DNA from: Roseivirga sp.
GTDB taxonomy: Bacteria > Bacteroidota > Bacteroidia > Cytophagales > Cyclobacteriaceae
Assembly: GCA_021404565.1 (NCBI GenBank)
Contig: JAAWWF010000026.1
Span: 124,001-188,000, forward strand
Reading direction: 5' to 3'
DNA length: 64,000 bases
Below the pieces are notes generated by a model. The model had not been told where the DNA came from. It saw only the letters and a program-made list of their open reading frames with translations, and made no database searches. Positions 1 through 64,000 of the stretch are shown in pieces. The stretch's first letter is position 1. Each line of letters opens with the position of its first letter. The position numbers and the translations under genes were made by a program.

Positions 1-1
1 T

Positions 2-181
2 CGGGATGAGCTGTTAAAACTCATTGAGTTTCATGGTGCAAAAGAGATGGCCAAGTCCTTAAAGCTTGTTCATCACATTGCATTGTATCATTCCGATTTC
101 CCGATTGATGATGATGAGAAAAGTTCTCTTTATGATGTGATTACTTTGTCTAAAAGCTTGAAGAGGATTAAGGAGGCCTAA
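2..181 (+). CDS. C-terminal end of an unidentified protein (5' end outside the window)
   Basis: The frame is open from the window edge to a TAA at 179-181. It gives 59 residues that begin RDELLKLIEF and end KRIKEA. No start is visible, so this is a gene cut by the window. The fragment is charged and probably helical, and I recognise no motif. It converges on the TPR gene that ends at 275, with a hairpin between them. Confidence 0.55.
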   Translation, partial: RDELLKLIEFHGAKEMAKSLKLVHHIALYHSDFPIDDDEKSSLYDVITLSKSLKRIKEA

Positions 182-194
182 ACTGCTTTCAAAT

Positions 195-221
195 CAGGGA
201 GCATCTGACTCATGCTCCCTG
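195..221. terminator. Hairpin between two convergent genes, probable bidirectional terminator
   Basis: CAGGGAGCAT (195-204) and ATGCTCCCTG (212-221) are perfect 10-bp inverted arms around a 7-base loop. They lie between a plus-strand stop at 181 and a minus-strand stop at 275. No long T tract follows on either side, so the terminator role is inferred from position. Confidence 0.55.
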
Positions 222-274
222 TCAAGTTCTTTAACATTCCACTTTATGAATGAATAGAGAAGCAACCTTAATTT

Positions 275-2416
275 CTAACCACTCCTGACCATCTTGAAAT
301 CAAGTTGCCTAGCTTCAGGCTCGCTAACACTCTTTTCAATTGAGATTTTCCCAATAGAAATCGAGGTTATTTCATTAAACACAAGACCTAAAACTATACA
401 AACAAAACTTACCGACACCAACAAAATCAATAAGGCATCGCTCATGTTAGCTTCTTTAAAGTGAAGCCTAACAGGAAAATTGTTTTGGACAACACCTTTT
501 AATTCTATCGAAACAGAATCTGGACGGGCTAGCTCTTCAAGGTATGTTTTCAATTGTTGCTCTGACCAGAATGTTTTCCTCTGAATTATTAGTTGTACTG
601 AATCCGTTTTGGTTTTATTAAAGTTCACATCTGCAATTCGGTTCTTCAAAATGTCTTGGTCGACCGTGACCCCAAATTGAAAATCAGGTTTACCGAAGAC
701 CAAAATGAGCCCTACAATTATCATAGAAATAACACCCAACCTATAAAGCGCTTTCTGTCTTTTATTGTTGTTCTCCACCTTTTCTTTTAACCCTCTAGAT
801 ATTCTTTCACAAGCTGCTTCAGATTTTATTCTCAATCGAGTGCCTTTTGGAACTTGGCTTAAGGCTTTTAAAGCACTCTTCAGATGATTTCTTCTGGTGA
901 AAGTACTCAATTTAGATAGTTGAAGATATATAAAGCCATGGTCATAATACAATTGACCTATTTCATGAATAGTAAGTTTTCTAGAATAGTGCTGCCATTC
1001 TTTAACTGAAGTGAGTTCTTCAATTTTCTCTTTTGCCTTAAAAAAATATGAGGTCGATTCATCCTCATTATGATCTTGGGTTTTGATTCCAAAATCTATG
1101 CACAAAGAAATATATGTGAGTAATGAATCCACATGGTTGTGTGTCTCGCTGAACGTTGCCAGAAGCTCACTTTCTGCATCATCCAGTTTACCGTCTTCAT
1201 GAAGTGATTCTGCAAGATAATTCCTTACGCTAGGGTTGGGTGATATATCCAACGAGCTTTTGAATGCCACAACTGCACCAGAATAATCTTTTAAGTTATG
1301 TTTACAAAGGCCGATGAACATTAAAGAATCTGGGCCATTTGATCCAAAATTACTGTTAGCCTCAAAGTATTCTAAAGCCAACTCATATTTACCCGATACT
1401 ATATATAACTCAGATAGTATCTGATCCTTTTGTTTTTGCGTGAGACCTACAATTACCTCATGGCTCAATTCATCAATAAGAGTTTCGTACAGCTTCCACC
1501 CTTTACCATTGTAATAGATTCTTTTATTTGAATTAATGAGTTCTAATGACTTGGCCTTGAAATAGGCATTCAAAAGGTTTGAGGCGACTTGAAAGTATGT
1601 TAGTTTGGGCATTTTCTTTTTAATACCCATCTCATAAATCTTAATAGCTTCTACAGGCTTCCATAGATGATATAGACAATGGTCCCCCCAATCACGATAG
1701 GACCTGAACTGTTCCCCATCTTTCTTAAAATTCTCTTCAAAGACTCTAGAAAGTCTCTGAAATACCTCGTTTGCCTCAGGATATCGATTTGATTGATGAA
1801 GTGAGAACCCCCAGTTATAAAGTACTGGGTCCAAATTTGGTCTTAGTTCATCTGCTTGTGAATAGTGTTTTATACATAATTCATATTCACAAACAATTGA
1901 CAACGCGTTGGCTAAGTTATAATGTACTTTATAGTAGTCCTTCTTTTTTAATGACTCTTTATAAGCTTCTATACTCTCTTCCAATTTATCTAAATCAAAA
2001 CATAAGTCTCCGAGCCCCTTTAAAGAATACCACGTATGAACAGATACCAAATCAGATTTGATCGAGGTAAAAGCCTCCTCTTTAGATTGATTTTTTAGAT
2101 ATTCATAATAAAGCTGATTGGCGATTATTCCAGGATGTATCTCTACGCTTTGTGCTAAATGGCTAAGTAGTTCAAAAACTACTTTCGTCCTCTTGTCTTT
2201 AATAGGCTTAACTAATGCTTGTTCTATGCTTTCTGTCCACGATTCTTTATCAAGTTCATCGATTTTGTCGTAATACTCATCAAATAACTTCACATAAGCC
2301 TTAAGTCTTTTATCCCCCATTTCAGTGTGCTTAAAAAGCTTGTAAACCGTTAGTTTTTTGTTGGAGGTAAGGCTTGCCTTAAACCTACTTTCATCCTGTT
2401 TAGATAGATTGACCAT
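275..2416 (-). CDS. TPR-repeat protein with two C-terminal membrane segments
   Basis: This is a 713-residue protein. Residues about 100-450 contain several TPR-like helical pairs (for example AYKESLKKKDYYKVHYNLAN and LMFIGLCKHNLKDYSGAVVA), a fold that binds protein partners. There is no signal peptide. Two hydrophobic segments lie near residues 553-575 (LYRLGVISMIIVGLILVFG) and 659-684 (LLILLVSVSFVCIVLGLVF), separated by about 80 residues. I infer a large cytoplasmic TPR part anchored in the inner membrane with a small periplasmic loop. The ATG at 2416 has no upstream competitor. It lies downstream of three minus-strand genes with a 165-base gap and may belong to their transcript. Function is unknown. 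Confidence 0.8.
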   Translation of the reverse strand: MVNLSKQDESRFKASLTSNKKLTVYKLFKHTEMGDKRLKAYVKLFDEYYDKIDELDKESWTESIEQALVKPIKDKRTKVVFELLSHLAQSVEIHPGIIANQLYYEYLKNQSKEEAFTSIKSDLVSVHTWYSLKGLGDLCFDLDKLEESIEAYKESLKKKDYYKVHYNLANALSIVCEYELCIKHYSQADELRPNLDPVLYNWGFSLHQSNRYPEANEVFQRLSRVFEENFKKDGEQFRSYRDWGDHCLYHLWKPVEAIKIYEMGIKKKMPKLTYFQVASNLLNAYFKAKSLELINSNKRIYYNGKGWKLYETLIDELSHEVIVGLTQKQKDQILSELYIVSGKYELALEYFEANSNFGSNGPDSLMFIGLCKHNLKDYSGAVVAFKSSLDISPNPSVRNYLAESLHEDGKLDDAESELLATFSETHNHVDSLLTYISLCIDFGIKTQDHNEDESTSYFFKAKEKIEELTSVKEWQHYSRKLTIHEIGQLYYDHGFIYLQLSKLSTFTRRNHLKSALKALSQVPKGTRLRIKSEAACERISRGLKEKVENNNKRQKALYRLGVISMIIVGLILVFGKPDFQFGVTVDQDILKNRIADVNFNKTKTDSVQLIIQRKTFWSEQQLKTYLEELARPDSVSIELKGVVQNNFPVRLHFKEANMSDALLILLVSVSFVCIVLGLVFNEITSISIGKISIEKSVSEPEARQLDFKMVRSG

Positions 2417-2581
2417 CCTTATATCAATTAATGAGCAAAATCATTTGTATAAATGCTTGACCTCCCTTACCCCTACATGGTAGGATACTGCTCAGAATAA
2501 AATACACCTACTAACTCCATGCAAATTGAAAGGTGTGATAACAGCGGAATAACCCAATTGCCTGTTCACAACTCGAATCTT

Positions 2582-2779
2582 TCAACAATTATCAAGCAGA
2601 TTATCAGTAATAAGCCGAGTGGTACTGTCTCCCTTGAACTTCACACCGTAATTTATTATGGCACCGGATGGAAGCGTATTAACTCCATTTACCGTACCAC
2701 ATGTGTCTTTGGATATTGTTTTATCAGGGAATTTAAGGTCCTCTGTCGCCTTTACACTGTCATTGATTTGAAACGGCAT
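2582..2779 (-). CDS. Small SH3/KOW-like protein
   Basis: This is a 65-residue soluble protein with no signal peptide. The pattern VKATEDLKFPD ... CGTVNGV ... YGVKFKG ... TRLITDNLL resembles a small SH3-like beta barrel, with a GTV turn followed by an amphipathic YxVxF strand. Its ATG lies inside the last codons of the preceding lipoprotein gene (20-base overlap, different frame), the usual picture of translational coupling. The opposite-strand ORF over this stretch has no supporting features. The fold is inferred from pattern only, and function is unknown. Confidence 0.55.
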   Translation of the reverse strand: MPFQINDSVKATEDLKFPDKTISKDTCGTVNGVNTLPSGAIINYGVKFKGDSTTRLITDNLLDNC

Positions 2780-3851
2780 TTTCCTTGGTATCTAGTTTTT
2801 TTATTTGACTTTTGATTGCGGTAATCGAAGCAAATTCGATATTTTGATCAGCACTTTTAATGTTTTCTGATTGTGCGGATATTACCTTTAATAGCCGCAG
2901 AGCATTCTCAGTAAACCTTTGTTCTACTTCCGTAATTTTCTGATTGGTACTGTCTGTAGCCAATGAATAATTTATGATCGGGGTATTGCTATTTTCTGAA
3001 CTGTTCATTTGGAGTGGTACACCCTGAGATGCTGCCAGAATTGATATTCCAGATTTTAAAGACTTAAACCCAGCTTTTATGGCATCACTTGGGTCCATTC
3101 TCACACCTTTGATGGTATATTCGCCTGGGCCATTCATGGATACCGCAATGTCAGAATTACCGAACTTTGTTTTTACCTCCGTTAAATTGTATTTACCTCC
3201 AAAGTCTTCCCAGTAAATTTTGCGGTCCGAATGGGCAACAAATGACGCTATAGGGTCTCCAAGTAAGTTATCAACATTGTCCGCTTTTAATTCTATTTCG
3301 TTTAGGTTTGCTGCAACGATCAAAGGCTTAAAAACACTTTCCATTAATTCAGATACTGAGTTTGCATTTGACGTTGAATCCGCCTGAGCCACTGCGATAA
3401 ATGCTCCCTCTTGAGTAAAAACTCTAGTCAGTGTATTACTCAGCTCATTTACATCGCGTGATAGTTCTGCTAATGGATCAATTAATTCGAACTGACCTCT
3501 GTAGTTGAGTTGTGTCAGTGAAACACTTTCATGAAACTTGTTCTTTATTAACTCAATTTCACGCCTTAAGATACCCTTATATGTAGAGTAACTATTGATT
3601 GGTATTGATGCGAGTTGCGGCAAAACTTGAGCTTCTAAAACTGAAGGTAACGTATCTTGTAAGTCTTTAATCCTATTAGTTATGTCCACTGATTTACTCT
3701 GAGCATTAAGAATATTCCTTTCTGATGAATAGCCCAGATACTCTGGTGACTTAATGAATGCATCACGGTTCAAAATGTCAACTTTCACTTTCATAGATGA
3801 ACATGAGAAAATGAAGAAAATAGCTGGTATGATTAGGTAAGAATATTTCAT
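2760..3851 (-). CDS. Lipoprotein of unknown function, mostly helical
   Basis: This is a 363-residue protein with a lipoprotein signal: a hydrophobic run, then IFSCSS, which puts the lipidated Cys near residue 17. The mature part is rich in Ser, Asn and Gln, with long stretches that look helical (IKDLQDTLPSVLEAQVLP, LAELSRDVNELSNTLTRV). I recognise no family. Its ATG overlaps the stop of the upstream lipoprotein gene (3848-4513) by 4 bases, and its 3' end overlaps the small SH3-like gene. The three are therefore very likely one operon. Confidence 0.75.
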   Translation of the reverse strand: MKYSYLIIPAIFFIFSCSSMKVKVDILNRDAFIKSPEYLGYSSERNILNAQSKSVDITNRIKDLQDTLPSVLEAQVLPQLASIPINSYSTYKGILRREIELIKNKFHESVSLTQLNYRGQFELIDPLAELSRDVNELSNTLTRVFTQEGAFIAVAQADSTSNANSVSELMESVFKPLIVAANLNEIELKADNVDNLLGDPIASFVAHSDRKIYWEDFGGKYNLTEVKTKFGNSDIAVSMNGPGEYTIKGVRMDPSDAIKAGFKSLKSGISILAASQGVPLQMNSSENSNTPIINYSLATDSTNQKITEVEQRFTENALRLLKVISAQSENIKSADQNIEFASITAIKSQIKKLDTKENAVSNQ

Positions 3852-4513
3852 TGCTGTATAATTTTCAAAACTTCCTCAAGCTCAGATATTGACTTTACTG
3901 AGTTATCATACCCTAATTCATCCAAGAGCATGTTGACAGCAGAAACCAAATAAACCTCATTTGTCTCAGATGTATTTGCGCTGTCCAAATTGTGCAACAT
4001 GAGCGCCACTCTTTTATCAATTTGATCGTATTTAGTTGTCTTCTGAGATAGTTCTGACTTGGCTTTTTGAAATGCTAATAAGTTATCTTTAGAAGCCAGA
4101 GAGTTAAAGGCGTTTAACAATTGTTGACTTTCGGCAATAGATCCAATCTGATCAGAAACACCTTTGGAATTTGCAGATAGTATCATTACAAGTTTTTTAC
4201 CTTCAATTGGTCCTTCCAGTTCTGTTTGTTCCGCCTTTTTAAGTATTCCTTCTTTTATCTTCTGTCCCTTATTTAAAAAGACCGCAATCGAAGTATCTGG
4301 TTGGCTGAATTCTCCAAAGTATTCCAAAACAGCTTTTTCGTCATAATACCCAGAAACGTACCTCGCTCTGCTTAGAAACGTGTTACCTGTGATATTCAAC
4401 TTGTAATAATTAGAGACGTTTGCAGTATTATCTTTAAATAGATGAGACTCTTTAAAGGTCATACAACCCGATAGGCTAAGAATTAGTACCAACAATAGTG
4501 TGATCTGTTTCAT
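3848..4513 (-). CDS. Lipoprotein of unknown function
   Basis: This is a 221-residue protein that starts MKQITLLLVLILSLSGCMTF. LSGC is a textbook lipobox, so Cys17 should be lipidated. The mature protein contains KGQKIKEGILKKAEQTELEG and an otherwise helical C-terminal half, and I recognise no domain. It is the first gene of a minus-strand group, joined to the next by a 4-base ATGA overlap. Upstream lies the 837-base gene-free region. Two consecutive lipoproteins plus a small cytosolic protein and a membrane TPR protein suggest an envelope complex, but that is inference. Confidence 0.75.
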   Translation of the reverse strand: MKQITLLLVLILSLSGCMTFKESHLFKDNTANVSNYYKLNITGNTFLSRARYVSGYYDEKAVLEYFGEFSQPDTSIAVFLNKGQKIKEGILKKAEQTELEGPIEGKKLVMILSANSKGVSDQIGSIAESQQLLNAFNSLASKDNLLAFQKAKSELSQKTTKYDQIDKRVALMLHNLDSANTSETNEVYLVSAVNMLLDELGYDNSVKSISELEEVLKIIQQ

Positions 4514-5350
4514 TACTCAACTATAAATTATAACATGATTTTATAATATAATATTTAGAATTGATTAAAAAAAAATATTCTGTTGAGTAGCAAATTAAGG
4601 TTGCCATACTTTATTTTCGAAATAGGTCCATTCTGTATTATTATTAGAGGAATTATAATGGAGTTTCGGTTTGCAGTACTTAATGCCACACACATGTACC
4701 AGCAAAGCCTATCCTCCGTTTCACTTCGGGTAGTAAGCCTGCCTACATTACTCTTTCAACTTTGCTAGCTTCATTGAAGATCTCGGCAGATGAACGTGTC
4801 ACATAACATGCCCGAATCTCGCCTGATCGGTTCGAGTGGGGAATTCAGTCAGGCGGGGTGTGCCAGCTCACTAGCAGGTTTACCTGACGAAACGTAGTGA
4901 AGGCTGGCTGGTTACTCACTAAATTAATCCACAGGATCAATTCTTAACGTTCGCCCCTCCTCCTGCTCGAATAATTGGCCACTCTCATGGCTTGCCCTTC
5001 ATGCCGGCCCAATTCTGAAATAGTTCACTGAACTATTTCTAATCGAATTGTCCCACTGCTTAGATTCCATGCCGTGAAGAAGATTGCCAGTCTCTTACGC
5101 TAAAGCTTCAGCGACAGAGTATGGCAAGCTTTAGGCAATGGAAAGCTTGCGGGGTGGCTACCTCTGCTGAACCCCAAGCTATGTAACTGTAAAACTGTGA
5201 ACATTATATAACACTTGCTGACGCAAGAATTTCATAATTAGTTTTCATGCTTTTAATCACCGAAGCATAGCGTAGGAGATAAATAGCTTTCACACGATTG
5301 AGATTTGGGAATTATTGTAATGTGGCGTAACCGGTGCCTCGATGATGAGA
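4514..5350. other. Gene-free region rich in inverted repeats
   Basis: No ORF here has a plausible protein. Four inverted repeats stand out. GCCTGA/TCAGGC spans about 4820-4855. GCCAGC with TCACTA pairs with TAGTGA and GCTGGC at about 4862-4910, with an inner CAGGT/ACCTG. A near-perfect palindrome made of GAAATAGTT and AACTATTTC lies at about 5017-5039. CTAAAGCTT/AAGCTTTAG spans about 5100-5135. The stretch could be a structured RNA or the remnant of a repeat. It resembles no tRNA or known riboswitch that I can name. Confidence 0.4.
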
Positions 5351-6580
5351 TCATTGACTAACCTGCAAACTCACACCTGCCTGAAGGATCATCCCTGATT
5401 CTAATTTTTCCCCAGGAACAAAACCCGCTGACTTATATCCTACCCTTAGCATAAGCCCTAGTTTGTTTTCCTTCATCGTTATGACATCTTTGAATGCCGA
5501 GAAGGCAATGCCCGCACCATTTCCCTCTTTATTCTTGAGGTTGCCGTCATCTCGATATTCAATGCTTGGCTGATTCCAAACCTGTACAAAGAAGTTAAAT
5601 GACCACGTGTTGGTTGTCATTAAATTCCAGCCCTCCAAACCGATGCGCCAGGCAGTAATTCCCGGAAATGTTCCATCACTATGCGTTAATTCGATTGAAT
5701 ACAACCCATTTCTGCGCTTGAAGTAATTCTTAAAGGTTAACTCAGGACCATATGGGGCCAGATTGAATTTGAATTTTGGGAGAAGCTTTAAGTTTTCAGT
5801 TAGATTGATCAGTGGTGCTTTTACAGCCCTTCTTCCATCCCATATGTAGCCCTTAAAAATACCATAGAATGCCGCTGCATTGATGGGATCTGTGATAATA
5901 CTGAATAGAGAATAGGTTTGGATTTTGCTCAATTTCAAGGCCTCAAGCCCATAAAATGCATTGATATTGTTTACATAGCTCGAAATATCACTCCCCTCAC
6001 TTGCAGCAAAAAGAGTATATCCGCTAAGGTCATTATTGGCATAGAGGTATAAAAAACTGCTCCTATAATCTAGCTGCTCTTCAAGTAGCATATTTCTTCG
6101 GAGTACATTGGCCAAAATGGTATTGGCCTCTGACCCGGCCGCATCTGTGACAATTCTTTGTTGAGCCGTAAAATTGTTTTCAGAAAAGCTTATGCTGGGT
6201 AGCTCAACCTGAAATGGCGGTGGCAATGTGATGCGAACCTGTCCAATTTCACCACCAAATTCCTTTACCCTCGAACCATAACCAAATCGCTCATGCTGGA
6301 TGGATGGTAAAATGAACGTTATAGGATAGTCTATGAGAAATAGTTTTCCAAAACGAAATAGACGATTGCCGTTTTTGTTTTTCGTAAAAGAACTGTCAAA
6401 GGGATTTGTAGGTACCAGACGATCATCTAAACTTTTCCAGAGATAATGAATAGAAGTGATGTTTTCAGCTCCAAATTGTGACCCCGGCCCAGCCTCATAG
6501 AGAAAATTATATCTTGCCTGCCCTAAGGAGTTGACTGAAAAACCAATTAAGGCGACAAGGATCAAAATCGTTCTAATCAT
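5351..6580 (-). CDS. Secreted or outer-membrane protein of unknown function
   Basis: This is a 409-residue protein with a Sec signal peptide (MIRTILILVALIGFSVNSLGQ, cleavage near residue 21). The second half alternates aromatic and polar residues in strand-like blocks (GLYSIELTHS, WSFNFFVQVW, KLGLMLRVGYKS) and ends in a strand, SLQVSQ. This suits an outer-membrane beta barrel of about 12 strands, but I recognise no family. It follows the EF-G paralogue on the same strand, but a terminator at 6747-6776 separates them, so it is probably transcribed independently. Confidence 0.65.
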   Translation of the reverse strand: MIRTILILVALIGFSVNSLGQARYNFLYEAGPGSQFGAENITSIHYLWKSLDDRLVPTNPFDSSFTKNKNGNRLFRFGKLFLIDYPITFILPSIQHERFGYGSRVKEFGGEIGQVRITLPPPFQVELPSISFSENNFTAQQRIVTDAAGSEANTILANVLRRNMLLEEQLDYRSSFLYLYANNDLSGYTLFAASEGSDISSYVNNINAFYGLEALKLSKIQTYSLFSIITDPINAAAFYGIFKGYIWDGRRAVKAPLINLTENLKLLPKFKFNLAPYGPELTFKNYFKRRNGLYSIELTHSDGTFPGITAWRIGLEGWNLMTTNTWSFNFFVQVWNQPSIEYRDDGNLKNKEGNGAGIAFSAFKDVITMKENKLGLMLRVGYKSAGFVPGEKLESGMILQAGVSLQVSQ

Positions 6581-6746
6581 ATAAGGATGATGGGTACACT
6601 AAATAGACACAAGAACTTATCAAAAAGTAGTAGTTCCTGCCCTGTATATCCCAAAATAGCGTTGACCGGTTTAGATGGTTTAATTATTAAAAACAGTAAT
6701 TTTTTTGCTGAAAGAAACTGGCCAACACAATCATCACCCCAATCGA

Positions 6747-6776
6747 AACAAAAAAACCCTGACAAAATCGTCAGGG
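6747..6776 (-). terminator. Rho-independent terminator of the EF-G paralogue gene
   Basis: Read on the minus strand, CCCTGAC and GTCAGGG form a 7-bp stem with a short AT-rich loop, followed at once by at least seven T. It begins a few bases after the EF-G paralogue stop and so makes that gene monocistronic. Confidence 0.85.
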
Positions 6777-6782
6777 CTTTCT

Positions 6783-8864
6783 CTATTTAACTTTCGCTAA
6801 GATACGCTCGGCAAGTGAAGCCGGAACCGCTTCGTAGTGGGACAGTTTCATACTGACATTTGCCCTACCACTGGTGATCGTTCTCAAATCGCTGATATAA
6901 CCGAAAGTTGTCGATAAGGGCACCTGGGCCTTTATGACTTTTCGCTTACCACGATTATCCATGGCCACAACCATACCACGTCTTCGATTCAGATCGCTGT
7001 TGATAGCTCCCGTGAACTCTTCGTTGCTCTCAATATCGGCCAACATAATCGGCTCCAATAGCTGAGGACGGGCCTGCAAACAGGCCTTTCGAAATCCATT
7101 ACGGGCAGCGATCTCAAAATCCATTGGATGAGAATCTTGTTCGTGGATGGCCCCGTCAAGCAAAGTAACCTGAAGGTTTTCCAGTGGATAACCTCCGAGC
7201 ACACCACTTTGCATTGCTGAAACGAATCCTTTCTGAATAGACGGAAGGTAGTCCCTTGGAATTACCCCGCCCTTCGTCTTATCAATCATTTCAAAGCCGG
7301 TTTTGCCATCAGCCCCCGGTCCGATTGTAAAAGTCAGATCAGCGAACTGACCACTTCCACCAGATTGCTTAATAAAGCGCTCTCGGTGTTCAATCGTTCG
7401 GCTTATGGCTTCCTTATAGGCCACCTTCGGCTCACCCTTGTTGAGAGTGAGGTTCTGAGACAAACGCAATTTTTCAATCACCACCTCCAAATGAAGCTCG
7501 CCCATCCCTTTTAATAAGGTTTGGCCCGTTTGTTCGTCTACCTCAACCTTCAACGAAGGATCCTCTTCAGCCACCTGCGCCAGACCCTGACCAAAGGCTT
7601 TCATATCCTGCTGTGTTTTGGGTTCAACCGACAAGCTGATCACGGGATCAGGAATGTCGATAGATTCCAGCACAACCGGACTGGATATGGCACATAGCGT
7701 ATCGCCTGTGCGCACGTCTTTAAGCCCTACCAAAGCACAGATATCACCCGCCTGAGCGGCTTTAAGATTCTTGAATTCATCTGCCTGAATTTCAAGAATC
7801 CGGTTAACCCGTACCTTCTCATTGGTTCTTGTATTTAAAATGGTACTGCCAGATTCCAGCAGACCGGCATAAATACGAACCATGGTCAGCTTACCCACAT
7901 GCCTGTCAACATTGACTTTAAAGGCAAGGGCCGCAAAAGGTTCATCAACCTTACGCTGAAGCACAATTTGTCCCTGCGTATGGCCATCAACTGCTTGCAT
8001 GTCGGGCAAATCACCCGGAGCCGGCAAATAACGAACCACAGCATCCAGCAAAGGTTGAACTCCTTTGTTTTTGAAGGCCGTGCCACACAAAACCGGTGTG
8101 AGGCGCATGGTGATGGTAGCCCGTTTTAGCACATCGATGATCATTTGATGATCAATGTTTTCAGGGGCATCCAGATAATGATGCAGCAGCTCGTCATCAT
8201 GCTCTGCTATCGTTTCAAGCATGACCATTCGCTGTCTCTCGCATTCATCCAGCATGTCGGCAGGTATGGCGGTTTCATTCCAGGAACTACCGTTACCAGC
8301 TTCCCAAATCAGTGCTTTCATCTCAATGAGATCGACCACACCCATGAAGTTGTCCTCGCTACCCACCGGTAGCTGAACCGGAACAGGCACCGTTTCCAAT
8401 CGCTCCTGAATCTCAGCCACGACCTTTAGAAAGTCGGCTCCCTGTCTGTCCATTTTATTGACAAAGCAGATTCGCGGCACCCGATATTTCGAGGCCAGGT
8501 GCCAGACGTTTTCCGATTGCGGCTCTACTCCGGAAGTAGCACAAAACAAGGCAATAGCCCCATCGAGCACTCTGAGTGAGCGTTCCACTTCAATGATAAA
8601 ATCAATGTGGCCCGGAGTATCAATAATGTTGATTCTACAGGCGTCCTCATTGTATTGCCAGAAAGTGGAAATGGCAGCAGATGAGATGGTGATCCCGCGT
8701 TTGCTTTCCTGCGGATCGGTATCCGTTACCGTATTGCCATCATCTACATTGCCCATTTTATGGGTCAATCTGGTATAAAATAATATGCGCTCGGTTACGG
8801 TTGTTTTACCCGCGTCTACATGCGCCATGATTCCTATGTTTCTTAAATCTTTTATCGTTTTCAT
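6783..8864 (-). CDS. fusA: Elongation factor G paralogue (translational GTPase)
   Basis: This 693-residue protein has the normal EF-G length and all GTPase motifs: the P-loop AHVDAGKT at residues 14-21, RGITI (switch I), DTPGH (switch II), NKMD, and [10 protein letters not shown]. Domain IV keeps the tip HEQDS that corresponds to HxxDS of translocating EF-G. This argues for a translocase and against a Tet(M)-type ribosome protection protein, which differs there. The N-terminus ([23 protein letters not shown]) departs from the usual housekeeping form, and no rpsL/rpsG or tuf genes are adjacent, so I take it as a second, stand-alone copy. The 5' leader contains two leader ORFs and two terminators, which points to induction by ribosome stress. 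The symbol marks the family only. Confidence 0.9.
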
Positions 8865-8894
8865 TTCTGATTATTTTCAAAATAGCACTTTGCC

Positions 8895-8927
8895 ACAAAA
8901 AAGGGCCTCTCGAATTGAGAGGCCCTT
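8895..8927 (-). terminator. Second (promoter-distal) attenuator terminator upstream of the EF-G paralogue
   Basis: On the minus strand, AAGGGCCTCTC (8927-8917) pairs perfectly over 11 bp with GAGAGGCCCTT (8911-8901) and is followed by a run of T. It lies only 31 bases upstream of the EF-G start codon. The end of leader ORF 2 contains GGAGAGG (8967-8961), a copy of the 3' arm, which could pair with CCTCTC of the 5' arm and act as an antiterminator. Confidence 0.85.
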
Positions 8928-8957
8928 GATGTTGCGTTTATAAAAATCAGACAATCA

Positions 8958-9029
8958 TCACCTCTCCTTATGGTGTAAATACACCACGGGCTGCTTCACA
9001 AATTTTAGAACTGTACTAAATAGATTCAT
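8958..9029 (-). CDS. Leader peptide 2 of the EF-G paralogue (23 residues)
   Basis: An ATG at 9029, preceded by the A-rich start context TTTAACA, opens a 24-codon ORF that starts MNLFSTVLKF and ends HHKER. Its last codons (AAG GAG AGG) are the sequence that can pair with the terminator at 8895-8927. A small hairpin (TGGTGT/ACACCA) sits inside the ORF. The position, size and overlap with an antiterminator match translation-controlled attenuators of ribosome-protection genes. Coding status is inferred from this layout. Confidence 0.55.
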   Translation of the reverse strand: MNLFSTVLKFVKQPVVYLHHKER

Positions 9030-9076
9030 TGTTAAATTTTCAAAGATGAAATGGGTAATGATTGAATTGGGTAGCA

Positions 9077-9107
9077 CAAAAAAGACCTCTCACACTGAAA
9101 GGCCTTT
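9077..9107 (-). terminator. First (promoter-proximal) attenuator terminator upstream of the EF-G paralogue
   Basis: On the minus strand, AAAGGCCTTTC (9107-9097) pairs with GAGAGGTCTTT (9091-9081) over 11 bp with two G-T pairs and is followed by T residues. It may also end the transcript of the AraC gene upstream. A copy of its 5' arm (GGCCTTTCAC) occurs inside leader ORF 1, so the leader can compete for the 3' arm. Confidence 0.8.
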
Positions 9108-9136
9108 GCTATTCTTAGAATAAAAAGAAGGTCATT

Positions 9137-9232
9137 TCAATTGCAGAGTCTGGTCAATGCGCTACCTGTCCACACTGCGCGAATTGCACCGTGAAAGGCC
9201 ATTACATTGTTACATATTACTCTGACTAACAT
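9137..9232 (-). CDS. Possible leader peptide 1 of the EF-G paralogue (31 residues, or 21 from an inner ATG)
   Basis: ATG at 9232 opens a 32-codon ORF. An in-frame ATG at 9202, preceded by TAACAATGTA, would give a 21-residue form that starts MAFHGAIRAV and ends TRLCN. The codons for AFH are the GGCCTTTCAC segment, which repeats the 5' arm of the terminator at 9077-9107. That is the link between translation and termination expected of an attenuator. The start choice and real translation are not proven. Confidence 0.4.
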   Translation of the reverse strand: MLVRVICNNVMAFHGAIRAVWTGSALTRLCN

Positions 9233-9362
9233 CACTAATTGGATTAGTTTTCTGGCGCGAAGATATAGAATTACCTCTAATTCGCCATATCGTTCGGTTG
9301 AGATTGTGAAAACCCGACCAAGCCAAACCCTTGCTGAAGTGCACCTGATTTAAAAACCGTAC

Positions 9363-10502
9363 CTATCTCTGAAGGGATTTTTTGTAGCTGGATGGGGTAT
9401 GTCCGGTCATATCTTTAAAAACCCGGTTAAAGGCAGACTTGCTTTTGAATCCATGGTCGAGGGCGATTCCGTACAAGGTTTTTCTCTCATCATGAATATT
9501 CCGTTTAACGGCTTCTATCCTGTATTTATTGATCAGCTGGTTGAAATTCATATGCAGTAATTCATTGATCACCTGAGAGAGGGTATTCGAGCTTATTTCA
9601 AGCCGCGAAGCCAGTTCTCCTATTTTTAAATCGGGCAGCAGGTAGGGCTTTTCCTCCTCCAGCACCCGGTACAGTCTACTCAGAATTTTCTCCTTCTCTT
9701 TACCGTTCAGCAGGGATAAATTGTATCGGTTTTGAGCAAGGGCCTTTTCATCATCCGGAATCAAATCACTGGACGAGCGAATTAAGATAAGCGCAAACAC
9801 AAAGTAGGAAAAAGCAAAAAAGAGAGCCCCTATGGAATTGGTTCTGATCTCCCAGCCAGAGTTTAGAAACTGTAAAGTAAAGAAGGTAAAGACCGTGAGT
9901 GTTCCGATAATCTGGAATATCATCATCCAGAAAATCAAATTCGCCCTCAACTTCTTCTTTGCTGAACTCAGTTTGCCGACTTTGAATTTATAGGTATAAA
10001 ACACACTCACAGCAAGATACAGTACACTGTATAAACCCTTAAACCAGGTAAAAATGGCAATCTTTAAGGGTAAGCCATATGCAGAGGCCTGATTCACAAA
10101 ATCGAGCTTATCACTGGCAGAAAGTCTGTGAAAAGGAAAAGCCAGAAAAATCAGAAAGGGAATAAAGTGCAGCAGGTATTTTCTTTTAAACCCTTCTTCA
10201 GGTTTTAAAACCGAAAAGGTATAAAGCAAAAACAAGGGGCCGATCAGAAAGGGTAGTATTTCACTTCTTCGAAAATACTGATGGACATTTTCATCTGGCA
10301 GAAGAAGGACCAGCCATTCATAAAGCAACAGTGTTAGCGGGAATAATAAGATCAGCAATAATAGTCCTACTGAGTAACGTGACTTCCCTTTTAATAAGAG
10401 CAACGCAATGATTAAAAATACCCCTTGTGCTAAACCAATACTGTGAAGAATAAACCAGACGTCTTTCATTAACATATCAGGAACTAAGGCTCCTAATATC
10501 AT
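9363..10502 (-). CDS. Membrane-anchored AraC-family transcriptional regulator
   Basis: This 379-residue protein has about seven hydrophobic segments in residues 10-240 (for example GVFLIIALLLL, VGLLLLILLFPLTLLLYEWL) and a C-terminal AraC/XylS domain at about 280-379. The domain has two helix-turn-helix motifs (IGELASRLEISSNTLSQVIN and LYGIALDHGFKSKSAFNRVF) and ends in the family signature KDMTGHTPSSYKK. The protein probably senses a membrane or envelope signal and binds DNA from the membrane. Met10 and Met12 are alternative starts and fit the first membrane helix better. Palindromes at about 10590-10616 lie between its start and the hydrolase stop. Confidence 0.88.
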   Translation of the reverse strand: MILGALVPDMLMKDVWFILHSIGLAQGVFLIIALLLLKGKSRYSVGLLLLILLFPLTLLLYEWLVLLLPDENVHQYFRRSEILPFLIGPLFLLYTFSVLKPEEGFKRKYLLHFIPFLIFLAFPFHRLSASDKLDFVNQASAYGLPLKIAIFTWFKGLYSVLYLAVSVFYTYKFKVGKLSSAKKKLRANLIFWMMIFQIIGTLTVFTFFTLQFLNSGWEIRTNSIGALFFAFSYFVFALILIRSSSDLIPDDEKALAQNRYNLSLLNGKEKEKILSRLYRVLEEEKPYLLPDLKIGELASRLEISSNTLSQVINELLHMNFNQLINKYRIEAVKRNIHDERKTLYGIALDHGFKSKSAFNRVFKDMTGHTPSSYKKSLQR

Positions 10503-10612
10503 TAGACATCAAAACCAGAATAATTGTTGCGTAAAAAGTGAATAGTCAGTGCTGGGTGATCCTTCGTGATATTGCCTGGTAATGACTGGCAAATTGCCAA
10601 GGTCATCTTGAC

Positions 10613-11710
10613 CTACCTCATTTTTCTATCAACCATCCTGCGCGCCCAGCTTGCCATTTCATGGAGGTATCCGGGAGGATGCCCTCCGGAAAAGACATAG
10701 ACAACCTTTACCATCCCGTGCGCCACGTTGGGCCAGACTTTGTATTCAATCTGGTGTTCATTGCGTTCCATGATTTTCTCCAGACTCGCCACAGAGGCTT
10801 CCGTGGGTACATTCAGGTCCTTTTCAGCAAAGGCATAAAACATAGGGGTGTCAAAGGCTTTTTCAAAATAGATTCTGGGGTCATAAGCAAAGCCAAAACC
10901 TATGCGATGAATTTCTGAGGCTGCTGTATCATTATTTCTTATCCGGCTGTAGTATGGCAGGGGGTTCGGTGCGTACTTGGTCCAGGAGGCTGCCATTCTC
11001 TTTTCCAGCGCTGCTCTTTCACGGTTGAAATAGTCAATGTCTCCGTCAGATTTAATAAAGAATTGGCGGTAATCATTGAGCAGCTCCATGATCTCATCCA
11101 CATCCTCAGGGTTTTCATAGGCCTCACTCATTCTTATACGCATTTGATACATTACCAGCTCCTGATTGGAGACTACTGGTGCTACCCGGTTGTAGATAAA
11201 GGCAAGATCCGGTCGCTCGGAAGCCAGTTGCGGAGCAAAGTAGCCACTCTCGGAATTGGTGGCGAGACCAATGGCCCCGGGAATTATGGCTGGCTTTGAC
11301 TGTAAAAAGTCAATGGCGTTTTTAATGTCAACCATCAGGTTCTCATAATTCGGACGTTGGAAAATGCCTTCCGATTCTCCTGTTCCTCGTTTATCATAGA
11401 TAAACACGGCAAAGCCCTTTTTAATAAAGGCCCGGGCCTGTGTGGTGAAGGCTATTTCACTTCTGGTCGCTGCGCGAGAGCCATGGAGTATAATCACAGC
11501 AGGGAAGGGTCCCGGTTGATCATCAGGAAAAATCAATGATCCGGAAATCGTGATTCCATTACTTTCAAATTGGACTTCCTCGACTGAGTCTGGGAGCACT
11601 ATGAAGGTGACCCAGTAGTAAGCGAATATGGCTCCCAATACAAGCAGGAGAGAAAGCAGAGAGAGGCCAAGCCTTTTCCAGGTTTTTCTTTTGAAAAGTA
11701 TCTTTCTCAT
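10613..11710 (-). CDS. Membrane-anchored alpha/beta hydrolase (dienelactone hydrolase-like)
   Basis: This is a 365-residue protein with one N-terminal membrane helix (residues 14-35) and a periplasmic or exported catalytic domain. LILHGS-type residues (VIILHGSRA, about 71-79) form the oxyanion region, and FIYDKRGTGESEG is typical of the fold. The nucleophile elbow reads NSESG instead of GxSxG, with Ser as the likely nucleophile. VAHGM near residue 340 supplies the His. It abuts the 183-residue secreted protein upstream and with it and its paralogue forms a three-gene group. The substrate is unknown; a small ester or acyl group is a guess. Confidence 0.82.
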   Translation of the reverse strand: MRKILFKRKTWKRLGLSLLSLLLVLGAIFAYYWVTFIVLPDSVEEVQFESNGITISGSLIFPDDQPGPFPAVIILHGSRAATRSEIAFTTQARAFIKKGFAVFIYDKRGTGESEGIFQRPNYENLMVDIKNAIDFLQSKPAIIPGAIGLATNSESGYFAPQLASERPDLAFIYNRVAPVVSNQELVMYQMRIRMSEAYENPEDVDEIMELLNDYRQFFIKSDGDIDYFNRERAALEKRMAASWTKYAPNPLPYYSRIRNNDTAASEIHRIGFGFAYDPRIYFEKAFDTPMFYAFAEKDLNVPTEASVASLEKIMERNEHQIEYKVWPNVAHGMVKVVYVFSGGHPPGYLHEMASWARRMVDRKMR

Positions 11711-12262
11711 TTAATTGGATTTCTTCAGCGAGAACTCGGCCACCGGTTGCCATCTGCCTTGTCGGAATACTGAGCTTAGCACAGAATGCTCATTCTCAGA
11801 AAGGATAATATTGGTGTCTTTTCTCAATGCAATCCTTCCGTTCGTATTATAGCGGTATACCACGGTATAAAATGTATCATCAGCGATCATAAAGGTTTTT
11901 CCATCCGTAAAATCTCCGCTGAGATCTATGCTGCGATACTTAATCATCTGATCGGTAGGGTGCCAGAACCAATAGGATTCACTGGTAATTGCGGAGGTAT
12001 CGTTTCGATGCGAATAATGGACAAGGTGAAACAGGTTTGCCCTGAGGTCCAGTGAGAATCGCAACTCAAACTCTTTAATTGACTGAGGATTTTGAGCATT
12101 ATAACCAGGGTTTGGCGTTTTCCAATTGCCGGTGCCCGCGGAAAGGTATTTTGCTATGCGCAGGAAGTCCTCCTTGGAGCTGTTCTCCTGTCCGTAAACA
12201 TGAAAAGAGATGAACAGAAGGACGGTTAACATTTTATATTTTTTCAGGATAGGATATTGCAT
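11711..12262 (-). CDS. Secreted protein of unknown function, paralogue of the adjacent gene
   Basis: This is a 183-residue protein with a Sec signal (LTVLLFISFHVYGQ). Met11 (position 12232) may be the true start, because it gives a normal signal peptide. It shares its whole layout with the next gene: an EDF opening, YLxxGxGxWxxPNPxYNxxNP, a WxWHPxxQxIxY block, and an end that describes W-rich strands. The two are tandem duplicates, 2 bases apart. The gene ends right at the hydrolase start, so the three are probably co-transcribed. I recognise no family. Confidence 0.7.
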   Translation of the reverse strand: MQYPILKKYKMLTVLLFISFHVYGQENSSKEDFLRIAKYLSAGTGNWKTPNPGYNAQNPQSIKEFELRFSLDLRANLFHLVHYSHRNDTSAITSESYWFWHPTDQMIKYRSIDLSGDFTDGKTFMIADDTFYTVVYRYNTNGRIALRKDTNIILSENEHSVLSSVFRQGRWQPVAEFSLKKSN

Positions 12263-12264
12263 GA

Positions 12265-12840
12265 CTATTGACGTTTGATTGCTTTATATCCTTCACCTTC
12301 TTTGGTCAATTTCCACTCCAGACTCCCCTGTACTCTCCAGGTGTCATTATCAAAGATGTAAGAGGTGGTTTTATGCCTGTCCTCTGTAAGAATAATATTT
12401 TCACCACGGGCGAATGATATTTGTCCATTGAGCTGATGCTGGAAATTGCGATTGACAAAATTATGCTCCGAATTGAAGTAAACTTCACCTTCTTGTAAGC
12501 GCCCTCCCAAATTGATTTCGGTATATTCTATTCTTTGTGTACCGGGATGCCAAATCCACATGGCGTCTGAAGTGACATAGGCTGTATCTCCCCGATAAAT
12601 CATCACAGATAAGTGAAGAAGCTTGCCTTTTAAACGTTTATCAAACCAAAGGCCTAAAGCCCTGGCAGATCCGGGATTTTCAGGATTATAATTCGGGTTG
12701 GGCGCCATCCATTTGCCACTTCCGTGAGCCAGATAGTCGACCATTTTTTGAAAATCTTCAGCGGAACTTTTGAATTCCTGCACCCGCGTTGAATGAAGAG
12801 AGAAAACGCAAAAAGTGAAGAGAAAAATCAGTGCCCTCAT
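12265..12840 (-). CDS. Secreted protein of unknown function, tandem paralogue
   Basis: This is a 191-residue protein with an N-terminal signal (MRALIFLFTFCVFSLHS). It shares with the downstream gene the motifs AEDFQKMVDYLAHGSGKW, PNPNYNPENPGS, MWIWHPGTQRIEY and NIILTEDRH, which shows a tandem duplication. Alternating polar and hydrophobic residues suggest a mostly beta fold. It is the first gene of the group with the alpha/beta hydrolase. A lipocalin-like or attachment role cannot be told from sequence alone. Confidence 0.7.
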   Translation of the reverse strand: MRALIFLFTFCVFSLHSTRVQEFKSSAEDFQKMVDYLAHGSGKWMAPNPNYNPENPGSARALGLWFDKRLKGKLLHLSVMIYRGDTAYVTSDAMWIWHPGTQRIEYTEINLGGRLQEGEVYFNSEHNFVNRNFQHQLNGQISFARGENIILTEDRHKTTSYIFDNDTWRVQGSLEWKLTKEGEGYKAIKRQ

Positions 12841-13030
12841 AAATTGTCTGTTTCCAGTTTGGTGGATTAGGTTTTGATCGCCACATGAACAATCGGAACA
12901 AAGAAGCGGGCAATCGGCCTGGAAATCGACCTAAAATGTAAAGTGGGACATCTTTTAGCAGCTATTTTATTCCGTTTACTGCAATAGAAGCTATGGTGAG
13001 GGCCTGAGGAAAGGACCACCTCTCATGCTG

Positions 13031-13471
13031 CTAAGCGATGACCTGCCTCAACACAGTCCTCAACTCCTCCTGATTGAAAGGGTCGGACAGCAACCGGATG
13101 TTTGTATCCATGATTTCTTTGATTGGTTCCGCAGAGATCATTACCAAGGGGATGTGTTTTAGGGCAGCATCTGCATTTAGCTTTTTCATAAACCCGAAAC
13201 CGCTTAGGTAGGGCATACAAAATTCACAGATGATCAAGTCCGCAGGCTTTTGTTCCAGCCGGGCATAGGCCTCCAGTGCATCACCGGCATGTCTGAGGCT
13301 CCACTGTGGATAATTGGTACCGATAAAGGAGCTCAGCTGCGACCTGATCTCTGCAGTAGGAACAGCAAGCAGCACATCCGGAAATGGCTTCTGCCCTTTC
13401 TGCGGCTTAGACCTAGCGAGGGAACTCTCCTCAAGCAGTTCAATCTCAATTTTTAGTCCTTCTTTATCCAT
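13031..13471 (-). CDS. Stand-alone degenerate receiver-domain protein
   Basis: This 146-residue protein has a response-regulator receiver fold at residues about 30-146 and no output domain. The phosphoacceptor position reads DLIICEFCMP, with Glu83 where Asp is expected. The conserved Lys of the KPF motif is Asp130 (LSDPF), and the N-terminal acidic pair is absent (VLLAVPT). The Ser/Thr position is kept (MISA). By sequence it cannot be phosphorylated in the normal way, and Glu may mimic a permanently on state. No partner kinase is adjacent; the nearest is the hybrid sensor at 16618-20817. Confidence 0.78.
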   Translation of the reverse strand: MDKEGLKIEIELLEESSLARSKPQKGQKPFPDVLLAVPTAEIRSQLSSFIGTNYPQWSLRHAGDALEAYARLEQKPADLIICEFCMPYLSGFGFMKKLNADAALKHIPLVMISAEPIKEIMDTNIRLLSDPFNQEELRTVLRQVIA

Positions 13472-13504
13472 GGCCCAATTGTGGCATACACTTTATTGTG
13501 AAAA

Positions 13505-13638
13505 GGGGGCTGACTCAAAAGTAAACTTTCGGTCATACTGAACTCGTTTCAGTATCTATAAGTGATTGAAAGTCAGCCAGAAGAGATTCTGAAATTAATT
13601 CAGAATGACTGGCTTTATGACTTTTGAGACAGGCCCCC
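13505..13638. repeat. MITE-like intergenic element with terminal inverted repeats and two REP-type hairpins
   Basis: GGGGGCTGACTCAAAAG (13505-13521) and CTTTTGAGACAGGCCCCC (13621-13638) are near-complementary ends of a 134-bp element between two minus-strand genes. Inside are two oppositely oriented copies of GTCATnCTGAAnnnnTTTCAGnATCT (13532-13557 plus, 13583-13609 minus). Further copies of the inner motif occur at 23142-23168 and 37789-37818. No ORF is present. Confidence 0.7.
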
Positions 13639-13642
13639 TGAT

Positions 13643-14278
13643 CTATTGGGGTTGAGGGGTCATTCTTAAATAAGGTTTTACCTCGGTGTGACCTTTCGGG
13701 AACAGCTCAGGAATCTGTTCGTTGGTCACTGCCGGTACAATCACACAGTCATCGCCCTGCTTCCAGTTGACAGGAGTGGCTACCTTATGATAGGCCGTAA
13801 GTTGTAAAGAGTCGATTACGCGCAACAGCTCATCAAAATTGCGTCCGGTGGAAGCCGGATAAATGATCATCAGCTTCACCTTTTTATCGGGTCCGATCAC
13901 AAATACAGACCGCACGGTAAGCTTGCTGTCTGCATTGGGGTGGATCATATCATAAAGCATGGCTACTTTGCGATCTTCATCAGCGATGATCGGAAAATTG
14001 ACGGTTGTATTCTGAGTTTCATTGATATCGTTTATCCAGCCATGGTGCGATTCCAGTCCATCTACACTCAATGCCGCCACTTTGACATTGCGCTGATCGA
14101 ATTCATTCTTGTACCTGGCTGTAGCACCCAATTCTGTGGTACAAACTGGAGTGTAATCGGCAGGATGTGAAAACAACATTCCCCAGCTGTTGCCCAGCCA
14201 TTCGTGAAAATTGATTTCTCCTTCGGTAGACATCGCTTTAAAATCCGGGGCTTCATCCCCTAATCTGATAGTCGGCAT
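13643..14278 (-). CDS. 1-Cys peroxiredoxin (Prx6 subfamily)
   Basis: This 211-residue protein has the Prx6 layout. The peroxidatic Cys46 sits in DYTPVCTTELG, DFKAMSTEGEINF precedes it, and the characteristic C-terminal dimerisation part follows (GDDCVIVPAVTNEQ and LRMTPQPQ). It reduces hydrogen peroxide and organic hydroperoxides in the cytoplasm. It lies 40 bases downstream of an AraC regulator on the same strand, so that regulator may control it. The start is the only Met that leaves the N-terminal strand complete. Confidence 0.92.
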   Translation of the reverse strand: MPTIRLGDEAPDFKAMSTEGEINFHEWLGNSWGMLFSHPADYTPVCTTELGATARYKNEFDQRNVKVAALSVDGLESHHGWINDINETQNTTVNFPIIADEDRKVAMLYDMIHPNADSKLTVRSVFVIGPDKKVKLMIIYPASTGRNFDELLRVIDSLQLTAYHKVATPVNWKQGDDCVIVPAVTNEQIPELFPKGHTEVKPYLRMTPQPQ

Positions 14279-14318
14279 AATTATGTGAATTTTAGTTTAT
14301 ATAGTAAGTTTCTGCTAG

Positions 14319-15230
14319 TCAATGGATGAGCGTTGTCGCTCTCAAATTCATTTCAGCTTCATTGCTTTCCCACCACTCTTTTTGTGCAAAAAGCGTAGGG
14401 CAAACGGAGCTGTGCTTTTTGAAAAAGCGGGTAAAATAGGCCGGGTCTTCAAAGCCGAGCTCATAGGCGATCTCCTTTACGCTGCTTTCTCCAAATCGAA
14501 GCAATCGCTTGGCTTCCAGCATCAGCCTGCTCTGTATCACCTCGCTGGGTGTTTGAGCATATTCGGCCTGCAGTCGTTTGGAGAGCGTTTTAGGCGAGAC
14601 ATTGAGAATATCTGCATATTCGCTCACAGCGTGCTTTGCTCTAAAATGCTGTTCGACCAATCGACTGAATTTGTCAAGCAAACTTTGCTTTTTGAACTTC
14701 TTTTGAACACCCGACTGTTCTCTTTTCAGGCGGGCTGCCTGAATGAGAAACACATTCAGGTAATTGATGATCAGCTCGTGATGAGAATCACCCGGGTTCT
14801 CGAGTTCTTCAAACAGGTTTTCAACTGACCTTTCAAAGGTTCTTTTATCTGCCACAGATAACCTGATGCAGGGAGCGGTTTCGTATACATTGTTGAAGAG
14901 CAAACCATTACAGGCTACCTCTCCGATCTCTGATTCCAGGTAATAGAAGTCACGGGCAAAGGCCACCCGATAGCCCTGCCTGATCGCCTCATCCTCTACT
15001 TCCAGCACCTGCCCGGGTGTGAGAAAAAAGATGGTGTCATCTTCGGCCTCATAGGTTTTGAAATCAATTTTATAGCGCCCTTTCCCGTTCTTGATCCAGA
15101 TAATGTTAAAAAGATTACTCTGAATCTGATCTTTGATTACACAGGCCTTATCAAAGTTTACAGAACAAAGTTTGAACAGAAGTCCATCATCAGAAGGGTC
15201 CGGTATTTTGTATATGTTCACTGGTTTCAT
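14319..15230 (-). CDS. AraC-family transcriptional regulator (cytosolic)
   Basis: This is a 303-residue soluble protein. Residues about 10-130 form an AraC-binding cupin-like sensor (IIWIKNGKGRYKIDFKTYEA, FLTPGQVLEVED). Residues about 195-295 carry two helix-turn-helix motifs (VSEYADILNVSPKTLSKRLQ and VKEIAYELGFEDPAYFTRFF) and the signature FKKHSSVCPTLF. A direct repeat TTTGAAC at 20-bp spacing lies 60-87 bases upstream, and a matching one lies upstream of the adjacent DUF2652 gene. I infer that it regulates itself and that gene. Peroxiredoxin follows downstream. Confidence 0.9.
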   Translation of the reverse strand: MKPVNIYKIPDPSDDGLLFKLCSVNFDKACVIKDQIQSNLFNIIWIKNGKGRYKIDFKTYEAEDDTIFFLTPGQVLEVEDEAIRQGYRVAFARDFYYLESEIGEVACNGLLFNNVYETAPCIRLSVADKRTFERSVENLFEELENPGDSHHELIINYLNVFLIQAARLKREQSGVQKKFKKQSLLDKFSRLVEQHFRAKHAVSEYADILNVSPKTLSKRLQAEYAQTPSEVIQSRLMLEAKRLLRFGESSVKEIAYELGFEDPAYFTRFFKKHSSVCPTLFAQKEWWESNEAEMNLRATTLIH

Positions 15231-15290
15231 GGGCTTGCTGGTTTGTTGAGCACAATATCAGGAGGATTGATTTTGAGCCTTTTCCTGCTG

Positions 15291-15317
15291 GTTCAAATAT
15301 TGGTCTGGGTGTTCAAA
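15291..15317 (-). promoter_or_regulatory. Direct repeat, candidate operator of the AraC gene
   Basis: GTTCAAA occurs at 15291-15297 and 15311-15317 (TTTGAAC on the transcribed strand), exactly 20 bp apart. It lies 60-87 bases upstream of the AraC start. The same heptamer pair at the same 20-bp spacing precedes the DUF2652 gene (16568-16594). Paired direct half-sites on one DNA face are typical of AraC regulators. Confidence 0.55.
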
Positions 15318-15333
15318 ATGATCCCTGTGGCTC

Positions 15334-16500
15334 TTATGAGGCTAAAGCGTTGGTAGCAGGTTCGAGCAAAATACCTGCAGAGTGCTTCTTTCCTTCTTTT
15401 TCCAAACCGGTACAATACTCATTCAGCTTGTTGAGTGAACCTTCATAGAATTGAGCAAAGCCTTTTTTCCTGAACAGGTTGTAGAAGATTCGTTTTATCG
15501 GGTTTTGTTTTTGCAAAACGGTCAGGTTGGTTCTGGTCAAACGGTCGCCTATTCGCTGAAGACTGATCACCAGATTGAATTGCCATGTATGGTTGGTGTC
15601 TGTCCATGTGATAAGGTCCCGGTTTATTTTAAAACTATGCGAGGTAAGGAAGGGGTCGCTTTCATCTCCATTCATGACACAGCGGTGTGTGCTTCCGTTT
15701 TTGGTAATGTTGCCATTGGTTTTATCACTTGCCCTCACATCAAGTAACCATTGGTGCTTGGCATGTGTATCAGAGATTACATCAAACACCAATTCGATTG
15801 GTGCGTTGATGACTGATTCTACTGATAGTACCTTGTTCATCTCAGGCAGGGCAAAATCCTCGGTAGTAGGTTCGGGGATATGCGGCTTTAAAGCTTCGAG
15901 CGCTATGTAGCAGTATTTCACTTCACCAAAGTCATAGCTGCCATTGCCCATGCTGGGTTTATCCCAGGCCACTTGTTCAATGTCTACCCAGGTGGAACAC
16001 TGATCCAGCACCTGATTGGTGATTAAAACATATTCTGTAAGAGAGATCTCATTCTTCATCAGGCGGTGGGCCACAATCAAATCTTTGCCAAACAGCTTAG
16101 ACATGGATTTCACCTGATTGGTGGAGATGTCTCCGTAATGGATAATGAACTTGAGGGCCAGGTTATTGGCACTGATGCAGGCACCGCACTGGCAAATCCG
16201 TTGAGATTCATACTTCTTTAAATTCGCGTGAAACTTTATGTACATCCGCTGTACCTGGGCAAGCGTTTCAGCTGCAGTAGGCCTGGGCCCGTTTCTATAA
16301 AAGAGCACTGCATCACCCTCAATCTCTGAAACCTGAAGGCCCATTTCATTGGCATCAATCAATGCCTCTAATAGTTCTGCTATAATGTGCTCGCTGTGTG
16401 AGATTTCTGTTTCATGCACAAACTCCGTAAAACCGCTGATATCGGGAATAAACAGAAGCGTGGGTTGTGCACTGGAAGAATTAGCTGATTTCATATTCAT
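15334..16500 (-). CDS. DUF2652 cyclase-like domain fused to an SRPBCC domain
   Basis: This protein has about 388 residues. The N-terminal half (10-200) is a class III nucleotide cyclase-like fold (DUF2652): PDISGFTEF and EIEGDAVLFY keep the two metal-binding Asp. The segment GKDLIVAHRL has Ile where active cyclases have the transition-state Asn (GxxVNxAxRL). The C-terminal half (about 225-365) is an SRPBCC/polyketide-cyclase-like fold (VINAPIELVFDVISD, LTRTNLTVL). I use ATG 16500; a TTG at 16503 is also open. Upstream lie a palindrome and a direct repeat shared with the AraC gene. It may bind a nucleotide or lipid without catalysing cyclisation. Confidence 0.82.
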   Translation of the reverse strand: MNMKSANSSSAQPTLLFIPDISGFTEFVHETEISHSEHIIAELLEALIDANEMGLQVSEIEGDAVLFYRNGPRPTAAETLAQVQRMYIKFHANLKKYESQRICQCGACISANNLALKFIIHYGDISTNQVKSMSKLFGKDLIVAHRLMKNEISLTEYVLITNQVLDQCSTWVDIEQVAWDKPSMGNGSYDFGEVKYCYIALEALKPHIPEPTTEDFALPEMNKVLSVESVINAPIELVFDVISDTHAKHQWLLDVRASDKTNGNITKNGSTHRCVMNGDESDPFLTSHSFKINRDLITWTDTNHTWQFNLVISLQRIGDRLTRTNLTVLQKQNPIKRIFYNLFRKKGFAQFYEGSLNKLNEYCTGLEKEGKKHSAGILLEPATNALAS

Positions 16501-16502
16501 CA

Positions 16503-16533
16503 ATTTGTTACGACTCGGTCGGTCGATACAAAT
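16503..16533. promoter_or_regulatory. Palindrome directly before the DUF2652 start, candidate operator
   Basis: ATTTGTTACGAC (16503-16514) and GTCGATACAAAT (16522-16533) are inverted arms with 10 of 12 matches around the centre TCGGTCG. On the gene strand the site includes CATATTTG, close to the TAnnTTTG promoter box. The GACCGACCGAG core resembles sites bound by TetR-type repressors, but no such regulator is in the window. Confidence 0.45.
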
Positions 16534-16567
16534 ATGAAAATCAGGCTGTTCGGGCGCTTTCCTCTGT

Positions 16568-16594
16568 GTTCAAAAATTTGTTTCTGTGTTCAAA
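16568..16594 (-). promoter_or_regulatory. Direct repeat upstream of the DUF2652 gene, candidate AraC operator
   Basis: CTGTGTTCAAA occurs twice, with GTTCAAA at 16568-16574 and 16588-16594, 20 bp apart. Sequence, spacing and distance to the start codon (about 68-94 bases) match the pair in front of the AraC gene at 15291-15317. One regulator probably binds both. Confidence 0.55.
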
Positions 16595-16617
16595 TGCGGA
16601 AAAACAGCATTGTTTGG

Positions 16618-19600
16618 CTAGGGTTGATCCGTTTCCAAAGAGGGTTTTGCATACTGTGTAGGTACAACTCCGAACTCTGCCTTGAAGGTTTTGGAGAAAT
16701 GTGAGATGCTTTTGAAGCCAGTGGCGTAGGCTATTTCACTGATGTTGCCGGCTTCTTCCATCAACAGTTTCGATGCCTGGTAGAGTCTGGTCCTTTTGAT
16801 CATTTCCGAAGGTGTTTTACCAGTCAGCTCAACCATGCGTGAATAAAGGGTAGTTCGCCCTACCTGAACTGCATCTGCCAGTTGTACCACACTAAAGTCT
16901 TCGTTGCCTATGTTTTCTTCAATCACCAGGCGCACGCGATTGGCAAAAGGGGTATCTACCCAACCGGACAGGTCAGGTATTTCGGCAGGCATTTCTGTAC
17001 CGGCCAGTCGCTCTTTCAGCTTTTTCCTTGACTGAATAAGATTCCGAACCCTCGCCTTCAGCTCATCTATCTCAAAGGGTTTAATGACATAATCATCAGC
17101 TCCCAGGTCCAGTCCTTCAATCTTCATGGACTTTTCGGCCTTGGCGGTCAGCAGGATCACCGGAATAAAGTCGAGATCAGGATGTTGTTTGATCCTGGTA
17201 CAAAGCTCATAGCCATCACTAAGGGGCATCATAATATCGCTGATGACCAGGTCAGGAAGGGTTTCTTCTGTCATTTTAAAGCCTTCCAGTCCGTTTTCTG
17301 CTTCTACGATCCGGTATTCAGCTGAGAGATGCTTTCGAACATAGGCCCTGATATCGGCATTATCTTCTACGATCAACAATACAGGTTGATCGGTGACCTG
17401 GCCGTTGAGAGCATTACTGATCACGGGTTGCTCTTCTGCCTCTTTAAATGCCTCCGTGAATTCCTCTATTCGCTGGCCGTTATCTGGGCTTTGTGGAGAG
17501 GTAAACTGGTCATCTTTCAAATGCGCTTTTCCTGTTGGCAGTTTGATGATGAACTCCGACCCCAGGCCGGGTTCGCTGATCAGCTCGATGGTTCCTCCAT
17601 GCAGAGCAATAAGCTCATGTACGAGGGACAGACCAATCCCTGTTCCGGGCTGCATTCCCTTGCCCGATTCGTTGACCTGATAAAACCGCTCAAAGATGTG
17701 CTCCTGGTCCTTTTTGGCTATGCCGGGACCATTGTCTTTAATGCTGATGGAGACGTCCTGCCTATGCTCCACCCGTACCTCTATTGTACCATGCCCTGGT
17801 GTGAATTTGAAGGCATTGGAGAGCAGGTTAATGATGGCTTTTTCCATCAGATCGATGTCGACATAAATCATCCGTGATTGATCGGGCCATTCTATATTGA
17901 ATTGAGTGCCATTGCGTTCTGCCAGTGACATAAAGGCATCCGTGATGGGTTCTATCACCGTCCGGATATCGACCAGATGCGCTTTCAGCTGGGTGTGCCC
18001 CGATTCGAGTTTGGCTACCTCGAGAATCTGATTGACCAGACGGAGCAATCGTTTCGAGTTGCGAAGCGCCACTTCCATATCTTCCTCATCACCGACCAGC
18101 CCTTCTCGCAATTTTTCAATTTGCTCTTCCAGTGGACCTATGATCAAAGTAAGGGGTGTTCTGAATTCATGAGAGATATTGGTAAAGAATCGCGACTTTG
18201 CCTTATCCAGTTCCTTTAAGGCAGCTGCCTGCTTTTCGATGGTTACCAAAGCCTTTGTGGCAATCTCCTTTTGACGTTCGGTCTCTTCTTTTTCTCTGAC
18301 AAGATCCTGAGTTCTCAAAATCACCTGCTCCTCCAGTTCTTTGCTTCTGCGCTTCAACATGCGGATGCGCCAGTTGACAACTGCATAGACCACCAGGGCA
18401 ATCAGTAGAATTACCAGGGCGTAAAACCAGTAGGTCTCGTAAAAGAAATAGGGCAATGTGATTTGAAGGGAGGCCTGATTCACCGACCAGCCTCCACCAT
18501 TATTAGCCATAACCCGGAAAGTGTAAGTGCCCGGTGTGAGATTATTGTAAATGGCTTCTCTCCGGTCATCTGCTTCAATCCAATCATCATTCTCTCCTTC
18601 CAGTTTGTATCGATATCGAATATTAGCCGGACTTGTGCTGAAATCCAGGGCTGCAAACCCAATCTGAAAATCACGCTCGCCAAGAGGGATTACCCTTTCC
18701 GTCAGATCACCAACATACCAGGCGCTGTCTGTTGTGATGACTTGTTCAATAAACAAGTTGAGTGGAGAGGTGTTAACCAGCGCGGGGTCAATGCGTACGA
18801 CACCCCCTTGCATTGGAAACCACAGCTCACCATTTTTTGATTTGAACCCTGCCGTCTGAACACCTCCGTTTCCCTCACGTCCGGGTAATCCGTCCTGCTC
18901 ATTATAGAAAAAGGAATAAACGCTTGAGCTTTCGCCCTTTGCAAAGGCGTTCAACTCTGACTTATAAACCCAGAAAATCCCGCGGTTGCTGTTCATCCAA
19001 AAACGACCCTGATCATCTTCAAGAATCTGGTGAATCACATTGTCGAACAAGCCATCTTGTTTTTTGATCACTGTAATTTCGGGAGCATCCGGTTCCACTG
19101 AACTATTTTGTTCAATACGATTTAAGCCCCAACCTTCGGTTCCTACCCAAAGAATGCCTTGTTCGTCTTCATACATCGATCGGATAATATTGCCGGACAA
19201 ACCCTGACTTGAATTTAACTGGTTGAATTTGCCAACCTTTAAGTGAAACAACCCGTTACCGTTGGTGCCAAACCATAAAGTAGAGTCCCCGGCTACATGT
19301 ATCTGTCGCACCTCTGCAATATCTCTGTCACCAGCCTTATCAATGTGCTTCCAGTTTCCTTTCTTGTTCAATCGATAAATGCCGTTTATGCTTCCAAACC
19401 ACATATTGCCCTCAGCATCTTCTGCTATTGCCCTGATCTGCCTCATTTGTCTTCTGGGATCTTGCCGTTGACTTTCGTCTTCCGGGACTTTGATCAAATC
19501 AGGCCTCGATTTTTTATCCCAGCGATATGCACCAAAAGAACCGCCAATCCATAGAAGGCTGTCAGAGGAAGTATATAGTGCAAGTAAAGCCTGTTGGGAA

Positions 19601-20817
19601 GGAACAGCCATACTGTCTTTCACTTCGTATGTTTTATTGCGAAATGAGCCTCCTTCCAGTTTTAAAAGTTTCTGGAAGTTCTGAGTTGCCCAGATTTGGC
19701 CATCATGATCTTCAGTGAGGGAATAAACGGATGAAATATGCTGATTGTATGTCCTGATTAGCCTTGGTTTGAGCTGATATAAACCATCAGGTCGGGTAAT
19801 CCATATATTCCCTGCCTTGTCCTCAAACATACTACCTACCCCGGTGTTAGTCCTGAATATCAGCTTCCCGTCTTTAAAGAGTTTGTTCCTGACTTTAGTG
19901 AATACGGACCCTGTCAAACCAATTTGCACTGTAAGACCTGGCTCACCTTGATTTATGTCAGCCGGATAAGAAACAAAGCCTCCATCAGTGTATTTGTATA
20001 GAAAATGAGCCCCACGAAGTAAAAACATCTCTCCAGTATGTCGGTTTTCAATGAAGTTTTGTCCTCTATTGCCCCCAACAGCCTTATCAATGCTGTATGA
20101 TGTGATCTTTTCGTTTTGCAAAAGATTGACTCCGGTATCAGTGGCTATCCAGATTCTGCCTTGTTGATCTGCGTGCGTAGTGATCACGTTCCTGGAATTC
20201 AACCCATCCTGTTCAGTCAGTTGGGTCCATACTCCATCCTCCATTCGGATGACTCCATCATCTGTGGCAAACCAATAAACCCCATTGGCATCACGTGTTG
20301 TTCTCCTTACGGACTTCCCTCTGAGCTCTTCTCCAAAGGGTTGGAAGGTGGTACCATCATAATAAAGCGCAGTACCTGCTGAGGCCACAAAGAGATTACC
20401 TTTTACACCCAAATGCATGGTGACATTGCCTTCCAGGCCATGCCTGGTGTTGAAAACCTCGAATTCTCCGGCACGGTATCGTATCAGCACACGGTTGTTT
20501 TGAACCTTTTCGGAGAGAATCCACAGATTGTCGTGCCGATCGGTTTTTAGCGAGATGAAGCGATTGGTAGGAAGTTCCGAAGTATTTCCGGTGTTAAATA
20601 CCGTAAACTGATCTCCATCGAACCTCACCAGACCATCGTAGGTGCTCATCCAGAGATAGCCATCCTGGGTTTGTGTCATGCTCACCACCACATTCACAGG
20701 CAGGCCATCCTCAACCGTCCATCGTTTGAGAATGTACTCATCTGATAAAAATGGTGATTGTGAAAATGCCTGAGCACTGATCAAAACCATCAGACATAGC
20801 AAAAAACCCTTTCGCAT
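16618..20817 (-). CDS. Hybrid two-component system protein (sensor kinase, receiver and AraC domain in one chain)
   Basis: This protein has about 1399 residues from ATG 20817; a TTG at 20850 is also open, but Met here gives a clean signal peptide (MRKGFLLCLMVLISAQAFSQ). A periplasmic two-component propeller follows with about 14 repeats (for example GYLWMSTYDGLVRF, GRIWIATDTGVNLL), then a Y_Y_Y domain (IRYRYKLEGENDDW), a membrane helix near 800-820, HisKA with His883 (NISHEFRTP), HATPase (NLLSNAFKF, GTGIGLSLV), a receiver with Asp1194 (ISDIMMP) and a C-terminal AraC domain. Such proteins sense glycans or other periplasmic ligands and activate nearby genes. No susC/susD pair is adjacent, so the target is unclear. 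Confidence 0.95.
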   Translation of the reverse strand: MRKGFLLCLMVLISAQAFSQSPFLSDEYILKRWTVEDGLPVNVVVSMTQTQDGYLWMSTYDGLVRFDGDQFTVFNTGNTSELPTNRFISLKTDRHDNLWILSEKVQNNRVLIRYRAGEFEVFNTRHGLEGNVTMHLGVKGNLFVASAGTALYYDGTTFQPFGEELRGKSVRRTTRDANGVYWFATDDGVIRMEDGVWTQLTEQDGLNSRNVITTHADQQGRIWIATDTGVNLLQNEKITSYSIDKAVGGNRGQNFIENRHTGEMFLLRGAHFLYKYTDGGFVSYPADINQGEPGLTVQIGLTGSVFTKVRNKLFKDGKLIFRTNTGVGSMFEDKAGNIWITRPDGLYQLKPRLIRTYNQHISSVYSLTEDHDGQIWATQNFQKLLKLEGGSFRNKTYEVKDSMAVPSQQALLALYTSSDSLLWIGGSFGAYRWDKKSRPDLIKVPEDESQRQDPRRQMRQIRAIAEDAEGNMWFGSINGIYRLNKKGNWKHIDKAGDRDIAEVRQIHVAGDSTLWFGTNGNGLFHLKVGKFNQLNSSQGLSGNIIRSMYEDEQGILWVGTEGWGLNRIEQNSSVEPDAPEITVIKKQDGLFDNVIHQILEDDQGRFWMNSNRGIFWVYKSELNAFAKGESSSVYSFFYNEQDGLPGREGNGGVQTAGFKSKNGELWFPMQGGVVRIDPALVNTSPLNLFIEQVITTDSAWYVGDLTERVIPLGERDFQIGFAALDFSTSPANIRYRYKLEGENDDWIEADDRREAIYNNLTPGTYTFRVMANNGGGWSVNQASLQITLPYFFYETYWFYALVILLIALVVYAVVNWRIRMLKRRSKELEEQVILRTQDLVREKEETERQKEIATKALVTIEKQAAALKELDKAKSRFFTNISHEFRTPLTLIIGPLEEQIEKLREGLVGDEEDMEVALRNSKRLLRLVNQILEVAKLESGHTQLKAHLVDIRTVIEPITDAFMSLAERNGTQFNIEWPDQSRMIYVDIDLMEKAIINLLSNAFKFTPGHGTIEVRVEHRQDVSISIKDNGPGIAKKDQEHIFERFYQVNESGKGMQPGTGIGLSLVHELIALHGGTIELISEPGLGSEFIIKLPTGKAHLKDDQFTSPQSPDNGQRIEEFTEAFKEAEEQPVISNALNGQVTDQPVLLIVEDNADIRAYVRKHLSAEYRIVEAENGLEGFKMTEETLPDLVISDIMMPLSDGYELCTRIKQHPDLDFIPVILLTAKAEKSMKIEGLDLGADDYVIKPFEIDELKARVRNLIQSRKKLKERLAGTEMPAEIPDLSGWVDTPFANRVRLVIEENIGNEDFSVVQLADAVQVGRTTLYSRMVELTGKTPSEMIKRTRLYQASKLLMEEAGNISEIAYATGFKSISHFSKTFKAEFGVVPTQYAKPSLETDQP

Positions 20818-20970
20818 TTTCGTCAGATATGTGGTACCGGCTAGTATCAATGGATGAGGAGGGACTCAGATTGGTTTTCTCTATAAAAATAGGGATAAAT
20901 CATAAGGGCTTGTGATAGGTCAGAATGCCCCTGAACCAGTCACTTTATAGATTTACAGACAAAACCTGAA

Positions 20971-21010
20971 CCAAAAAGAAGGCGGTCCCTTCCTTTCGGA
21001 AAGTACCGCC
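20971..21010 (-). terminator. Terminator after the secreted cysteine hydrolase gene
   Basis: On the minus strand, GGCGGT plus CTTTCC pairs with GGAAGG plus ACCGCC around a GAAA-like loop, followed by TTCTTTTTGG. It begins about 23 bases after the hydrolase stop codon. Confidence 0.8.
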
Positions 21011-21032
21011 CATTAACAAACCATGTTTTGTT

Positions 21033-21749
21033 TTACTTATTCAATTCTGCCGCCAGCTCAGCTGTTGTGAACACTTTGCTGGACATCATTTTAAAATTCA
21101 CCATGGCCGCATCGTAAGCATTCATGCCTGGTAGTATGGCTGCTGCCGTAGCGTCTGATACGATGGCCACCTCAAAACCTTGTTCCAGCAATTCTCTCAT
21201 ATGCGATTCCACACAAAGGTTGGCAGACATACCGGCCAGAACCACCTTGTCGACACCTCTTTTTCTCAATTGCAAAATCAAATCATTGGTATCAGGTCCG
21301 TATACTTTGTGAGGGCTGGTAACCACGGCATTGGCAATGTACTTCTTGTATTCAGGCATAAAATCGGCCCCGGACTTATCGAATCCTTCCAGAGACAGTG
21401 GATCCTTTCTGTCAAACATTTTGATATTATGCATTAGGGTCTCCAGTACTCCCTCAAACTTCCACTGATGATCGTGTGGGTAGTAATAGTGTGGAGAAAC
21501 AAATACCTGGATGTTTTTTTGTCCGGCCAGCTGAAAGACTTTCTCAATATTGGCGACTGTATTGTTTTCCGTTACGCTCTTTCCCACCACTCCCCAGGTG
21601 ACTCCCTGTGGACTCAAAAAATCTACCTGTGGGTCGGTAATGACAATGGCCGTGTTGCCATCAATAACAAATCCGGGCTCGGGTAACTGTGCGAGTGCTG
21701 CATGGCCAAAACCTAGTACCAAAGTCAGCATTATAAGGGTTCTCTTCAT
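21033..21749 (-). CDS. Secreted isochorismatase-family cysteine hydrolase
   Basis: This 238-residue protein has a Sec signal (MKRTLIMLTLVLGFGHAALA). The isochorismatase-like triad is complete: Asp39 in VITDPQVDF, Lys148 in SPHKVYGP and Cys179 in SANLCVES, preceded by the usual cis-peptide region (LAGMS). Members of this fold hydrolyse amides such as nicotinamide, biuret or carbamoyl compounds. Export to the periplasm is less common. It is monocistronic, with a strong terminator at 20971-21010. The substrate cannot be told from sequence. Confidence 0.85.
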   Translation of the reverse strand: MKRTLIMLTLVLGFGHAALAQLPEPGFVIDGNTAIVITDPQVDFLSPQGVTWGVVGKSVTENNTVANIEKVFQLAGQKNIQVFVSPHYYYPHDHQWKFEGVLETLMHNIKMFDRKDPLSLEGFDKSGADFMPEYKKYIANAVVTSPHKVYGPDTNDLILQLRKRGVDKVVLAGMSANLCVESHMRELLEQGFEVAIVSDATAAAILPGMNAYDAAMVNFKMMSSKVFTTAELAAELNK

Positions 21750-21889
21750 AGCTTTAATTTTTCTTTGTGTTTGTGTAACTCAAAGTAGCGACATGAAAAG
21801 CCCTGAATAAATGGACAAAGGTTCAGACCTCTTGGACAAATTTCCCCCGGGCGCCTGATCCTTTGAATTGTAGAACGGATTTAAGATCA

Positions 21890-21933
21890 GAACCCTGCCG
21901 AAAGGACAGTAAATACCTTTCAGGCCAGGGTTC
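21890..21933 (-). terminator. Long hairpin after the acyltransferase gene, possible terminator
   Basis: GAACCCTGCCGAAAGG (21890-21905) pairs with CCTTTCAGGCCAGGGTTC (21916-21933), with small bulges. It lies just past the acyltransferase stop on the minus strand. No T tract follows, so the role is inferred from place and strength. Confidence 0.5.
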
Positions 21934-21950
21934 GGACATTACATAATGTG

Positions 21951-23057
21951 CTAAGCCTCTGACACACTGATCTTCCTTTCAGGTTTTATCTTTTCTATGT
22001 CAAAGTGCTTCCACTTGAGACCAAACAAAGGCCTCAAAAAACCAACACGTCTGATAAGAAATTCATAAATGACATAGCAAACCACAAAGGTGAAAACTAC
22101 GGTCAATATGAATTTGAACAAGACCGGTATCGACAGTGGCAAAATGATCATCGCTCCGCCATACAACACAAACATATGGATGATGTAAACCGGATAAGCG
22201 GCCTGGCTCAGGTAGCTCAAGGCTTTTCCTGGTCGGTTGAGGTATTTGTAACCCAATCCGAAAACAGTGAAGATCCAGCAGTTAGACTCAATGACCATCA
22301 GATAACCCGGTGATTGCATTTGGAATTCTATCAAACGAAGGGTGTACAAAAGGACTGCCAGGCCGAAGTAGAGCCACCACCATTTTAACAGGGTTTGCCA
22401 GAAGCTCTTGCCACTATAGACGAACAAAAAACCGAACAGGAAGGCCAGCAAGCCAAGGAAAAACCCATGTGATGTAAGTGCATACAGTTCGAAAACCTGT
22501 GGCTTTACCAGCACTACCTCAGCCACAAAAAAGAGAGATATAGACAAGGGGCCCAGCGGGTTGCTCATAAAGGCAGATAACCCTCTTCGGAACCTGCCAT
22601 CTTCTTTTTGCTTCTTCAGATAGAAAAAGAGTGGTAAGAGTAGCAGTACATAGACAAAGATATTCCCCAAAAACCACAGATGAGCCGGATGCGAAAAATA
22701 GTCGAGAGGCAGCTTGTAGTATCCCTGAAAAATAAAGGTATGCAAGGGTGTAATGGCCAAAATGCCAAAGGTGAATGGTAACAGAATTCTTACACTCCGT
22801 TCCAGCAGAAACTGCTTCCAGTTCCGCTTTCGAATCGCAAAATAGACCCCCATACCGGAAACAAAGAACAAGAACGGAATCCGCCAGACGTTCAACATGG
22901 TCATGGGTTTCCACAAGCCCTCCATTAACTCTTCACTTCTGATAAAGCCAACAAACATGGCCCAGGGCTGGAAAACAATGGCAATGTGATAGATCAGCAA
23001 TAAGCCAATGGCAATTACACGGAGCCAATCAATATCGTATCTTCTTTCTGTTAACAT
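21951..23057 (-). CDS. Membrane acyltransferase (acyltransferase 3 family)
   Basis: This 368-residue protein has about ten membrane helices. It starts YDIDWLRVIAIGLLLIYHIA, which holds the DWLR...H motif of acyltransferase 3/OafA-like proteins; the His in helix 1 is the proposed catalytic base. Family members O-acylate sugars, glycans or lipids at the inner membrane. A second protein of the same type occurs at 36388-37635. It sits alone between a hairpin and the ankyrin gene, with a REP-type repeat upstream. Confidence 0.88.
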   Translation of the reverse strand: MLTERRYDIDWLRVIAIGLLLIYHIAIVFQPWAMFVGFIRSEELMEGLWKPMTMLNVWRIPFLFFVSGMGVYFAIRKRNWKQFLLERSVRILLPFTFGILAITPLHTFIFQGYYKLPLDYFSHPAHLWFLGNIFVYVLLLLPLFFYLKKQKEDGRFRRGLSAFMSNPLGPLSISLFFVAEVVLVKPQVFELYALTSHGFFLGLLAFLFGFLFVYSGKSFWQTLLKWWWLYFGLAVLLYTLRLIEFQMQSPGYLMVIESNCWIFTVFGLGYKYLNRPGKALSYLSQAAYPVYIIHMFVLYGGAMIILPLSIPVLFKFILTVVFTFVVCYVIYEFLIRRVGFLRPLFGLKWKHFDIEKIKPERKISVSEA

Positions 23058-23141
23058 ATTGGTATGTTTCTGATTTAATAGTGTTTAGCGTTTATCTGAA
23101 AAGTAGCTGGGTGAAAAGCTCCTTTCAGAGTCTAGAGTCCT

Positions 23142-23168
23142 GAGATCCTGAAATAAATTCAGGATGAC
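23142..23168 (-). repeat. REP-type palindromic repeat (copy 3)
   Basis: GAGATCCTGAA to TTCAGGATGAC. Read on the minus strand it follows GTCATnCTGAAnnnnTTTCAGnATCTC, the pattern seen twice inside 13505-13638 and once at 37789-37818. It sits between the acyltransferase and ankyrin genes. Confidence 0.7.
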
Positions 23169-23192
23169 GGCAGGCGTTTAAATCTGAATCTG

Positions 23193-23759
23193 TTACTGCA
23201 ACATCATGGCGATGACGGGACGGGATTTTTCCAGCTCTTCCATATCAAGCTTCAAACCCAGGGGCCCGAGCTGCTGCTGCATCAGGTCATAGATGGGTTT
23301 TACATCTGCAAAAGAACCCATGACAGATTCTCTGGCGGTGGCTCCGAAATTGTTTCGCACCGTCTGATCCGCCTTGGCATCAATAAGCATCTGAACAATC
23401 TCTATCCGGCCAAAGAATGCCGCTGCATGTAGTGCTGTAGCACCATCGTTGTTTTTGATTGACAGTTTTGCCCCGGCATCAATCAGGGCTTTGGCTACCT
23501 CTGTTTTACCAAAGGTGGCGGCAGAGCTCAGTGGAGTAGATCCACTAAAGGCTTCCTTAACATTCAGATCAGAACCCGCTTCAATATGTTGTTTTACAAT
23601 CGCCAGGTCGCCCGCCATAACGGCAGCCATAAGCTCCATTTTTGGTGCTTCTGCTTCCGACTTCGTCTGCGCACCCGATTGACCACAGCCGGTCAGTACA
23701 GTGCATATCACTATAATATTAAATAGGGTTTTCAGGGCATTCATTTTAAGTGCTATCAT
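23193..23759 (-). CDS. Ankyrin-repeat lipoprotein
   Basis: This 188-residue protein has the lipobox LTGC (Cys near residue 25) and at least three ankyrin repeats at residues 45-150 (AGDLAIVKQHIEAGSDLNVK, GSTPLSSAATFGKTEVAKAL, GATALHAAAFFGRIEIVQML). Ankyrin repeats bind protein partners, here in the periplasm or at the outer membrane. Met6 (23744) is an alternative start. It diverges from the AraC-TPR gene at 24021 across a region with a four-fold direct repeat, so the two may share regulation. Confidence 0.88.
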   Translation of the reverse strand: MIALKMNALKTLFNIIVICTVLTGCGQSGAQTKSEAEAPKMELMAAVMAGDLAIVKQHIEAGSDLNVKEAFSGSTPLSSAATFGKTEVAKALIDAGAKLSIKNNDGATALHAAAFFGRIEIVQMLIDAKADQTVRNNFGATARESVMGSFADVKPIYDLMQQQLGPLGLKLDMEELEKSRPVIAMMLQ

Positions 23760-23844
23760 GATTTCTTGTTTTAGTCCCGAAAGTATCGGGGTGATTTTTC
23801 ATTTCTTCAAAGGTCTGCAGGAAGCCCGGGGCATACCTATCACC

Positions 23845-23914
23845 TTTGCGGCCAGGTGCATCAACTTTGAGCCAGCGATAAAAACTTTGAAGCATCAATG
23901 TAAATTTTGAAGCA
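23845..23914. promoter_or_regulatory. Array of four direct repeats at 20-21 bp spacing in a divergent intergenic region
   Basis: TTTGCGGCCA (23845), TTTGAGCCA (23866), TTTGAAGCA (23886) and TTTGAAGCA (23906) start 21, 20 and 20 bp apart, so they lie on one face of the helix. The array sits between the start codons of the ankyrin lipoprotein (minus) and the AraC-TPR fusion (plus). The AraC domain of the fusion is the obvious candidate binder. The two rightmost copies are best conserved. Confidence 0.55.
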
Positions 23915-23988
23915 AGGCATGGGTTTTTCCCGCTGCTTTCGAGCTGCTAATCAGCCTGTGTTTGCTATTATTGTTATTGAATGTGTCT

Positions 23989-24020
23989 GACCGGTAATTG
24001 GTCAGTCAGGTATACCGGTC
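23989..24020. promoter_or_regulatory. Inverted repeat abutting the AraC-TPR start codon
   Basis: GACCGGTA (23989-23996) and TACCGGTC (24013-24020) are perfect 8-bp arms around 16 bases. The right arm ends at the base before the ATG. In RNA this would form a hairpin that limits access to the start; in DNA it could be an operator. Confidence 0.45.
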
Positions 24021-26069
24021 ATGGGAGAAAACTTTATCAATCAGGCAGAGGCCATCCTTTCAGAGAATCTCTCTAATGCACAGTTCGGTGTTTCTGAGCT
24101 GGCTGAAGCCATGCATATGAGCCGGTCCAGTCTGCTAAGAAAGATCAAGAAGGAAACTGAGCTTTCTGCGACTCAATACATTCGCCAATTCCGCCTGAAC
24201 AAGGGCCTTGAAATGCTGAAGCAAGGCTCACTGACAGTCTCAGAGATTTCTTATGAGGTTGGCTTTGGCAGCACCTCCTATTTTATTAAATGCTTTCGGG
24301 AACAGTATGGGCATCCACCAGGCGAGGCAGGAAAAATAGAACCAACCGCAACAAGCCAATCAGTAGAGCAACCTGCCGTGGTTCATCCTTCGAGGAAACC
24401 CACGTGGCCCATCATAGTGCTTACCTCACTCGCATTGATCATAGTACTGTACCTGGTTTTCGACAGGGCACCTCTGGCAATAACAGATTCTGAAAAATCC
24501 ATTGCGGTCTTACCTTTTAAGAATGAGAGCAGTGATTCTACGAATCTATATTTCGTAAACGGCTTGATGGAATCTTCGCTTACCAACCTTCAGAAGATTG
24601 AAGACCTGCGGGTGATCAGCAGAACCTCGGTAGAGCAATACCGACATACGAACAAGGCCATTCCGGAGATCGCCAAAGAGCTCAATGTGAGGTATCTCGT
24701 GGAGGGCAGTGGTCAAAGGGTTGGAAATCAGGTTTTGCTCAATATTCAGCTGATTGAGGCCGCCACTGACAAGCATATCTGGGCAGAGGAGTACAGTCGG
24801 GAGGTGGTGGACATATTCGCACTGCAAAGCGAGGTAGCCCGAAAAATAGCAGACGCCATTGAGGCCATAGTAACCCCTGCCGAACTGGAGCAAATTGATA
24901 AAAAGCCTACTGAAAACCTTACTGCCTATGACTACTATTTACAGGCACTTGACCCTTTTCATACCAGGAGCCCTGAAGGATTAACGGCCGCCATCTCATT
25001 GTTTAAGAAGGCCATTGAGCATGACCCTGAGTTTGCCCTGGCTTATGCCAACATTGCCATTGCCTATTACTTTCTCGATATGTTTCAGGCAGAAAAGCAA
25101 TACATAGACCTCATAAACAACTATGCGGATAAGGCCTTGCTTTATGATGCAAAACTGACCGAAAGCCTGATCGCCAAGGCCCTTTATTATAACCTGATCA
25201 AAGAATTCAGGCTGGCCCTTCCACACCTGCAAAAAGCCCTGGAATACAACCCCAACTCTCATGCGGTAATTCAGATGCTCGGTGACCTGTATGCCAACTA
25301 CCTACCCGACAGGGCCAAATACCTGGAATACGCCTTGAAAGGCATTCAAATTGATGTTTCTGCCAATGACTCAGTTGCGAAGAGCTATGCCTATTTACAA
25401 CTGAGCTATGCCTTTTTTCAAAATGGCTTTGTCCCGGAGGCGATCAGTCATGTTGACCAGTCGATAAAACTGTTTCCCGGAAATTACTACGCCCCATACG
25501 CAAGAGGGACTATGCTCTATGCCCGAAACAGAGATTTTCGGCAAACCCGGGAGCTATTGCTAAAAGAATGGAAAAAGGACACCACCAGGCTGGACATAAC
25601 ACAAGAGATAGCAAAAACCTTTTATTATCAGGAAGAATATGACAGTGCCTTTTTTTATTATCAAAAGCTCGTGTCAGCAAGAGAGAGGTATGGGCTTGAT
25701 ATTTATGTTCAGGAAGAAGCGAAGATCGGGCTTGTCTATGAAAAGATGGGTTTAAGGGAGGAAGCCAGCAGGTTTTTTAAGGCTTATGATGATTTTTGCA
25801 CCCGGGACAAATCTATCTACAAAGCTGCAAACCTGGCCATGAAGTATGCCCATGAAGGAAAGTCCGACCTGGCCATTGAGCAACTTAAAGCTTTTGCCGC
25901 ACAGGATAATTACCAGTATGGGGTATTGCTATACCTGGAAACAGACCCTCTGCTGAACCCGCTTAAAGAGCATCCTGAGTTTGATAAAGTGATTCAAAGT
26001 ATCAAAGATGGCTTTTGGAAGGGTCAGGCTAAGTTAAGCAAGTCTCTGCAGGAAAAAGGTTTGTTATGA
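24021..26069 (+). CDS. AraC domain - membrane helix - TolB-like domain - TPR fusion regulator
   Basis: This is a 682-residue protein. Residues 1-100 form an AraC-type domain with both helix-turn-helix motifs (VSELAEAMHMSRSSLLRKI and VSEISYEVGFGSTSYFIKCF) at the N-terminus. A single membrane helix follows at 129-147, then a TolB-N-like domain (SIAVLPFKNESSD, VRYLVEGSGQRVGNQVLL, about 160-280) and TPR repeats (about 300-640). I infer a cytoplasmic DNA-binding part and a periplasmic sensor part, a one-component transmembrane regulator. The same TolB-TPR module is known in adenylate cyclase-like and winged-helix regulators. It faces the ankyrin lipoprotein divergently. Confidence 0.92.
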   Translation: MGENFINQAEAILSENLSNAQFGVSELAEAMHMSRSSLLRKIKKETELSATQYIRQFRLNKGLEMLKQGSLTVSEISYEVGFGSTSYFIKCFREQYGHPPGEAGKIEPTATSQSVEQPAVVHPSRKPTWPIIVLTSLALIIVLYLVFDRAPLAITDSEKSIAVLPFKNESSDSTNLYFVNGLMESSLTNLQKIEDLRVISRTSVEQYRHTNKAIPEIAKELNVRYLVEGSGQRVGNQVLLNIQLIEAATDKHIWAEEYSREVVDIFALQSEVARKIADAIEAIVTPAELEQIDKKPTENLTAYDYYLQALDPFHTRSPEGLTAAISLFKKAIEHDPEFALAYANIAIAYYFLDMFQAEKQYIDLINNYADKALLYDAKLTESLIAKALYYNLIKEFRLALPHLQKALEYNPNSHAVIQMLGDLYANYLPDRAKYLEYALKGIQIDVSANDSVAKSYAYLQLSYAFFQNGFVPEAISHVDQSIKLFPGNYYAPYARGTMLYARNRDFRQTRELLLKEWKKDTTRLDITQEIAKTFYYQEEYDSAFFYYQKLVSARERYGLDIYVQEEAKIGLVYEKMGLREEASRFFKAYDDFCTRDKSIYKAANLAMKYAHEGKSDLAIEQLKAFAAQDNYQYGVLLYLETDPLLNPLKEHPEFDKVIQSIKDGFWKGQAKLSKSLQEKGLL

Positions 26070-26098
26070 CCCTCCGAAAGGCTGCATCAAACAGCACC

Positions 26099-26950
26099 TC
26101 AAAAGATGTTTTGCAACCCCCAAAGATTGGTTCCATGAATGAGTATGGAAGGAATAATCGATCGGTGGCGCTGGTTGAGATAACCCCAAAACAAACCAAT
26201 GGGCAGAATGCCTATGGCACTAAGGCTGGCCGACACATAATCTCCGCTCGAGTTTCCAAAAGAAGGGATGTGTAGTAATGCCCAGACCAGCGAGGCAAAG
26301 AACCATCCAAAGCTTTTGCTTTTCATTACCACGGAAAGCCGCGACTGAAAAAGGTGCCGGGTGATTTCTTCAGGAATAGCCGCAGTCAGAAACCCTAATG
26401 TGAGAAATGCCAGATAACCATGCTCCTCCAGCATGTCTTCAAACTGGATTCCTTCTGGAAAACCCATGTAACTCACCCCGCCAATTATGACAATCAAGGG
26501 TATGGACACAAACCAATATTTAAAACGAAAGCCCAGTTGAGCGAGGGAGTATTTCCTTACGGCAAGGAAGTAGATGAGAAAAAAGATCGGGAAGGCAAAT
26601 AATAGCCTGATGACCAAGATGGCTAGTTTGAGTGGTGGAGTCATGGACTGTGGGTTGGCCAATACAAACCACCAGGAGAGTAAGAGCACAACAATCAGCT
26701 CACAAATAAGCACCACTTTTAGCTCCATATGCGGCCGGTCTATCCGCCAGGCATCAAGTTTGATTTTACCGTGGTAGTGGATAAACTCAGAAACAAGAAA
26801 ACAGGCTACGAGGGTGGAGAGGTAGGCAATCACCTTTGGCATGGTACCATGATACAGACCAAAAGCCACTAGTACCAGTCCGGTTGCCAGAGCAAAAACG
26901 AAGGCAAGTTTATGTCTTCTAACAAGTTTAACCACATGAAGTAAATACAT
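26099..26950 (-). CDS. CPBP-family intramembrane protease
   Basis: This 283-residue protein has about eight membrane helices. CPBP/Abi motifs are present: PEEITRHLFQ (Glu194-Glu195, EExxR), WALLHIP with the first His, and HGTNLWG near the end with the second. These are the putative metal ligands of the Rce1-like protease fold. Its neighbour at 27038 is a divergently transcribed membrane AraC regulator with overlapping inverted repeats between them, so that regulator probably controls it. Known relatives act in CAAX processing, bacteriocin immunity or envelope stress; the target here is unknown. Confidence 0.88.
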   Translation of the reverse strand: MYLLHVVKLVRRHKLAFVFALATGLVLVAFGLYHGTMPKVIAYLSTLVACFLVSEFIHYHGKIKLDAWRIDRPHMELKVVLICELIVVLLLSWWFVLANPQSMTPPLKLAILVIRLLFAFPIFFLIYFLAVRKYSLAQLGFRFKYWFVSIPLIVIIGGVSYMGFPEGIQFEDMLEEHGYLAFLTLGFLTAAIPEEITRHLFQSRLSVVMKSKSFGWFFASLVWALLHIPSFGNSSGDYVSASLSAIGILPIGLFWGYLNQRHRSIIPSILIHGTNLWGLQNIF

Positions 26951-26998
26951 TCGGAATTTTTATTTTTGATCAAAACTCAGCTAAATCACTAAGACCCG

Positions 26999-27031
26999 CG
27001 TTCGAAAAATTTTAATCGAACGAATTTTTCG
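26999..27031. promoter_or_regulatory. Two overlapping inverted repeats between divergent genes
   Basis: CGTTCGA (26999-27005) with TCGAACG (27016-27022), and CGAAAAATT (27003-27011) with AATTTTTCG (27023-27031), are both perfect. They are nested in the 87 bases between the CPBP and AraC start codons, ending 6 bases before the AraC ATG. The two cannot form as hairpins together. Either could be an operator. Confidence 0.45.
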
Positions 27032-27037
27032 TCCCAA

Positions 27038-28081
27038 ATGATCGACTTCTATTGGCTTAAGAGCTTTACCGAAATCTTACAACTCTTTATTTCAGCCTTG
27101 TTTATTATTTACATCAGGGTCAAATACCCGCGTTGGTCGCCCCGGCTGATGTGGCTGGTATGCTTTCTGGTTTTTAAGGGGCTGGGAGATTTATACGGTA
27201 TCATCAATTATACCTCATGGATTGAAGAGCTGCTTACCCGCAAGGTTCTCGACTACTACCGCATGTTTATGGCTTCTCTGGAGTTGGCCATGTTGGCCGG
27301 GTTGGTGCTCTTTCACCGATCGATGCACAACGAACAAAAGGCTACCCTCAAAGACCTTCGGTTTTACTTACCGGCATTGGTCATGATTCCCCTCAATCTA
27401 ATACTGGCACTTCAATATGGCTCAGGACTTCTAGAGGTATTCTTACTTGTGCGGCTGCTGTTTATACTGGTCCTGTTCCACTTCTTGCTTGGCGCTGAAA
27501 GAGTAAGGCAACTTCGGTTTTTAATCATAACCATGCTGGCCTGGAATTTAATCTGGTTCAGTGAAGTGTTTTTACACGAGTTCATCAACCTGATATCAGA
27601 ACCCGCCTCCTGGGTATTGTTTGTCATGGCAGAATTGTTCTTTGCCACGGGTATTACCTGGTTTCTGGTTCAGGTCATTGCCCAGCCTAAAATCCTGCGG
27701 AGCGAGTCCCTTTCTGAGCGCCTGCCAAATACACTTGTCTCATACATCGAAGAAAAGCTACAAGAAAGTATGACTGCAGAAAAGCGCTATCGGGACCCTG
27801 ACCTGAGTCTACCCGGCCTGGCAGAACATATCCAGGTACCTCCTATCGATTTAACCCGGTACCTGAACAGGGTGGTTCACAAAAATTTCAATCAGTTTAT
27901 TACAGAACACCGGATTGAAGAGAGTCGGGAGCTATTGGCTACCCGATCTTCAAAAGAGATGAATGTGGAAGAAATCATGCACGAGGCCGGGTTTAGCTCC
28001 AAATCTGTTTTCAATACGGCATTTAAAGCCACCACGGGTATGACCCCTTCTCAATACCGGAAAAAACACTTTAAGAAATAG
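27038..28081 (+). CDS. Membrane-anchored AraC-family transcriptional regulator
   Basis: This 347-residue protein has about six or seven membrane helices in residues 10-225 and a C-terminal AraC domain (about 250-347) with LPGLAEHIQVPPIDLTRYLN, VEEIMHEAGFSSKSVFNTAF and the signature TGMTPSQYRKK. It has the same design as the proteins at 9363, 30125, 34933 and 59132. It diverges from a CPBP protease gene, its likely target. The ATG lies 6 bases after an inverted repeat. Confidence 0.9.
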   Translation: MIDFYWLKSFTEILQLFISALFIIYIRVKYPRWSPRLMWLVCFLVFKGLGDLYGIINYTSWIEELLTRKVLDYYRMFMASLELAMLAGLVLFHRSMHNEQKATLKDLRFYLPALVMIPLNLILALQYGSGLLEVFLLVRLLFILVLFHFLLGAERVRQLRFLIITMLAWNLIWFSEVFLHEFINLISEPASWVLFVMAELFFATGITWFLVQVIAQPKILRSESLSERLPNTLVSYIEEKLQESMTAEKRYRDPDLSLPGLAEHIQVPPIDLTRYLNRVVHKNFNQFITEHRIEESRELLATRSSKEMNVEEIMHEAGFSSKSVFNTAFKATTGMTPSQYRKKHFKK

Positions 28082-28151
28082 AAGCCCTGTCTATCCCATA
28101 TTGATCTTGAAATTGAAATAAGCCCCCCGGGCCCCAAAACCTCACATTCCA

Positions 28152-28979
28152 TCAAATATCAGTAAGCCTGCCTGTAATCTCTTTCAGCCTCAACCACTGC
28201 TGGTAAAAAAGCGGCATAACAATGGCCGTTTCTATAAACTGAAACAGGTATAGCACCAGGGCAAAAACAGCCCCGTAACTTGCCATGCCTTCATTGATAG
28301 CCATAATGATGGACAACACCAGAAACGCCATCATAAACAACCAGACCACGGAAAAATTAACCGTTTCCAAATCGGATAACCTGATATTCCATTTCATAAG
28401 TTTCCTCAGGTGATTCCGCAGTAAAATGGGTTGATGTTCTGAAATCATATCTACCTGGCACTCCAGTTCATCATTGTAGCCGGCATTCAGCCTTATTGTC
28501 TTCTTTACCGAAAGTCCATAAACCAACAGAACGATCAGCAGGATAACCATACAGCCTGCCAAAATCTTAAGGTTGAGGGTGCCAATGATGATCAGGGTCC
28601 CGATCAATCCCAGCGAGCTGTTCACGAGTTGGGGCAGCGAATTCTCCAAAAACTCAACCACCTCATTGAGCAGCCTCAAATGCGCACTTTTTGTAGTGGG
28701 AGAAATGTCTTCCCTGTCACCGATCTGAGCCCCCAGCTTCTCATAGATTTTCGCATAAAACCGCGAATCGTAAAACCTGCGGAAAGCTCCAATCAGAAGC
28801 GTAGCCAGGCCCAGGAGGCCTAAATAAACTGCCCCTTCATAAGTTTTTACCAGGGCATCGTCAATGGCAAAGCCAATGAACAAAGGGAACAGTACCAAAA
28901 GGCCCGCATCAATCAATACTAATGCGAGCATAAGGAGAAACCGCCTTTTATGATCCCGAATCAGTTTCGATATTTTCAT
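28152..28979 (-). CDS. Unpaired ABC transporter six-helix membrane domain (no ATPase domain)
   Basis: This protein has about 275 residues from ATG 28979; an upstream in-frame Met at 29096 would add 39 basic residues that lie wholly inside the previous gene. Six membrane helices fit an ABC exporter membrane domain (FPLFIGFAIDDALV, then long helices ending at LYLFQFIETAIVMPLFYQQW). The chain stops before any Walker A or LSGGQ motif, and no separate ATPase gene is nearby. Single-domain proteins of this type are known (ABC_membrane_3). It overlaps the preceding hydroxylase gene, so the two are translationally coupled. Confidence 0.8.
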   Translation of the reverse strand: MKISKLIRDHKRRFLLMLALVLIDAGLLVLFPLFIGFAIDDALVKTYEGAVYLGLLGLATLLIGAFRRFYDSRFYAKIYEKLGAQIGDREDISPTTKSAHLRLLNEVVEFLENSLPQLVNSSLGLIGTLIIIGTLNLKILAGCMVILLIVLLVYGLSVKKTIRLNAGYNDELECQVDMISEHQPILLRNHLRKLMKWNIRLSDLETVNFSVVWLFMMAFLVLSIIMAINEGMASYGAVFALVLYLFQFIETAIVMPLFYQQWLRLKEITGRLTDI

Positions 28980-29847
28980 TTTTTTGCCCTTTCCCGGTTT
29001 TTTCCGGAGACCAGCCCGGCTTGTTGAATAAGTAGCCAAAAACCTCTTTGCCGTTTCTCGCTTTTTTAAGGTCTCTGGTAATACTAATATGTTCAAAGAA
29101 ATGAACTTTGACAGGGTTAATTGTTGCTATTTGAGTGGTAAGGCCATAGGTAGGTTTGAATACCTCTTCCTGAAAAGTACCAAACATTCTATCCCAGATA
29201 ATCAGCAATCCCCCGTAGTTTTTATCCAGATAAATATCATCTGACCCATGATGAACCCTGTGATGGGAGGGGCTGTTGAAAATCTTTTCAAACCAACCAA
29301 TTTTTCTGATGAGCTCGGTGTGAATCCAAAACTGATAGGTAAGAATAAACCCCAGGGCGATCAGCACAATGATGGGATGAAAACCCAGGGCAATGGCTGG
29401 CAAGAAAAACAACCAGGACACAAAATTGTCGATGAATGATACCCTCAGCGCAGTGGTATAATTGTAGATAGGTGAGCTGTGGTGAATAGAGTGGTAGCTC
29501 CACAATAACCTGATCTCGTGTTCCCACCGATGTTCCCAGTAGTAGATAAAGTCGATGACAATTATTGCCAGGATGGTCGTCCAGATATTGATGGGGATTT
29601 GCCATGGAATGATATCGTCCAGAAAAAAGAAGCCTGCCACAAACATGGCAGTGGCGGCCTTCTCTGTAAGCTGTGCCGGTATATATACCATAAAGCTCGA
29701 AAGCATCTCACCCAGCCGCCATTTGGTCAGCTTCTTTTTATGCCACTCCCAAAAAAACTCTACGATGGCCAGTCCTATTGAAAAAGCGAAAATCGCGAAA
29801 ATGACCAGCCCGACATTCTCTTCTGCTTTAGCTACTAATTCTTCCAT
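28948..29847 (-). CDS. Sterol desaturase / fatty acid hydroxylase family protein
   Basis: This protein has about 299 residues from ATG 29847. A TTG at 29946 would add 33 residues with no family-like sequence, so I prefer the ATG. Several membrane helices carry the diiron His clusters HRWEH, HSIHH and HHRVHH in the normal order. Such enzymes hydroxylate or desaturate lipids at the membrane, using oxygen. The last 32 bases overlap the ABC membrane-domain gene, which suggests that the two work on the same lipid or in the same membrane, a point of inference. Confidence 0.9.
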   Translation of the reverse strand: MEELVAKAEENVGLVIFAIFAFSIGLAIVEFFWEWHKKKLTKWRLGEMLSSFMVYIPAQLTEKAATAMFVAGFFFLDDIIPWQIPINIWTTILAIIVIDFIYYWEHRWEHEIRLLWSYHSIHHSSPIYNYTTALRVSFIDNFVSWLFFLPAIALGFHPIIVLIALGFILTYQFWIHTELIRKIGWFEKIFNSPSHHRVHHGSDDIYLDKNYGGLLIIWDRMFGTFQEEVFKPTYGLTTQIATINPVKVHFFEHISITRDLKKARNGKEVFGYLFNKPGWSPEKTGKGQKNENIETDSGS

Positions 29848-30124
29848 ATTTTGATCCTTTAATTGTAATGAGAGTCGGGATGGCTTTTTTGAATCTCCAA
29901 AATCAATGTCCTCTTTCAGGAGATACTGGATAAAATTGAGCTTCAATGAAGTTTAAGGTCAATTTTTCCGGCATGACGTTCCATCTTCTTCCCGACTCAA
30001 TTCGATATTTAATTCTGACCAAAACTCGGGCTTGAAGGGCAGGAAGTCTTCCCTCCCTATGATTCGGGACAATCAAAAACGTACGGAAATGTCCTATTTT
30101 ATCGGAAGGGGGATAAGAATGAAA

Positions 30125-31228
30125 TTACTTTCGGGTGCGCATAAACTGCGAGGGGGTCTGGCCAGTCTCTTTCTTAAAGGTATTGTAGAAGGCTGTTTTA
30201 CTGTTGAAACCGGCCTCCAGGGCAATGGCCAGAATGGTTATCTGCTTCGCCCTGTCAGATGTCAGAAGATTCTGGGCCTCTTTTATCCTGTACCGATTGA
30301 TCAGGTCAGAAAAACTGGCGCCTTCACACTCGTTGATCACCTGCGAAACATGGTGAACGGACTGGTCAAGCCTTAATGCCAGATCATTCAGGCGATATTC
30401 GGAGTTTCTGTAGGGTTTTTCTTCCAGCATCACCCCTCTTAGCTCTTCCCATATTGCCCTGGAAGCAGGCTCAGTCAAAGAAGAGTTAGCGTACTTCTTT
30501 TCCTTTTTTTGCAGGTCTTTAAAATCTCCATATACCGAAAAGACTGGAAAGCGAATGGCAAAATAAGCAAGCACAAAAAAGAAGAGGCCCAGCATCATGG
30601 ATTCCAGCTTCCAGAAAGTCAGCCAATCATCGGGATAAATAAGTGAAATGAAGGTGTTAATAACGACTGCGATATAAATAAAGACAAGCAGTAGGAGCAG
30701 GTTTTTGAGCCAAAGGTAGTTGAGCTGTTCCTTCTTATCCAGCTGCACCGAAAAGTGAAGTCGCTTTACCCGAAGGTGAGCGATTAACAGTGTAGCTACG
30801 TTTAAACCATTAGAAACCAGGTTGTCGATAGCCAGTCCTACATCTGTCCAGCTGATATTCTCAGAGTAATTCTCATAAGCGGCCGCATCATCAGGAAGAA
30901 GGAACAGAACTCTTATGAGGGTATATCCGCCCAGAACCAGTAGCCAAAACCTCAGGTTGACAGAGATACCGACAAGTTTGTGGGTGAAGAATAGAAACAG
31001 CCCCCCCATCAAATGATAATGCAAAAAAGAAGTGCCTACCCAAATGCTGGCACCGAAGCCATTGTAGTAGAGCCAGGCATCTATCTGGTTATGAATAGCG
31101 AAGGCGACAATGACAATCAGAGCAACCCAGGCCGGCCTGTTATTCCTCAACACTCCTTTGTTTGTCAAAATCATGACAAGCAGCAGTATACCTAGCAGAG
31201 AAGTAAACAATGGAATGCTATTGAGCAC
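30125..31228 (-). CDS. Membrane-anchored AraC-family transcriptional regulator
   Basis: The C-terminal AraC domain has two helix-turn-helix motifs (LNDLALRLDQSVHHVSQVIN, ILAIALEAGFNSKTAFYNTF) and the signature TGQTPSQFMR, after about seven membrane helices. The start is uncertain. The frame is open to a GTG at 31414 (429 residues), but the first 60 residues look unlike the family. GTG 31228 (VLNSIPLFTSLLGI) gives about 367 residues, the usual length. It lies downstream of, and on the same strand as, no close partner; the SulP gene diverges from it. Confidence 0.82.
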   Translation of the reverse strand: MLNSIPLFTSLLGILLLVMILTNKGVLRNNRPAWVALIVIVAFAIHNQIDAWLYYNGFGASIWVGTSFLHYHLMGGLFLFFTHKLVGISVNLRFWLLVLGGYTLIRVLFLLPDDAAAYENYSENISWTDVGLAIDNLVSNGLNVATLLIAHLRVKRLHFSVQLDKKEQLNYLWLKNLLLLLVFIYIAVVINTFISLIYPDDWLTFWKLESMMLGLFFFVLAYFAIRFPVFSVYGDFKDLQKKEKKYANSSLTEPASRAIWEELRGVMLEEKPYRNSEYRLNDLALRLDQSVHHVSQVINECEGASFSDLINRYRIKEAQNLLTSDRAKQITILAIALEAGFNSKTAFYNTFKKETGQTPSQFMRTRK

Positions 31229-31530
31229 GGTCAGGGCATTTGATTTGTCTGTAATCAGGAATTTTATCCAATATAGAAAGAGGTACCGAAGGCTGAAAAC
31301 AGGAATTTTCGCAACAGGGCTTTTTAAAGAAAGGAGATTCCATATTTCGGTGCAATCATTATTCCGCTGCAAGCCTCCTATTAGCAAGAAACGTCTTGTA
31401 GACTGCTTCAGCACCTATTGTAGTATCGCTCCGGATAATAAGGGCCCCAATACTCGTTTCTCAATTATACCCTTTTGTCCATGACAGCAGCATTGATCCT
31501 GACAATAAGTTTGAACTTTCCAGCATTATT

Positions 31531-31555
31531 CTCTATTTACACAGTTGATAGAGAC
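31531..31555. promoter_or_regulatory. Inverted repeat upstream of the SulP gene
   Basis: TCTCTAT (31531-31537) and ATAGAGA (31549-31555) are perfect arms with an 11-base spacer in the divergent region between an AraC gene and the SulP gene, about 60 bases before the SulP start. It is a candidate operator or leader hairpin. Confidence 0.3.
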
Positions 31556-31614
31556 CACAGTGCAGTTGTAAGGTGAACATTGCCCGCTGACAAACCACCC
31601 TTGAAATACCAGAA

Positions 31615-33861
31615 TTGACTGACTTAAATCAAATTCCCGCAACAGGCCTGAAAGGCCTGAGAGAAAACTGGCGTAACGACCTGATTGCTGCACTTAGCGT
31701 AGCACTGGTAGCCTTACCACTGGCGCTGGGAATCGCCATCGCTTCGGGGGTAGAACCCATGGCAGGGATACTTTCCTGCGTAATCGGTGGAGTGGTTACC
31801 ACCTTTTTCAGAGGCTCCCATATGGCCATTAACGGACCGGCAGCGGGGCTGATAGCGGTGATCCTGGGCGGCCTGGCCACTCTGGAGGGCAACATTAATT
31901 TTGTATTGGCTGCTATTGTGGTCTCGGGAGCCATTCAGGTACTGCAAGGCCTGCTCAAACTGGGCCGTTATGGCAAAATGCTCCCCTCCTCTGTGTTAAA
32001 TGGTATCATGGCCGCCATAGGGGTGATCATTTTTACCAAGCAGATCCATTTTGCACTGGGCACTACCACTGATGCTGATACCATTATAGGTACGCTCCAG
32101 GATGCCATTTACCTGCTGCCAGAGGCCAATCCATTTATTGTGATGGTCTCATTGGCAGGTCTGTTGATGCTCATATTTGCCAAAAAGGTAAAAGTCAACG
32201 CTTTTCATCTGATCCCTGCCCCTATGTGGGTGCTTATTCTCTCGCTTCCCTTTGTCTTTGGTTTTGACTTTTTTACTGAGCAGGCTTACGTGCTTTTTGG
32301 TAAAACCTATGAGATAGGGCCTCAATTTCTGATACAAATTCCCGACAATCCCCTGGATGTCATACTACATCCTGATTTCAGCCGAATCGATACCTGGCCA
32401 TTTTGGATGACCGTTATTTCGATTAACCTGATCTCTTCCATTCAGACCCTGGCAATGGCGCGTGCGGTAGACAAGCTTGATCCCGCGAAAAGAGTAACTG
32501 ACCTGGACAAAGACCTGGTAGGCATGGGGCTGAGCTCGATGGTTTCCGGAGCACTAGGCGGACTTCCTATTATCACAGTGATTGTGAGAAGCACCGTGAA
32601 TGTTCAGAACAATGCCAAAACCAAATGGTCCAACCTCTATCACGGACTTTTGATACTGCTGTTTGTACTTATGCTCTCTCCCGTTTTGCAGAGTATCCCT
32701 CTGGCGGCCCTCGCTGCCATTCTGGTCTATACAGGGTTTAAACTGGCCTCGCCCAAGGTTTTTACACAAACATACAATCAAGGTGTAGAGCAGTTGCTGT
32801 TTATGATATCCACCTTCCTCATCACCTTGTTTACCGATTTATTGACAGGAATTTTCTCAGGTATCCTGATCACCCTGGTCTTGCATATGCTCTTGGCAAA
32901 GGTGGGATTCTCTCAGTTCTTCAAGCTGATCTTTAAGTCAGGGTCAAAAATCTATCAAAGAGAGGATGGTTCTTATGACATCAAGCTGAAGGGCATTGCC
33001 AACTTCCTGGCTGTGCTGGAAATAAACAAACTGCTCGACAAGATACCTCGCGGCTCTGTAGCCAGAATTGATATGGCCAAAACCAGGCTGGTAGACCTGT
33101 CTGTCATGGAAAATGTAATTGAGTACAAAAGGGTTCAGGACAACCTGGGGGGCAATATTATACTTACAGGCCTAGATAATCATGTTTCGAGCAGCAGCCA
33201 TAACAGGGCATTGAAGCTTATTGTAGGTCCATTCAGAAGAAAGGTAACCCAGCGGGAGATTCAGTTACAAAAAATGGCCATTCAGAACCAGTGGTCTTTC
33301 CAACGGGAAATCGACTGGAACACCTCGTACCTGCGGAACTTCCGGTTTTTTGATTCAAGGCCTATTCAAAGAAAAACCAACTCTATACGTGGCAAATACC
33401 CCAGGCACGAGGTAGACTGGGAGATAGCAGATATCGTCTTCGATGAAGGGGCGATGTTATCGTTGGAGATATTCCATACCACCGTACAGGTACTGAGACT
33501 AAACCAGAAAATTCCCGAGTTCAGCATTGAAAAAGAAGGACTGTTTGATCAGATTTTTGACCGAGTAAAAGCATTTTCAGGCTACACGGACCATGATTTC
33601 AAACTTTACCCGAAGGTCTCCAACAAATTTCTTTTGATGGGAACTGATGACCGGGCCATCAAGCAATTCTTTAATAAGGATTTGATCCGTTTTCTGGACG
33701 AAAAAGACATTCATCATATCGAAAGTAATGGAGAAGCACTGATGGTATTCAGGTATCTTCACATTGCTCCTACTAACGAGGTGGAAAACCTGCTTGAATT
33801 TTCATTAGAACTATTGGATCAAATGGACCTGGCTGCTTCCCGCAATAAGGTTCTTGTCTAA
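31615..33861 (+). CDS. SulP-family anion transporter
   Basis: This is a 748-residue protein. Residues about 15-435 hold the membrane domain with SulP hallmarks (ALPLALGIAIASGVEPMAG, INGPAAGLIAVI, LVGMGLSSMVSGALGGLPI). A STAS-like domain follows at about 445-545, then a C-terminal extension of about 200 residues that I do not recognise. The family exchanges or symports sulfate, bicarbonate or other anions at the inner membrane. The start is TTG: an in-frame stop lies at 31588-31590 and the first internal ATG is inside the membrane domain. No carbonic anhydrase or sulfate gene is adjacent. Confidence 0.9.
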   Translation: MTDLNQIPATGLKGLRENWRNDLIAALSVALVALPLALGIAIASGVEPMAGILSCVIGGVVTTFFRGSHMAINGPAAGLIAVILGGLATLEGNINFVLAAIVVSGAIQVLQGLLKLGRYGKMLPSSVLNGIMAAIGVIIFTKQIHFALGTTTDADTIIGTLQDAIYLLPEANPFIVMVSLAGLLMLIFAKKVKVNAFHLIPAPMWVLILSLPFVFGFDFFTEQAYVLFGKTYEIGPQFLIQIPDNPLDVILHPDFSRIDTWPFWMTVISINLISSIQTLAMARAVDKLDPAKRVTDLDKDLVGMGLSSMVSGALGGLPIITVIVRSTVNVQNNAKTKWSNLYHGLLILLFVLMLSPVLQSIPLAALAAILVYTGFKLASPKVFTQTYNQGVEQLLFMISTFLITLFTDLLTGIFSGILITLVLHMLLAKVGFSQFFKLIFKSGSKIYQREDGSYDIKLKGIANFLAVLEINKLLDKIPRGSVARIDMAKTRLVDLSVMENVIEYKRVQDNLGGNIILTGLDNHVSSSSHNRALKLIVGPFRRKVTQREIQLQKMAIQNQWSFQREIDWNTSYLRNFRFFDSRPIQRKTNSIRGKYPRHEVDWEIADIVFDEGAMLSLEIFHTTVQVLRLNQKIPEFSIEKEGLFDQIFDRVKAFSGYTDHDFKLYPKVSNKFLLMGTDDRAIKQFFNKDLIRFLDEKDIHHIESNGEALMVFRYLHIAPTNEVENLLEFSLELLDQMDLAASRNKVLV

Positions 33862-33943
33862 TAGTCTCTCGTTCATCAAAGGCCGGAATCGGAACCTGTG
33901 ATGAATGGGCATGGTTACATAAGTATAGCTAACCTAACTAACT

Positions 33944-34867
33944 ATGATCCTGTTAAAAAACCTTCTGAAAAGCACATTTGTCTTTTTAGCAATCACCACA
34001 TTTGGCTGTGCTACTGCCACCAGCCAGGAAACCAAAAAGGCAACACCGGTAACACAGGAATGGAAAGACTACTGGTATAGTGGCAAGGCTGAGCTAACCC
34101 GCTACAAACTCGAACAGGTACGCTATGGAGAGAGTCATGAGGGCGATGCGGTGATGATTTTTGTGACAGAAGATTTTCTGGAAGACAAGCAGGTGAAGTA
34201 CGAACGTGGCTCCAAAGAGCGGGTAAAGTCGGTACTGAAGCTGAACAATACCAAAAGATTCTGGACCGGTATTTACCCCTATTCACTTATCACTTCCAGC
34301 TTTAGCCCTGTAGACGGGCAAAGTACGATCAAAGTATCCACCTCAGCCCAGGAATGGTGTGGCCATAGTTATTCCCAGATCAACTTTCGGAATGGTAAGT
34401 ACGAAGGCTTACTACACTCTTATTTTCAAAATGAGGGCGATAAGGAATTTGAACTGGAATCCGCCTTGCTGGAAGATGAAATCTGGGCTCAGGTAAGAAT
34501 GCGCCCGGGAGATTTGCCCAAAGGAGAGATTAAGATCATTCCCGGTATGCAGTTTCAACGGCTAAAGCATCGTGAATTTCAGGTAGAAAGCGCCAAAGCA
34601 ACGATTTCTACCCTTGAAGATGCAGCACTTTCTACCCAAGCCCTTACGCAATACAGCATTGACTACAATAACATTAACCGTGTCTTAACAATCACCTATG
34701 AAACCGCCTTCCCTCACACCATTGTGGCCTGGGAAGAGCAGGAAACTGCAAGGGATGGACAAATCATGACAACACGAGCGACCCGAACCCATTCCGTAAA
34801 AAGTCCTTACTGGGGACAAAATAGCCTGGCAGATTCTGTGATGAGGCAAAAGCTTGGATTCAAATGA
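33944..34867 (+). CDS. Lipoprotein of unknown function
   Basis: This 307-residue protein has the lipoprotein signal LAITTFGCATA (Cys near residue 22). The mature protein opens EWKDYWYSGKAELTRYKLEQ and contains GDAVMIFVTEDFLEDKQV, WCGHSYSQINFRNGKYEG and many aromatic strand-like blocks, so it is mostly beta. Close relatives are common in Bacteroidota and have often been labelled septum formation inhibitor Maf, a name with no support here because the Maf nucleotide-binding motifs are absent. It precedes a membrane AraC gene by 65 bases on the same strand. Confidence 0.78.
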   Translation: MILLKNLLKSTFVFLAITTFGCATATSQETKKATPVTQEWKDYWYSGKAELTRYKLEQVRYGESHEGDAVMIFVTEDFLEDKQVKYERGSKERVKSVLKLNNTKRFWTGIYPYSLITSSFSPVDGQSTIKVSTSAQEWCGHSYSQINFRNGKYEGLLHSYFQNEGDKEFELESALLEDEIWAQVRMRPGDLPKGEIKIIPGMQFQRLKHREFQVESAKATISTLEDAALSTQALTQYSIDYNNINRVLTITYETAFPHTIVAWEEQETARDGQIMTTRATRTHSVKSPYWGQNSLADSVMRQKLGFK

Positions 34868-34932
34868 TGAGGAAAAGATGAAAATCTACCTTCTCTTTTC
34901 TCACTAAACACTTCTCCTTACCTTCAGGGTTT

Positions 34933-36078
34933 ATGGAGCTGGTTTTTATCATCGGGGCCGTTCAGGCATTCTTTCTACCCCTTCTTATCTTCAATAAGAA
35001 GCCAAAATCTACTGGAGACTATGTATTAGCCTTTTGGTTTTTGTTGATGGGGCTTGCCCTCCTGGAGTATTACCTGGAGGTGCAGGGAAAAGCCTCTGAC
35101 TATCCTGTATTTCTTGGGATTACCACCTGCATCGCCATGCTGCTGGGGCCGGTGGCCTATATCTATGTCCTGTCTATCACAAGAAAAGAACAACGCTTAA
35201 ACCCTCTGCATTTATTACACAGCCTGCCATACCTCGTTTTTACAGTCATTGTATTTCTTAAACTCTCCGCCTATAACGGGGCCTCAGTAGAGGAAGCCCG
35301 TCTGATCATTGAAGATCCTGATACGCCCGTTTTTATGGCACTAGGTCTTTTCAGGATATTTCTGGGCCCTATATATCTTATTATCTGTCTGATGATGCTG
35401 AAGCGTCATAGCAGGAAAATCGGAGATGAGTTTTCCTATACTCAAAACATCGATTTAAAATGGCTTCGACATGTTATTCTTGTCATGGCGATCATCTGGT
35501 CCACCGTTATCGTGACTAATGTCCTCGGTAACTTTAACGAGATCATCCCAATGGAATGGGGTGACCATCTGATCTATACAGTGATTACTGCAGCCGTGTT
35601 TTTCGGGGGGTTTCATGGCATCAAACAGCAGGTTATTTTTTCTGCACAGCCCCTGAAGCAGACTGCGCCCATATCGGATAAAGGGGTCAACCAGAGCAAT
35701 GGCCAATACGCTAAATCGAGCCTGAAGAAAGAGGAATCGAAGGAGCAGCTAAAAAAATTGCTGGCCTTTATGGATGAGGAAAAGCCTTATCTGGATGGCA
35801 AGCTCTCACTGAATCAGGTAGCCGAAAAGTTGGAAATTTCTCCCAATCACCTCTCGCAGGTCATCAATGAAAACCTGGACCGGAATTTTTTCGACTTTGT
35901 GAATGGCTACCGTGTAGACCTGGTCAAGGAAAAGCTGGCCGATCCTGCCAATGAAAAGTTTACCATCCTGGCCATCGCCTATGATGCCGGTTTTAGTTCT
36001 AAGTCTTCATTCAATGAAGTGTTTAAGAAATTCACCCAGCAGACTCCCTCTCAGTATCAAAAGCAGATAAAGAGGTAG
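34933..36078 (+). CDS. Membrane-anchored AraC-family transcriptional regulator
   Basis: This 381-residue protein has about seven membrane helices in residues 1-235. The C-terminal AraC domain (about 285-381) has LNQVAEKLEISPNHLSQVIN, ILAIAYDAGFSSKSSFNEVF and the signature TQQTPSQYQKQ. It follows a lipoprotein gene by 65 bases and precedes an acyltransferase gene on the same strand. The second is a plausible target, by analogy with the other regulator-target pairs of this window. Confidence 0.9.
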   Translation: MELVFIIGAVQAFFLPLLIFNKKPKSTGDYVLAFWFLLMGLALLEYYLEVQGKASDYPVFLGITTCIAMLLGPVAYIYVLSITRKEQRLNPLHLLHSLPYLVFTVIVFLKLSAYNGASVEEARLIIEDPDTPVFMALGLFRIFLGPIYLIICLMMLKRHSRKIGDEFSYTQNIDLKWLRHVILVMAIIWSTVIVTNVLGNFNEIIPMEWGDHLIYTVITAAVFFGGFHGIKQQVIFSAQPLKQTAPISDKGVNQSNGQYAKSSLKKEESKEQLKKLLAFMDEEKPYLDGKLSLNQVAEKLEISPNHLSQVINENLDRNFFDFVNGYRVDLVKEKLADPANEKFTILAIAYDAGFSSKSSFNEVFKKFTQQTPSQYQKQIKR

Positions 36079-36387
36079 TTTGGTTATTGGTTGAATGGTT
36101 AATGGTCGAGACACGATGACTCACGCTGCATTCAACCACTCTATATCCGGCACACTGTCTTTGGGTTAAATTGGCCCTATCTGCCATCTGTTTTATACCT
36201 GCTTTCCTATCCTGAAGTATGAAGGATCTAAAGCAGGTTGTTTTTCCTTTTGACTCCAGAGGCAAACTTAGCCTCGACCCAATGTCCAGACTTACAGGAA
36301 TGGACCGATCCATCGTCCAGACTTTCAGGGCCGGGCGACCGGAGCTGTATTTCATCACAGTTTTGCTTCAGTTAAACAGAAACAACG
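36079..36387. other. Gene-free stretch between the AraC and acyltransferase genes
   Basis: An open frame at 36219-36407 runs into the acyltransferase start and encodes no recognisable protein. I see no strong hairpin or repeat. It probably holds the acyltransferase promoter. Confidence 0.4.
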
Positions 36388-37635
36388 ATGAAAACGCTGA
36401 ATACTGAATTACCCAACCCGATCGTCTCTGTAGAAAACAAAAGGCTTTACTACCTGGACTGGCTAAGGGTATTGGCCTTTGGTCTGCTCTTTCTTTTCCA
36501 CTCCTGGAGACCCTTCGACCACTTCCCATGGCATATTAAAAACGAGGAACAAACCATCGCTTTCGATATACTCACCATGTTTACTCATGGTTGGCGTATG
36601 TTCCTGATTTTCCTTGTTTCCGGTGCTGGTACCTGGCTGGCCATGAGGGCTCGTAAAGACAGGTTTATGATGGACCGGGTAAAACGCCTGCTGGTACCCT
36701 TTCTTTTCGGAATTCTCCTGATCATTCCTCCACAGCGCTTTTATGAGTGGATCATGTTTGGTGGTTTTACAGGTGATTATTTAGACTTTCTCTCTACCTA
36801 CCCTTTTTCACAACTTAGCGCTAACATGGGTGCGAGTCTCCTGCTTTGGTTTGGTCACCTGGGCACACATATCTGGTATTTACCATTTCTATTTGTGATG
36901 ACACTGCTGAGCTTACCCCTACTCAAAGCTATACGTGAAAGGAAAGTGAACTTTACAAAATTGAAAAAAGTCATGTCTACCAGACTGGGCATTTTTATCC
37001 TGATAATTCCTATGATCATTTTCCGAGTAGCCTTAAAGCCCATTTTCCCGGAGTATACTGACTGGGCCGACTTCTTTGTATATCTCTGGCCCTTCCTCTA
37101 TGGCTTTATCTTTATGGCCGACCGCGAGTTTCTCGATATTATCAAGAAGAGAATGTGGCTCTTTCTTAACGTGGGCGTGTTAGCCTCTACCACCTTTATC
37201 TACATGTCTTCATTAGGTGAGGAATATATCCAGGCCTACCTGTTTCCAGAGTATAATCTATTGCATGTGACTACCAGCATTATTGCCATGATCATTGCCC
37301 TAAGCTGGATTATGTTTTTCCTCGCACTGTTTGCCAGAACGATGAACTTCAAGCATCGCCTGCTCATTCCTGCCAACATCAGTATACTGCCGATTTATGT
37401 TTTGCATCAAAGTCTTATCATTGTTTTCGGCTACTACATTGTGGGTACTGAGCTCAACCCCTGGATTAAGTTTCTGGCCATTGCTTTTTCGGCTATTCCG
37501 GTATCTATTCTGCTCTATAAGCTGATACAGACCAACAACCTGACAAGGTTTCTGTTCGGACTGAAGCCTAAGGCATCCGATGGAAGAAAGTTCAAAAAAG
37601 AAAACAACCCCGCCAGCACTGCCGAACTGGTCTAA
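36388..37635 (+). CDS. Membrane acyltransferase (acyltransferase 3 family)
   Basis: This 415-residue protein has about ten membrane helices. The first carries YYLDWLRVLAFGLLFLFHSW, which keeps the DWLR...H pattern of acyltransferase 3 proteins. RVKRLLVPFLFGILLIIPPQ follows, as is usual in this branch. It should transfer acyl groups to sugars or lipids at the inner membrane. It shares the family, but little close identity, with the gene at 21951-23057. It is alone on its transcript. Confidence 0.88.
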   Translation: MKTLNTELPNPIVSVENKRLYYLDWLRVLAFGLLFLFHSWRPFDHFPWHIKNEEQTIAFDILTMFTHGWRMFLIFLVSGAGTWLAMRARKDRFMMDRVKRLLVPFLFGILLIIPPQRFYEWIMFGGFTGDYLDFLSTYPFSQLSANMGASLLLWFGHLGTHIWYLPFLFVMTLLSLPLLKAIRERKVNFTKLKKVMSTRLGIFILIIPMIIFRVALKPIFPEYTDWADFFVYLWPFLYGFIFMADREFLDIIKKRMWLFLNVGVLASTTFIYMSSLGEEYIQAYLFPEYNLLHVTTSIIAMIIALSWIMFFLALFARTMNFKHRLLIPANISILPIYVLHQSLIIVFGYYIVGTELNPWIKFLAIAFSAIPVSILLYKLIQTNNLTRFLFGLKPKASDGRKFKKENNPASTAELV

Positions 37636-37788
37636 GGGGTTGTTTCAAAGGACGGTGTCTGTAACCGGTTATTAATGAAGTGGTTTTGCTCTGAAGAGAA
37701 TTACCATCAGTTAGGGACTGGAAAGGACATCGTCCATCATTTCGGCTTCTCCGTGCCCTAAGAATGAAAAAGGCTTTGTCATAATCAG

Positions 37789-37818
37789 GTCATTCACCCT
37801 GAACTTGTTTCGGGGTCT
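37789..37818 (+). repeat. REP-type palindromic repeat (copy 4) in a 338-base gene-free stretch
   Basis: GTCAT, a 3-base insertion, then CCTGAACTTGTTTCGGGGTCTC. It is a diverged copy of the motif at 13532, 13583 and 23142. It lies in the 37636-37988 gap before the sulfatase, whose left end (AAGGGGTTGTTTCAAAGG) loosely resembles the end of the 13505-13638 element. I see nothing else in the gap. Confidence 0.6.
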
Positions 37819-37988
37819 CTGATTAATGGATAAGCAATCCGATCATTAATTTTCTTTTCTTTGAGAAAGGCCTATTGGGTATTTGGCTAAATTGAAATAG
37901 ATTCTGGAATCAGCAGAACACTGAAAGTGATTTTTAACAAACCGAAACGAAGCTTGGTTTCTACCAGGTTTGCTTGCAGAAAACAACC

Positions 37989-39521
37989 ATGAATTTTTTC
38001 AGATCTTCTATAAAATTGATCCTCTTAGGGTTTTTATTGGTCCTCATCAGCACTTGTAGCACAGCACCTGTAAAAGAAACAAAGCCCAACATTCTCTGGA
38101 TATTGCTGGAAGATACTGCTCCTCTGCTAAGTGCCTACGGAACCACCATTATTTCTACACCCAACATTGATTCGTTGGCAGATAATGGCATACGCTTCAC
38201 CAATGCCTTTATGCCCGCACCCGTTTGTTCACCCAGCCGGTCAAGCATGATTACCGGAGTGATGTCTACCACACTGGGTTTGCATAATCACCACAGTGCG
38301 CGCACACCGGAGTCTGCCATTTATTTGCCCGATTCTGTAAAAACCATCCCTGAAGTGTTTAAGGAGGCGGGTTATTTCACCTTTAACAATGGAAAGGACG
38401 ACTACAACTTCACCTATGACCGAAAAGACCTCTACAACCAGGACTATATGCAGCATGCATTGTACGGCAAGAAGGGAGTAAACCTGGATTTCTCAGAGCT
38501 TAAAAATAAGACTCCTTTTTTCGGCCAGGTACAGCTTTCAGGGGGCAAGGAAATATTCTCACGTACCTTTAAAGAAAGAGTAGGTACTCCCGTAGACCGA
38601 AGCAAAGTAGAACTTCCACCTTATTTACCCAATCATCCGGCAATTATTGAAGAATATGCCAATCACCTGGATGCCATACAAATTACCGATAGAAAGGTAG
38701 GTGCAATCATAGAAGACCTCAGGAAAAACGGGCTCCTTCACAATACCATTGTCTTCTTTTTCTCAGATCATGGTATGCGCATGACTAGGAACAAGCAGTT
38801 TTTGTATGATGGGGGCCTTCATGTGCCGCTGATCATGGCGGATTTCCGGGATAAGTCGGAAACAGAAAAGGGCTTGGTCAACCAAGAATTAGTCAGTGGT
38901 TTGGACCTTGGGCCAACCTCCCTGGGGCTGGCAGGCATTGAAGTTCCTGCCTATATGGAGGGGCTGGATGTTTTTGACGAAAAAACCGGGAACAGGGAGT
39001 ATGTAATTTCTACCAGAGATCGCTGTGATTTTACAATTGATCGCATCCGTTCCGTAAGGTCAAAGAAGTACAAATACATCCGCAACTTTATGACCGACAG
39101 ACCTTATACCCAGCCAACCTATATGGATGTAGATGGTGTTGAATTTGTAAAGGTGACCAAACAGCTACATGCAGAAAATAAGCTCAACGAGGTGCAAAGT
39201 CTGTTCTTCTCCGACATACGCCCGGCAGAGGAGCTGTATGATTTAGAAAAGGACCCTTATGAGCTAAATAATCTGGCCGGGGACCCTGAGCATGCTGGAA
39301 GATTATCAGAATATGCGGCCATTCTGGACCAATGGATTGAAGATACCAATGATCAGGGGCAATATCCCGAGGAAGAAGGCCTGAAGCTTATGTTGGGCAT
39401 TTGGGGTGACCATGCTGTAAACCCTGAATATGAGGCATTAAGAAAGAAATATCCCGATTTAGCGAGCTCACAGTTTTATCTCAAAAGCTCTGGATGGAAA
39501 AAGGTCAACGATAAGGATTAG
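37989..39521 (+). CDS. Secreted type I sulfatase
   Basis: This protein has about 510 residues from ATG 37989 (a TTG at 37974 is also open). It has an N-terminal signal with a possible lipobox (LISTCS), then NILWILLEDTAP, the first metal site in the ED form seen in N-sulfoglucosamine sulfohydrolase-like sulfatases. CSPSR near residue 80 is the motif whose Cys becomes formylglycine, and VFFFSDHGMR is the second metal site. It removes sulfate from a glycan or other organic sulfate in the periplasm. No sulfatase-maturing enzyme gene is in the window. It precedes the plugless SusC barrel gene by 140 bases on the same strand. Confidence 0.93.
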   Translation: MNFFRSSIKLILLGFLLVLISTCSTAPVKETKPNILWILLEDTAPLLSAYGTTIISTPNIDSLADNGIRFTNAFMPAPVCSPSRSSMITGVMSTTLGLHNHHSARTPESAIYLPDSVKTIPEVFKEAGYFTFNNGKDDYNFTYDRKDLYNQDYMQHALYGKKGVNLDFSELKNKTPFFGQVQLSGGKEIFSRTFKERVGTPVDRSKVELPPYLPNHPAIIEEYANHLDAIQITDRKVGAIIEDLRKNGLLHNTIVFFFSDHGMRMTRNKQFLYDGGLHVPLIMADFRDKSETEKGLVNQELVSGLDLGPTSLGLAGIEVPAYMEGLDVFDEKTGNREYVISTRDRCDFTIDRIRSVRSKKYKYIRNFMTDRPYTQPTYMDVDGVEFVKVTKQLHAENKLNEVQSLFFSDIRPAEELYDLEKDPYELNNLAGDPEHAGRLSEYAAILDQWIEDTNDQGQYPEEEGLKLMLGIWGDHAVNPEYEALRKKYPDLASSQFYLKSSGWKKVNDKD

Positions 39522-39661
39522 ACCCAACCAGAATACAGGCCGGCCCAGTGGTATTTTCAATACCCGGTAAGGTTGTCTTAAATATCCGGTGTTATAATAG
39601 CACATACAGATTCTTACACTTTTGGAAGGAGCAAAGAATCGATCAACTAAATCCCATTTAC

Positions 39662-42532
39662 ATGAGATCAATCATTACCATGCTCCTTCTGCTATGCTGC
39701 TATGCCCAATCCTCCGGGCAGGAAAGAACAATAAGCGGCCAACTCACCGATTCAAGTGGCCTGCCACTACCCCAGGTAACCATTCTGATCAAAGGCACCA
39801 CCATCGGAACCGCCACTGATGCTGATGGCAACTATTCCATCAAAGTACCCATAGGTGCCACCCTGGTTTTCCGATACCTGGGCTTTGCTACCCGTGAAGT
39901 AGTCGTTACCGAAGACAACCTGAAGCCTGCCCGTAGCACAGGAAAAGCATCGAAAAAACGAAAAAAGGAGAAAAAACCCAGCCCGATTTCTCAGTCACTG
40001 TACCAAGACGCTATTCCCGAAAATCAGCCGGGGGTAGCCAGGTTAGGCCCTCAATCCCCCACCTACAGGGTCAATGGAAACCTGAGCATACCCAATCTGA
40101 AGTCCATCAGGAAACTAGGAAATACCTACCGCCTCAGGATGTACCCTCATTATTATGACAAGGCGGTCTTCGGTTTAGAGTTTTCCACCTCCTTTACTCT
40201 GGACAAGGTATTCAGGCTTCCCACCTTGCAGCAGAGCTTTGCTCAGGGGCGGGCGGTCAACGGAAACCTGATCTGGAGGGGGCCCGAAACAGGTGAGCTT
40301 TTCTCCTGGGGGCCGGAAATACGCTCATTGAGTTTTGACGGCAGTGATTATCCCTATGATCAAAACGGGCGACTCATACCCGGAGCAGGGGGTAAACCTG
40401 CCTCATCATATAATCCTCAGTCATTCTTCAGAACCGGGTATACCACCTCTAATGAATTGATCATGAGTGTTCCCGGGCCTGGTAACAGCAGGGTACTGGT
40501 TGATATTGGCCACAAAGCACAGCAAGGGGTGATACCCAATGCTGACTATCGTAAGACCAACCTTTCTCTTGACCTGGAAGGTTATAAGCTCAGCCAGCAA
40601 CTAAGCCTCCGTGCTTCCTTCGACTATAATCATTCCAACGGGCGACTCCTTTCCAGAGGAGCCAACATAGCGTCCATTGTGGGGAGTGTCTACCGGACCC
40701 CAACCACTTTCGACAATACAAACGGCCTGTCAACCAAATCAGCCCTGGTAAACCCGGGTTCTTATGAACTAGCCAACGGAGGCCCCAGAACTCATGCCCC
40801 TGGTGAGGCAGATAATCCCTTTGGCCTGGCGAGCACCGTACCCGATGAGGATAAAGCTGATCGCCTGCTTTCTGCCCTGCAGTTCTCATACGCACCAGAC
40901 GGCCCTTTCAACTTCTTATTACAGGCCAATGTTGACCATCAGAAAAACCAATCTGCTTTTGGTATAGCTCCGGGGTATTCTGGTTTTACTGTGGGAAGAC
41001 TCACCGAGCGTGATAACCGCCAAACCTTCACCAATGCGAGCTTAACATCCAACTATGAACACAACGCCTGGCCGGGGCAATTGAAGCTAAGTCTTACCTT
41101 TCAAAGCCAATGGCTGAGCCAGGAGTTGAATAGAATTGACGGACTAGATTTCACTCAAACCGAAACTTTTGACGACATACTCGGAGCCAGTGAAATAGAT
41201 TTCACAGACGAAAGACTCAACAGAAATACCCATGAGATACTTGTCAATGCACAATATGAATTCCGGGATTGGCTCAGGGCGAAGCTTACCAACCGCACTT
41301 ATTTCTCCAGTACCGTAGACTACGGCCAATTCAGCAACTTCTTTCCCTTAGCGAGCCTGAACATCGGTCTATCTGATTTATTGAATCTCTACGATATGGA
41401 GCTTAATATCTATACCTCCTTTGGACGAAGTATACGGGAATCTCCCCTTGTCTATAACAACTGGTCATATGGTTCTACGGTCATTCCTGTACAGGGCTAC
41501 AACAGTTTTTATGAATCCGGAGAATTGTTCTCAAACACTCCGTTGGCTCCTGAAACCGGCCTGCAATTCGAAACCGGCCTCGATTTTAACCTTCATTACG
41601 CACTCAGTTTCGAGTTTGCCTATTTCAACAATCAAACTAATGACTTTGTAGCACCTGCCGTAAGTAATGGCAACTTTGGGCTTAGTAATCTCGCCACAGT
41701 CCGAAACAAGGGTTTCACCGTGGGCCTCGGCTATCAGACATACCGCAGTACCTTCAACTGGAGTACGAAGCTCAACTGGAGTGCTTACACGAGCCGGGTA
41801 GAAAGCCTGGATCAGGCCTTTGATAAAGTTGCTTTAGCTGGCTTTACAAATGTTCAAACCGTTTTGGCAAAAGGGGAATCACTTGGAGCTATCTATGGAA
41901 GTACTTACCTGAGAAATGGAAGCGGTCAAAGGCTTATCGGGCCTGATGGCTTTCCGCTAAAAGATTCTGACCTGAAAAAGATCGGAGACCCCATTCCTGA
42001 TTGGCTATTGGGTTGGTCATCAGACTTTCGGTTCAAAAACCTCAAGCTCTCACTCGTAGTTGATTTTAAGCAAGGCGGTGACATGTGGAATGGCACCAAC
42101 AGCTCGCTCGATTACCTGGGGAGGTCTTCCACTACGGGAGAGCTCAGAAATACCACCAATCATATATTCTCAGGCGTGACTTCGAACGGTCAGGTCAATA
42201 CCACTCCGGTTAGTTTTTATGACCCCAGCCAGCCCCTCTCAGATAACCGGTGGGTACGATATGGATGGGATGGTGTAGCGGAAGATTACATTGAGGACGC
42301 TTCATGGATTCGACTCAGTGAGGTCTCTCTCACTTATACCCTGGTTCGAAGAAATAAATCAATCAGGGAAATGACCTTCTCACTGACGGGTCGTAACCTC
42401 TTCCTTATCACCCCCTATGGTGGCTCCGACCCGGCCAGCACCCTCTTTGGCTATACAACGGGCAACGGCCTCGACCTCTTCAATGCTCCTTCAACCCGTA
42501 GCTATTCGCTACAAGTGTCCATTAAACTCTGA
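39662..42532 (+). CDS. SusC-like outer-membrane barrel without a plug domain
   Basis: This protein has about 956 residues from ATG 39662, which gives a normal signal peptide. A carboxypeptidase-regulatory-like domain at 21-85 (SGQLTDSSGLPLPQVTILIK) is as in SusC. In SusC a plug domain of about 130 residues follows; here there is only a short basic linker (KASKKRKKEKK, 95-105) and about 60 residues before the barrel, which starts with the SusC-typical strand LEFSTSFTLDKVFRLPTLQ. The C-terminal part is SusC-like to the last residue (TGRNLFLITPYGGSDP, ending LQVSIKL). No VVVTGYG or YIIDG motif is present. The missing plug is found in the next gene, 5 bases downstream. Confidence 0.88.
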   Translation: MRSIITMLLLLCCYAQSSGQERTISGQLTDSSGLPLPQVTILIKGTTIGTATDADGNYSIKVPIGATLVFRYLGFATREVVVTEDNLKPARSTGKASKKRKKEKKPSPISQSLYQDAIPENQPGVARLGPQSPTYRVNGNLSIPNLKSIRKLGNTYRLRMYPHYYDKAVFGLEFSTSFTLDKVFRLPTLQQSFAQGRAVNGNLIWRGPETGELFSWGPEIRSLSFDGSDYPYDQNGRLIPGAGGKPASSYNPQSFFRTGYTTSNELIMSVPGPGNSRVLVDIGHKAQQGVIPNADYRKTNLSLDLEGYKLSQQLSLRASFDYNHSNGRLLSRGANIASIVGSVYRTPTTFDNTNGLSTKSALVNPGSYELANGGPRTHAPGEADNPFGLASTVPDEDKADRLLSALQFSYAPDGPFNFLLQANVDHQKNQSAFGIAPGYSGFTVGRLTERDNRQTFTNASLTSNYEHNAWPGQLKLSLTFQSQWLSQELNRIDGLDFTQTETFDDILGASEIDFTDERLNRNTHEILVNAQYEFRDWLRAKLTNRTYFSSTVDYGQFSNFFPLASLNIGLSDLLNLYDMELNIYTSFGRSIRESPLVYNNWSYGSTVIPVQGYNSFYESGELFSNTPLAPETGLQFETGLDFNLHYALSFEFAYFNNQTNDFVAPAVSNGNFGLSNLATVRNKGFTVGLGYQTYRSTFNWSTKLNWSAYTSRVESLDQAFDKVALAGFTNVQTVLAKGESLGAIYGSTYLRNGSGQRLIGPDGFPLKDSDLKKIGDPIPDWLLGWSSDFRFKNLKLSLVVDFKQGGDMWNGTNSSLDYLGRSSTTGELRNTTNHIFSGVTSNGQVNTTPVSFYDPSQPLSDNRWVRYGWDGVAEDYIEDASWIRLSEVSLTYTLVRRNKSIREMTFSLTGRNLFLITPYGGSDPASTLFGYTTGNGLDLFNAPSTRSYSLQVSIKL

Positions 42533-42537
42533 TCCAC

Positions 42538-45500
42538 ATGAAAAAGACTTATCTATCTCTGGGTCTGTTGACCCTCTTGATTCTCGCTTCTGCCTTTCAG
42601 TCAACCGATCCTTCCCCTTTTCTGAAAAAACTGCGCCAACAGCTCGCCAGCTACAATGCCGACTTTAAGGAGGAAAAGGTATACCTGCAAACGGACAAGC
42701 CCTTCTACAAACCGGGGGAAACCATTTGGTTCAATGCCTTTGTACTCAACAGTACAGACCACAAGCCCACTGCGACCAGTGACGTGCTGTATGTAGAGCT
42801 GATTGACCCCAAAGGAAATGTGGCAGCGAAGGCAGACCTGGTAATCAGGGAGGGTACAGCCCATGCAGAGTTTCAACTTGACGAAAACGATCCCGGGGGT
42901 CTCTACCAAATCAGGGCCTATACTCAGTGGATGAAGAATTTTGATGAGCAGGCCTTCTTCAAAAAGACCATTACTGTACAAAGGGTCATTACTCCAAGGC
43001 TGCTCCTCAACCTGGATTTTGAAAAAGAGGCTTACGGTCCGGGAGATGAGGTAACCGCAAAACTGAAGGTAGAAAACCTGAAAAACGAGACAATGGATGC
43101 TTCGCGCACTGCCTATACTGTTTCAATTGATGGGAGCCAGATTCTTTCCTCAGTGGTGAAAACAGACAGCAAAGGTGTGGCCACCATACAGTTTACCTTG
43201 CCCGGTGACCTAAGCTCCACCAATGGGCTGCTGAATGTCATAGTCTCCGCGGATGGATATGAGGAATCTATTTCACGCTCTGTACCCATTGTGCTCGACA
43301 AGATCAATCTTACATTTTTCCCCGAAGGGGGTCACCAGGTAAAGGACGTTTCAGGCAAAATGGCTTTTAAAGCTTTGAACGAATTTGGCAAAGGCGCTGA
43401 TATTTCCGGGAGTATCCTTGATCAGGATAACAACAAAGTCACCAGCTTTGAAAGCTTCCATATGGGGATGGGAGCCTTTGCTTTCAAACCAGAATCAGAT
43501 CAGCAATACTTTGCCCGAATAGAAAGCCCCAGGGGCAACGAAACGCTGATCCCATTGCCAAAGGCACTAAACACGGGCCTGAGCCTTAACCTTGATAGCA
43601 GGGAGGCGCATGGCCTTAGCTGGAAAATCCATAGCCCCTTTGATGGCGAAGTCATTCTGGTGGGGAATGCTCATGGGGAGATGATTTACGCAGAGAAAAT
43701 CACTGTAAAAAAAGGGCTGAATACGGTGACTGTTCCCACAGATAACTTTGCCGCAGGCATAGGAGTATTTACCCTCTTTAACTACCAGGGTATTGAACAG
43801 TGTGAACGACTGGTATTTCTCAATCAGGATAGAGGACTAAACATTGAGCTAACAACAGACAAAGATAAATACCAGCCACGTGAAAAGGTGGACCTGAAGG
43901 TTAAAACCACAGATCACCAGGGAAAACCTGTTCGCGCCAAGTTATCATTAGCAGTGGTCGATGATCAACTGATCTCCTTTGCTGATGATAAGCAGGACAA
44001 TATACTCTCAGCCTTATTACTAGGTTCCGAGCTCAAGGGTGAGGTTCAGGAACCCTCTTTCTACTTTGACCCCGAAGAACCAAAGGCCACAGAGGCTCTG
44101 GATTACCTGCTGCTCACCCAGGGTTGGAGACGGTTTACCTGGAAAGAAGTGCAAAAGCCTACTCGAAAAATTACCTACCTCCCCGAAAAAAACAAAGATG
44201 TTTTTGGCAGGGTCTATCACCAAAAAAATGGTGCCGGCTTCGCCACAGAGGTAAGCCTGATTGAGCTTGGTGGCAAAAAGAGGATCGAAACTGTACAAAC
44301 CACTAAAAACGGTGAGTTTATATTTAAAAATACGGACCCAACCGTTTCCTTCCTTCTGGTGACAAAAAAGCCCGGGAAAATAACACGGCAAAAAGAGCAG
44401 TCATTCAGTATCTCTCTCAACGATCGGGCGGGTACGGTATGGGTTCCTGAAAAAACAGACCTGAGTAAGACCAGGAAAAAGGTGACTCAGCTCAAGCCTG
44501 AGAGTCCTGTAGACAAGAACGCCAGCGTAAACATCAGCCTGTCTGCGGATGCCACCAGCCTGGGTGAGGTGGTGGTTACGGGCTATGGTGTTGTAGAGAA
44601 AAAAGCCATAACAGGCAGTGTGGTGGTAGTGGAAAGAACTCCGGCATTATTGCCTAAACAGGCACTGAGCAACGTTCTCGAAGGCCGGATTCCCGGTTTG
44701 ATGGTCCAAAGGAATAATGGCAATCCCGGCTCTGCCAATAATATCGTCATCAGGGGTGTGAATACACTCGCCAATAACAATCACCCACTCTACATTATTG
44801 ACGGCTATCCCATCAGCTCCAGCCTCAACAACGCCTTTTCGAATGGCAGCATGATCAGCCCTTTGGATATTGAGTCTATTGAGGTGATGTCTTCCCCTGA
44901 AGCGGCAGCACTTTATGGCAATGCAGGTGCCAATGGCGTCATTGTCATTACCACGAAGTCACGGCTCGGGTATCGACCCTATTATGGCAGTGATGGGAGA
45001 AAACAAGGCAAGTATACCAGCATCAGGATCAATCCGCGCCAGTTTACTGTGAGCAGAGAGTTTTACATCCCTCCGCCAACGGATGGAATAACCGAAATCA
45101 GAAACGACTTCAGAACTACGGTTCACTGGGCCCATACCCTGGTGACAGATAAAAAGGGAGAGTCTAAAGTTTCCTTTTATAACAACGATGCCGTAAGTGC
45201 TTTCAGAATCACTGCCGAGGGCTTTTCTTCAGGTGGTTCCATTGGCCGAAAAGAGCAGGTATACTATACACAATTGCCGCTGTCGCTTGATGTAAAATTC
45301 CCACAGTTTCTGGGCTTTGAAGATGTGCTCAGGCTTCCGGTACAGCTTAGAAATGAGACCAATAAAAACGTCACGGGTAAATTAAAACTGAAACTGGACG
45401 AAGGAATGACTTCAGAAGGTGAGCTGCTTCAAAATGTGAGCCTTCCACCCAACAAGGCGACTACCGTCTATTATACTATTCGGTCGGAGGGTAAGCAGGG

Positions 45501-47163
45501 CAAGTTCCCCGTGCAGCTTACCCTGGAATCAAGAGATTATACCGATGAGATTCGCCATACTTTTGAGGTACGGCCTGTAGGTTTTCCTGTTCAGTACAGT
45601 TTCTCCGCCAAAGCACTGGACCAAACTGTCTCTCTCACCATGAGTGATGTGGAGCAAAACTCCGCCACGGCTGTGCTCACAACCTATCCCAATATGATAA
45701 GTGACCTCTTCAGCGGGGCGGAATCAATACTAAGACAGCCCTATGGGTGCTTTGAGCAGGTATCTTCAAGTACATTTCCAAATATCCTGGCGCTTCAGTT
45801 CATGCGTGAGTCTGAATCAATCGACAAGGGTCTTCAAAGAAAAGCAATGAGCTATATTAAAAACGGTTATCGAAGACTTACGGCCTACGAGATTGAAGGC
45901 GGAGGTTTTGAGTGGTTTGGTCGTCCTGCAGCTCATGAAGGTTTGAGTGCCTTTGGTTTGATTCAGTTCCATGAAATGAAGAAGGTATTCCCGGGAGTAA
46001 GTGAAGATATGATGAATCGCACCCGCGACTGGCTCATGAAGAAAAGAGATGGCAAAGGAGGGTTCGAACAACACAAGGGCAAGTATGGTTTTTCAGCCGC
46101 CAAAGCAGAAGTAACCAACGCCTACATCACCTATGCCTTGTCAGAAACGGGAACCCGAAACCTCGAAAAAGAATACCAAACGGCATACAAGGAGGCCACA
46201 GAAAGCCGAGACATGTACAGAATGGCATTGGTAGCTCATACCGCCTTTAACCTTGATAAAATGGAGGAATACAAAACCCTGATTCAGGTATTCAGAGAAC
46301 AGATCACAAATCCGGATTTCAAGGTTTTACAGGCCGATCATTCTCTGGTCAGAAGCTATGGAAAATCTCTTCAGACTGAAATTACCGCACTGTGGACAGT
46401 CGCTCTTTTGAAAGACCAGCAACCTGACCTCAGTTTAATACAGCTTTGTATTGATCGTATCGTCAGCAGCAGAAGATACGGGGGCTTTGGCTCAACACAG
46501 GCCACCTCCCTGGCACTGAAAGCGCTTACGGAATATGCTCATCTGATCAAGGCAAAGGAAGAAGATGGAGCAATAGAATTGCTTGTAGATAATAGCCACA
46601 TAGAAAGCCTGACCTATAAAGCTGGAAACCGGGAAAAACTCAGCACCTCTAATTTTGCCGATCTGCTAAATCACAATGGAAAACAGCAACTGAAGGTGCG
46701 TTTTAAGGATACCAAAGAGGCTCTACCTTATTCAGTAGATATTCAGTGGTATACAAAAACGCCTTCTTCCAGTAAGGAATGTAAAGTGCGCATTGCCACC
46801 AGCCTGAGTGCTTCAAGGGTAAAGGTGAACGAAACCGTAAGACTCACTGCCACACTCAGCAATACGACTGCCGGGGGAGTTCCTATGACCATGGGCATTA
46901 TTGGCATTCCGGCCGGGCTGAGTCTGCAACCATGGCAGCTTAAGGAAATGCAGGAAAAAGGAGTGTTTGACTTCTATGAAATCACCGATGGCAATCTGGT
47001 GGTTTACTACCGTGAGATGGGTCCTGAAGCTCAGCATGTCATCAACCTCGACCTGAAAGCGGATATTCCGGGTGAGTATTTAGGCACTGCCAGCTCTGCT
47101 TACCTCTATTATACTGATGAGTTTAAGCATTATACCAAGGGTGAGAAGATTGTGGTAGACTAG
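42538..47163 (+). CDS. Alpha-2-macroglobulin-like protein with an inserted SusC-type plug domain
   Basis: This 1541-residue protein has a Sec signal and no lipobox. An MG2 domain (about 45-150, VYLQTDKPFYKPGETIWF) and further macroglobulin domains run to about 510. A carboxypeptidase-regulatory-like part spans 548-600. A complete TonB plug occupies 676-808 (GEVVVTGYGV, LEGRIPGLMVQRNNGNPGS, PLYIIDGYPI, ESIEVMSSPEAAALYGNAGA, GVIVITTKS). The A2M core (about 840-1060) follows, then the thioester motif GCFEQ with Cys1071, a thioester domain to about 1340, and C-terminal beta domains. The plug sits about where bait regions lie in protease-trapping macroglobulins. The gene is 5 bases from the plugless barrel gene, so the two proteins probably form one complex. 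Confidence 0.9.
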   Translation: MKKTYLSLGLLTLLILASAFQSTDPSPFLKKLRQQLASYNADFKEEKVYLQTDKPFYKPGETIWFNAFVLNSTDHKPTATSDVLYVELIDPKGNVAAKADLVIREGTAHAEFQLDENDPGGLYQIRAYTQWMKNFDEQAFFKKTITVQRVITPRLLLNLDFEKEAYGPGDEVTAKLKVENLKNETMDASRTAYTVSIDGSQILSSVVKTDSKGVATIQFTLPGDLSSTNGLLNVIVSADGYEESISRSVPIVLDKINLTFFPEGGHQVKDVSGKMAFKALNEFGKGADISGSILDQDNNKVTSFESFHMGMGAFAFKPESDQQYFARIESPRGNETLIPLPKALNTGLSLNLDSREAHGLSWKIHSPFDGEVILVGNAHGEMIYAEKITVKKGLNTVTVPTDNFAAGIGVFTLFNYQGIEQCERLVFLNQDRGLNIELTTDKDKYQPREKVDLKVKTTDHQGKPVRAKLSLAVVDDQLISFADDKQDNILSALLLGSELKGEVQEPSFYFDPEEPKATEALDYLLLTQGWRRFTWKEVQKPTRKITYLPEKNKDVFGRVYHQKNGAGFATEVSLIELGGKKRIETVQTTKNGEFIFKNTDPTVSFLLVTKKPGKITRQKEQSFSISLNDRAGTVWVPEKTDLSKTRKKVTQLKPESPVDKNASVNISLSADATSLGEVVVTGYGVVEKKAITGSVVVVERTPALLPKQALSNVLEGRIPGLMVQRNNGNPGSANNIVIRGVNTLANNNHPLYIIDGYPISSSLNNAFSNGSMISPLDIESIEVMSSPEAAALYGNAGANGVIVITTKSRLGYRPYYGSDGRKQGKYTSIRINPRQFTVSREFYIPPPTDGITEIRNDFRTTVHWAHTLVTDKKGESKVSFYNNDAVSAFRITAEGFSSGGSIGRKEQVYYTQLPLSLDVKFPQFLGFEDVLRLPVQLRNETNKNVTGKLKLKLDEGMTSEGELLQNVSLPPNKATTVYYTIRSEGKQGKFPVQLTLESRDYTDEIRHTFEVRPVGFPVQYSFSAKALDQTVSLTMSDVEQNSATAVLTTYPNMISDLFSGAESILRQPYGCFEQVSSSTFPNILALQFMRESESIDKGLQRKAMSYIKNGYRRLTAYEIEGGGFEWFGRPAAHEGLSAFGLIQFHEMKKVFPGVSEDMMNRTRDWLMKKRDGKGGFEQHKGKYGFSAAKAEVTNAYITYALSETGTRNLEKEYQTAYKEATESRDMYRMALVAHTAFNLDKMEEYKTLIQVFREQITNPDFKVLQADHSLVRSYGKSLQTEITALWTVALLKDQQPDLSLIQLCIDRIVSSRRYGGFGSTQATSLALKALTEYAHLIKAKEEDGAIELLVDNSHIESLTYKAGNREKLSTSNFADLLNHNGKQQLKVRFKDTKEALPYSVDIQWYTKTPSSSKECKVRIATSLSASRVKVNETVRLTATLSNTTAGGVPMTMGIIGIPAGLSLQPWQLKEMQEKGVFDFYEITDGNLVVYYREMGPEAQHVINLDLKADIPGEYLGTASSAYLYYTDEFKHYTKGEKIVVD

Positions 47164-47282
47164 CCCATCACGAAGAAAAGGGGGGGGGGAGAATATATCA
47201 CCATATTTTCCCCCTGATGTATTCTTGATGTATATCATTATTTGACTTAAGCACCTTTTGTTCAGTAAGTTGAGGTAATCAA

Positions 47283-48785
47283 ATGCCTTATACTATGAAA
47301 GTCACTTCCTGCCTCTTCAGTCTTGCTATCTTATTGGCGCTGGCTGCCTGTGATACTCAACCTGAAAAGCTCTCAGCAGACATCTACGAAACCTCTGCCT
47401 CAGGCAATAAGCTTAAAAAGCTAAGTAATTTTAGCCTGAAAGGCGAGGCTGGCACCATCAAGCTACTCCCGGAAGAAAGCTATCAAACCATTACAGGTTT
47501 TGGTGGTGCTTTTACGGAATCTTCCGCCTGGTTGCTCAACCAGCTGGGAGCAGATAACAGGGCTAAAGTACTGGAAGCATATTTCGGTGAGGACGGAGCA
47601 AAATACTCCCTTACCAGAACGCATATCAACTCCTGCGATTTCTCATTAGGTAATTATTCTTACGCATCAGTAGCCGGAGATACCGACCTGGAGAATTTTA
47701 CCATTGATGAAGACAGGGACGACCTTATCCCTATGATCAGGGACGCCATGGCTGTGTCTGAAGATGGGTTTAAGATTCTGGCATCACCCTGGACTGCCCC
47801 GCCCTGGATGAAAGACAATAAGGATTGGAAGGGAGGAAAGCTGCTACCAGAATATTACGATACCTGGGCACTCTACTTTTCAAAATACATCAATGCCTAT
47901 CAAAAAGAGGGGATTGATATCTGGGGTCTGACGGTAGAAAATGAGCCCCTCGGCAACGACAGCAACTGGGAAAGCATGCACTATACCGCTGAGGAAATGA
48001 CCGACTTTGTGCAGCACTATCTCGGGCCCAAAATGGAAGCTGAGGGGCATGACGTGAAGATTTTAGGCTATGACCAAAACCGCGACCATGAGTTGGAAGA
48101 ATTTGTCGGATCTATGTATGCCAGTGAGGCCTCATCCAAATACTTTGATGGTACGGCTGTACATTGGTACGCCAGCACGGTTGACTATTTTCCGGAGTAT
48201 TTGAACATGGCCCACGATGCCGCCCCGGGCAAATACCTGATCCAGTCAGAAGCCTGTGTGGATGCAGAGGTACCTCACTGGCAGGAGGACTCTTGGTACT
48301 GGCAAAAAGAGGCCACCGACTGGGGCTGGGACTGGGCACCGCCAGAGCTGAAAAAAGATCACCCCAAATACGTTCCGGTATATCGCTATGCACGTGACAT
48401 CATAGGCTCTTTGAACAACTGGGTAGATGGCTGGATCGACTGGAATATGGTACTTGACCGCCAGGGAGGACCTAACTGGGCTAAAAACTGGTGTATAGCT
48501 CCGGTCATTGTAGACCCGGATAATGATGAGGTCTATTTCACACCCATTTATCAGATTATGACCCATTTCAGCAGGTATATTCGTCCGGGAGCCGTGCGCA
48601 TAGGCTTCGATCTTTCAGATCAGGACCTGATGGTGACTGCCGCTAAAAACCCCGATGGTTCTATTGCTGTGGTGGTGCTGAATATGGGAGGCGATTCCAA
48701 AGATCTGCAGCTCAGCCTGGATGGTAAGTCTCTGGATTTCCAAATCAGTGCTCAGGCCATACAGACAGTGGTGATACCAGCTTAA
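47283..48785 (+). CDS. GH30-family glycosidase lipoprotein (glucosylceramidase-like)
   Basis: This 500-residue protein has the lipobox LAAC (Cys23). It carries GH30 hallmarks: ITGFGGAFTESSAW, RTHINSCDFSLGNYSY, SPWTAPPWMKDN, the acid/base Glu219 in TVENEP and the nucleophile Glu323 in IQSEACVD. The C-terminal beta domain is complete. Relatives cleave beta-glucosidic or beta-1,6-linked substrates. As a lipoprotein it is likely held in the outer membrane. It follows the macroglobulin gene by 120 bases and may belong to the same functional group as the sulfatase. Met5 is an alternative start. Confidence 0.93.
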   Translation: MPYTMKVTSCLFSLAILLALAACDTQPEKLSADIYETSASGNKLKKLSNFSLKGEAGTIKLLPEESYQTITGFGGAFTESSAWLLNQLGADNRAKVLEAYFGEDGAKYSLTRTHINSCDFSLGNYSYASVAGDTDLENFTIDEDRDDLIPMIRDAMAVSEDGFKILASPWTAPPWMKDNKDWKGGKLLPEYYDTWALYFSKYINAYQKEGIDIWGLTVENEPLGNDSNWESMHYTAEEMTDFVQHYLGPKMEAEGHDVKILGYDQNRDHELEEFVGSMYASEASSKYFDGTAVHWYASTVDYFPEYLNMAHDAAPGKYLIQSEACVDAEVPHWQEDSWYWQKEATDWGWDWAPPELKKDHPKYVPVYRYARDIIGSLNNWVDGWIDWNMVLDRQGGPNWAKNWCIAPVIVDPDNDEVYFTPIYQIMTHFSRYIRPGAVRIGFDLSDQDLMVTAAKNPDGSIAVVVLNMGGDSKDLQLSLDGKSLDFQISAQAIQTVVIPA

Positions 48786-49066
48786 GAACCCCTCAGTCCA
48801 AATAAGTTCTACCCAGTTTCATCAAAACTGCCAGGACAGCTCCCTCCTCAGGGGAACTGTCCTTATACAAACTATAAATCTGAGAATGCAGGGTGTGGAC
48901 TGAGGGTCAACCACCCCACCCTTCGGGCACCCCTCCTTGAAAAGTAGGGGACTTACTTACAGTTCGAGTATTATTGCTCCCCTTTAAGGGGAGCCCGCCT
49001 GTTGCGGACAGGCTACCCTTGTACAAGCTATGAATTTGAGAAAGTAAGGAGTGGACTGAGGGGTTC
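48786..49066. repeat. Composite intergenic repeat with 15-bp perfect inverted ends
   Basis: GAACCCCTCAGTCCA (48786-48800) and its exact reverse complement (49052-49066) bound the whole interval between the GH30 and TonB-receptor stops. TGGACTGAGGG recurs inside at 48896, within a diverged direct repeat of about 46 bp (48861-48906 and 49017-49062). Two inner hairpins occur: GCTCCCCTTTAAGGGGAGC (48976-48994) and GCCTGT/ACAGGC (48997-49013). No ORF is present. It could act as a bidirectional terminator between the convergent genes. Confidence 0.7.
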
Positions 49067-51550
49067 TCAAAACCCAAAATTCACATACAATGTAGGCGTA
49101 AAAGGAATGCCCACCGTGTTTATGCGGGAGCCCCCGGGTACACTGAGTGATTGATTGAGCCGAACATTTCGCCTGTCGAACAGATTGAGAATAGAAACAC
49201 CCGTTTCAAGATCAGTGGCCCCCAGCTTTAAGCGATACTGAAAAGCCAGATCAGTGCGCCAGTAAGGCGTGATATCCTGCAGGTCGGGCCGGAAAGTATT
49301 GTTGGGAAATCCAGAGCCATAAACATTGGCAAAGGAAAACTGAAGCTTGTCAAAATTGAAAATGGCCACCGTTTTAAGCTCATGTCGCTGGCTTTGGGGT
49401 GCCTGTTGAAAGTCTGAGAATTGGTTGCCAACCCTGAAGCGCTCCTCTACCTCCGATAAGGTGTAAGACAACCAAAAATCATGGGTCTTTATCTTCTTTT
49501 TGGCAAAAACTTCCAGCCCTGTCGTACGAGCTTCACCTTCAGCAAACCTGGTCATTCCATTCCGACTGACGAAGAATCGTCCGAAACCTTCTACTTCTTT
49601 ATAAAAGGCTTCCAGGCCCAACTCTAAACCGTTGACTCTATAGGTAGTGCCTAAAACAGAATGATTGGAGCTGAGCACATTCGTGGTAACATTATCAGCC
49701 AGTTGCCATACATCCGATTGATTTCCCAGCTCATCCCTGATAGTATTTTTAGAGACAAACTGATTGTATAGGCCCCAACCTGCATGCAGGTTCCATCCCG
49801 GAGTCAGGTCATAGCGGAGATTGACTCGCGGTTGCAGAAAACTCTCGGTGCCCCCGTAAAACAAGTCGGCTTTCAAACCGAGCTGCATCGAGAGTTTATC
49901 GGTCCACTGAATATCATCATGTGCGTATACAGAAACCCGACTAGCGGTTGCTTCGGTGTCTTCCAAAATAACCCGGTCGGCATTGGAGGCCAAAGAAGCC
50001 CTGTTGGCAATAAAGGCACCGCTAAGCTGTAACTGATGCTTTTGAGTAGCCGCGAAGCGATGAGTAAGCTGTGCTTTGTACTCTTCAATCACGTTTTTCC
50101 AGTTATACCGCCTGAGTGTGTCACCATTGGGTCGTCCGCCTTCCAGTACAAAATAGTTGGCGGAAAACTCAGGCTTGTACTCGCTCTGAGAGAGTGTCAG
50201 TTTAGAAATCCCTCCCTTGCTCCAGTTGTGTGCGTATCGAACAGAATTGCCTGTTTGCACAGAGTTGAGATTAATGTCCTGCACAGCCGTGCCCCGGAAT
50301 CTCAGCCTGAGGTCACCGCTATACTCATCTTCACTGTAAATACTGCTAATCTCAAGCCGGTCAGCATCACCTAAAGCAGTCGTGAGTTTCAGGTTCAAAT
50401 CTGAGTAGTCGTATTGGGGAACAATCACATCCTCATCATCTCCAAAACCAGCAGAAAGATCGAAGGCTTCGAAAAGGGTTTTCCTGGCAGCCACTTGCAG
50501 GGTAGCCTTCTTAGAAAGCGGCAGGTTCACATAAGCATTTGCGAGCTGGTTGGTAAAGCTCACCCGTGCGCCTGCACTTTGCAGATCACCTGAAGTGCCT
50601 TCCATAAGAACGACCCCCCCCACCCGATCGCCATAAGGCACATTATAACCTCCTTTATAAACCTCTACATTTTTGATCATATAGGGGTTAACCCTGCCCA
50701 TATCATCGTTGATTCCCCAGCTGTTAAAAAGGCTGATGCCATCGTAAATCACATGGGTTTGACCTGCGTATGAGCCCCAGATCACAAAATCGGCAATAGA
50801 CTCACCAGCCGCCATCACGCCCGGGTACAGACGCAGGTTGTTAAAGATCAGGTTATCACTGAGGCCGGGAATCAGGTTATTACTGATATCATTGAAGCGG
50901 ATATGCCCCGCTTTCTCCCCCACATTGGTAAGGGGAGTAATGCCTCCATTGGCGATTACCTCCACAGCTCCCAGCTCCATCAGCCTGGGGTTTAGTATAA
51001 TTCTGAGCTTATTGCTATGCCCGATCAGTGTATCTGCCGGCTCATAGCCCAGGCTTTGAAATAGTCCTTGTTCCTGTCTTTGGCCGGATTTAAACGAAAA
51101 CCGACCATTTTCATCGGCTACAATGCCACGGCCGCTGAGTTTTAAACTGCTAAAGGGCAATGGCTCGCCAGTACCCCTTTCAACAATCAAACCCTGATAG
51201 AGAAACACCGGAGGAGACTTGGGCCTCTCCGGTATTTTCTCAGCTGATAATTCGGATGCCGCATTGCTGCGAAAGACGTACACATCTCCAATCTTTTTGA
51301 AGTCAAGGTCGCATTTCTCAGCAAGGGCCTGGATGGCCAAATCCATGGATTTATACTGTTGCCGAATAGTGACCGGGCAGGCATTGGATAAGTCGGCATT
51401 AATAGAAATCTGAACCCCATAACGTTGGTTGAGATCCAGTAAAATTTCGTTTAGGAGCTCATCGGTATAGTCCAGCGACACCGACTGAGAAAATGACTTT
51501 GCCGAGGTGCACAAAATCAGAATGAGGACAAAAAGGACTTTGGTTTTCAA
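49067..51550 (-). CDS. TonB-dependent outer-membrane receptor with an N-terminal STN signalling domain
   Basis: This is an 827-residue protein. A signal peptide (1-22) is followed by a secretin/TonB N-terminal (STN) domain at about 23-95 (LNEILLDLNQRYGVQISI), a carboxypeptidase-regulatory-like domain at 115-190, a plug at about 205-315 (VYDGISLFNSWG, NVEVYKGGYNVPYGDRVGGV) and a beta barrel ending YVNFGF. The STN domain signals to FecR, whose gene lies 15 bases upstream in the operon, so this is a transducer like FecA. The ligand is unknown. The start is TTG; an in-frame stop is just upstream and no ATG is available. Confidence 0.93.
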   Translation of the reverse strand: MKTKVLFVLILILCTSAKSFSQSVSLDYTDELLNEILLDLNQRYGVQISINADLSNACPVTIRQQYKSMDLAIQALAEKCDLDFKKIGDVYVFRSNAASELSAEKIPERPKSPPVFLYQGLIVERGTGEPLPFSSLKLSGRGIVADENGRFSFKSGQRQEQGLFQSLGYEPADTLIGHSNKLRIILNPRLMELGAVEVIANGGITPLTNVGEKAGHIRFNDISNNLIPGLSDNLIFNNLRLYPGVMAAGESIADFVIWGSYAGQTHVIYDGISLFNSWGINDDMGRVNPYMIKNVEVYKGGYNVPYGDRVGGVVLMEGTSGDLQSAGARVSFTNQLANAYVNLPLSKKATLQVAARKTLFEAFDLSAGFGDDEDVIVPQYDYSDLNLKLTTALGDADRLEISSIYSEDEYSGDLRLRFRGTAVQDINLNSVQTGNSVRYAHNWSKGGISKLTLSQSEYKPEFSANYFVLEGGRPNGDTLRRYNWKNVIEEYKAQLTHRFAATQKHQLQLSGAFIANRASLASNADRVILEDTEATASRVSVYAHDDIQWTDKLSMQLGLKADLFYGGTESFLQPRVNLRYDLTPGWNLHAGWGLYNQFVSKNTIRDELGNQSDVWQLADNVTTNVLSSNHSVLGTTYRVNGLELGLEAFYKEVEGFGRFFVSRNGMTRFAEGEARTTGLEVFAKKKIKTHDFWLSYTLSEVEERFRVGNQFSDFQQAPQSQRHELKTVAIFNFDKLQFSFANVYGSGFPNNTFRPDLQDITPYWRTDLAFQYRLKLGATDLETGVSILNLFDRRNVRLNQSLSVPGGSRINTVGIPFTPTLYVNFGF

Positions 51551-51565
51551 GTGAATCGGATCAAA

Positions 51566-52567
51566 TCATTGCTTCCTGATAAGGTATGAACGCACATCCA
51601 CCTTTTCAAATATAAGCCCGTTGGCTACGCATACAATCTCAAGGGCCTCTTCAACTTTCATGTTTCTGTTGAAGGCTCCTGAGAAATAGGCATTATCAAT
51701 GGTGCCATTTTCTGTGCTTAATGAAATATCATACTGCCTTTTGAGATCTTCAAAGACCTTAGCCACAGGGGTCGTGTTGTAAATAAACTGGCCGGTTCTC
51801 CAGCCCAGAATCGCGGTTCTGGTGACTACTCCCTGACTGGTCTGCGTTGAGATATTACTTCCCTGCTTTGTCAGTCTATTCAACTCCAGCACGGCCATTT
51901 CTCCTTTGGTCAGTGTTACCTGACGCTGAGTACCTTCCACTATCATTTGGCTACTCACCTTTACCTTACCTTCTTCGCAGAGCACGGTAAAGTTATCGCC
52001 ACGGGCATACACATTAAATTCAGTACCGAGTACTTCAGTACTCCCCAAAACCGCATCTACTGTAAATTTCTTGCCTTTAGCTACCACAAAATAGGCTTCT
52101 CCATTCAGCTTTACCGCCCTGTCGATTTTCCACCAATAGGGGTGATATTTAATGGTAGTCGCAGCATTCAAATGTACTTCAGAACCATCAGGCAAAGTAT
52201 GGCTGGTAAACTCTCCCGGAGCCACATGCACCGTGGTCGTGTAAAAGCGTGCCATCAATCCCGCACATAAAATTAATGCCAGAGAAGCCGCAATGCTCAT
52301 AAAGGTGCGACTTAACCGAATGCTCCTTGTTGGCTTTACTTCCTCGGCTGGAAACTCAATGATCTGAGCATCATCCTTCCCTTCGTTCTCAACTGACTCA
52401 CTTTCACCGGCTGTCTCAACATCCTGCTCTTCAGACTCTTCACCCAAAACACCTTCCATGGAAGCCCATACATCTGCTTTAGATCTTGAATAAGAGAATT
52501 CCAGATTGGAAAAGAGCTCCTGCTCATGACCTTCGGTCAAATCACTTTTGTCTTTTTTATCTTTCAT
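51566..52567 (-). CDS. FecR-family anti-sigma factor
   Basis: This 333-residue protein has an acidic cytoplasmic N-terminus (EESEEQDVETAGESESVE), one membrane helix at about 88-107 and a periplasmic FecR domain (about 110-215, PDGSEVHLNAATTIKYHPYW). The C-terminal domain is the one usual in Bacteroidota FecR (DUF4974, about 260-330, FEDLKRQYDIS). It holds the sigma factor inactive until the STN receptor signals. Its start overlaps the end of the sigma gene by 11 bases, and the receptor follows after 15 bases. Confidence 0.93.
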   Translation of the reverse strand: MKDKKDKSDLTEGHEQELFSNLEFSYSRSKADVWASMEGVLGEESEEQDVETAGESESVENEGKDDAQIIEFPAEEVKPTRSIRLSRTFMSIAASLALILCAGLMARFYTTTVHVAPGEFTSHTLPDGSEVHLNAATTIKYHPYWWKIDRAVKLNGEAYFVVAKGKKFTVDAVLGSTEVLGTEFNVYARGDNFTVLCEEGKVKVSSQMIVEGTQRQVTLTKGEMAVLELNRLTKQGSNISTQTSQGVVTRTAILGWRTGQFIYNTTPVAKVFEDLKRQYDISLSTENGTIDNAYFSGAFNRNMKVEEALEIVCVANGLIFEKVDVRSYLIRKQ

Positions 52568-53048
52568 TCTTTACTCCTTTTCTTAATTCCTGTAGTGCCA
52601 GGGTCATGCGTTTTTCCACCGCCTTTACCGAAATATCCAGTCTTTCGGCAATCTCCTGATAAGTCAGATTGTCCATCCTGCTCATCAGAAATACTGTTCT
52701 TCTTTTGTCAGGCAGTTTTTTCAGTGCCTCGTCATACTTTGTTTTCAACTCCTGATAATAGAGTTGCTCTTCTGTGTCGTTATGCTCTTTCTTAAAAATG
52801 AGCGTTGACTTGTATTTATTTTCCGACTGCTTTTTCCGGTATTGTGAGATCCACAGCTCATTGGCAATCTTGTAGAGCAGTCCTTTCGTCTGCTCTTTCT
52901 GGTATGCTATTTTCTTTTCCCAAACTTTGACAAAGGCCTCCTGCACAATATCAGTGGCCAACTCAGGGTCGTAGCACCTGTAGGTGATGTAGCTCCGTAG
53001 CTCATCAAACCAAAGGTCAAAACACTTTTTGAAGGCTTCTCTTGTCAA
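52557..53048 (-). CDS. ECF RNA polymerase sigma factor (FecI-like)
   Basis: This 163-residue protein has sigma region 2 (ATDIVQEAFVKVWEK, KGLLYKIANELWISQYRKK) and region 4 (LPDKRRTVFLMSRMDNLTYQ, IAERLDISVKAVEKRM), the full content of an ECF sigma. With the FecR and STN receptor genes it forms a cell-surface signalling cassette. The only usable start is TTG at 53048, since an in-frame stop lies about 20 bases upstream; weak initiation may keep its level low. A strong hairpin (53064-53102) sits in the leader. Confidence 0.94.
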   Translation of the reverse strand: MTREAFKKCFDLWFDELRSYITYRCYDPELATDIVQEAFVKVWEKKIAYQKEQTKGLLYKIANELWISQYRKKQSENKYKSTLIFKKEHNDTEEQLYYQELKTKYDEALKKLPDKRRTVFLMSRMDNLTYQEIAERLDISVKAVEKRMTLALQELRKGVKNER

Positions 53049-53063
53049 GTTGAGGAAGTTAGC

Positions 53064-53102
53064 GTTTCAGCAGCCGGGGGAATAAACCCCGGCTACTGAA
53101 AC
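53064..53102. terminator. Strong hairpin upstream of the sigma gene
   Basis: GTTTCAG plus AGCCGGGG pairs with CCCCGGCT plus CTGAAAC, with one mismatch and a 7-base loop. It lies 16-54 bases before the sigma start codon on the minus strand, downstream of the repeat lipoprotein. No T tract follows. It is either a terminator for the lipoprotein gene or a structured leader of the sigma mRNA. A second inverted repeat, GCGATCA (53125-53131) with TGATCGC (53164-53170), directly follows the lipoprotein stop. Confidence 0.5.
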
Positions 53103-53175
53103 AATGTTAATCATTTACAATAAGGCGATCAACTGCCAGGGGTACCACGTTTTACACCCGGCCTGATCGCTTCCT

Positions 53176-54303
53176 CTACCCACAGTTGCGCTTCGCTTCC
53201 TGAAGCTCTTCCTCACTGTTAATGATCATTGTACTACCATCTTCAAACGTAATTTCTATTGGGAACACCAGGTCAGGACGCTCTTCGGCCTCCGGATTAG
53301 CCTCATACCAGTCTTTAATCAGCTGCCAGTCATCTCTTGATGCCAGGGTAATTTCCGTACCATCAGGCATGGTAAAGCTCAGCGGGAATACCGGCTGGAA
53401 GCAACGGTCACGACCTCTGTCTACTTCACATATCGCTCTGGCGGCTCTCATTTCTTCTTCACTGTTCACGGTAATGGTGCTGTCATTTCTGTAAGTGATG
53501 TTCACAGGGTATACCAGGTCAGGCTTGTCAGTAGCATCAGGATTAGCCTCATACCATGCATGAATCAGGCTCCAGTCGTCTCTAGACGCCAGGGTGATTT
53601 CTGTAGCATCCGGCATGGTAAAAGTCACAGGGAATTCAAGCTCAAAGCATCTTCCTCTTCTTCTGTCAACTTCACAATTACTCTTCGCACTCTCTAAATC
53701 TTCTTCATTACTGATCGTGATCGTCTCATCACCGAAGGTTACCTCAAAGGGGAATACAAAGGTAGGCCTGCCTTCAGCATCAGGGTTGGCCTGGTACCAT
53801 TCTCTAATAAGGGACCAGTCATCATCACTTTCTAAGGTAATGGTGCTGGCGTCAGGCATGGTCAGTGACACAGGAAAGACGAAATCGAAGCAATCTCTCA
53901 GACCCCTGGCCCTTCTGCCATTTCTCTGTCCGTTTCTTATTCTGCGATCTCCAGGTCTGAAAGCATTGCGTGTCAACAATTCACGACCATCCAGGTTAAA
54001 GTAGGCCGAGGAGCTTTCTCCTACATCGGCACCTCGTTGTACGATGGTGCGTACCTCGTATCCAAGTTCTGGGGCAAGCACGGAATTTGTAATAAAGGTC
54101 ATGGTGTCTTCCAGAGTTGTCAGGGCATTGGAAGGCAGTGCATTTGTACTGATGTCTTGCCTGTTAGCGGCTGTAGCTATGGCAGCAATTAGTTCTGAAT
54201 CGTCAAGAAGTGGATCAACTTCACTGTTGTCATCACAGGAATAGAACATTCCCAGTGCCAGGATGGTGGCCAAAAGAGATGACATAATTTTCAACTTTCT
54301 CAT
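53176..54303 (-). CDS. Lipoprotein made of three tandem 81-residue repeats
   Basis: This 375-residue protein has the lipobox FYSC (Cys23). An Arg-rich spacer (GDRRIRNGQRNGRRARG) precedes three tandem repeats of about 81 residues that fill residues 138-375. Each opens CFxxxFPxxxTMPDxxxITL, continues with DDWxLIxxWYxANPxA and an FPxxITF-type strand, and ends near a second Cys. Similar repeats occur in many Bacteroidota lipoproteins of unknown function. The paired Cys might form disulfides. It precedes the sigma/FecR/receptor genes on the same strand, separated by two hairpins. Confidence 0.82.
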   Translation of the reverse strand: MRKLKIMSSLLATILALGMFYSCDDNSEVDPLLDDSELIAAIATAANRQDISTNALPSNALTTLEDTMTFITNSVLAPELGYEVRTIVQRGADVGESSSAYFNLDGRELLTRNAFRPGDRRIRNGQRNGRRARGLRDCFDFVFPVSLTMPDASTITLESDDDWSLIREWYQANPDAEGRPTFVFPFEVTFGDETITISNEEDLESAKSNCEVDRRRGRCFELEFPVTFTMPDATEITLASRDDWSLIHAWYEANPDATDKPDLVYPVNITYRNDSTITVNSEEEMRAARAICEVDRGRDRCFQPVFPLSFTMPDGTEITLASRDDWQLIKDWYEANPEAEERPDLVFPIEITFEDGSTMIINSEEELQEAKRNCG

Positions 54304-54448
54304 TCTTATAGGTTTTTATGATGAATTCTTTACCCTACACCGCAGAAGTCTGGGTTGGCCCTACTTTTTTAGTGAAGTTTTTTTAAAAAAGTTTCAAAAT
54401 CGTGCTTTAGGAACCATCAAGGCCATTTTTCCTAGAGCATTTTATTTT

Positions 54449-54480
54449 CGTTCGTCACAGTACAAAGGGCGTTCGTCACA
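54449..54480 (+). promoter_or_regulatory. LytTR-type direct repeat upstream of the serine hydrolase gene
   Basis: CGTTCGTCACA occurs at 54449-54459 and 54470-54480, exactly 21 bp apart. The core CGTTCGT fits the last seven positions of the known LytTR half-site [TA][AC][CA]GTTN[AG][TG], and the resulting 12-bp gap matches the usual spacing. The gene two places downstream in the same group (57087) encodes a LytTR regulator. Autoregulation of the three-gene unit is a direct prediction. Confidence 0.6.
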
Positions 54481-54560
54481 TTAGCCGGCAGTACATCACT
54501 CATAATTCATTGGTATAGTCCGGCACCTCATTTTTGAGCTGAATTCAAAATTCAGTCAAA

Positions 54561-56036
54561 ATGAAAAAGAACAACAAAGCTTTAAGCATACTGTGCATGC
54601 TCCTGATCAGCACCGGCATTTATGCACAGGAAGTCACATTTCCAGAAACCGCTGTCGGCAAGATCGCCAAAGCCTGGTTTACAGCCTTTGCTGCCGATGA
54701 AGATGGCCCAATGAGAGAATTCACTGCCACCTACCGCACAGCAAATGCGCTCAGTCGCATGTCAGTAGACGACAGAATGGCCCAGCACAAACAGATAAAA
54801 GGGATGATCCAACAACTGTCTCCTAAAAAAATCACCGAAAGCACTGAGAACAACCTGACACTTCTGGTATATGCCGAGGCGATTGAAACCTGGTTTGAAA
54901 CGGCTTTTACCCTAAGTCAAACAGAAGCCAACAAGCTGGAAAGCTTTGCTCTTCAACCAGCCCAGGCACCAAACGAAGACGCCAATGCAGGTTTTGGTGA
55001 CTGGAAAGACCTTAGCGGCCTGCTCCGAAATGTAGTAGAGCAAAACAACATTCCCGGGCTTTCAATGGCCGTGATCAGAAATGGCGAGATTGTAGAGACA
55101 GCCGTAGCAGGCCTGAGAGAGGTAGGTAGCAATCAGGCCATCGCAATTTCTGACCGCTTCCATATCGGATCCATCACCAAGTCTATGACCGCTACCCTGA
55201 TTGGCCGGTTAATTCAGGAAGAAAAGCTGAAACCGAGCACTACCCTTCAGGAGATCTTTCCTGAAATACCCATGTTAGATGCCTATAAGGTGGTTACTAT
55301 CACCCAATTGGCGCAGCATACGGCAGGTCTGCCGGGCTATCTTACGGTTACCGATGAGGAGGAGGCCAAATTACTTGGGCTACCGGGAGATGCCACGGGT
55401 CAAAGGTTGGCCTTTGTAAAGCAGGTGCTAAATGAAGACCCTATTTCAAAACCGGGCAACTCTTTTGCCTACTCCAATGCCGGTTATGCCATTCTGGGAG
55501 CCATTACTGAAAAACTCACTGGTATGTCATGGAGAGACCAGCTTCAGACCTACATTTTCGAGCCTTTGAACATGGCAACAGCGGGTTTTGACTGGCCCAA
55601 GACCGAAAGACGACCAAACCAACCGTCAGGCCACTTTGGAGCACTAAGCGATCTGAAACCACAAAAAACGGATGAATATGAGCTGGGAGCTTATATAGAG
55701 CCTGCCGGAGATGTACACGCCTCGATGACAGACCTGGCGCATTTTGCACTGGCACACCTCAAAGGTCTGAGGGGAGAAAACAATATCCTGAACGCTGAGA
55801 CTTTCACATGGCTGCATACACCTCAGGCTGGCCGTAACTACGCTGCGGGTTGGTTTGTCACAGAATCGGAGTCTGGCCAGATGGTTCATCAACATGCTGG
55901 TAGCGCGGGTACCTTTCTGGCCCTGATGCTGATAGAACCAGAAAGCAATCAGGGCTGGATAGTGGCTGCCAATGCCGGAGGCGTAGCAGTGGATGGCATT
56001 TTCAGAAGAATGATCCGGGCCTACCGCGAACGCTAG
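54561..56036 (+). CDS. Secreted serine hydrolase (class C beta-lactamase-like fold)
   Basis: This 491-residue protein has a Sec signal (ending YAQ). A helical N-terminal part (about 25-140) of unknown role is followed by a beta-lactamase/D-aminopeptidase-like domain: SITK (Ser204, Lys207), YSNAGY as the YxN motif, and HAGSAG in place of KTG. Relatives are esterases, D-peptidases or peptidoglycan hydrolases; a true beta-lactamase role is unlikely to be decided from sequence. It leads a unit with a LytS kinase (14 bases later) and a LytTR regulator. Confidence 0.9.
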   Translation: MKKNNKALSILCMLLISTGIYAQEVTFPETAVGKIAKAWFTAFAADEDGPMREFTATYRTANALSRMSVDDRMAQHKQIKGMIQQLSPKKITESTENNLTLLVYAEAIETWFETAFTLSQTEANKLESFALQPAQAPNEDANAGFGDWKDLSGLLRNVVEQNNIPGLSMAVIRNGEIVETAVAGLREVGSNQAIAISDRFHIGSITKSMTATLIGRLIQEEKLKPSTTLQEIFPEIPMLDAYKVVTITQLAQHTAGLPGYLTVTDEEEAKLLGLPGDATGQRLAFVKQVLNEDPISKPGNSFAYSNAGYAILGAITEKLTGMSWRDQLQTYIFEPLNMATAGFDWPKTERRPNQPSGHFGALSDLKPQKTDEYELGAYIEPAGDVHASMTDLAHFALAHLKGLRGENNILNAETFTWLHTPQAGRNYAAGWFVTESESGQMVHQHAGSAGTFLALMLIEPESNQGWIVAANAGGVAVDGIFRRMIRAYRER

Positions 56037-56049
56037 ATTGCATTAAGAC

Positions 56050-57090
56050 ATGTATTCACAGACACAAGCGATAAAACCTGTATTTTGGTTCATGTTTGCA
56101 CAACAGGCTTCGGGTCTGACCAAGAATAAAGCACTGATCCATATTTTGGGTTGGCTGCTCTTTGCCGGAATTTTTCTCTTCGGCATCAGTAGGGTAGAAC
56201 CACTGGGAAAAAGCTTCCTCGTGGTGCTATCCGTTTTTGGGCCCTCACTTCCGGCTGTCTATCTCCACTCTCTGACTTTTGACAAATGGTTCAGAAAGAA
56301 AAAATATGGACTTTACTTTCTCTCTTTACTGGCCAACATCATGCTTTTTGGCCTCCTGATAGAGTTTATAGCCGGGGAAATCGTGTACTATGACGATCCT
56401 GATGCTTATATCTCTGGTAGATTGTCTCTTATCGCCTTTTTAGTGGTATCGACCGGTTTCAGATTCCTCTTTGAAGGGCTTGAAGCTAAAAGTAAGTTGG
56501 CCGAGATAGAGGCAAAACAAGCTCAAGCAGAATTAGAATCTCTCAAATCTCAGGTCAATCCACATTTTCTATTCAACTCTCTCAACAATATCTACGGCCT
56601 GTTGATGGAAGATGTGGACAGGGCTGGCGATTCCCTCCTCACTCTTTCATCGCTTTTGCGCTACCTGATTTATGCGTCACAAAAGACCCGGATTGGCCTG
56701 GAAGAAGAGGTAAAATTCCTGGATGATTATATGGCCATGGAAAGACTCAGGCTGGGCGATAAATGTCAACTCTCTTTTGAGAAAGAGGGCGATGTTACAG
56801 GCAGGTCCCTATCTCCCTTTCTGCTCATTCCCTTTGTGGAGAATGCTTTTAAGCACGGTTCTTTTGCCACTGTCGGAGAAAGCCATATCCATGTCAAACT
56901 TCACTTAGAGGAAAACAAACTCACTTTCAAGGTAGACAACAGCACAAAGTCAAAAGCAAGAAAAGAACCCGAAGGTACGGGCATTGCCAACGTGAAACGA
57001 AGGCTTGAGCTGCTGATGCCTGAAAAACATACACTGGAGGTTACGCCAGGAGATTCGCGTTTTTATGTTAAACTGGAGCTAAGCCTATGA
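56050..57090 (+). CDS. LytS-type sensor histidine kinase
   Basis: This 346-residue protein has four membrane helices in residues 28-140. A short coiled coil (AEIEAKQAQAELESLKSQ) leads into the His_kinase domain with His172 in VNPHFLFNSLNN, then an ATPase part with PFLLIPFVENAFKHG and GTGIANVKRRLELL. It lacks a separate periplasmic sensor, so it probably senses the membrane or an intramembrane ligand. It overlaps the LytTR regulator gene by 4 bases, and the two form a two-component pair. Confidence 0.93.
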   Translation: MYSQTQAIKPVFWFMFAQQASGLTKNKALIHILGWLLFAGIFLFGISRVEPLGKSFLVVLSVFGPSLPAVYLHSLTFDKWFRKKKYGLYFLSLLANIMLFGLLIEFIAGEIVYYDDPDAYISGRLSLIAFLVVSTGFRFLFEGLEAKSKLAEIEAKQAQAELESLKSQVNPHFLFNSLNNIYGLLMEDVDRAGDSLLTLSSLLRYLIYASQKTRIGLEEEVKFLDDYMAMERLRLGDKCQLSFEKEGDVTGRSLSPFLLIPFVENAFKHGSFATVGESHIHVKLHLEENKLTFKVDNSTKSKARKEPEGTGIANVKRRLELLMPEKHTLEVTPGDSRFYVKLELSL

Positions 57091-57788
57091 CATTGAACTG
57101 CCTTGTAGTAGATGACGAACCCATAGCCCGTAACATCCTGGAAAAGTATGTAGCAAAAACCCCTATGCTAAGACTGGAAGGCTCTATCGACAATGGTTTG
57201 GAGGTAATTGGTAAGCTCTCAGAAGGTAAGATAGACCTGATGTTTCTCGACATCAACATGCCTGAGTTTACCGGAATAGACCTGCTGAAATCGATGCGGA
57301 ACCCTCCGGCCGTGATCATTACGACAGCCTACGCGGAATATGGTGCGGAAAGCTATGAATACGAGGTGATTGACTATTTGATGAAGCCCATTCCCTTCGA
57401 TAGGTTTCTGAAGGCCATACAAAAAGTAGTGGCTTTGAAGGAAAAGGATGACCAAACCGACCCTTCGTCTGAAAAGAGCCCTGCATTTATATTCTTAAAG
57501 GAAGATCACCTGACTCATAAGGTGCTGTTTGAAGACATTCATTATGTACAGGCTTATGGCAATTATCTGAAGGTACACCTGGCAGAAAAAGTGCTTCTGG
57601 TAAGAAAAACCATCTCCGACCTGGAAAGCGAATCGGCAGGCAGGTTGACCCGTATTCATAAGTCATACATGATTAACCTCTCTCACCTTATCAGCACGGA
57701 AGGCAATGAAGTATTGATCCTTGGCCAACAGCGTTTGCCCATTGGCAAAGTGTATAAAAAGGACTTCGATAAGCTGATAGGCGGCTGA
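57087..57788 (+). CDS. LytTR-family response regulator
   Basis: This 233-residue protein has an N-terminal receiver (1-120) with the acidic pair DDE and Asp55 in MFLDINMP, Thr in ITTAYA and Lys in LMKPIPF, all intact. The C-terminal LytTR DNA-binding domain (about 140-233) has IHYVQAYGNYLKVHL and RIHKSYMINLSHL. It partners with the LytS kinase that overlaps it. A direct repeat of the LytTR consensus type lies upstream of the first gene of the unit, at 54449-54480. Confidence 0.95.
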   Translation: MTLNCLVVDDEPIARNILEKYVAKTPMLRLEGSIDNGLEVIGKLSEGKIDLMFLDINMPEFTGIDLLKSMRNPPAVIITTAYAEYGAESYEYEVIDYLMKPIPFDRFLKAIQKVVALKEKDDQTDPSSEKSPAFIFLKEDHLTHKVLFEDIHYVQAYGNYLKVHLAEKVLLVRKTISDLESESAGRLTRIHKSYMINLSHLISTEGNEVLILGQQRLPIGKVYKKDFDKLIGG

Positions 57789-57860
57789 TTTACCAACCCA
57801 ACACTCAATGATTTCCGGCATACAATGGCATTTCAGGCCCTGATTCGCTAAATAGGCTCT

Positions 57861-58664
57861 ATGAAATACCTTAAACCTTGTTTGTTATCTGCAGTACTAA
57901 TCCTCCTTGCTCAACATATGGTACTCTCATATCAGGGCAATGAGAACCTGAGCAAAGACGAAATCCAGATTGAATATATAGGGCATGCTTCCTTTAAGGT
58001 TCACACAAATCAGGAGACTATATTACTCGATCCCTTTGCCGACAAAGTATGGATTGGGTATAGCTTTCCTAAGAACCTTACAGCTGATGCCATTTTCAGC
58101 ACCCATCCGCACTACGATCATGATGGTGGTATTTTCATTAAAAGAACTCCTTACTGGCAGGGCAAGATCGATCTCTATACCGATCCGGGAGAGTACAAAG
58201 TGGGTGACTTCCAGGTAAGGGGAATAATGGGCAAACATTGCGATCCCTATGGTAAAGAATTCGGGCAGAAAAACACGATCTGGAAACTCAAGGTAGCCGG
58301 ACTCACCATCGCCCATCTGGGAGATAACGGCCCGCTTACCGAGGAGAACGTGAAAGCCCTGAAAGGAGTGGACATCCTGATGGTGCCAATCGATGCGGAA
58401 TACCATATCCTCAAAAAAGAAGAGCTGGCCACAGTGCTCAAACAAATCGATCCTCGTGTCATCATCCCCATGCATTATAAAATCGAGGAGTTGGAAAACC
58501 GACCCGGCAAGCCTCAGGACCTCGGCCCCATTGACCCCTATCTGATCGGGAAAACGAATGTGCTCAGGCTCAATTCTAACAAACACAGCTTTTCTAAAGC
58601 CAGCCTTTCAACCAGTCAGCAGATAGTTGTCTTTCAGCATTCTCCCCTGATCAAACCTGAATAG
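57861..58664 (+). CDS. Exported metallo-beta-lactamase-fold hydrolase
   Basis: This 267-residue protein has an N-terminal signal sequence (MKYLKPCLLSAVLILLAQH). The fold is shown by IEYIGHASFKV, LLDPFADK, the metal motif THPHYDHDG (His82, His84, Asp86, His87), GKHCDP, AHLGDNG and PMHYK. It is of the UlaG/YtnP-like branch with a short HxHxDH loop. The substrate is unknown. It follows the LytTR gene by 72 bases and could be co-transcribed, but no regulatory link is visible. Confidence 0.87.
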   Translation: MKYLKPCLLSAVLILLAQHMVLSYQGNENLSKDEIQIEYIGHASFKVHTNQETILLDPFADKVWIGYSFPKNLTADAIFSTHPHYDHDGGIFIKRTPYWQGKIDLYTDPGEYKVGDFQVRGIMGKHCDPYGKEFGQKNTIWKLKVAGLTIAHLGDNGPLTEENVKALKGVDILMVPIDAEYHILKKEELATVLKQIDPRVIIPMHYKIEELENRPGKPQDLGPIDPYLIGKTNVLRLNSNKHSFSKASLSTSQQIVVFQHSPLIKPE

Positions 58665-58738
58665 AGGTGGTCAAAATATCAGAACATTTTTGATCGATCA
58701 GCGAATGTTTATTAGAAACCCATGGTTTGGAGGTGTCG

Positions 58739-58877
58739 GGTGCGGCTGGGATCCAACATCAGCGTGACCATCGGCTGAAAAAGACAGTATAAAGTACGCT
58801 ACCACTCCGATGGTTTTGATGTTGGTCTCTTTTTCTTTTGTTACTTTTCTTTTGGAGACGCAAAAGAAAAGTAAGGA
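58739..58877 (+). repeat. 139-bp structured repeat, copy 1, in a 467-base gene-free stretch
   Basis: The segment matches 62193-62331 over 139 bp with only a few substitutions and no gap. It starts GGTGCGGCTGGGATCC. Two stems are visible: CCAACATCA plus CCATCGG pairs with CCGATGG plus TGATGTTGG, and TACTTTTCTTTTG pairs with CAAAAGAAAAGTA. The reverse-strand ORF across it is a by-product of the repeat. The rest of 58665-59131 holds only the promoter of the next gene. Confidence 0.85.
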
Positions 58878-59098
58878 AGCTGTGCTTGACCAGCTCATGC
58901 TCTCTCTAGACTTCACTGATGGTTACGGTACCAAAACCTGCGACAACCCATTCAAATAGTTCTATTCCCCTAACCATTCTGCTTTACACCCTCCAAAAAA
59001 TAAGAGACATGTTCATCAAGGGTTCAAGTAAAATCGCTCCTCGCCCTCTCAGCCCTTTTCCATTAAATAACATGTATCAAACCGATTTTGTAACCTAA

Positions 59099-59127
59099 TT
59101 GTCTTCTCAGCGGTCTTTCTATATTTG
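59099..59127 (+). promoter_or_regulatory. Bacteroidota-type promoter of the AraC gene at 59132
   Basis: TATATTTG (59120-59127) fits the -7 consensus TAnnTTTG, with TTG at 59099-59101 as the -33 box and an 18-base spacer. The ATG at 59132 lies only 4 bases after the -7 box, so the transcript would be leaderless or nearly so if this promoter is used. Confidence 0.5.
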
Positions 59128-59131
59128 ATCA

Positions 59132-60283
59132 ATGGATTACGAACAGCTCGTACCTCAACGGTTGGACATTTTTGCTTTTATCATCTTTCTCGGGGTGGTT
59201 CAAGGCATATTCTTTTCGTATTTCCTGCTTAGAAAGCCAAAGGAATTAGGAGCGAAAAACACGTATCTGGGGCTCTTCCTTCTCACCTACTCTGCCGTTT
59301 TGCTTGAGGTTTTTCTGTGCTATACCGGACTGATTGTACATAGTCTTTGGCTTGTAGATTATTCAGAATCAGTGAATTTTCTCAATGGCCCGCTATTGTA
59401 TTTTCTGGTTCTTAGCTTTCTTCAAAAAGGGCTCCCCAAGAGGCATAAACTCCATTATTTACCTTTTGTGGCCTACCTCCTCTATATGACCTTTTTCTTT
59501 CTTCAGGGAGCAGACCACAAGTTCAACGCCTATATCGATGCGTATTTCCCGAATATGGAACATATCGCAGCCTCACAGAAATTCTCTGCCGATCCGCTTG
59601 GAATAAAAAAGTACATAAACCCCATCAGCGTTATCTATACGGCCATTTATATATGGATGAGTTCTACGGCTATTTTTCAATCTGTAAGAAAAGACCAATT
59701 ACGTTTTTTCAAAGGTGCCGACAAGGAAGTGGCATGGATACGCAATCTGTTGATTCTAGGCATTCTCAGTTATTTGTTTTGGGTAGTCAAGTCGTTTACG
59801 GGCCTCAGAGATGTTCAGGACCATATTGGCGCCACACTACATACCATTCTCATCTACTATGTTGGCTTTCGTATTTTGAAGGAAGGTATTATGGCTCCAA
59901 AAAGAAACGATGACAAATACTCCAAATCATCTCTGTCTGAGGAAAGAAAACAGAGGATTGTTCAAAAACTCGATCAACTGAATCAGGAAGAAAAATACTA
60001 CCTGAATAACACTCTTTCCATGGCCGATCTGGCAAAAAAGGTGGGTACAACGCATCACCACCTTTCTCAGGTTCTCAATGAGGAGCTGGGAAAAAGTTAC
60101 GCTGAATATATTAGCGGATTGCGTATTGAGTATGCCAAAAAGCTCTTGGTTGAGCAGCCCAATGTAAAAATTGAGGAGATAGCTGAGCAGGCGGGTTTCA
60201 ACTCCAAGTCTACCTTCAATACAGCTTTTAAAAAGTTTTCAGGTTTTACTCCTTCTCAATTCCGCTCTCTACCTGGCGTCTGA
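59132..60283 (+). CDS. Membrane-anchored AraC-family transcriptional regulator
   Basis: This 383-residue protein has about seven membrane helices in residues 12-250. The C-terminal AraC domain (about 285-380) has MADLAKKVGTTHHHLSQVLN and IEEIAEQAGFNSKSTFNTAF, and ends SGFTPSQFRSL. It is the fifth regulator of this design in the window. The PafA-like phosphatase 115 bases downstream is a candidate target. A hairpin at 60301-60330 follows the stop. Confidence 0.92.
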   Translation: MDYEQLVPQRLDIFAFIIFLGVVQGIFFSYFLLRKPKELGAKNTYLGLFLLTYSAVLLEVFLCYTGLIVHSLWLVDYSESVNFLNGPLLYFLVLSFLQKGLPKRHKLHYLPFVAYLLYMTFFFLQGADHKFNAYIDAYFPNMEHIAASQKFSADPLGIKKYINPISVIYTAIYIWMSSTAIFQSVRKDQLRFFKGADKEVAWIRNLLILGILSYLFWVVKSFTGLRDVQDHIGATLHTILIYYVGFRILKEGIMAPKRNDDKYSKSSLSEERKQRIVQKLDQLNQEEKYYLNNTLSMADLAKKVGTTHHHLSQVLNEELGKSYAEYISGLRIEYAKKLLVEQPNVKIEEIAEQAGFNSKSTFNTAFKKFSGFTPSQFRSLPGV

Positions 60284-60300
60284 ACACCAGAGTAAGTACG

Positions 60301-60330
60301 ATCCGATAATTCCGAACGTCCATCGGATCG
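60301..60330 (+). terminator. Hairpin after the AraC gene, possible terminator
   Basis: GATCCGAT (60301-60308) and ATCGGATC (60323-60330) are perfect 8-bp arms. They start 18 bases after the AraC stop codon. No clear T tract follows. Confidence 0.45.
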
Positions 60331-60398
60331 GAACAGACGTTTTACATCTGTTTAAACCCTTAGTTTGGTGAGACAACAATAAGCCAAAATCTCACTGT

Positions 60399-61991
60399 AT
60401 GTTGACAATACTCAAAAACAGATCCCTCCCACTGTTAATCATGCTTGTTCTGGTCCTATCCGACTGTAATCGTACCAGGCCAAAAGAACCGAAACTGATC
60501 GTTATAATTGCCGTTGATGGTTTCAGGGCTGATTTGCTCGACCGCTACGACCAGGTATTTACCGGAGGTTTCAGAAGACTTAAGGACGAAGGAGCCATTT
60601 TTACCAATGCGTTTCAGGACCATGGAATGACCGTAACTGCTGCGGGACATACTTCTATTGGTACAGGTACTTTCCCTTCCCATCACGGTATTATTGCTAA
60701 TCGCTGGATGGAAAAAAGTGCTGATGGCTGGACGGAACACTATGCTGTAGAAGATCAGGAATACCAGATCGTAGGCTTTCCTGACGAAACGGGTATGTCG
60801 CCCAAAAACATCATGGTTACAGGTATTGCCGATTGGCTCACATCCAAACATCCTGATTCCAGGGTAGTCTCTATATCCGGAAAGGACCGGGCCGCCATTA
60901 CGATGGCCGCCAAAGCCAAAGGTCATATCTACTGGTTTGATGATGATTTTGTCGGTTTCAGCACCTCCACTTTTTACCGTAGCCAAAACCCGGATTGGGT
61001 AAATGCATTCAATAAGAGAGTCATCAGTGACTACTACTCAGATACCTGGTCGCGTACCGTAGCAAGTGAATTCCTGCATTTGGCCAGACCCGATAGCTCT
61101 CCGTACGAAGCAGACGGAAAAGCCATTGCCTTTCCGCACAACATAACCGGTATGATGCCGGGAGAAGACCATCAGGATCCTGAGGTAAAAGCCAACTGGA
61201 TGGAAGAGATTCCTGTCGTGGACCAACTTGTTTTTGACTTTGCAGAAAAAGCCGTTAAGAACCTTGCTCTCGGGCAGCAGGTCACCCCGGATATGCTGGC
61301 AATCAGCCTGTCAGCAACAGACCGAATAGCACACAGGTTTGGGCCATTTAGTCTGGAAGTACTCGATAACCTCGTCTTGCTCGACAAGCAGCTGGGCTCA
61401 TTTTTAGACCTCCTTGACCGGGAAGTTGGGGAGGGCAACTATGTACTTGCCTTATCGGCAGATCATGGTTTTAACGAAGCACCCGAATACAGACAAGCCC
61501 ACAATAGCGTTGGAAAACGCATTCCCGAGTCCGAGGCCGGAAGATTATTGGGCCAAATCGAAACGCTTGATTTCGAAAATAACTATACAGCTGCCCTTAA
61601 TGAGGCCAAGGACATGTTGCTTGGCAGCGGGGCTGTTGAACGTGTATTTACAGAAGAAGAGTTGGCCGCAGAGCCCGGCAATGATTCTCTTCATATTTAT
61701 TATCAAAACTCTTATTACCCGGGCCGCATTGCATCTGAGCTTGCTCCAATAGGGATTGCAGCCATTGAAGTAAAAGAGGGCTATGAAATTCAGGACTTTG
61801 GATCAAGTCATGGAACATATTATCACTATGACCGGCAGGTCCCACTCATCTTTTATGGAGGAAACATATTACCACAGAGCACTGGCAAACGAGCCAGAGC
61901 AATAGATATAGCCCCCACCCTCGCCAATATGCTAAAGCTAACAATACCCGGATCCGTAGATGGAAAAGCATTGAAACTGGAAGTAAAGTAA
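60399..61991 (+). CDS. PafA-like alkaline phosphatase superfamily lipoprotein or exported phosphatase
   Basis: This is a 530-residue protein. The N-terminal hydrophobic segment ends LSDCN, a possible lipobox (Cys23). The alkaline phosphatase fold is shown by IIAVDGFRADLL (metal Asp), the nucleophile Thr80 in TVTAAGHTS, HHGIIANRW and SGKDRAAI (the Lys-x-Arg pair used by PafA for phosphate monoesters), SATDRIAHRFGP and LSADHGFNE. The Lys/Arg pair favours monoesterase over diesterase activity. It would release phosphate in the periplasm. It follows the AraC regulator at 59132 on the same strand. Confidence 0.92.
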   Translation: MLTILKNRSLPLLIMLVLVLSDCNRTRPKEPKLIVIIAVDGFRADLLDRYDQVFTGGFRRLKDEGAIFTNAFQDHGMTVTAAGHTSIGTGTFPSHHGIIANRWMEKSADGWTEHYAVEDQEYQIVGFPDETGMSPKNIMVTGIADWLTSKHPDSRVVSISGKDRAAITMAAKAKGHIYWFDDDFVGFSTSTFYRSQNPDWVNAFNKRVISDYYSDTWSRTVASEFLHLARPDSSPYEADGKAIAFPHNITGMMPGEDHQDPEVKANWMEEIPVVDQLVFDFAEKAVKNLALGQQVTPDMLAISLSATDRIAHRFGPFSLEVLDNLVLLDKQLGSFLDLLDREVGEGNYVLALSADHGFNEAPEYRQAHNSVGKRIPESEAGRLLGQIETLDFENNYTAALNEAKDMLLGSGAVERVFTEEELAAEPGNDSLHIYYQNSYYPGRIASELAPIGIAAIEVKEGYEIQDFGSSHGTYYHYDRQVPLIFYGGNILPQSTGKRARAIDIAPTLANMLKLTIPGSVDGKALKLEVK

Positions 61992-62192
61992 CAGAGGCCT
62001 CAATCATGTATCCTCCGCGAATAAAAGAGCGGTAAAAAACGGACGGAGTCCGGTAGATCATAGTGAGTCACGGGTTCTGAGAACCCGCGACAGGCTAGGT
62101 GTGAATGTTGCAATCTGAACTATTAACCACATACGTGCCATTCCCAGTCACCCCCTGGGTACTATTTAGAAACCGGAGAATTTGACGACCAC
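61992..62192. other. Gene-free stretch before repeat copy 2
   Basis: No convincing ORF is present. One compact hairpin, CGGGTTC (62071-62077) with GAACCCG (62081-62087) around a 3-base loop, lies 80 bases after the phosphatase stop. ACTATTTAGAAACC before the repeat resembles sequence before copy 1. Confidence 0.4.
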
Positions 62193-62331
62193 GGTGCGGC
62201 TGGGATCCAACATCAGCGTGACCATCGGCTGAAAATGACAGTATAGAGCACATTACCACACCGATGGTTTTGATGTTGGTCTCTTTTTCTTTTGTTACTT
62301 TTCTTTTGGAGACGCAAAAGAAAAGTAAGGA
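62193..62331 (+). repeat. 139-bp structured repeat, copy 2
   Basis: It matches 58739-58877 in the same orientation. Some substitutions in the first stem loop (CACATTACCACACC against CGCTACCACTCC) leave the stems CCAACATCA/TGATGTTGG and CCATCGG/CCGATGG intact, which suggests that structure is kept. The two copies flank the AraC-PafA gene pair. Confidence 0.85.
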
Positions 62332-62467
62332 GAATGAACTCTTTCTTTAGCCTCTCCGCTTCGCATTCTTACCGAAAAGCAGTGGATTCAACAATCCAAA
62401 GCTCGAACACAACCGCTCCTTATTTTCGAAAAACCTCCTGACTTCGACTCCTTGATTCATAAGTCAT

Positions 62468-62515
62468 GTTTCATATTTGTAGATTTTGATTACCTTTGTT
62501 CTACAAATACGAAAC
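62468..62515 (+). promoter_or_regulatory. Promoter inside a 16-bp inverted repeat, probable PadR operator
   Basis: GTTTCATATTTGTAGA (62468-62483) and TCTACAAATACGAAAC (62500-62515) are reverse complements with one mismatch around a 16-base spacer. The spacer holds TACCTTTG (62491-62498), a perfect TAnnTTTG box. The PadR start codon is 7 bases downstream. A repressor on this site would cover the promoter, so the PadR-permease operon is probably autoregulated. Confidence 0.72.
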
Positions 62516-62522
62516 TTGATCT

Positions 62523-62870
62523 ATGAAAGGAACGCAACTGGGAGAGTTTGAAGAGCTGGTACTACTGATCGTAGGCGTGCTCTACCCTGATGCCTATGGC
62601 CTGAGCATTCGGGAAGAAATAATTAATCAAACCAAACGCAAAGTGGCCATTGGGGCGGTGCATTCTGCCCTCAGCCGATTGCAAGACAAAGGCTTTCTGG
62701 AATCGAAGCTGGACGAGGCAACTCATGAGCGCGGTGGCAGACGTAAAAGGCTTTTTGCCATCACCGTATTGGGTAAACGAGCCCTGGAGAAAAATCACGA
62801 ACTCCGCAACAACCTGTTTAATCAAATTCCTGAACTGGCACTAAAAGGACTCAATCTCAGTGGACTTTAA
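62523..62870 (+). CDS. PadR-family transcriptional regulator
   Basis: This 115-residue winged-helix protein starts KGTQLGEFEELVLLIVGVL. The PadR signature YGLSIREEI is followed by AIGAVHSALSRLQDKGFLES as the recognition part, and the wing GGRRKRLFAITVLGKRAL. It is the short form without the second helical domain. Its 3' end overlaps the GTG start of the permease gene by 11 bases. In Bacteroidota such PadR genes regularly pair with large permeases. Confidence 0.93.
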   Translation: MKGTQLGEFEELVLLIVGVLYPDAYGLSIREEIINQTKRKVAIGAVHSALSRLQDKGFLESKLDEATHERGGRRKRLFAITVLGKRALEKNHELRNNLFNQIPELALKGLNLSGL

Positions 62871-64000
62871 GCCTACATATCAACCTCCCGGGTTACCTCG
62901 CAAAATCTTAGGGCTTGTCTGTAAACCAGACTTGCTCGAAGAGATTGAGGGTGACCTATGGGAGCACTACCAAATACTCTGTGAAGAGAGACCTCAATGG
63001 AAAGCCAAACTCGGCTACTGGTTTCACACATTTCACTTCTTACGCCCTTTTGCCATAAAGGGCATCGGTCAACACTCAAACTCAATTATCATGTACAAGA
63101 GCTACTTTAAGTTCGCCATGCGCCATATGTGGCGCCAAAAAATGCATACCGGTTTCAACCTCATTGGTCTTATCCTCGCCTTTGTGGTCTGCACCTTTAT
63201 CTTCCTGCACCTCCGGTCGGAGCTGTCCTATGACAACTTTCATGACCATTCCGAAGATATCTACCGGGTAGCCTGGATGAACGAAAACCCGCAAACGCGC
63301 ACGCCACACCCCATGGCACAGGCCATGGCCACTGACTTTCCTGAAGTACAGGCTGCTGTAAGTCTCTCTCCTATTTATGGGCCGGGACTCACCAGGCAAA
63401 CCATTCAAATCACCAATGAGGAGAACAACATCGCCCTTGAAGAGCCCGATGGCTTCTTTGCAGACAGTACTTTCTTCGATGTATTTAGTTTCGAATTTCT
63501 GGAAGGAAATGCCAAAACAGCCCTGAAAGAGCCTAATGGCATTGTTATGGCCAAATCAATGGCCAATCGCTACTTCCCTGATGAGTCTCCTATTGGCAAA
63601 AGACTCTCATTCGGACCCAATACCAATATGCTGGAGGTAGTGGGTGTGGTGGAAGACGTACCGGAAAATGCTCACTTCCATTTCAATTTCATCATCTCCT
63701 ATGTCACACTCAAGTCTTTCAACTTTAACGACCCCTGGATGTCATGGGCCGATTTCGGGCACTTCAACTATATTAAAGTACAGCACGGGTCTGACGTAGC
63801 TGCACTGGATAATAAAATACCTGAATGGATACTGACTTACCTCGATTGGACCGGAGGGTCGCGAGAAAGCCTTCTGGATCGCTCGATTGGATTCGAGCTG
63901 CAACCGATCGAAAGCATTCACCTCCACTCTAACATTCGCTGGGAGCTTGAGAGCAACAGTAGCTTCACTTACCTGCTGATTTATGGCATCTCCGGTCTCT
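62860..64000 (+). CDS. MacB/FtsX-like ABC transporter permease with a PadR-linked prefix domain (3' end outside the window)
   Basis: GTG at 62860 opens a frame that runs off the window (380 residues seen). In-frame TAA at 62842-62844 excludes an earlier start. Residues 1-75 are a soluble prefix (PGLPRKILG, PDLLEEIEGDLWEHY, WFHTFHFLRPF) found on permeases that follow PadR genes. Then come MYKSYFKFAMRHMWRQK, a first membrane helix (LIGLILAFVVCTFIFLHL) and a periplasmic MacB-like domain (DIYRVAW, FFDVFSFEFLEGN, YFPDESPIGKRL, VVGVVEDVPENAHFHFNFI). A second helix starts at the window edge. It likely exports a lipid, peptide or drug, or transmits force across the membrane. Confidence 0.88.
   Translation, partial: MDFKPTYQPPGLPRKILGLVCKPDLLEEIEGDLWEHYQILCEERPQWKAKLGYWFHTFHFLRPFAIKGIGQHSNSIIMYKSYFKFAMRHMWRQKMHTGFNLIGLILAFVVCTFIFLHLRSELSYDNFHDHSEDIYRVAWMNENPQTRTPHPMAQAMATDFPEVQAAVSLSPIYGPGLTRQTIQITNEENNIALEEPDGFFADSTFFDVFSFEFLEGNAKTALKEPNGIVMAKSMANRYFPDESPIGKRLSFGPNTNMLEVVGVVEDVPENAHFHFNFIISYVTLKSFNFNDPWMSWADFGHFNYIKVQHGSDVAALDNKIPEWILTYLDWTGGSRESLLDRSIGFELQPIESIHLHSNIRWELESNSSFTYLLIYGISGL

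Follow-up and report, generated by a model that had tools for sequence, protein, structure and literature searches.

TonB-dependent receptors are textbook one-chain machines, in which the plug and the barrel belong to the same polypeptide. Two adjoining genes in the window, the 64,000-nucleotide stretch of Roseivirga sp. DNA analysed here (source genome of 8.57 Mb in 81 contigs; a plasmid search gave no match), raise the question of whether such a receptor can also occur naturally in two polypeptides. The first-pass annotation, made from the sequence alone, had proposed that a barrel lacking its plug is complemented in trans by a plug carried in the macroglobulin encoded next to it.

The first gene (39662..42532, + strand, ATG start at 39662) encodes a protein of 956 residues, which was identified as a plugless SusC-type barrel by Pfam, TIGR04056, a structure model, and fold comparison. 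Its N-terminal CarboxypepD_reg-like domain (residues 24-86; 39731..39919, + strand; Pfam PF13715) is typical of SusC. The NCBI SusC model TIGR04056, which has 981 positions, matched residues 172-956 at positions 213-981 only, and the whole-protein score of 238.1 bits was below the cut-off of 368.25. Because the match starts at position 213, the protein has no plug domain in the same chain, as the first-pass annotation had read it. In the structure model (pLDDT 88.5), the first barrel strand starts at residue 171, and the barrel (residues 171-956; 40172..42529, + strand) has 22 strands as counted from the model elements, predicting a SusC-type 22-strand barrel. Fold comparison superposed the model on 5fq8 over 718 residues at 3.1 A. 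The position of the TonB box and plug of an ordinary SusC is occupied by a low-confidence linker (residues 87-170; 39920..40171, + strand), delimited by TIGR04056, pLDDT, and homologues. The first-pass annotation had considered that a plug-like segment might lie hidden in residues 86-170. In the model, pLDDT was 37-67 over most of this stretch and below 50 at residues 88-119, and the stretch showed short helical bits and two short strands; no plug fold was predicted anywhere in the modelled protein. Pfam Plug at E<=0.01 was found in 0 of 50 barrel homologues. The model and the homologues together ruled out a hidden plug within the linker.

The second gene begins after a gap of 5 bases (42538..47163, + strand) and encodes a thioester macroglobulin of 1541 residues that bears a plug, as determined by Pfam, TIGR04056, and sequence comparison with the PDB. 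An MG2 domain (residues 47-134; 42676..42939, + strand; Pfam PF01835) and an A2M bait-region domain (residues 363-478; 43624..43971, + strand; Pfam PF07703) are followed by an insert. The insert opens with a small Ig-like domain recognized by its strands in the model (residues about 555-617; 44200..44388, + strand), and 30 of 56 members of the macroglobulin alignment gave a CarboxypepD_reg match there. A low-confidence linker defined by model pLDDT (residues 621-676; 44398..44565, + strand) leads to a TonB-box-like motif assigned by its position, EVVVTGYG (residues 677-684; 44566..44589, + strand), and pLDDT was under 50 across residues 621-707. The plug itself (residues 691-808; 44608..44961, + strand) was supported by Pfam Plug (residues 691-801, 1e-15), by TIGR04056 (positions 58-205 on residues 655-808, 1.4e-46), and by SusC chains among solved structures (residues 657-808; 5t3r, 1.5e-22); this region was modelled with middling confidence. 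Pfam Plug was found in 55 of the 56 alignment members. After the insert come an A2M domain (residues 861-950; 45118..45387, + strand; Pfam PF00207) and a thioester domain (residues 1058-1333; 45709..46536, + strand; Pfam PF07678) with the motif CFEQ at 1071, and among solved structures these later parts matched CD109, alpha-2-macroglobulin, and others. The MG, bait-region, A2M, and thioester domains of a Type I bacterial alpha-2-macroglobulin are thus all present, including CxEQ, the thioester motif of Salmonella-type A2M. Along TIGR04056 the two proteins are complementary pieces of one SusC profile, and as one receptor the pair has a TonB box, a plug, and a barrel. The coordinates and plug motifs of the first-pass annotation were correct, and so was its observation that the parts lost by one protein are present in the other.

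The distribution of the pair was searched from the macroglobulin. The 19 near genomes yielded one other plug-bearing thioester macroglobulin, that of G009, with a barrel adjoining. Of 390 order genomes, 12 had a thioester macroglobulin whose alignment ran through the plug without a break, and that of G109 lay in two contig pieces. The plug was intact in 10 of these 13 genomes (the window's own genome G000, G263, G036, G052, G190, G182, G209, G105, G073, and G109, where a contig end cuts the start of the plug) and decayed in three (G136, G114, and G059), in which no plugless barrel was found. Among the 395 genomes of the class, G742, G749, and G459 had an intact plug besides G000. Fourteen genomes, G009 included, thus have a thioester macroglobulin with an intact plug, and a plugless barrel adjoins it in 12. 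The barrel of G073 is on a different contig from the macroglobulin, and none was found in G749, whose contig ends inside the macroglobulin gene. The gene order is reversed in G190 and G182, so the adjacency is not just one inherited arrangement. No barrel was found beside 20 thioester macroglobulins lacking the plug, in examined flanks of 161 to 8,359 bases, and in G209 and G105, which have both kinds of macroglobulin, the barrel adjoins the plug-bearing copy only. The difference in barrel adjacency between plug-bearing (11/11) and plug-lacking (0/20) macroglobulins gave a Fisher value of 1.2e-8, which ignores descent among related loci. The order and class scans scored two first-look candidates per genome with matches under set E-values and may miss single-gene genomes; for thioester macroglobulins not retrieved individually, plug absence was taken from an interrupted alignment.

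The distribution was also searched from the barrel, with a profile of 12 plugless barrels run against the same order (390 genomes) and class (395 genomes). Two candidates were examined in each genome. In the order, the profile picked up plugless barrels in 10 genomes, exactly those that have a thioester macroglobulin with an intact plug, together with 21 other barrels. In the class, they were found in G000, G742, and G459, together with 21 further distinct barrels. All 42 non-plugless matches have the plug in cis. The scores of this profile are no independent evidence, since it contains most of the plugless sequences. An earlier profile without these sequences gave 846 bits for G109 and 658 for G073 versus 692 for a cis-plug SusC; with G073 below the cis-plug SusC, the bit-score gaps are partly training effects. 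The co-occurrence that the first-pass annotation had named as a check was therefore found, with no set of genomes holding one gene alone and a single case, G749, at a contig end.

In addition, a pattern scan of GTDB species genomes seeded by the barrel family gave 402 relatives. The best 80 of these 402 loci comprised 68 plugless barrels, 10 ordinary SusC proteins with a plug, and 2 VIT-VWA fusions; having been chosen as the best relatives of this barrel family, they give no frequency in 68/80. A macroglobulin gene lies beside the plugless barrel in all 68, more than coincidence would give, and the plug is visible in 66 of them, L197 and L211 ending before it. The other 12 barrels carry the plug in cis. 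Several of these loci come from genomes already counted in the order and class scans (for example, L187 and G009). The two genes are on the same strand in 66 of 66 pairs, with the barrel first in 64 and the macroglobulin first in 2, and the spacing of the reading frames is -4 to +34 bases in 54 of 66, most at 2-5; L199 and L231 are exceptions with broken macroglobulin reading frames. The organisms represented include Chryseolinea, Dawidia, Aquimarina, Winogradskyella, Kordia, Leeuwenhoekiella, Flavobacterium, Chryseobacterium, Chitinophaga, Saprospiraceae, and Bacteroidales, and the pair is present in genomes of Flavobacterium, Aquimarina, and Leeuwenhoekiella. These results show that the two genes travel together across several orders of Bacteroidota, many of which seem to make an outer-membrane transporter from an empty barrel and an immune-like macroglobulin that bears the plug. 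An assembly or frameshift error could in principle have truncated a normal SusC and fused its plug to a neighbor. Such an artefact was refuted, because the architecture recurs at 68 loci from many assemblies, and we regard it as next to impossible.

The neighborhoods of the split and one-chain barrels were compared with three SusD queries. SusD was found next to 10 of 10 cis-plug barrels but beside 0 of 66 split barrels, one distant SusD-like reading frame being present on L246; none was found within the window. The macroglobulin gene occupies the usual place of SusD. With SusD absent beside the pair but present at all 10 cis-plug loci, import of glycans in the usual way is disfavored, and our guess is that a ligand suited to the macroglobulin would be a protein, a peptide, or a protease. 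When flanking reading frames of the 66 loci were clustered, no family extended beyond 11 loci, and we regard the pair as a unit of two genes. The commonest flanking families look, by eye, like housekeeping genes. By Pfam, the pair in the window is preceded by a sulfatase and followed by a GH30 enzyme; in G009, the nearest relative, neither is seen, judged by first residues, among the reading frames flanking the pair.

The state of the plug was assessed with a profile of 53 cis plugs that included no macroglobulin plug. The 63 paired macroglobulins scored 21-136 bits (median, 94), and G749 and G073 scored 110 and 76 bits. The three macroglobulins with decayed plugs, for which no plugless barrel was found, scored 7.6-9.8 bits, and plug-lacking macroglobulins scored 5 bits or less. 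Reading frames without a thioester domain reached 66 bits, with 11 of 70 above 25; at least 12 of these 70 are fragments of paired proteins. Of 63 split plugs, 59 (94%) retain the TonB-box glutamate, versus 2 of 6 plugs of short macroglobulins, and a plug arginine (residue 739 of the window's macroglobulin) is present in all 63 as well as in those 6. By contrast, on average only 39% of the split sequences for the barrel (22 columns) and 56% for the plug (9 columns) retain the charged residues that cis SusC conserves. Between the near relatives G036 and G052, dN/dS was 0.24 for the plug (9 nonsynonymous and 12 synonymous changes) and 0.14 for the barrel, values based on few changes. Retention of the TonB box bears on whether the plug might be an anchor only, tethering the macroglobulin under a permanently closed barrel as a protease trap without transport. 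This possibility, which we hold to be a minority reading of some weight, shares the genomic evidence for a two-chain receptor and agrees with the lack of SusD and of widely recurrent neighbors and with the thioester motif CFEQ, kept in 66 of 67 paired macroglobulins. However, a static anchor would have no need of the TonB-box glutamate that most split plugs keep.

The place of the macroglobulin in the cell was considered from its sequence features. The paired macroglobulins start with signal-like hydrophobic stretches, and a loose lipobox pattern was found in 1 of 66. E. coli YfhM has a lipoprotein anchor; no lipobox for an anchor of this style was found in the first residues of the window macroglobulin. 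A TonB-receptor plug has both its ends toward the periplasm, which allows it to be carried within the chain of a periplasmic protein. Given this topology and the scarcity of lipoboxes, we favor a location of the macroglobulin in the periplasm rather than its display. Alternatively, the barrel might export or display the macroglobulin as cargo, the plug serving as its address tag. There is a precedent for protein export by a TonB-dependent transporter in the accessible part of a report on PopC and Oar of Myxococcus (PMC6434023). Nevertheless, the plug is set in the interior, with about 690 residues before it and 730 after, the lipobox pattern is nearly absent, and plug decay coincides with absence of the barrel, which fits a part of the pore better than a tag. 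We therefore consider the cargo explanation improbable.

The descent of the two halves was examined in trees built without L195, L199, L217, and L231, with L123 and L146 dropped as repeats; the alignments for the structures held the window pair and 55 of the 63 pairs. The barrel tree groups all 63 split barrels in a single clade (0.999), with three one-chain VIT-type proteins joining it (0.976). In the plug tree, a separation (0.973) sets the 53 SusC plugs apart from the split, VIT, and short-macroglobulin plugs, and the split plugs form no single clean clade. Barrel and plug each lie close to the same one-chain proteins in the trees. This points to one SusC branch for both halves, as would be expected if one receptor had been split once. 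It is also possible that the plug was recruited from that branch in a second step. The correlation of plug and barrel distances was 0.48 in the 63 split pairs versus 0.85 in 53 one-chain SusC proteins, and controlling for the rest of the macroglobulin left a partial correlation of 0.10 (permutation p 0.06). With a correlation below that of one-chain SusC, co-variation failed as positive proof of contact. The N-terminal half of the macroglobulin tracked the barrel best (0.94; partial correlation given the thioester part, 0.72), which may reflect contact or merely shared descent. The weak co-variation is what would be seen if the two proteins never touched, with the plug a leftover copy inside the macroglobulin and the barrel open or using another plug; shorter macroglobulins without a thioester domain, which carry diverged plugs with no split-type barrel nearby, point the same way. 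This explanation is nonetheless very unlikely in view of the unfailing pairing among the best 80 of 402 loci, the matched presence of both genes in the order genomes, the low dN/dS of the plug, and its decay where no plugless barrel was found.

Altogether, the two genes probably encode one natural outer-membrane TonB-dependent receptor in two polypeptides. The proposal of the first-pass annotation that one receptor is split over two proteins was supported by the linker and co-occurrence checks, and from these we infer insertion of the plug into the barrel in trans. The macroglobulin would be exported to the periplasm and present its plug to the barrel from below; the plug would close the pore and supply the TonB box, and the thioester domain would be placed under the pore mouth. 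Macroglobulin relatives are triggered by cleavage of the bait, and the plug lies where other macroglobulins have a bait-like linker. More speculatively, TonB pulling the plug would also pull the macroglobulin at its trigger position, and pore opening could be coupled to capture of an incoming protein or peptide. That the TonB pull on the plug replaces protease cleavage, altering the conformation of the macroglobulin and uncovering its thioester, is a tentative idea, and we would not expect it to hold. If it did, pore opening and covalent capture would be one energized step, making the receptor a gate for import that traps what enters.

If natural and widespread, a two-chain form would demonstrate that separate inheritance of plug and barrel is possible and would offer a native system for studying plug movement in transport. 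The pair would also connect import across the outer membrane with a complement-like protein, about whose bacterial role little is known. Truncated-looking SusC barrels and macroglobulins with a stray plug should then be read together.

The pair shares the barrel fold and the CarboxypepD_reg-like N-terminal domain with SusC/RagA transporters (BT1762-1763, BT2261-2264, and RagAB structures). It also shares their plug and TonB-box sequence, split into two complementary profile pieces. The differences are that the plug and TonB box are on the other polypeptide and that a macroglobulin gene replaces the adjoining SusD. With bacterial alpha-2-macroglobulins (E. coli YfhM, Salmonella A2M, and MagD), the second protein shares the MG2, bait-region, A2M, and thioester domains, but it has a TonB-receptor plug between the bait-region and A2M domains, an outer-membrane barrel as its partner, and next to no lipobox among its paired homologues. 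The accessible part of a study of MagD of Pseudomonas aeruginosa describes a periplasmic macroglobulin working in an operon-encoded complex (PMC5764988). Two papers on Bacteroidota BAM (PMC12611786 and PMC12578637) deal, in their accessible parts, with other barrel complexes and not with a plugless SusC joined to a macroglobulin, and the available sections of a 2024 review of TonB receptors describe no natural split receptor (PMC11658791). Among the matches listed in the open-licence literature, no paper on a pair of plugless SusC and plug-bearing macroglobulin was found, in part a weak negative.

To our knowledge, a split between plug and barrel was known until now only from engineered receptors. 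FhuA has reportedly been reconstituted in vivo from a separate plug and barrel. According to the accessible part of another report, a plugless FpvAI barrel is restored in part by a soluble plug of FpvAI supplied in trans (PMC10994204). In these laboratory receptors a plugless barrel is complemented by a separately exported plug, as proposed for the pair; they differ from it in being engineered and in having the plug outside any macroglobulin. The closest non-split barrels in the tree are one-chain CTD-VIT-VWA-plug-barrel proteins (P0001/L132, L234, L252, and probably L268). They have a large module ahead of the TonB box, with VIT and VWA in P0001/L132, L234, and L252, and a module of this kind is known from the animal inter-alpha-trypsin inhibitor. 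In contrast to the pair, these proteins are single polypeptides, with VIT-VWA in the place of the macroglobulin.

The pair of plugless barrel and plug-bearing thioester macroglobulin genes is flanked in the window by a sulfatase gene on the 5' side (37974-39521) and a GH30 glycoside hydrolase gene on the 3' side (47283-48785), both of which are perhaps neighbors by chance. The minus strand at 49067-52567 encodes a TonB receptor whose N-terminal domain is FecR_C-like, and the gene adjoining it looks, by eye, like that of a FecR-type anti-sigma factor. In G009, the nearest relative having the pair, open reading frames with similar N-termini were likewise located close to the pair (L031).

The linker between the N-terminal domain and the barrel showed a short GVAxLxxxSPxY-like motif, which is located at barrel residues 124 to 135 (window 40031-40066) and is retained in several plugless barrels. 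This motif is possibly a docking site for the macroglobulin. Four plugless barrels of Chitinophaga (L239, L253, L260, and L266) were only 807 to 817 aa long, and no CarboxypepD_reg-like domain was detected in these four proteins.

Two thioester macroglobulins (L087:4078-8712 and L088:4249-8889) carried a decayed plug that had acquired a lysine/arginine run, and a search of their genomes found no plugless barrel. In the pair of a Candidatus Azobacteroides sp. MAG (L195:8437-16059), the macroglobulin plug was strongly diverged (21 bits against the profile of cis plugs), and a TonB-box-like motif was retained despite this divergence. A widespread family of shorter proteins (L033-L050 and L102-L107; approximately 800 to 1200 aa) contained MG2 and the bait-region domain; of the A2M domain they had no more than the beginning, and a thioester domain was absent. 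Most of them had a plug, which was diverged, and no split-type barrel was found near their genes in the stretch of sequence analyzed.

The nearest nonsplit relatives of the plugless barrels were one-chain SusC-type receptors, in which a VIT-VWA module of the inter-alpha-trypsin-inhibitor type is preceded by the N-terminal domain and followed by the plug. Pfam VIT and VWA domains were identified in three of them (P0001, L132:5629-10671; L234:6400-11382; and L252:6301-11238), and a fourth, putative member (L268:4408-9279) was grouped with them from its length and plug position only.
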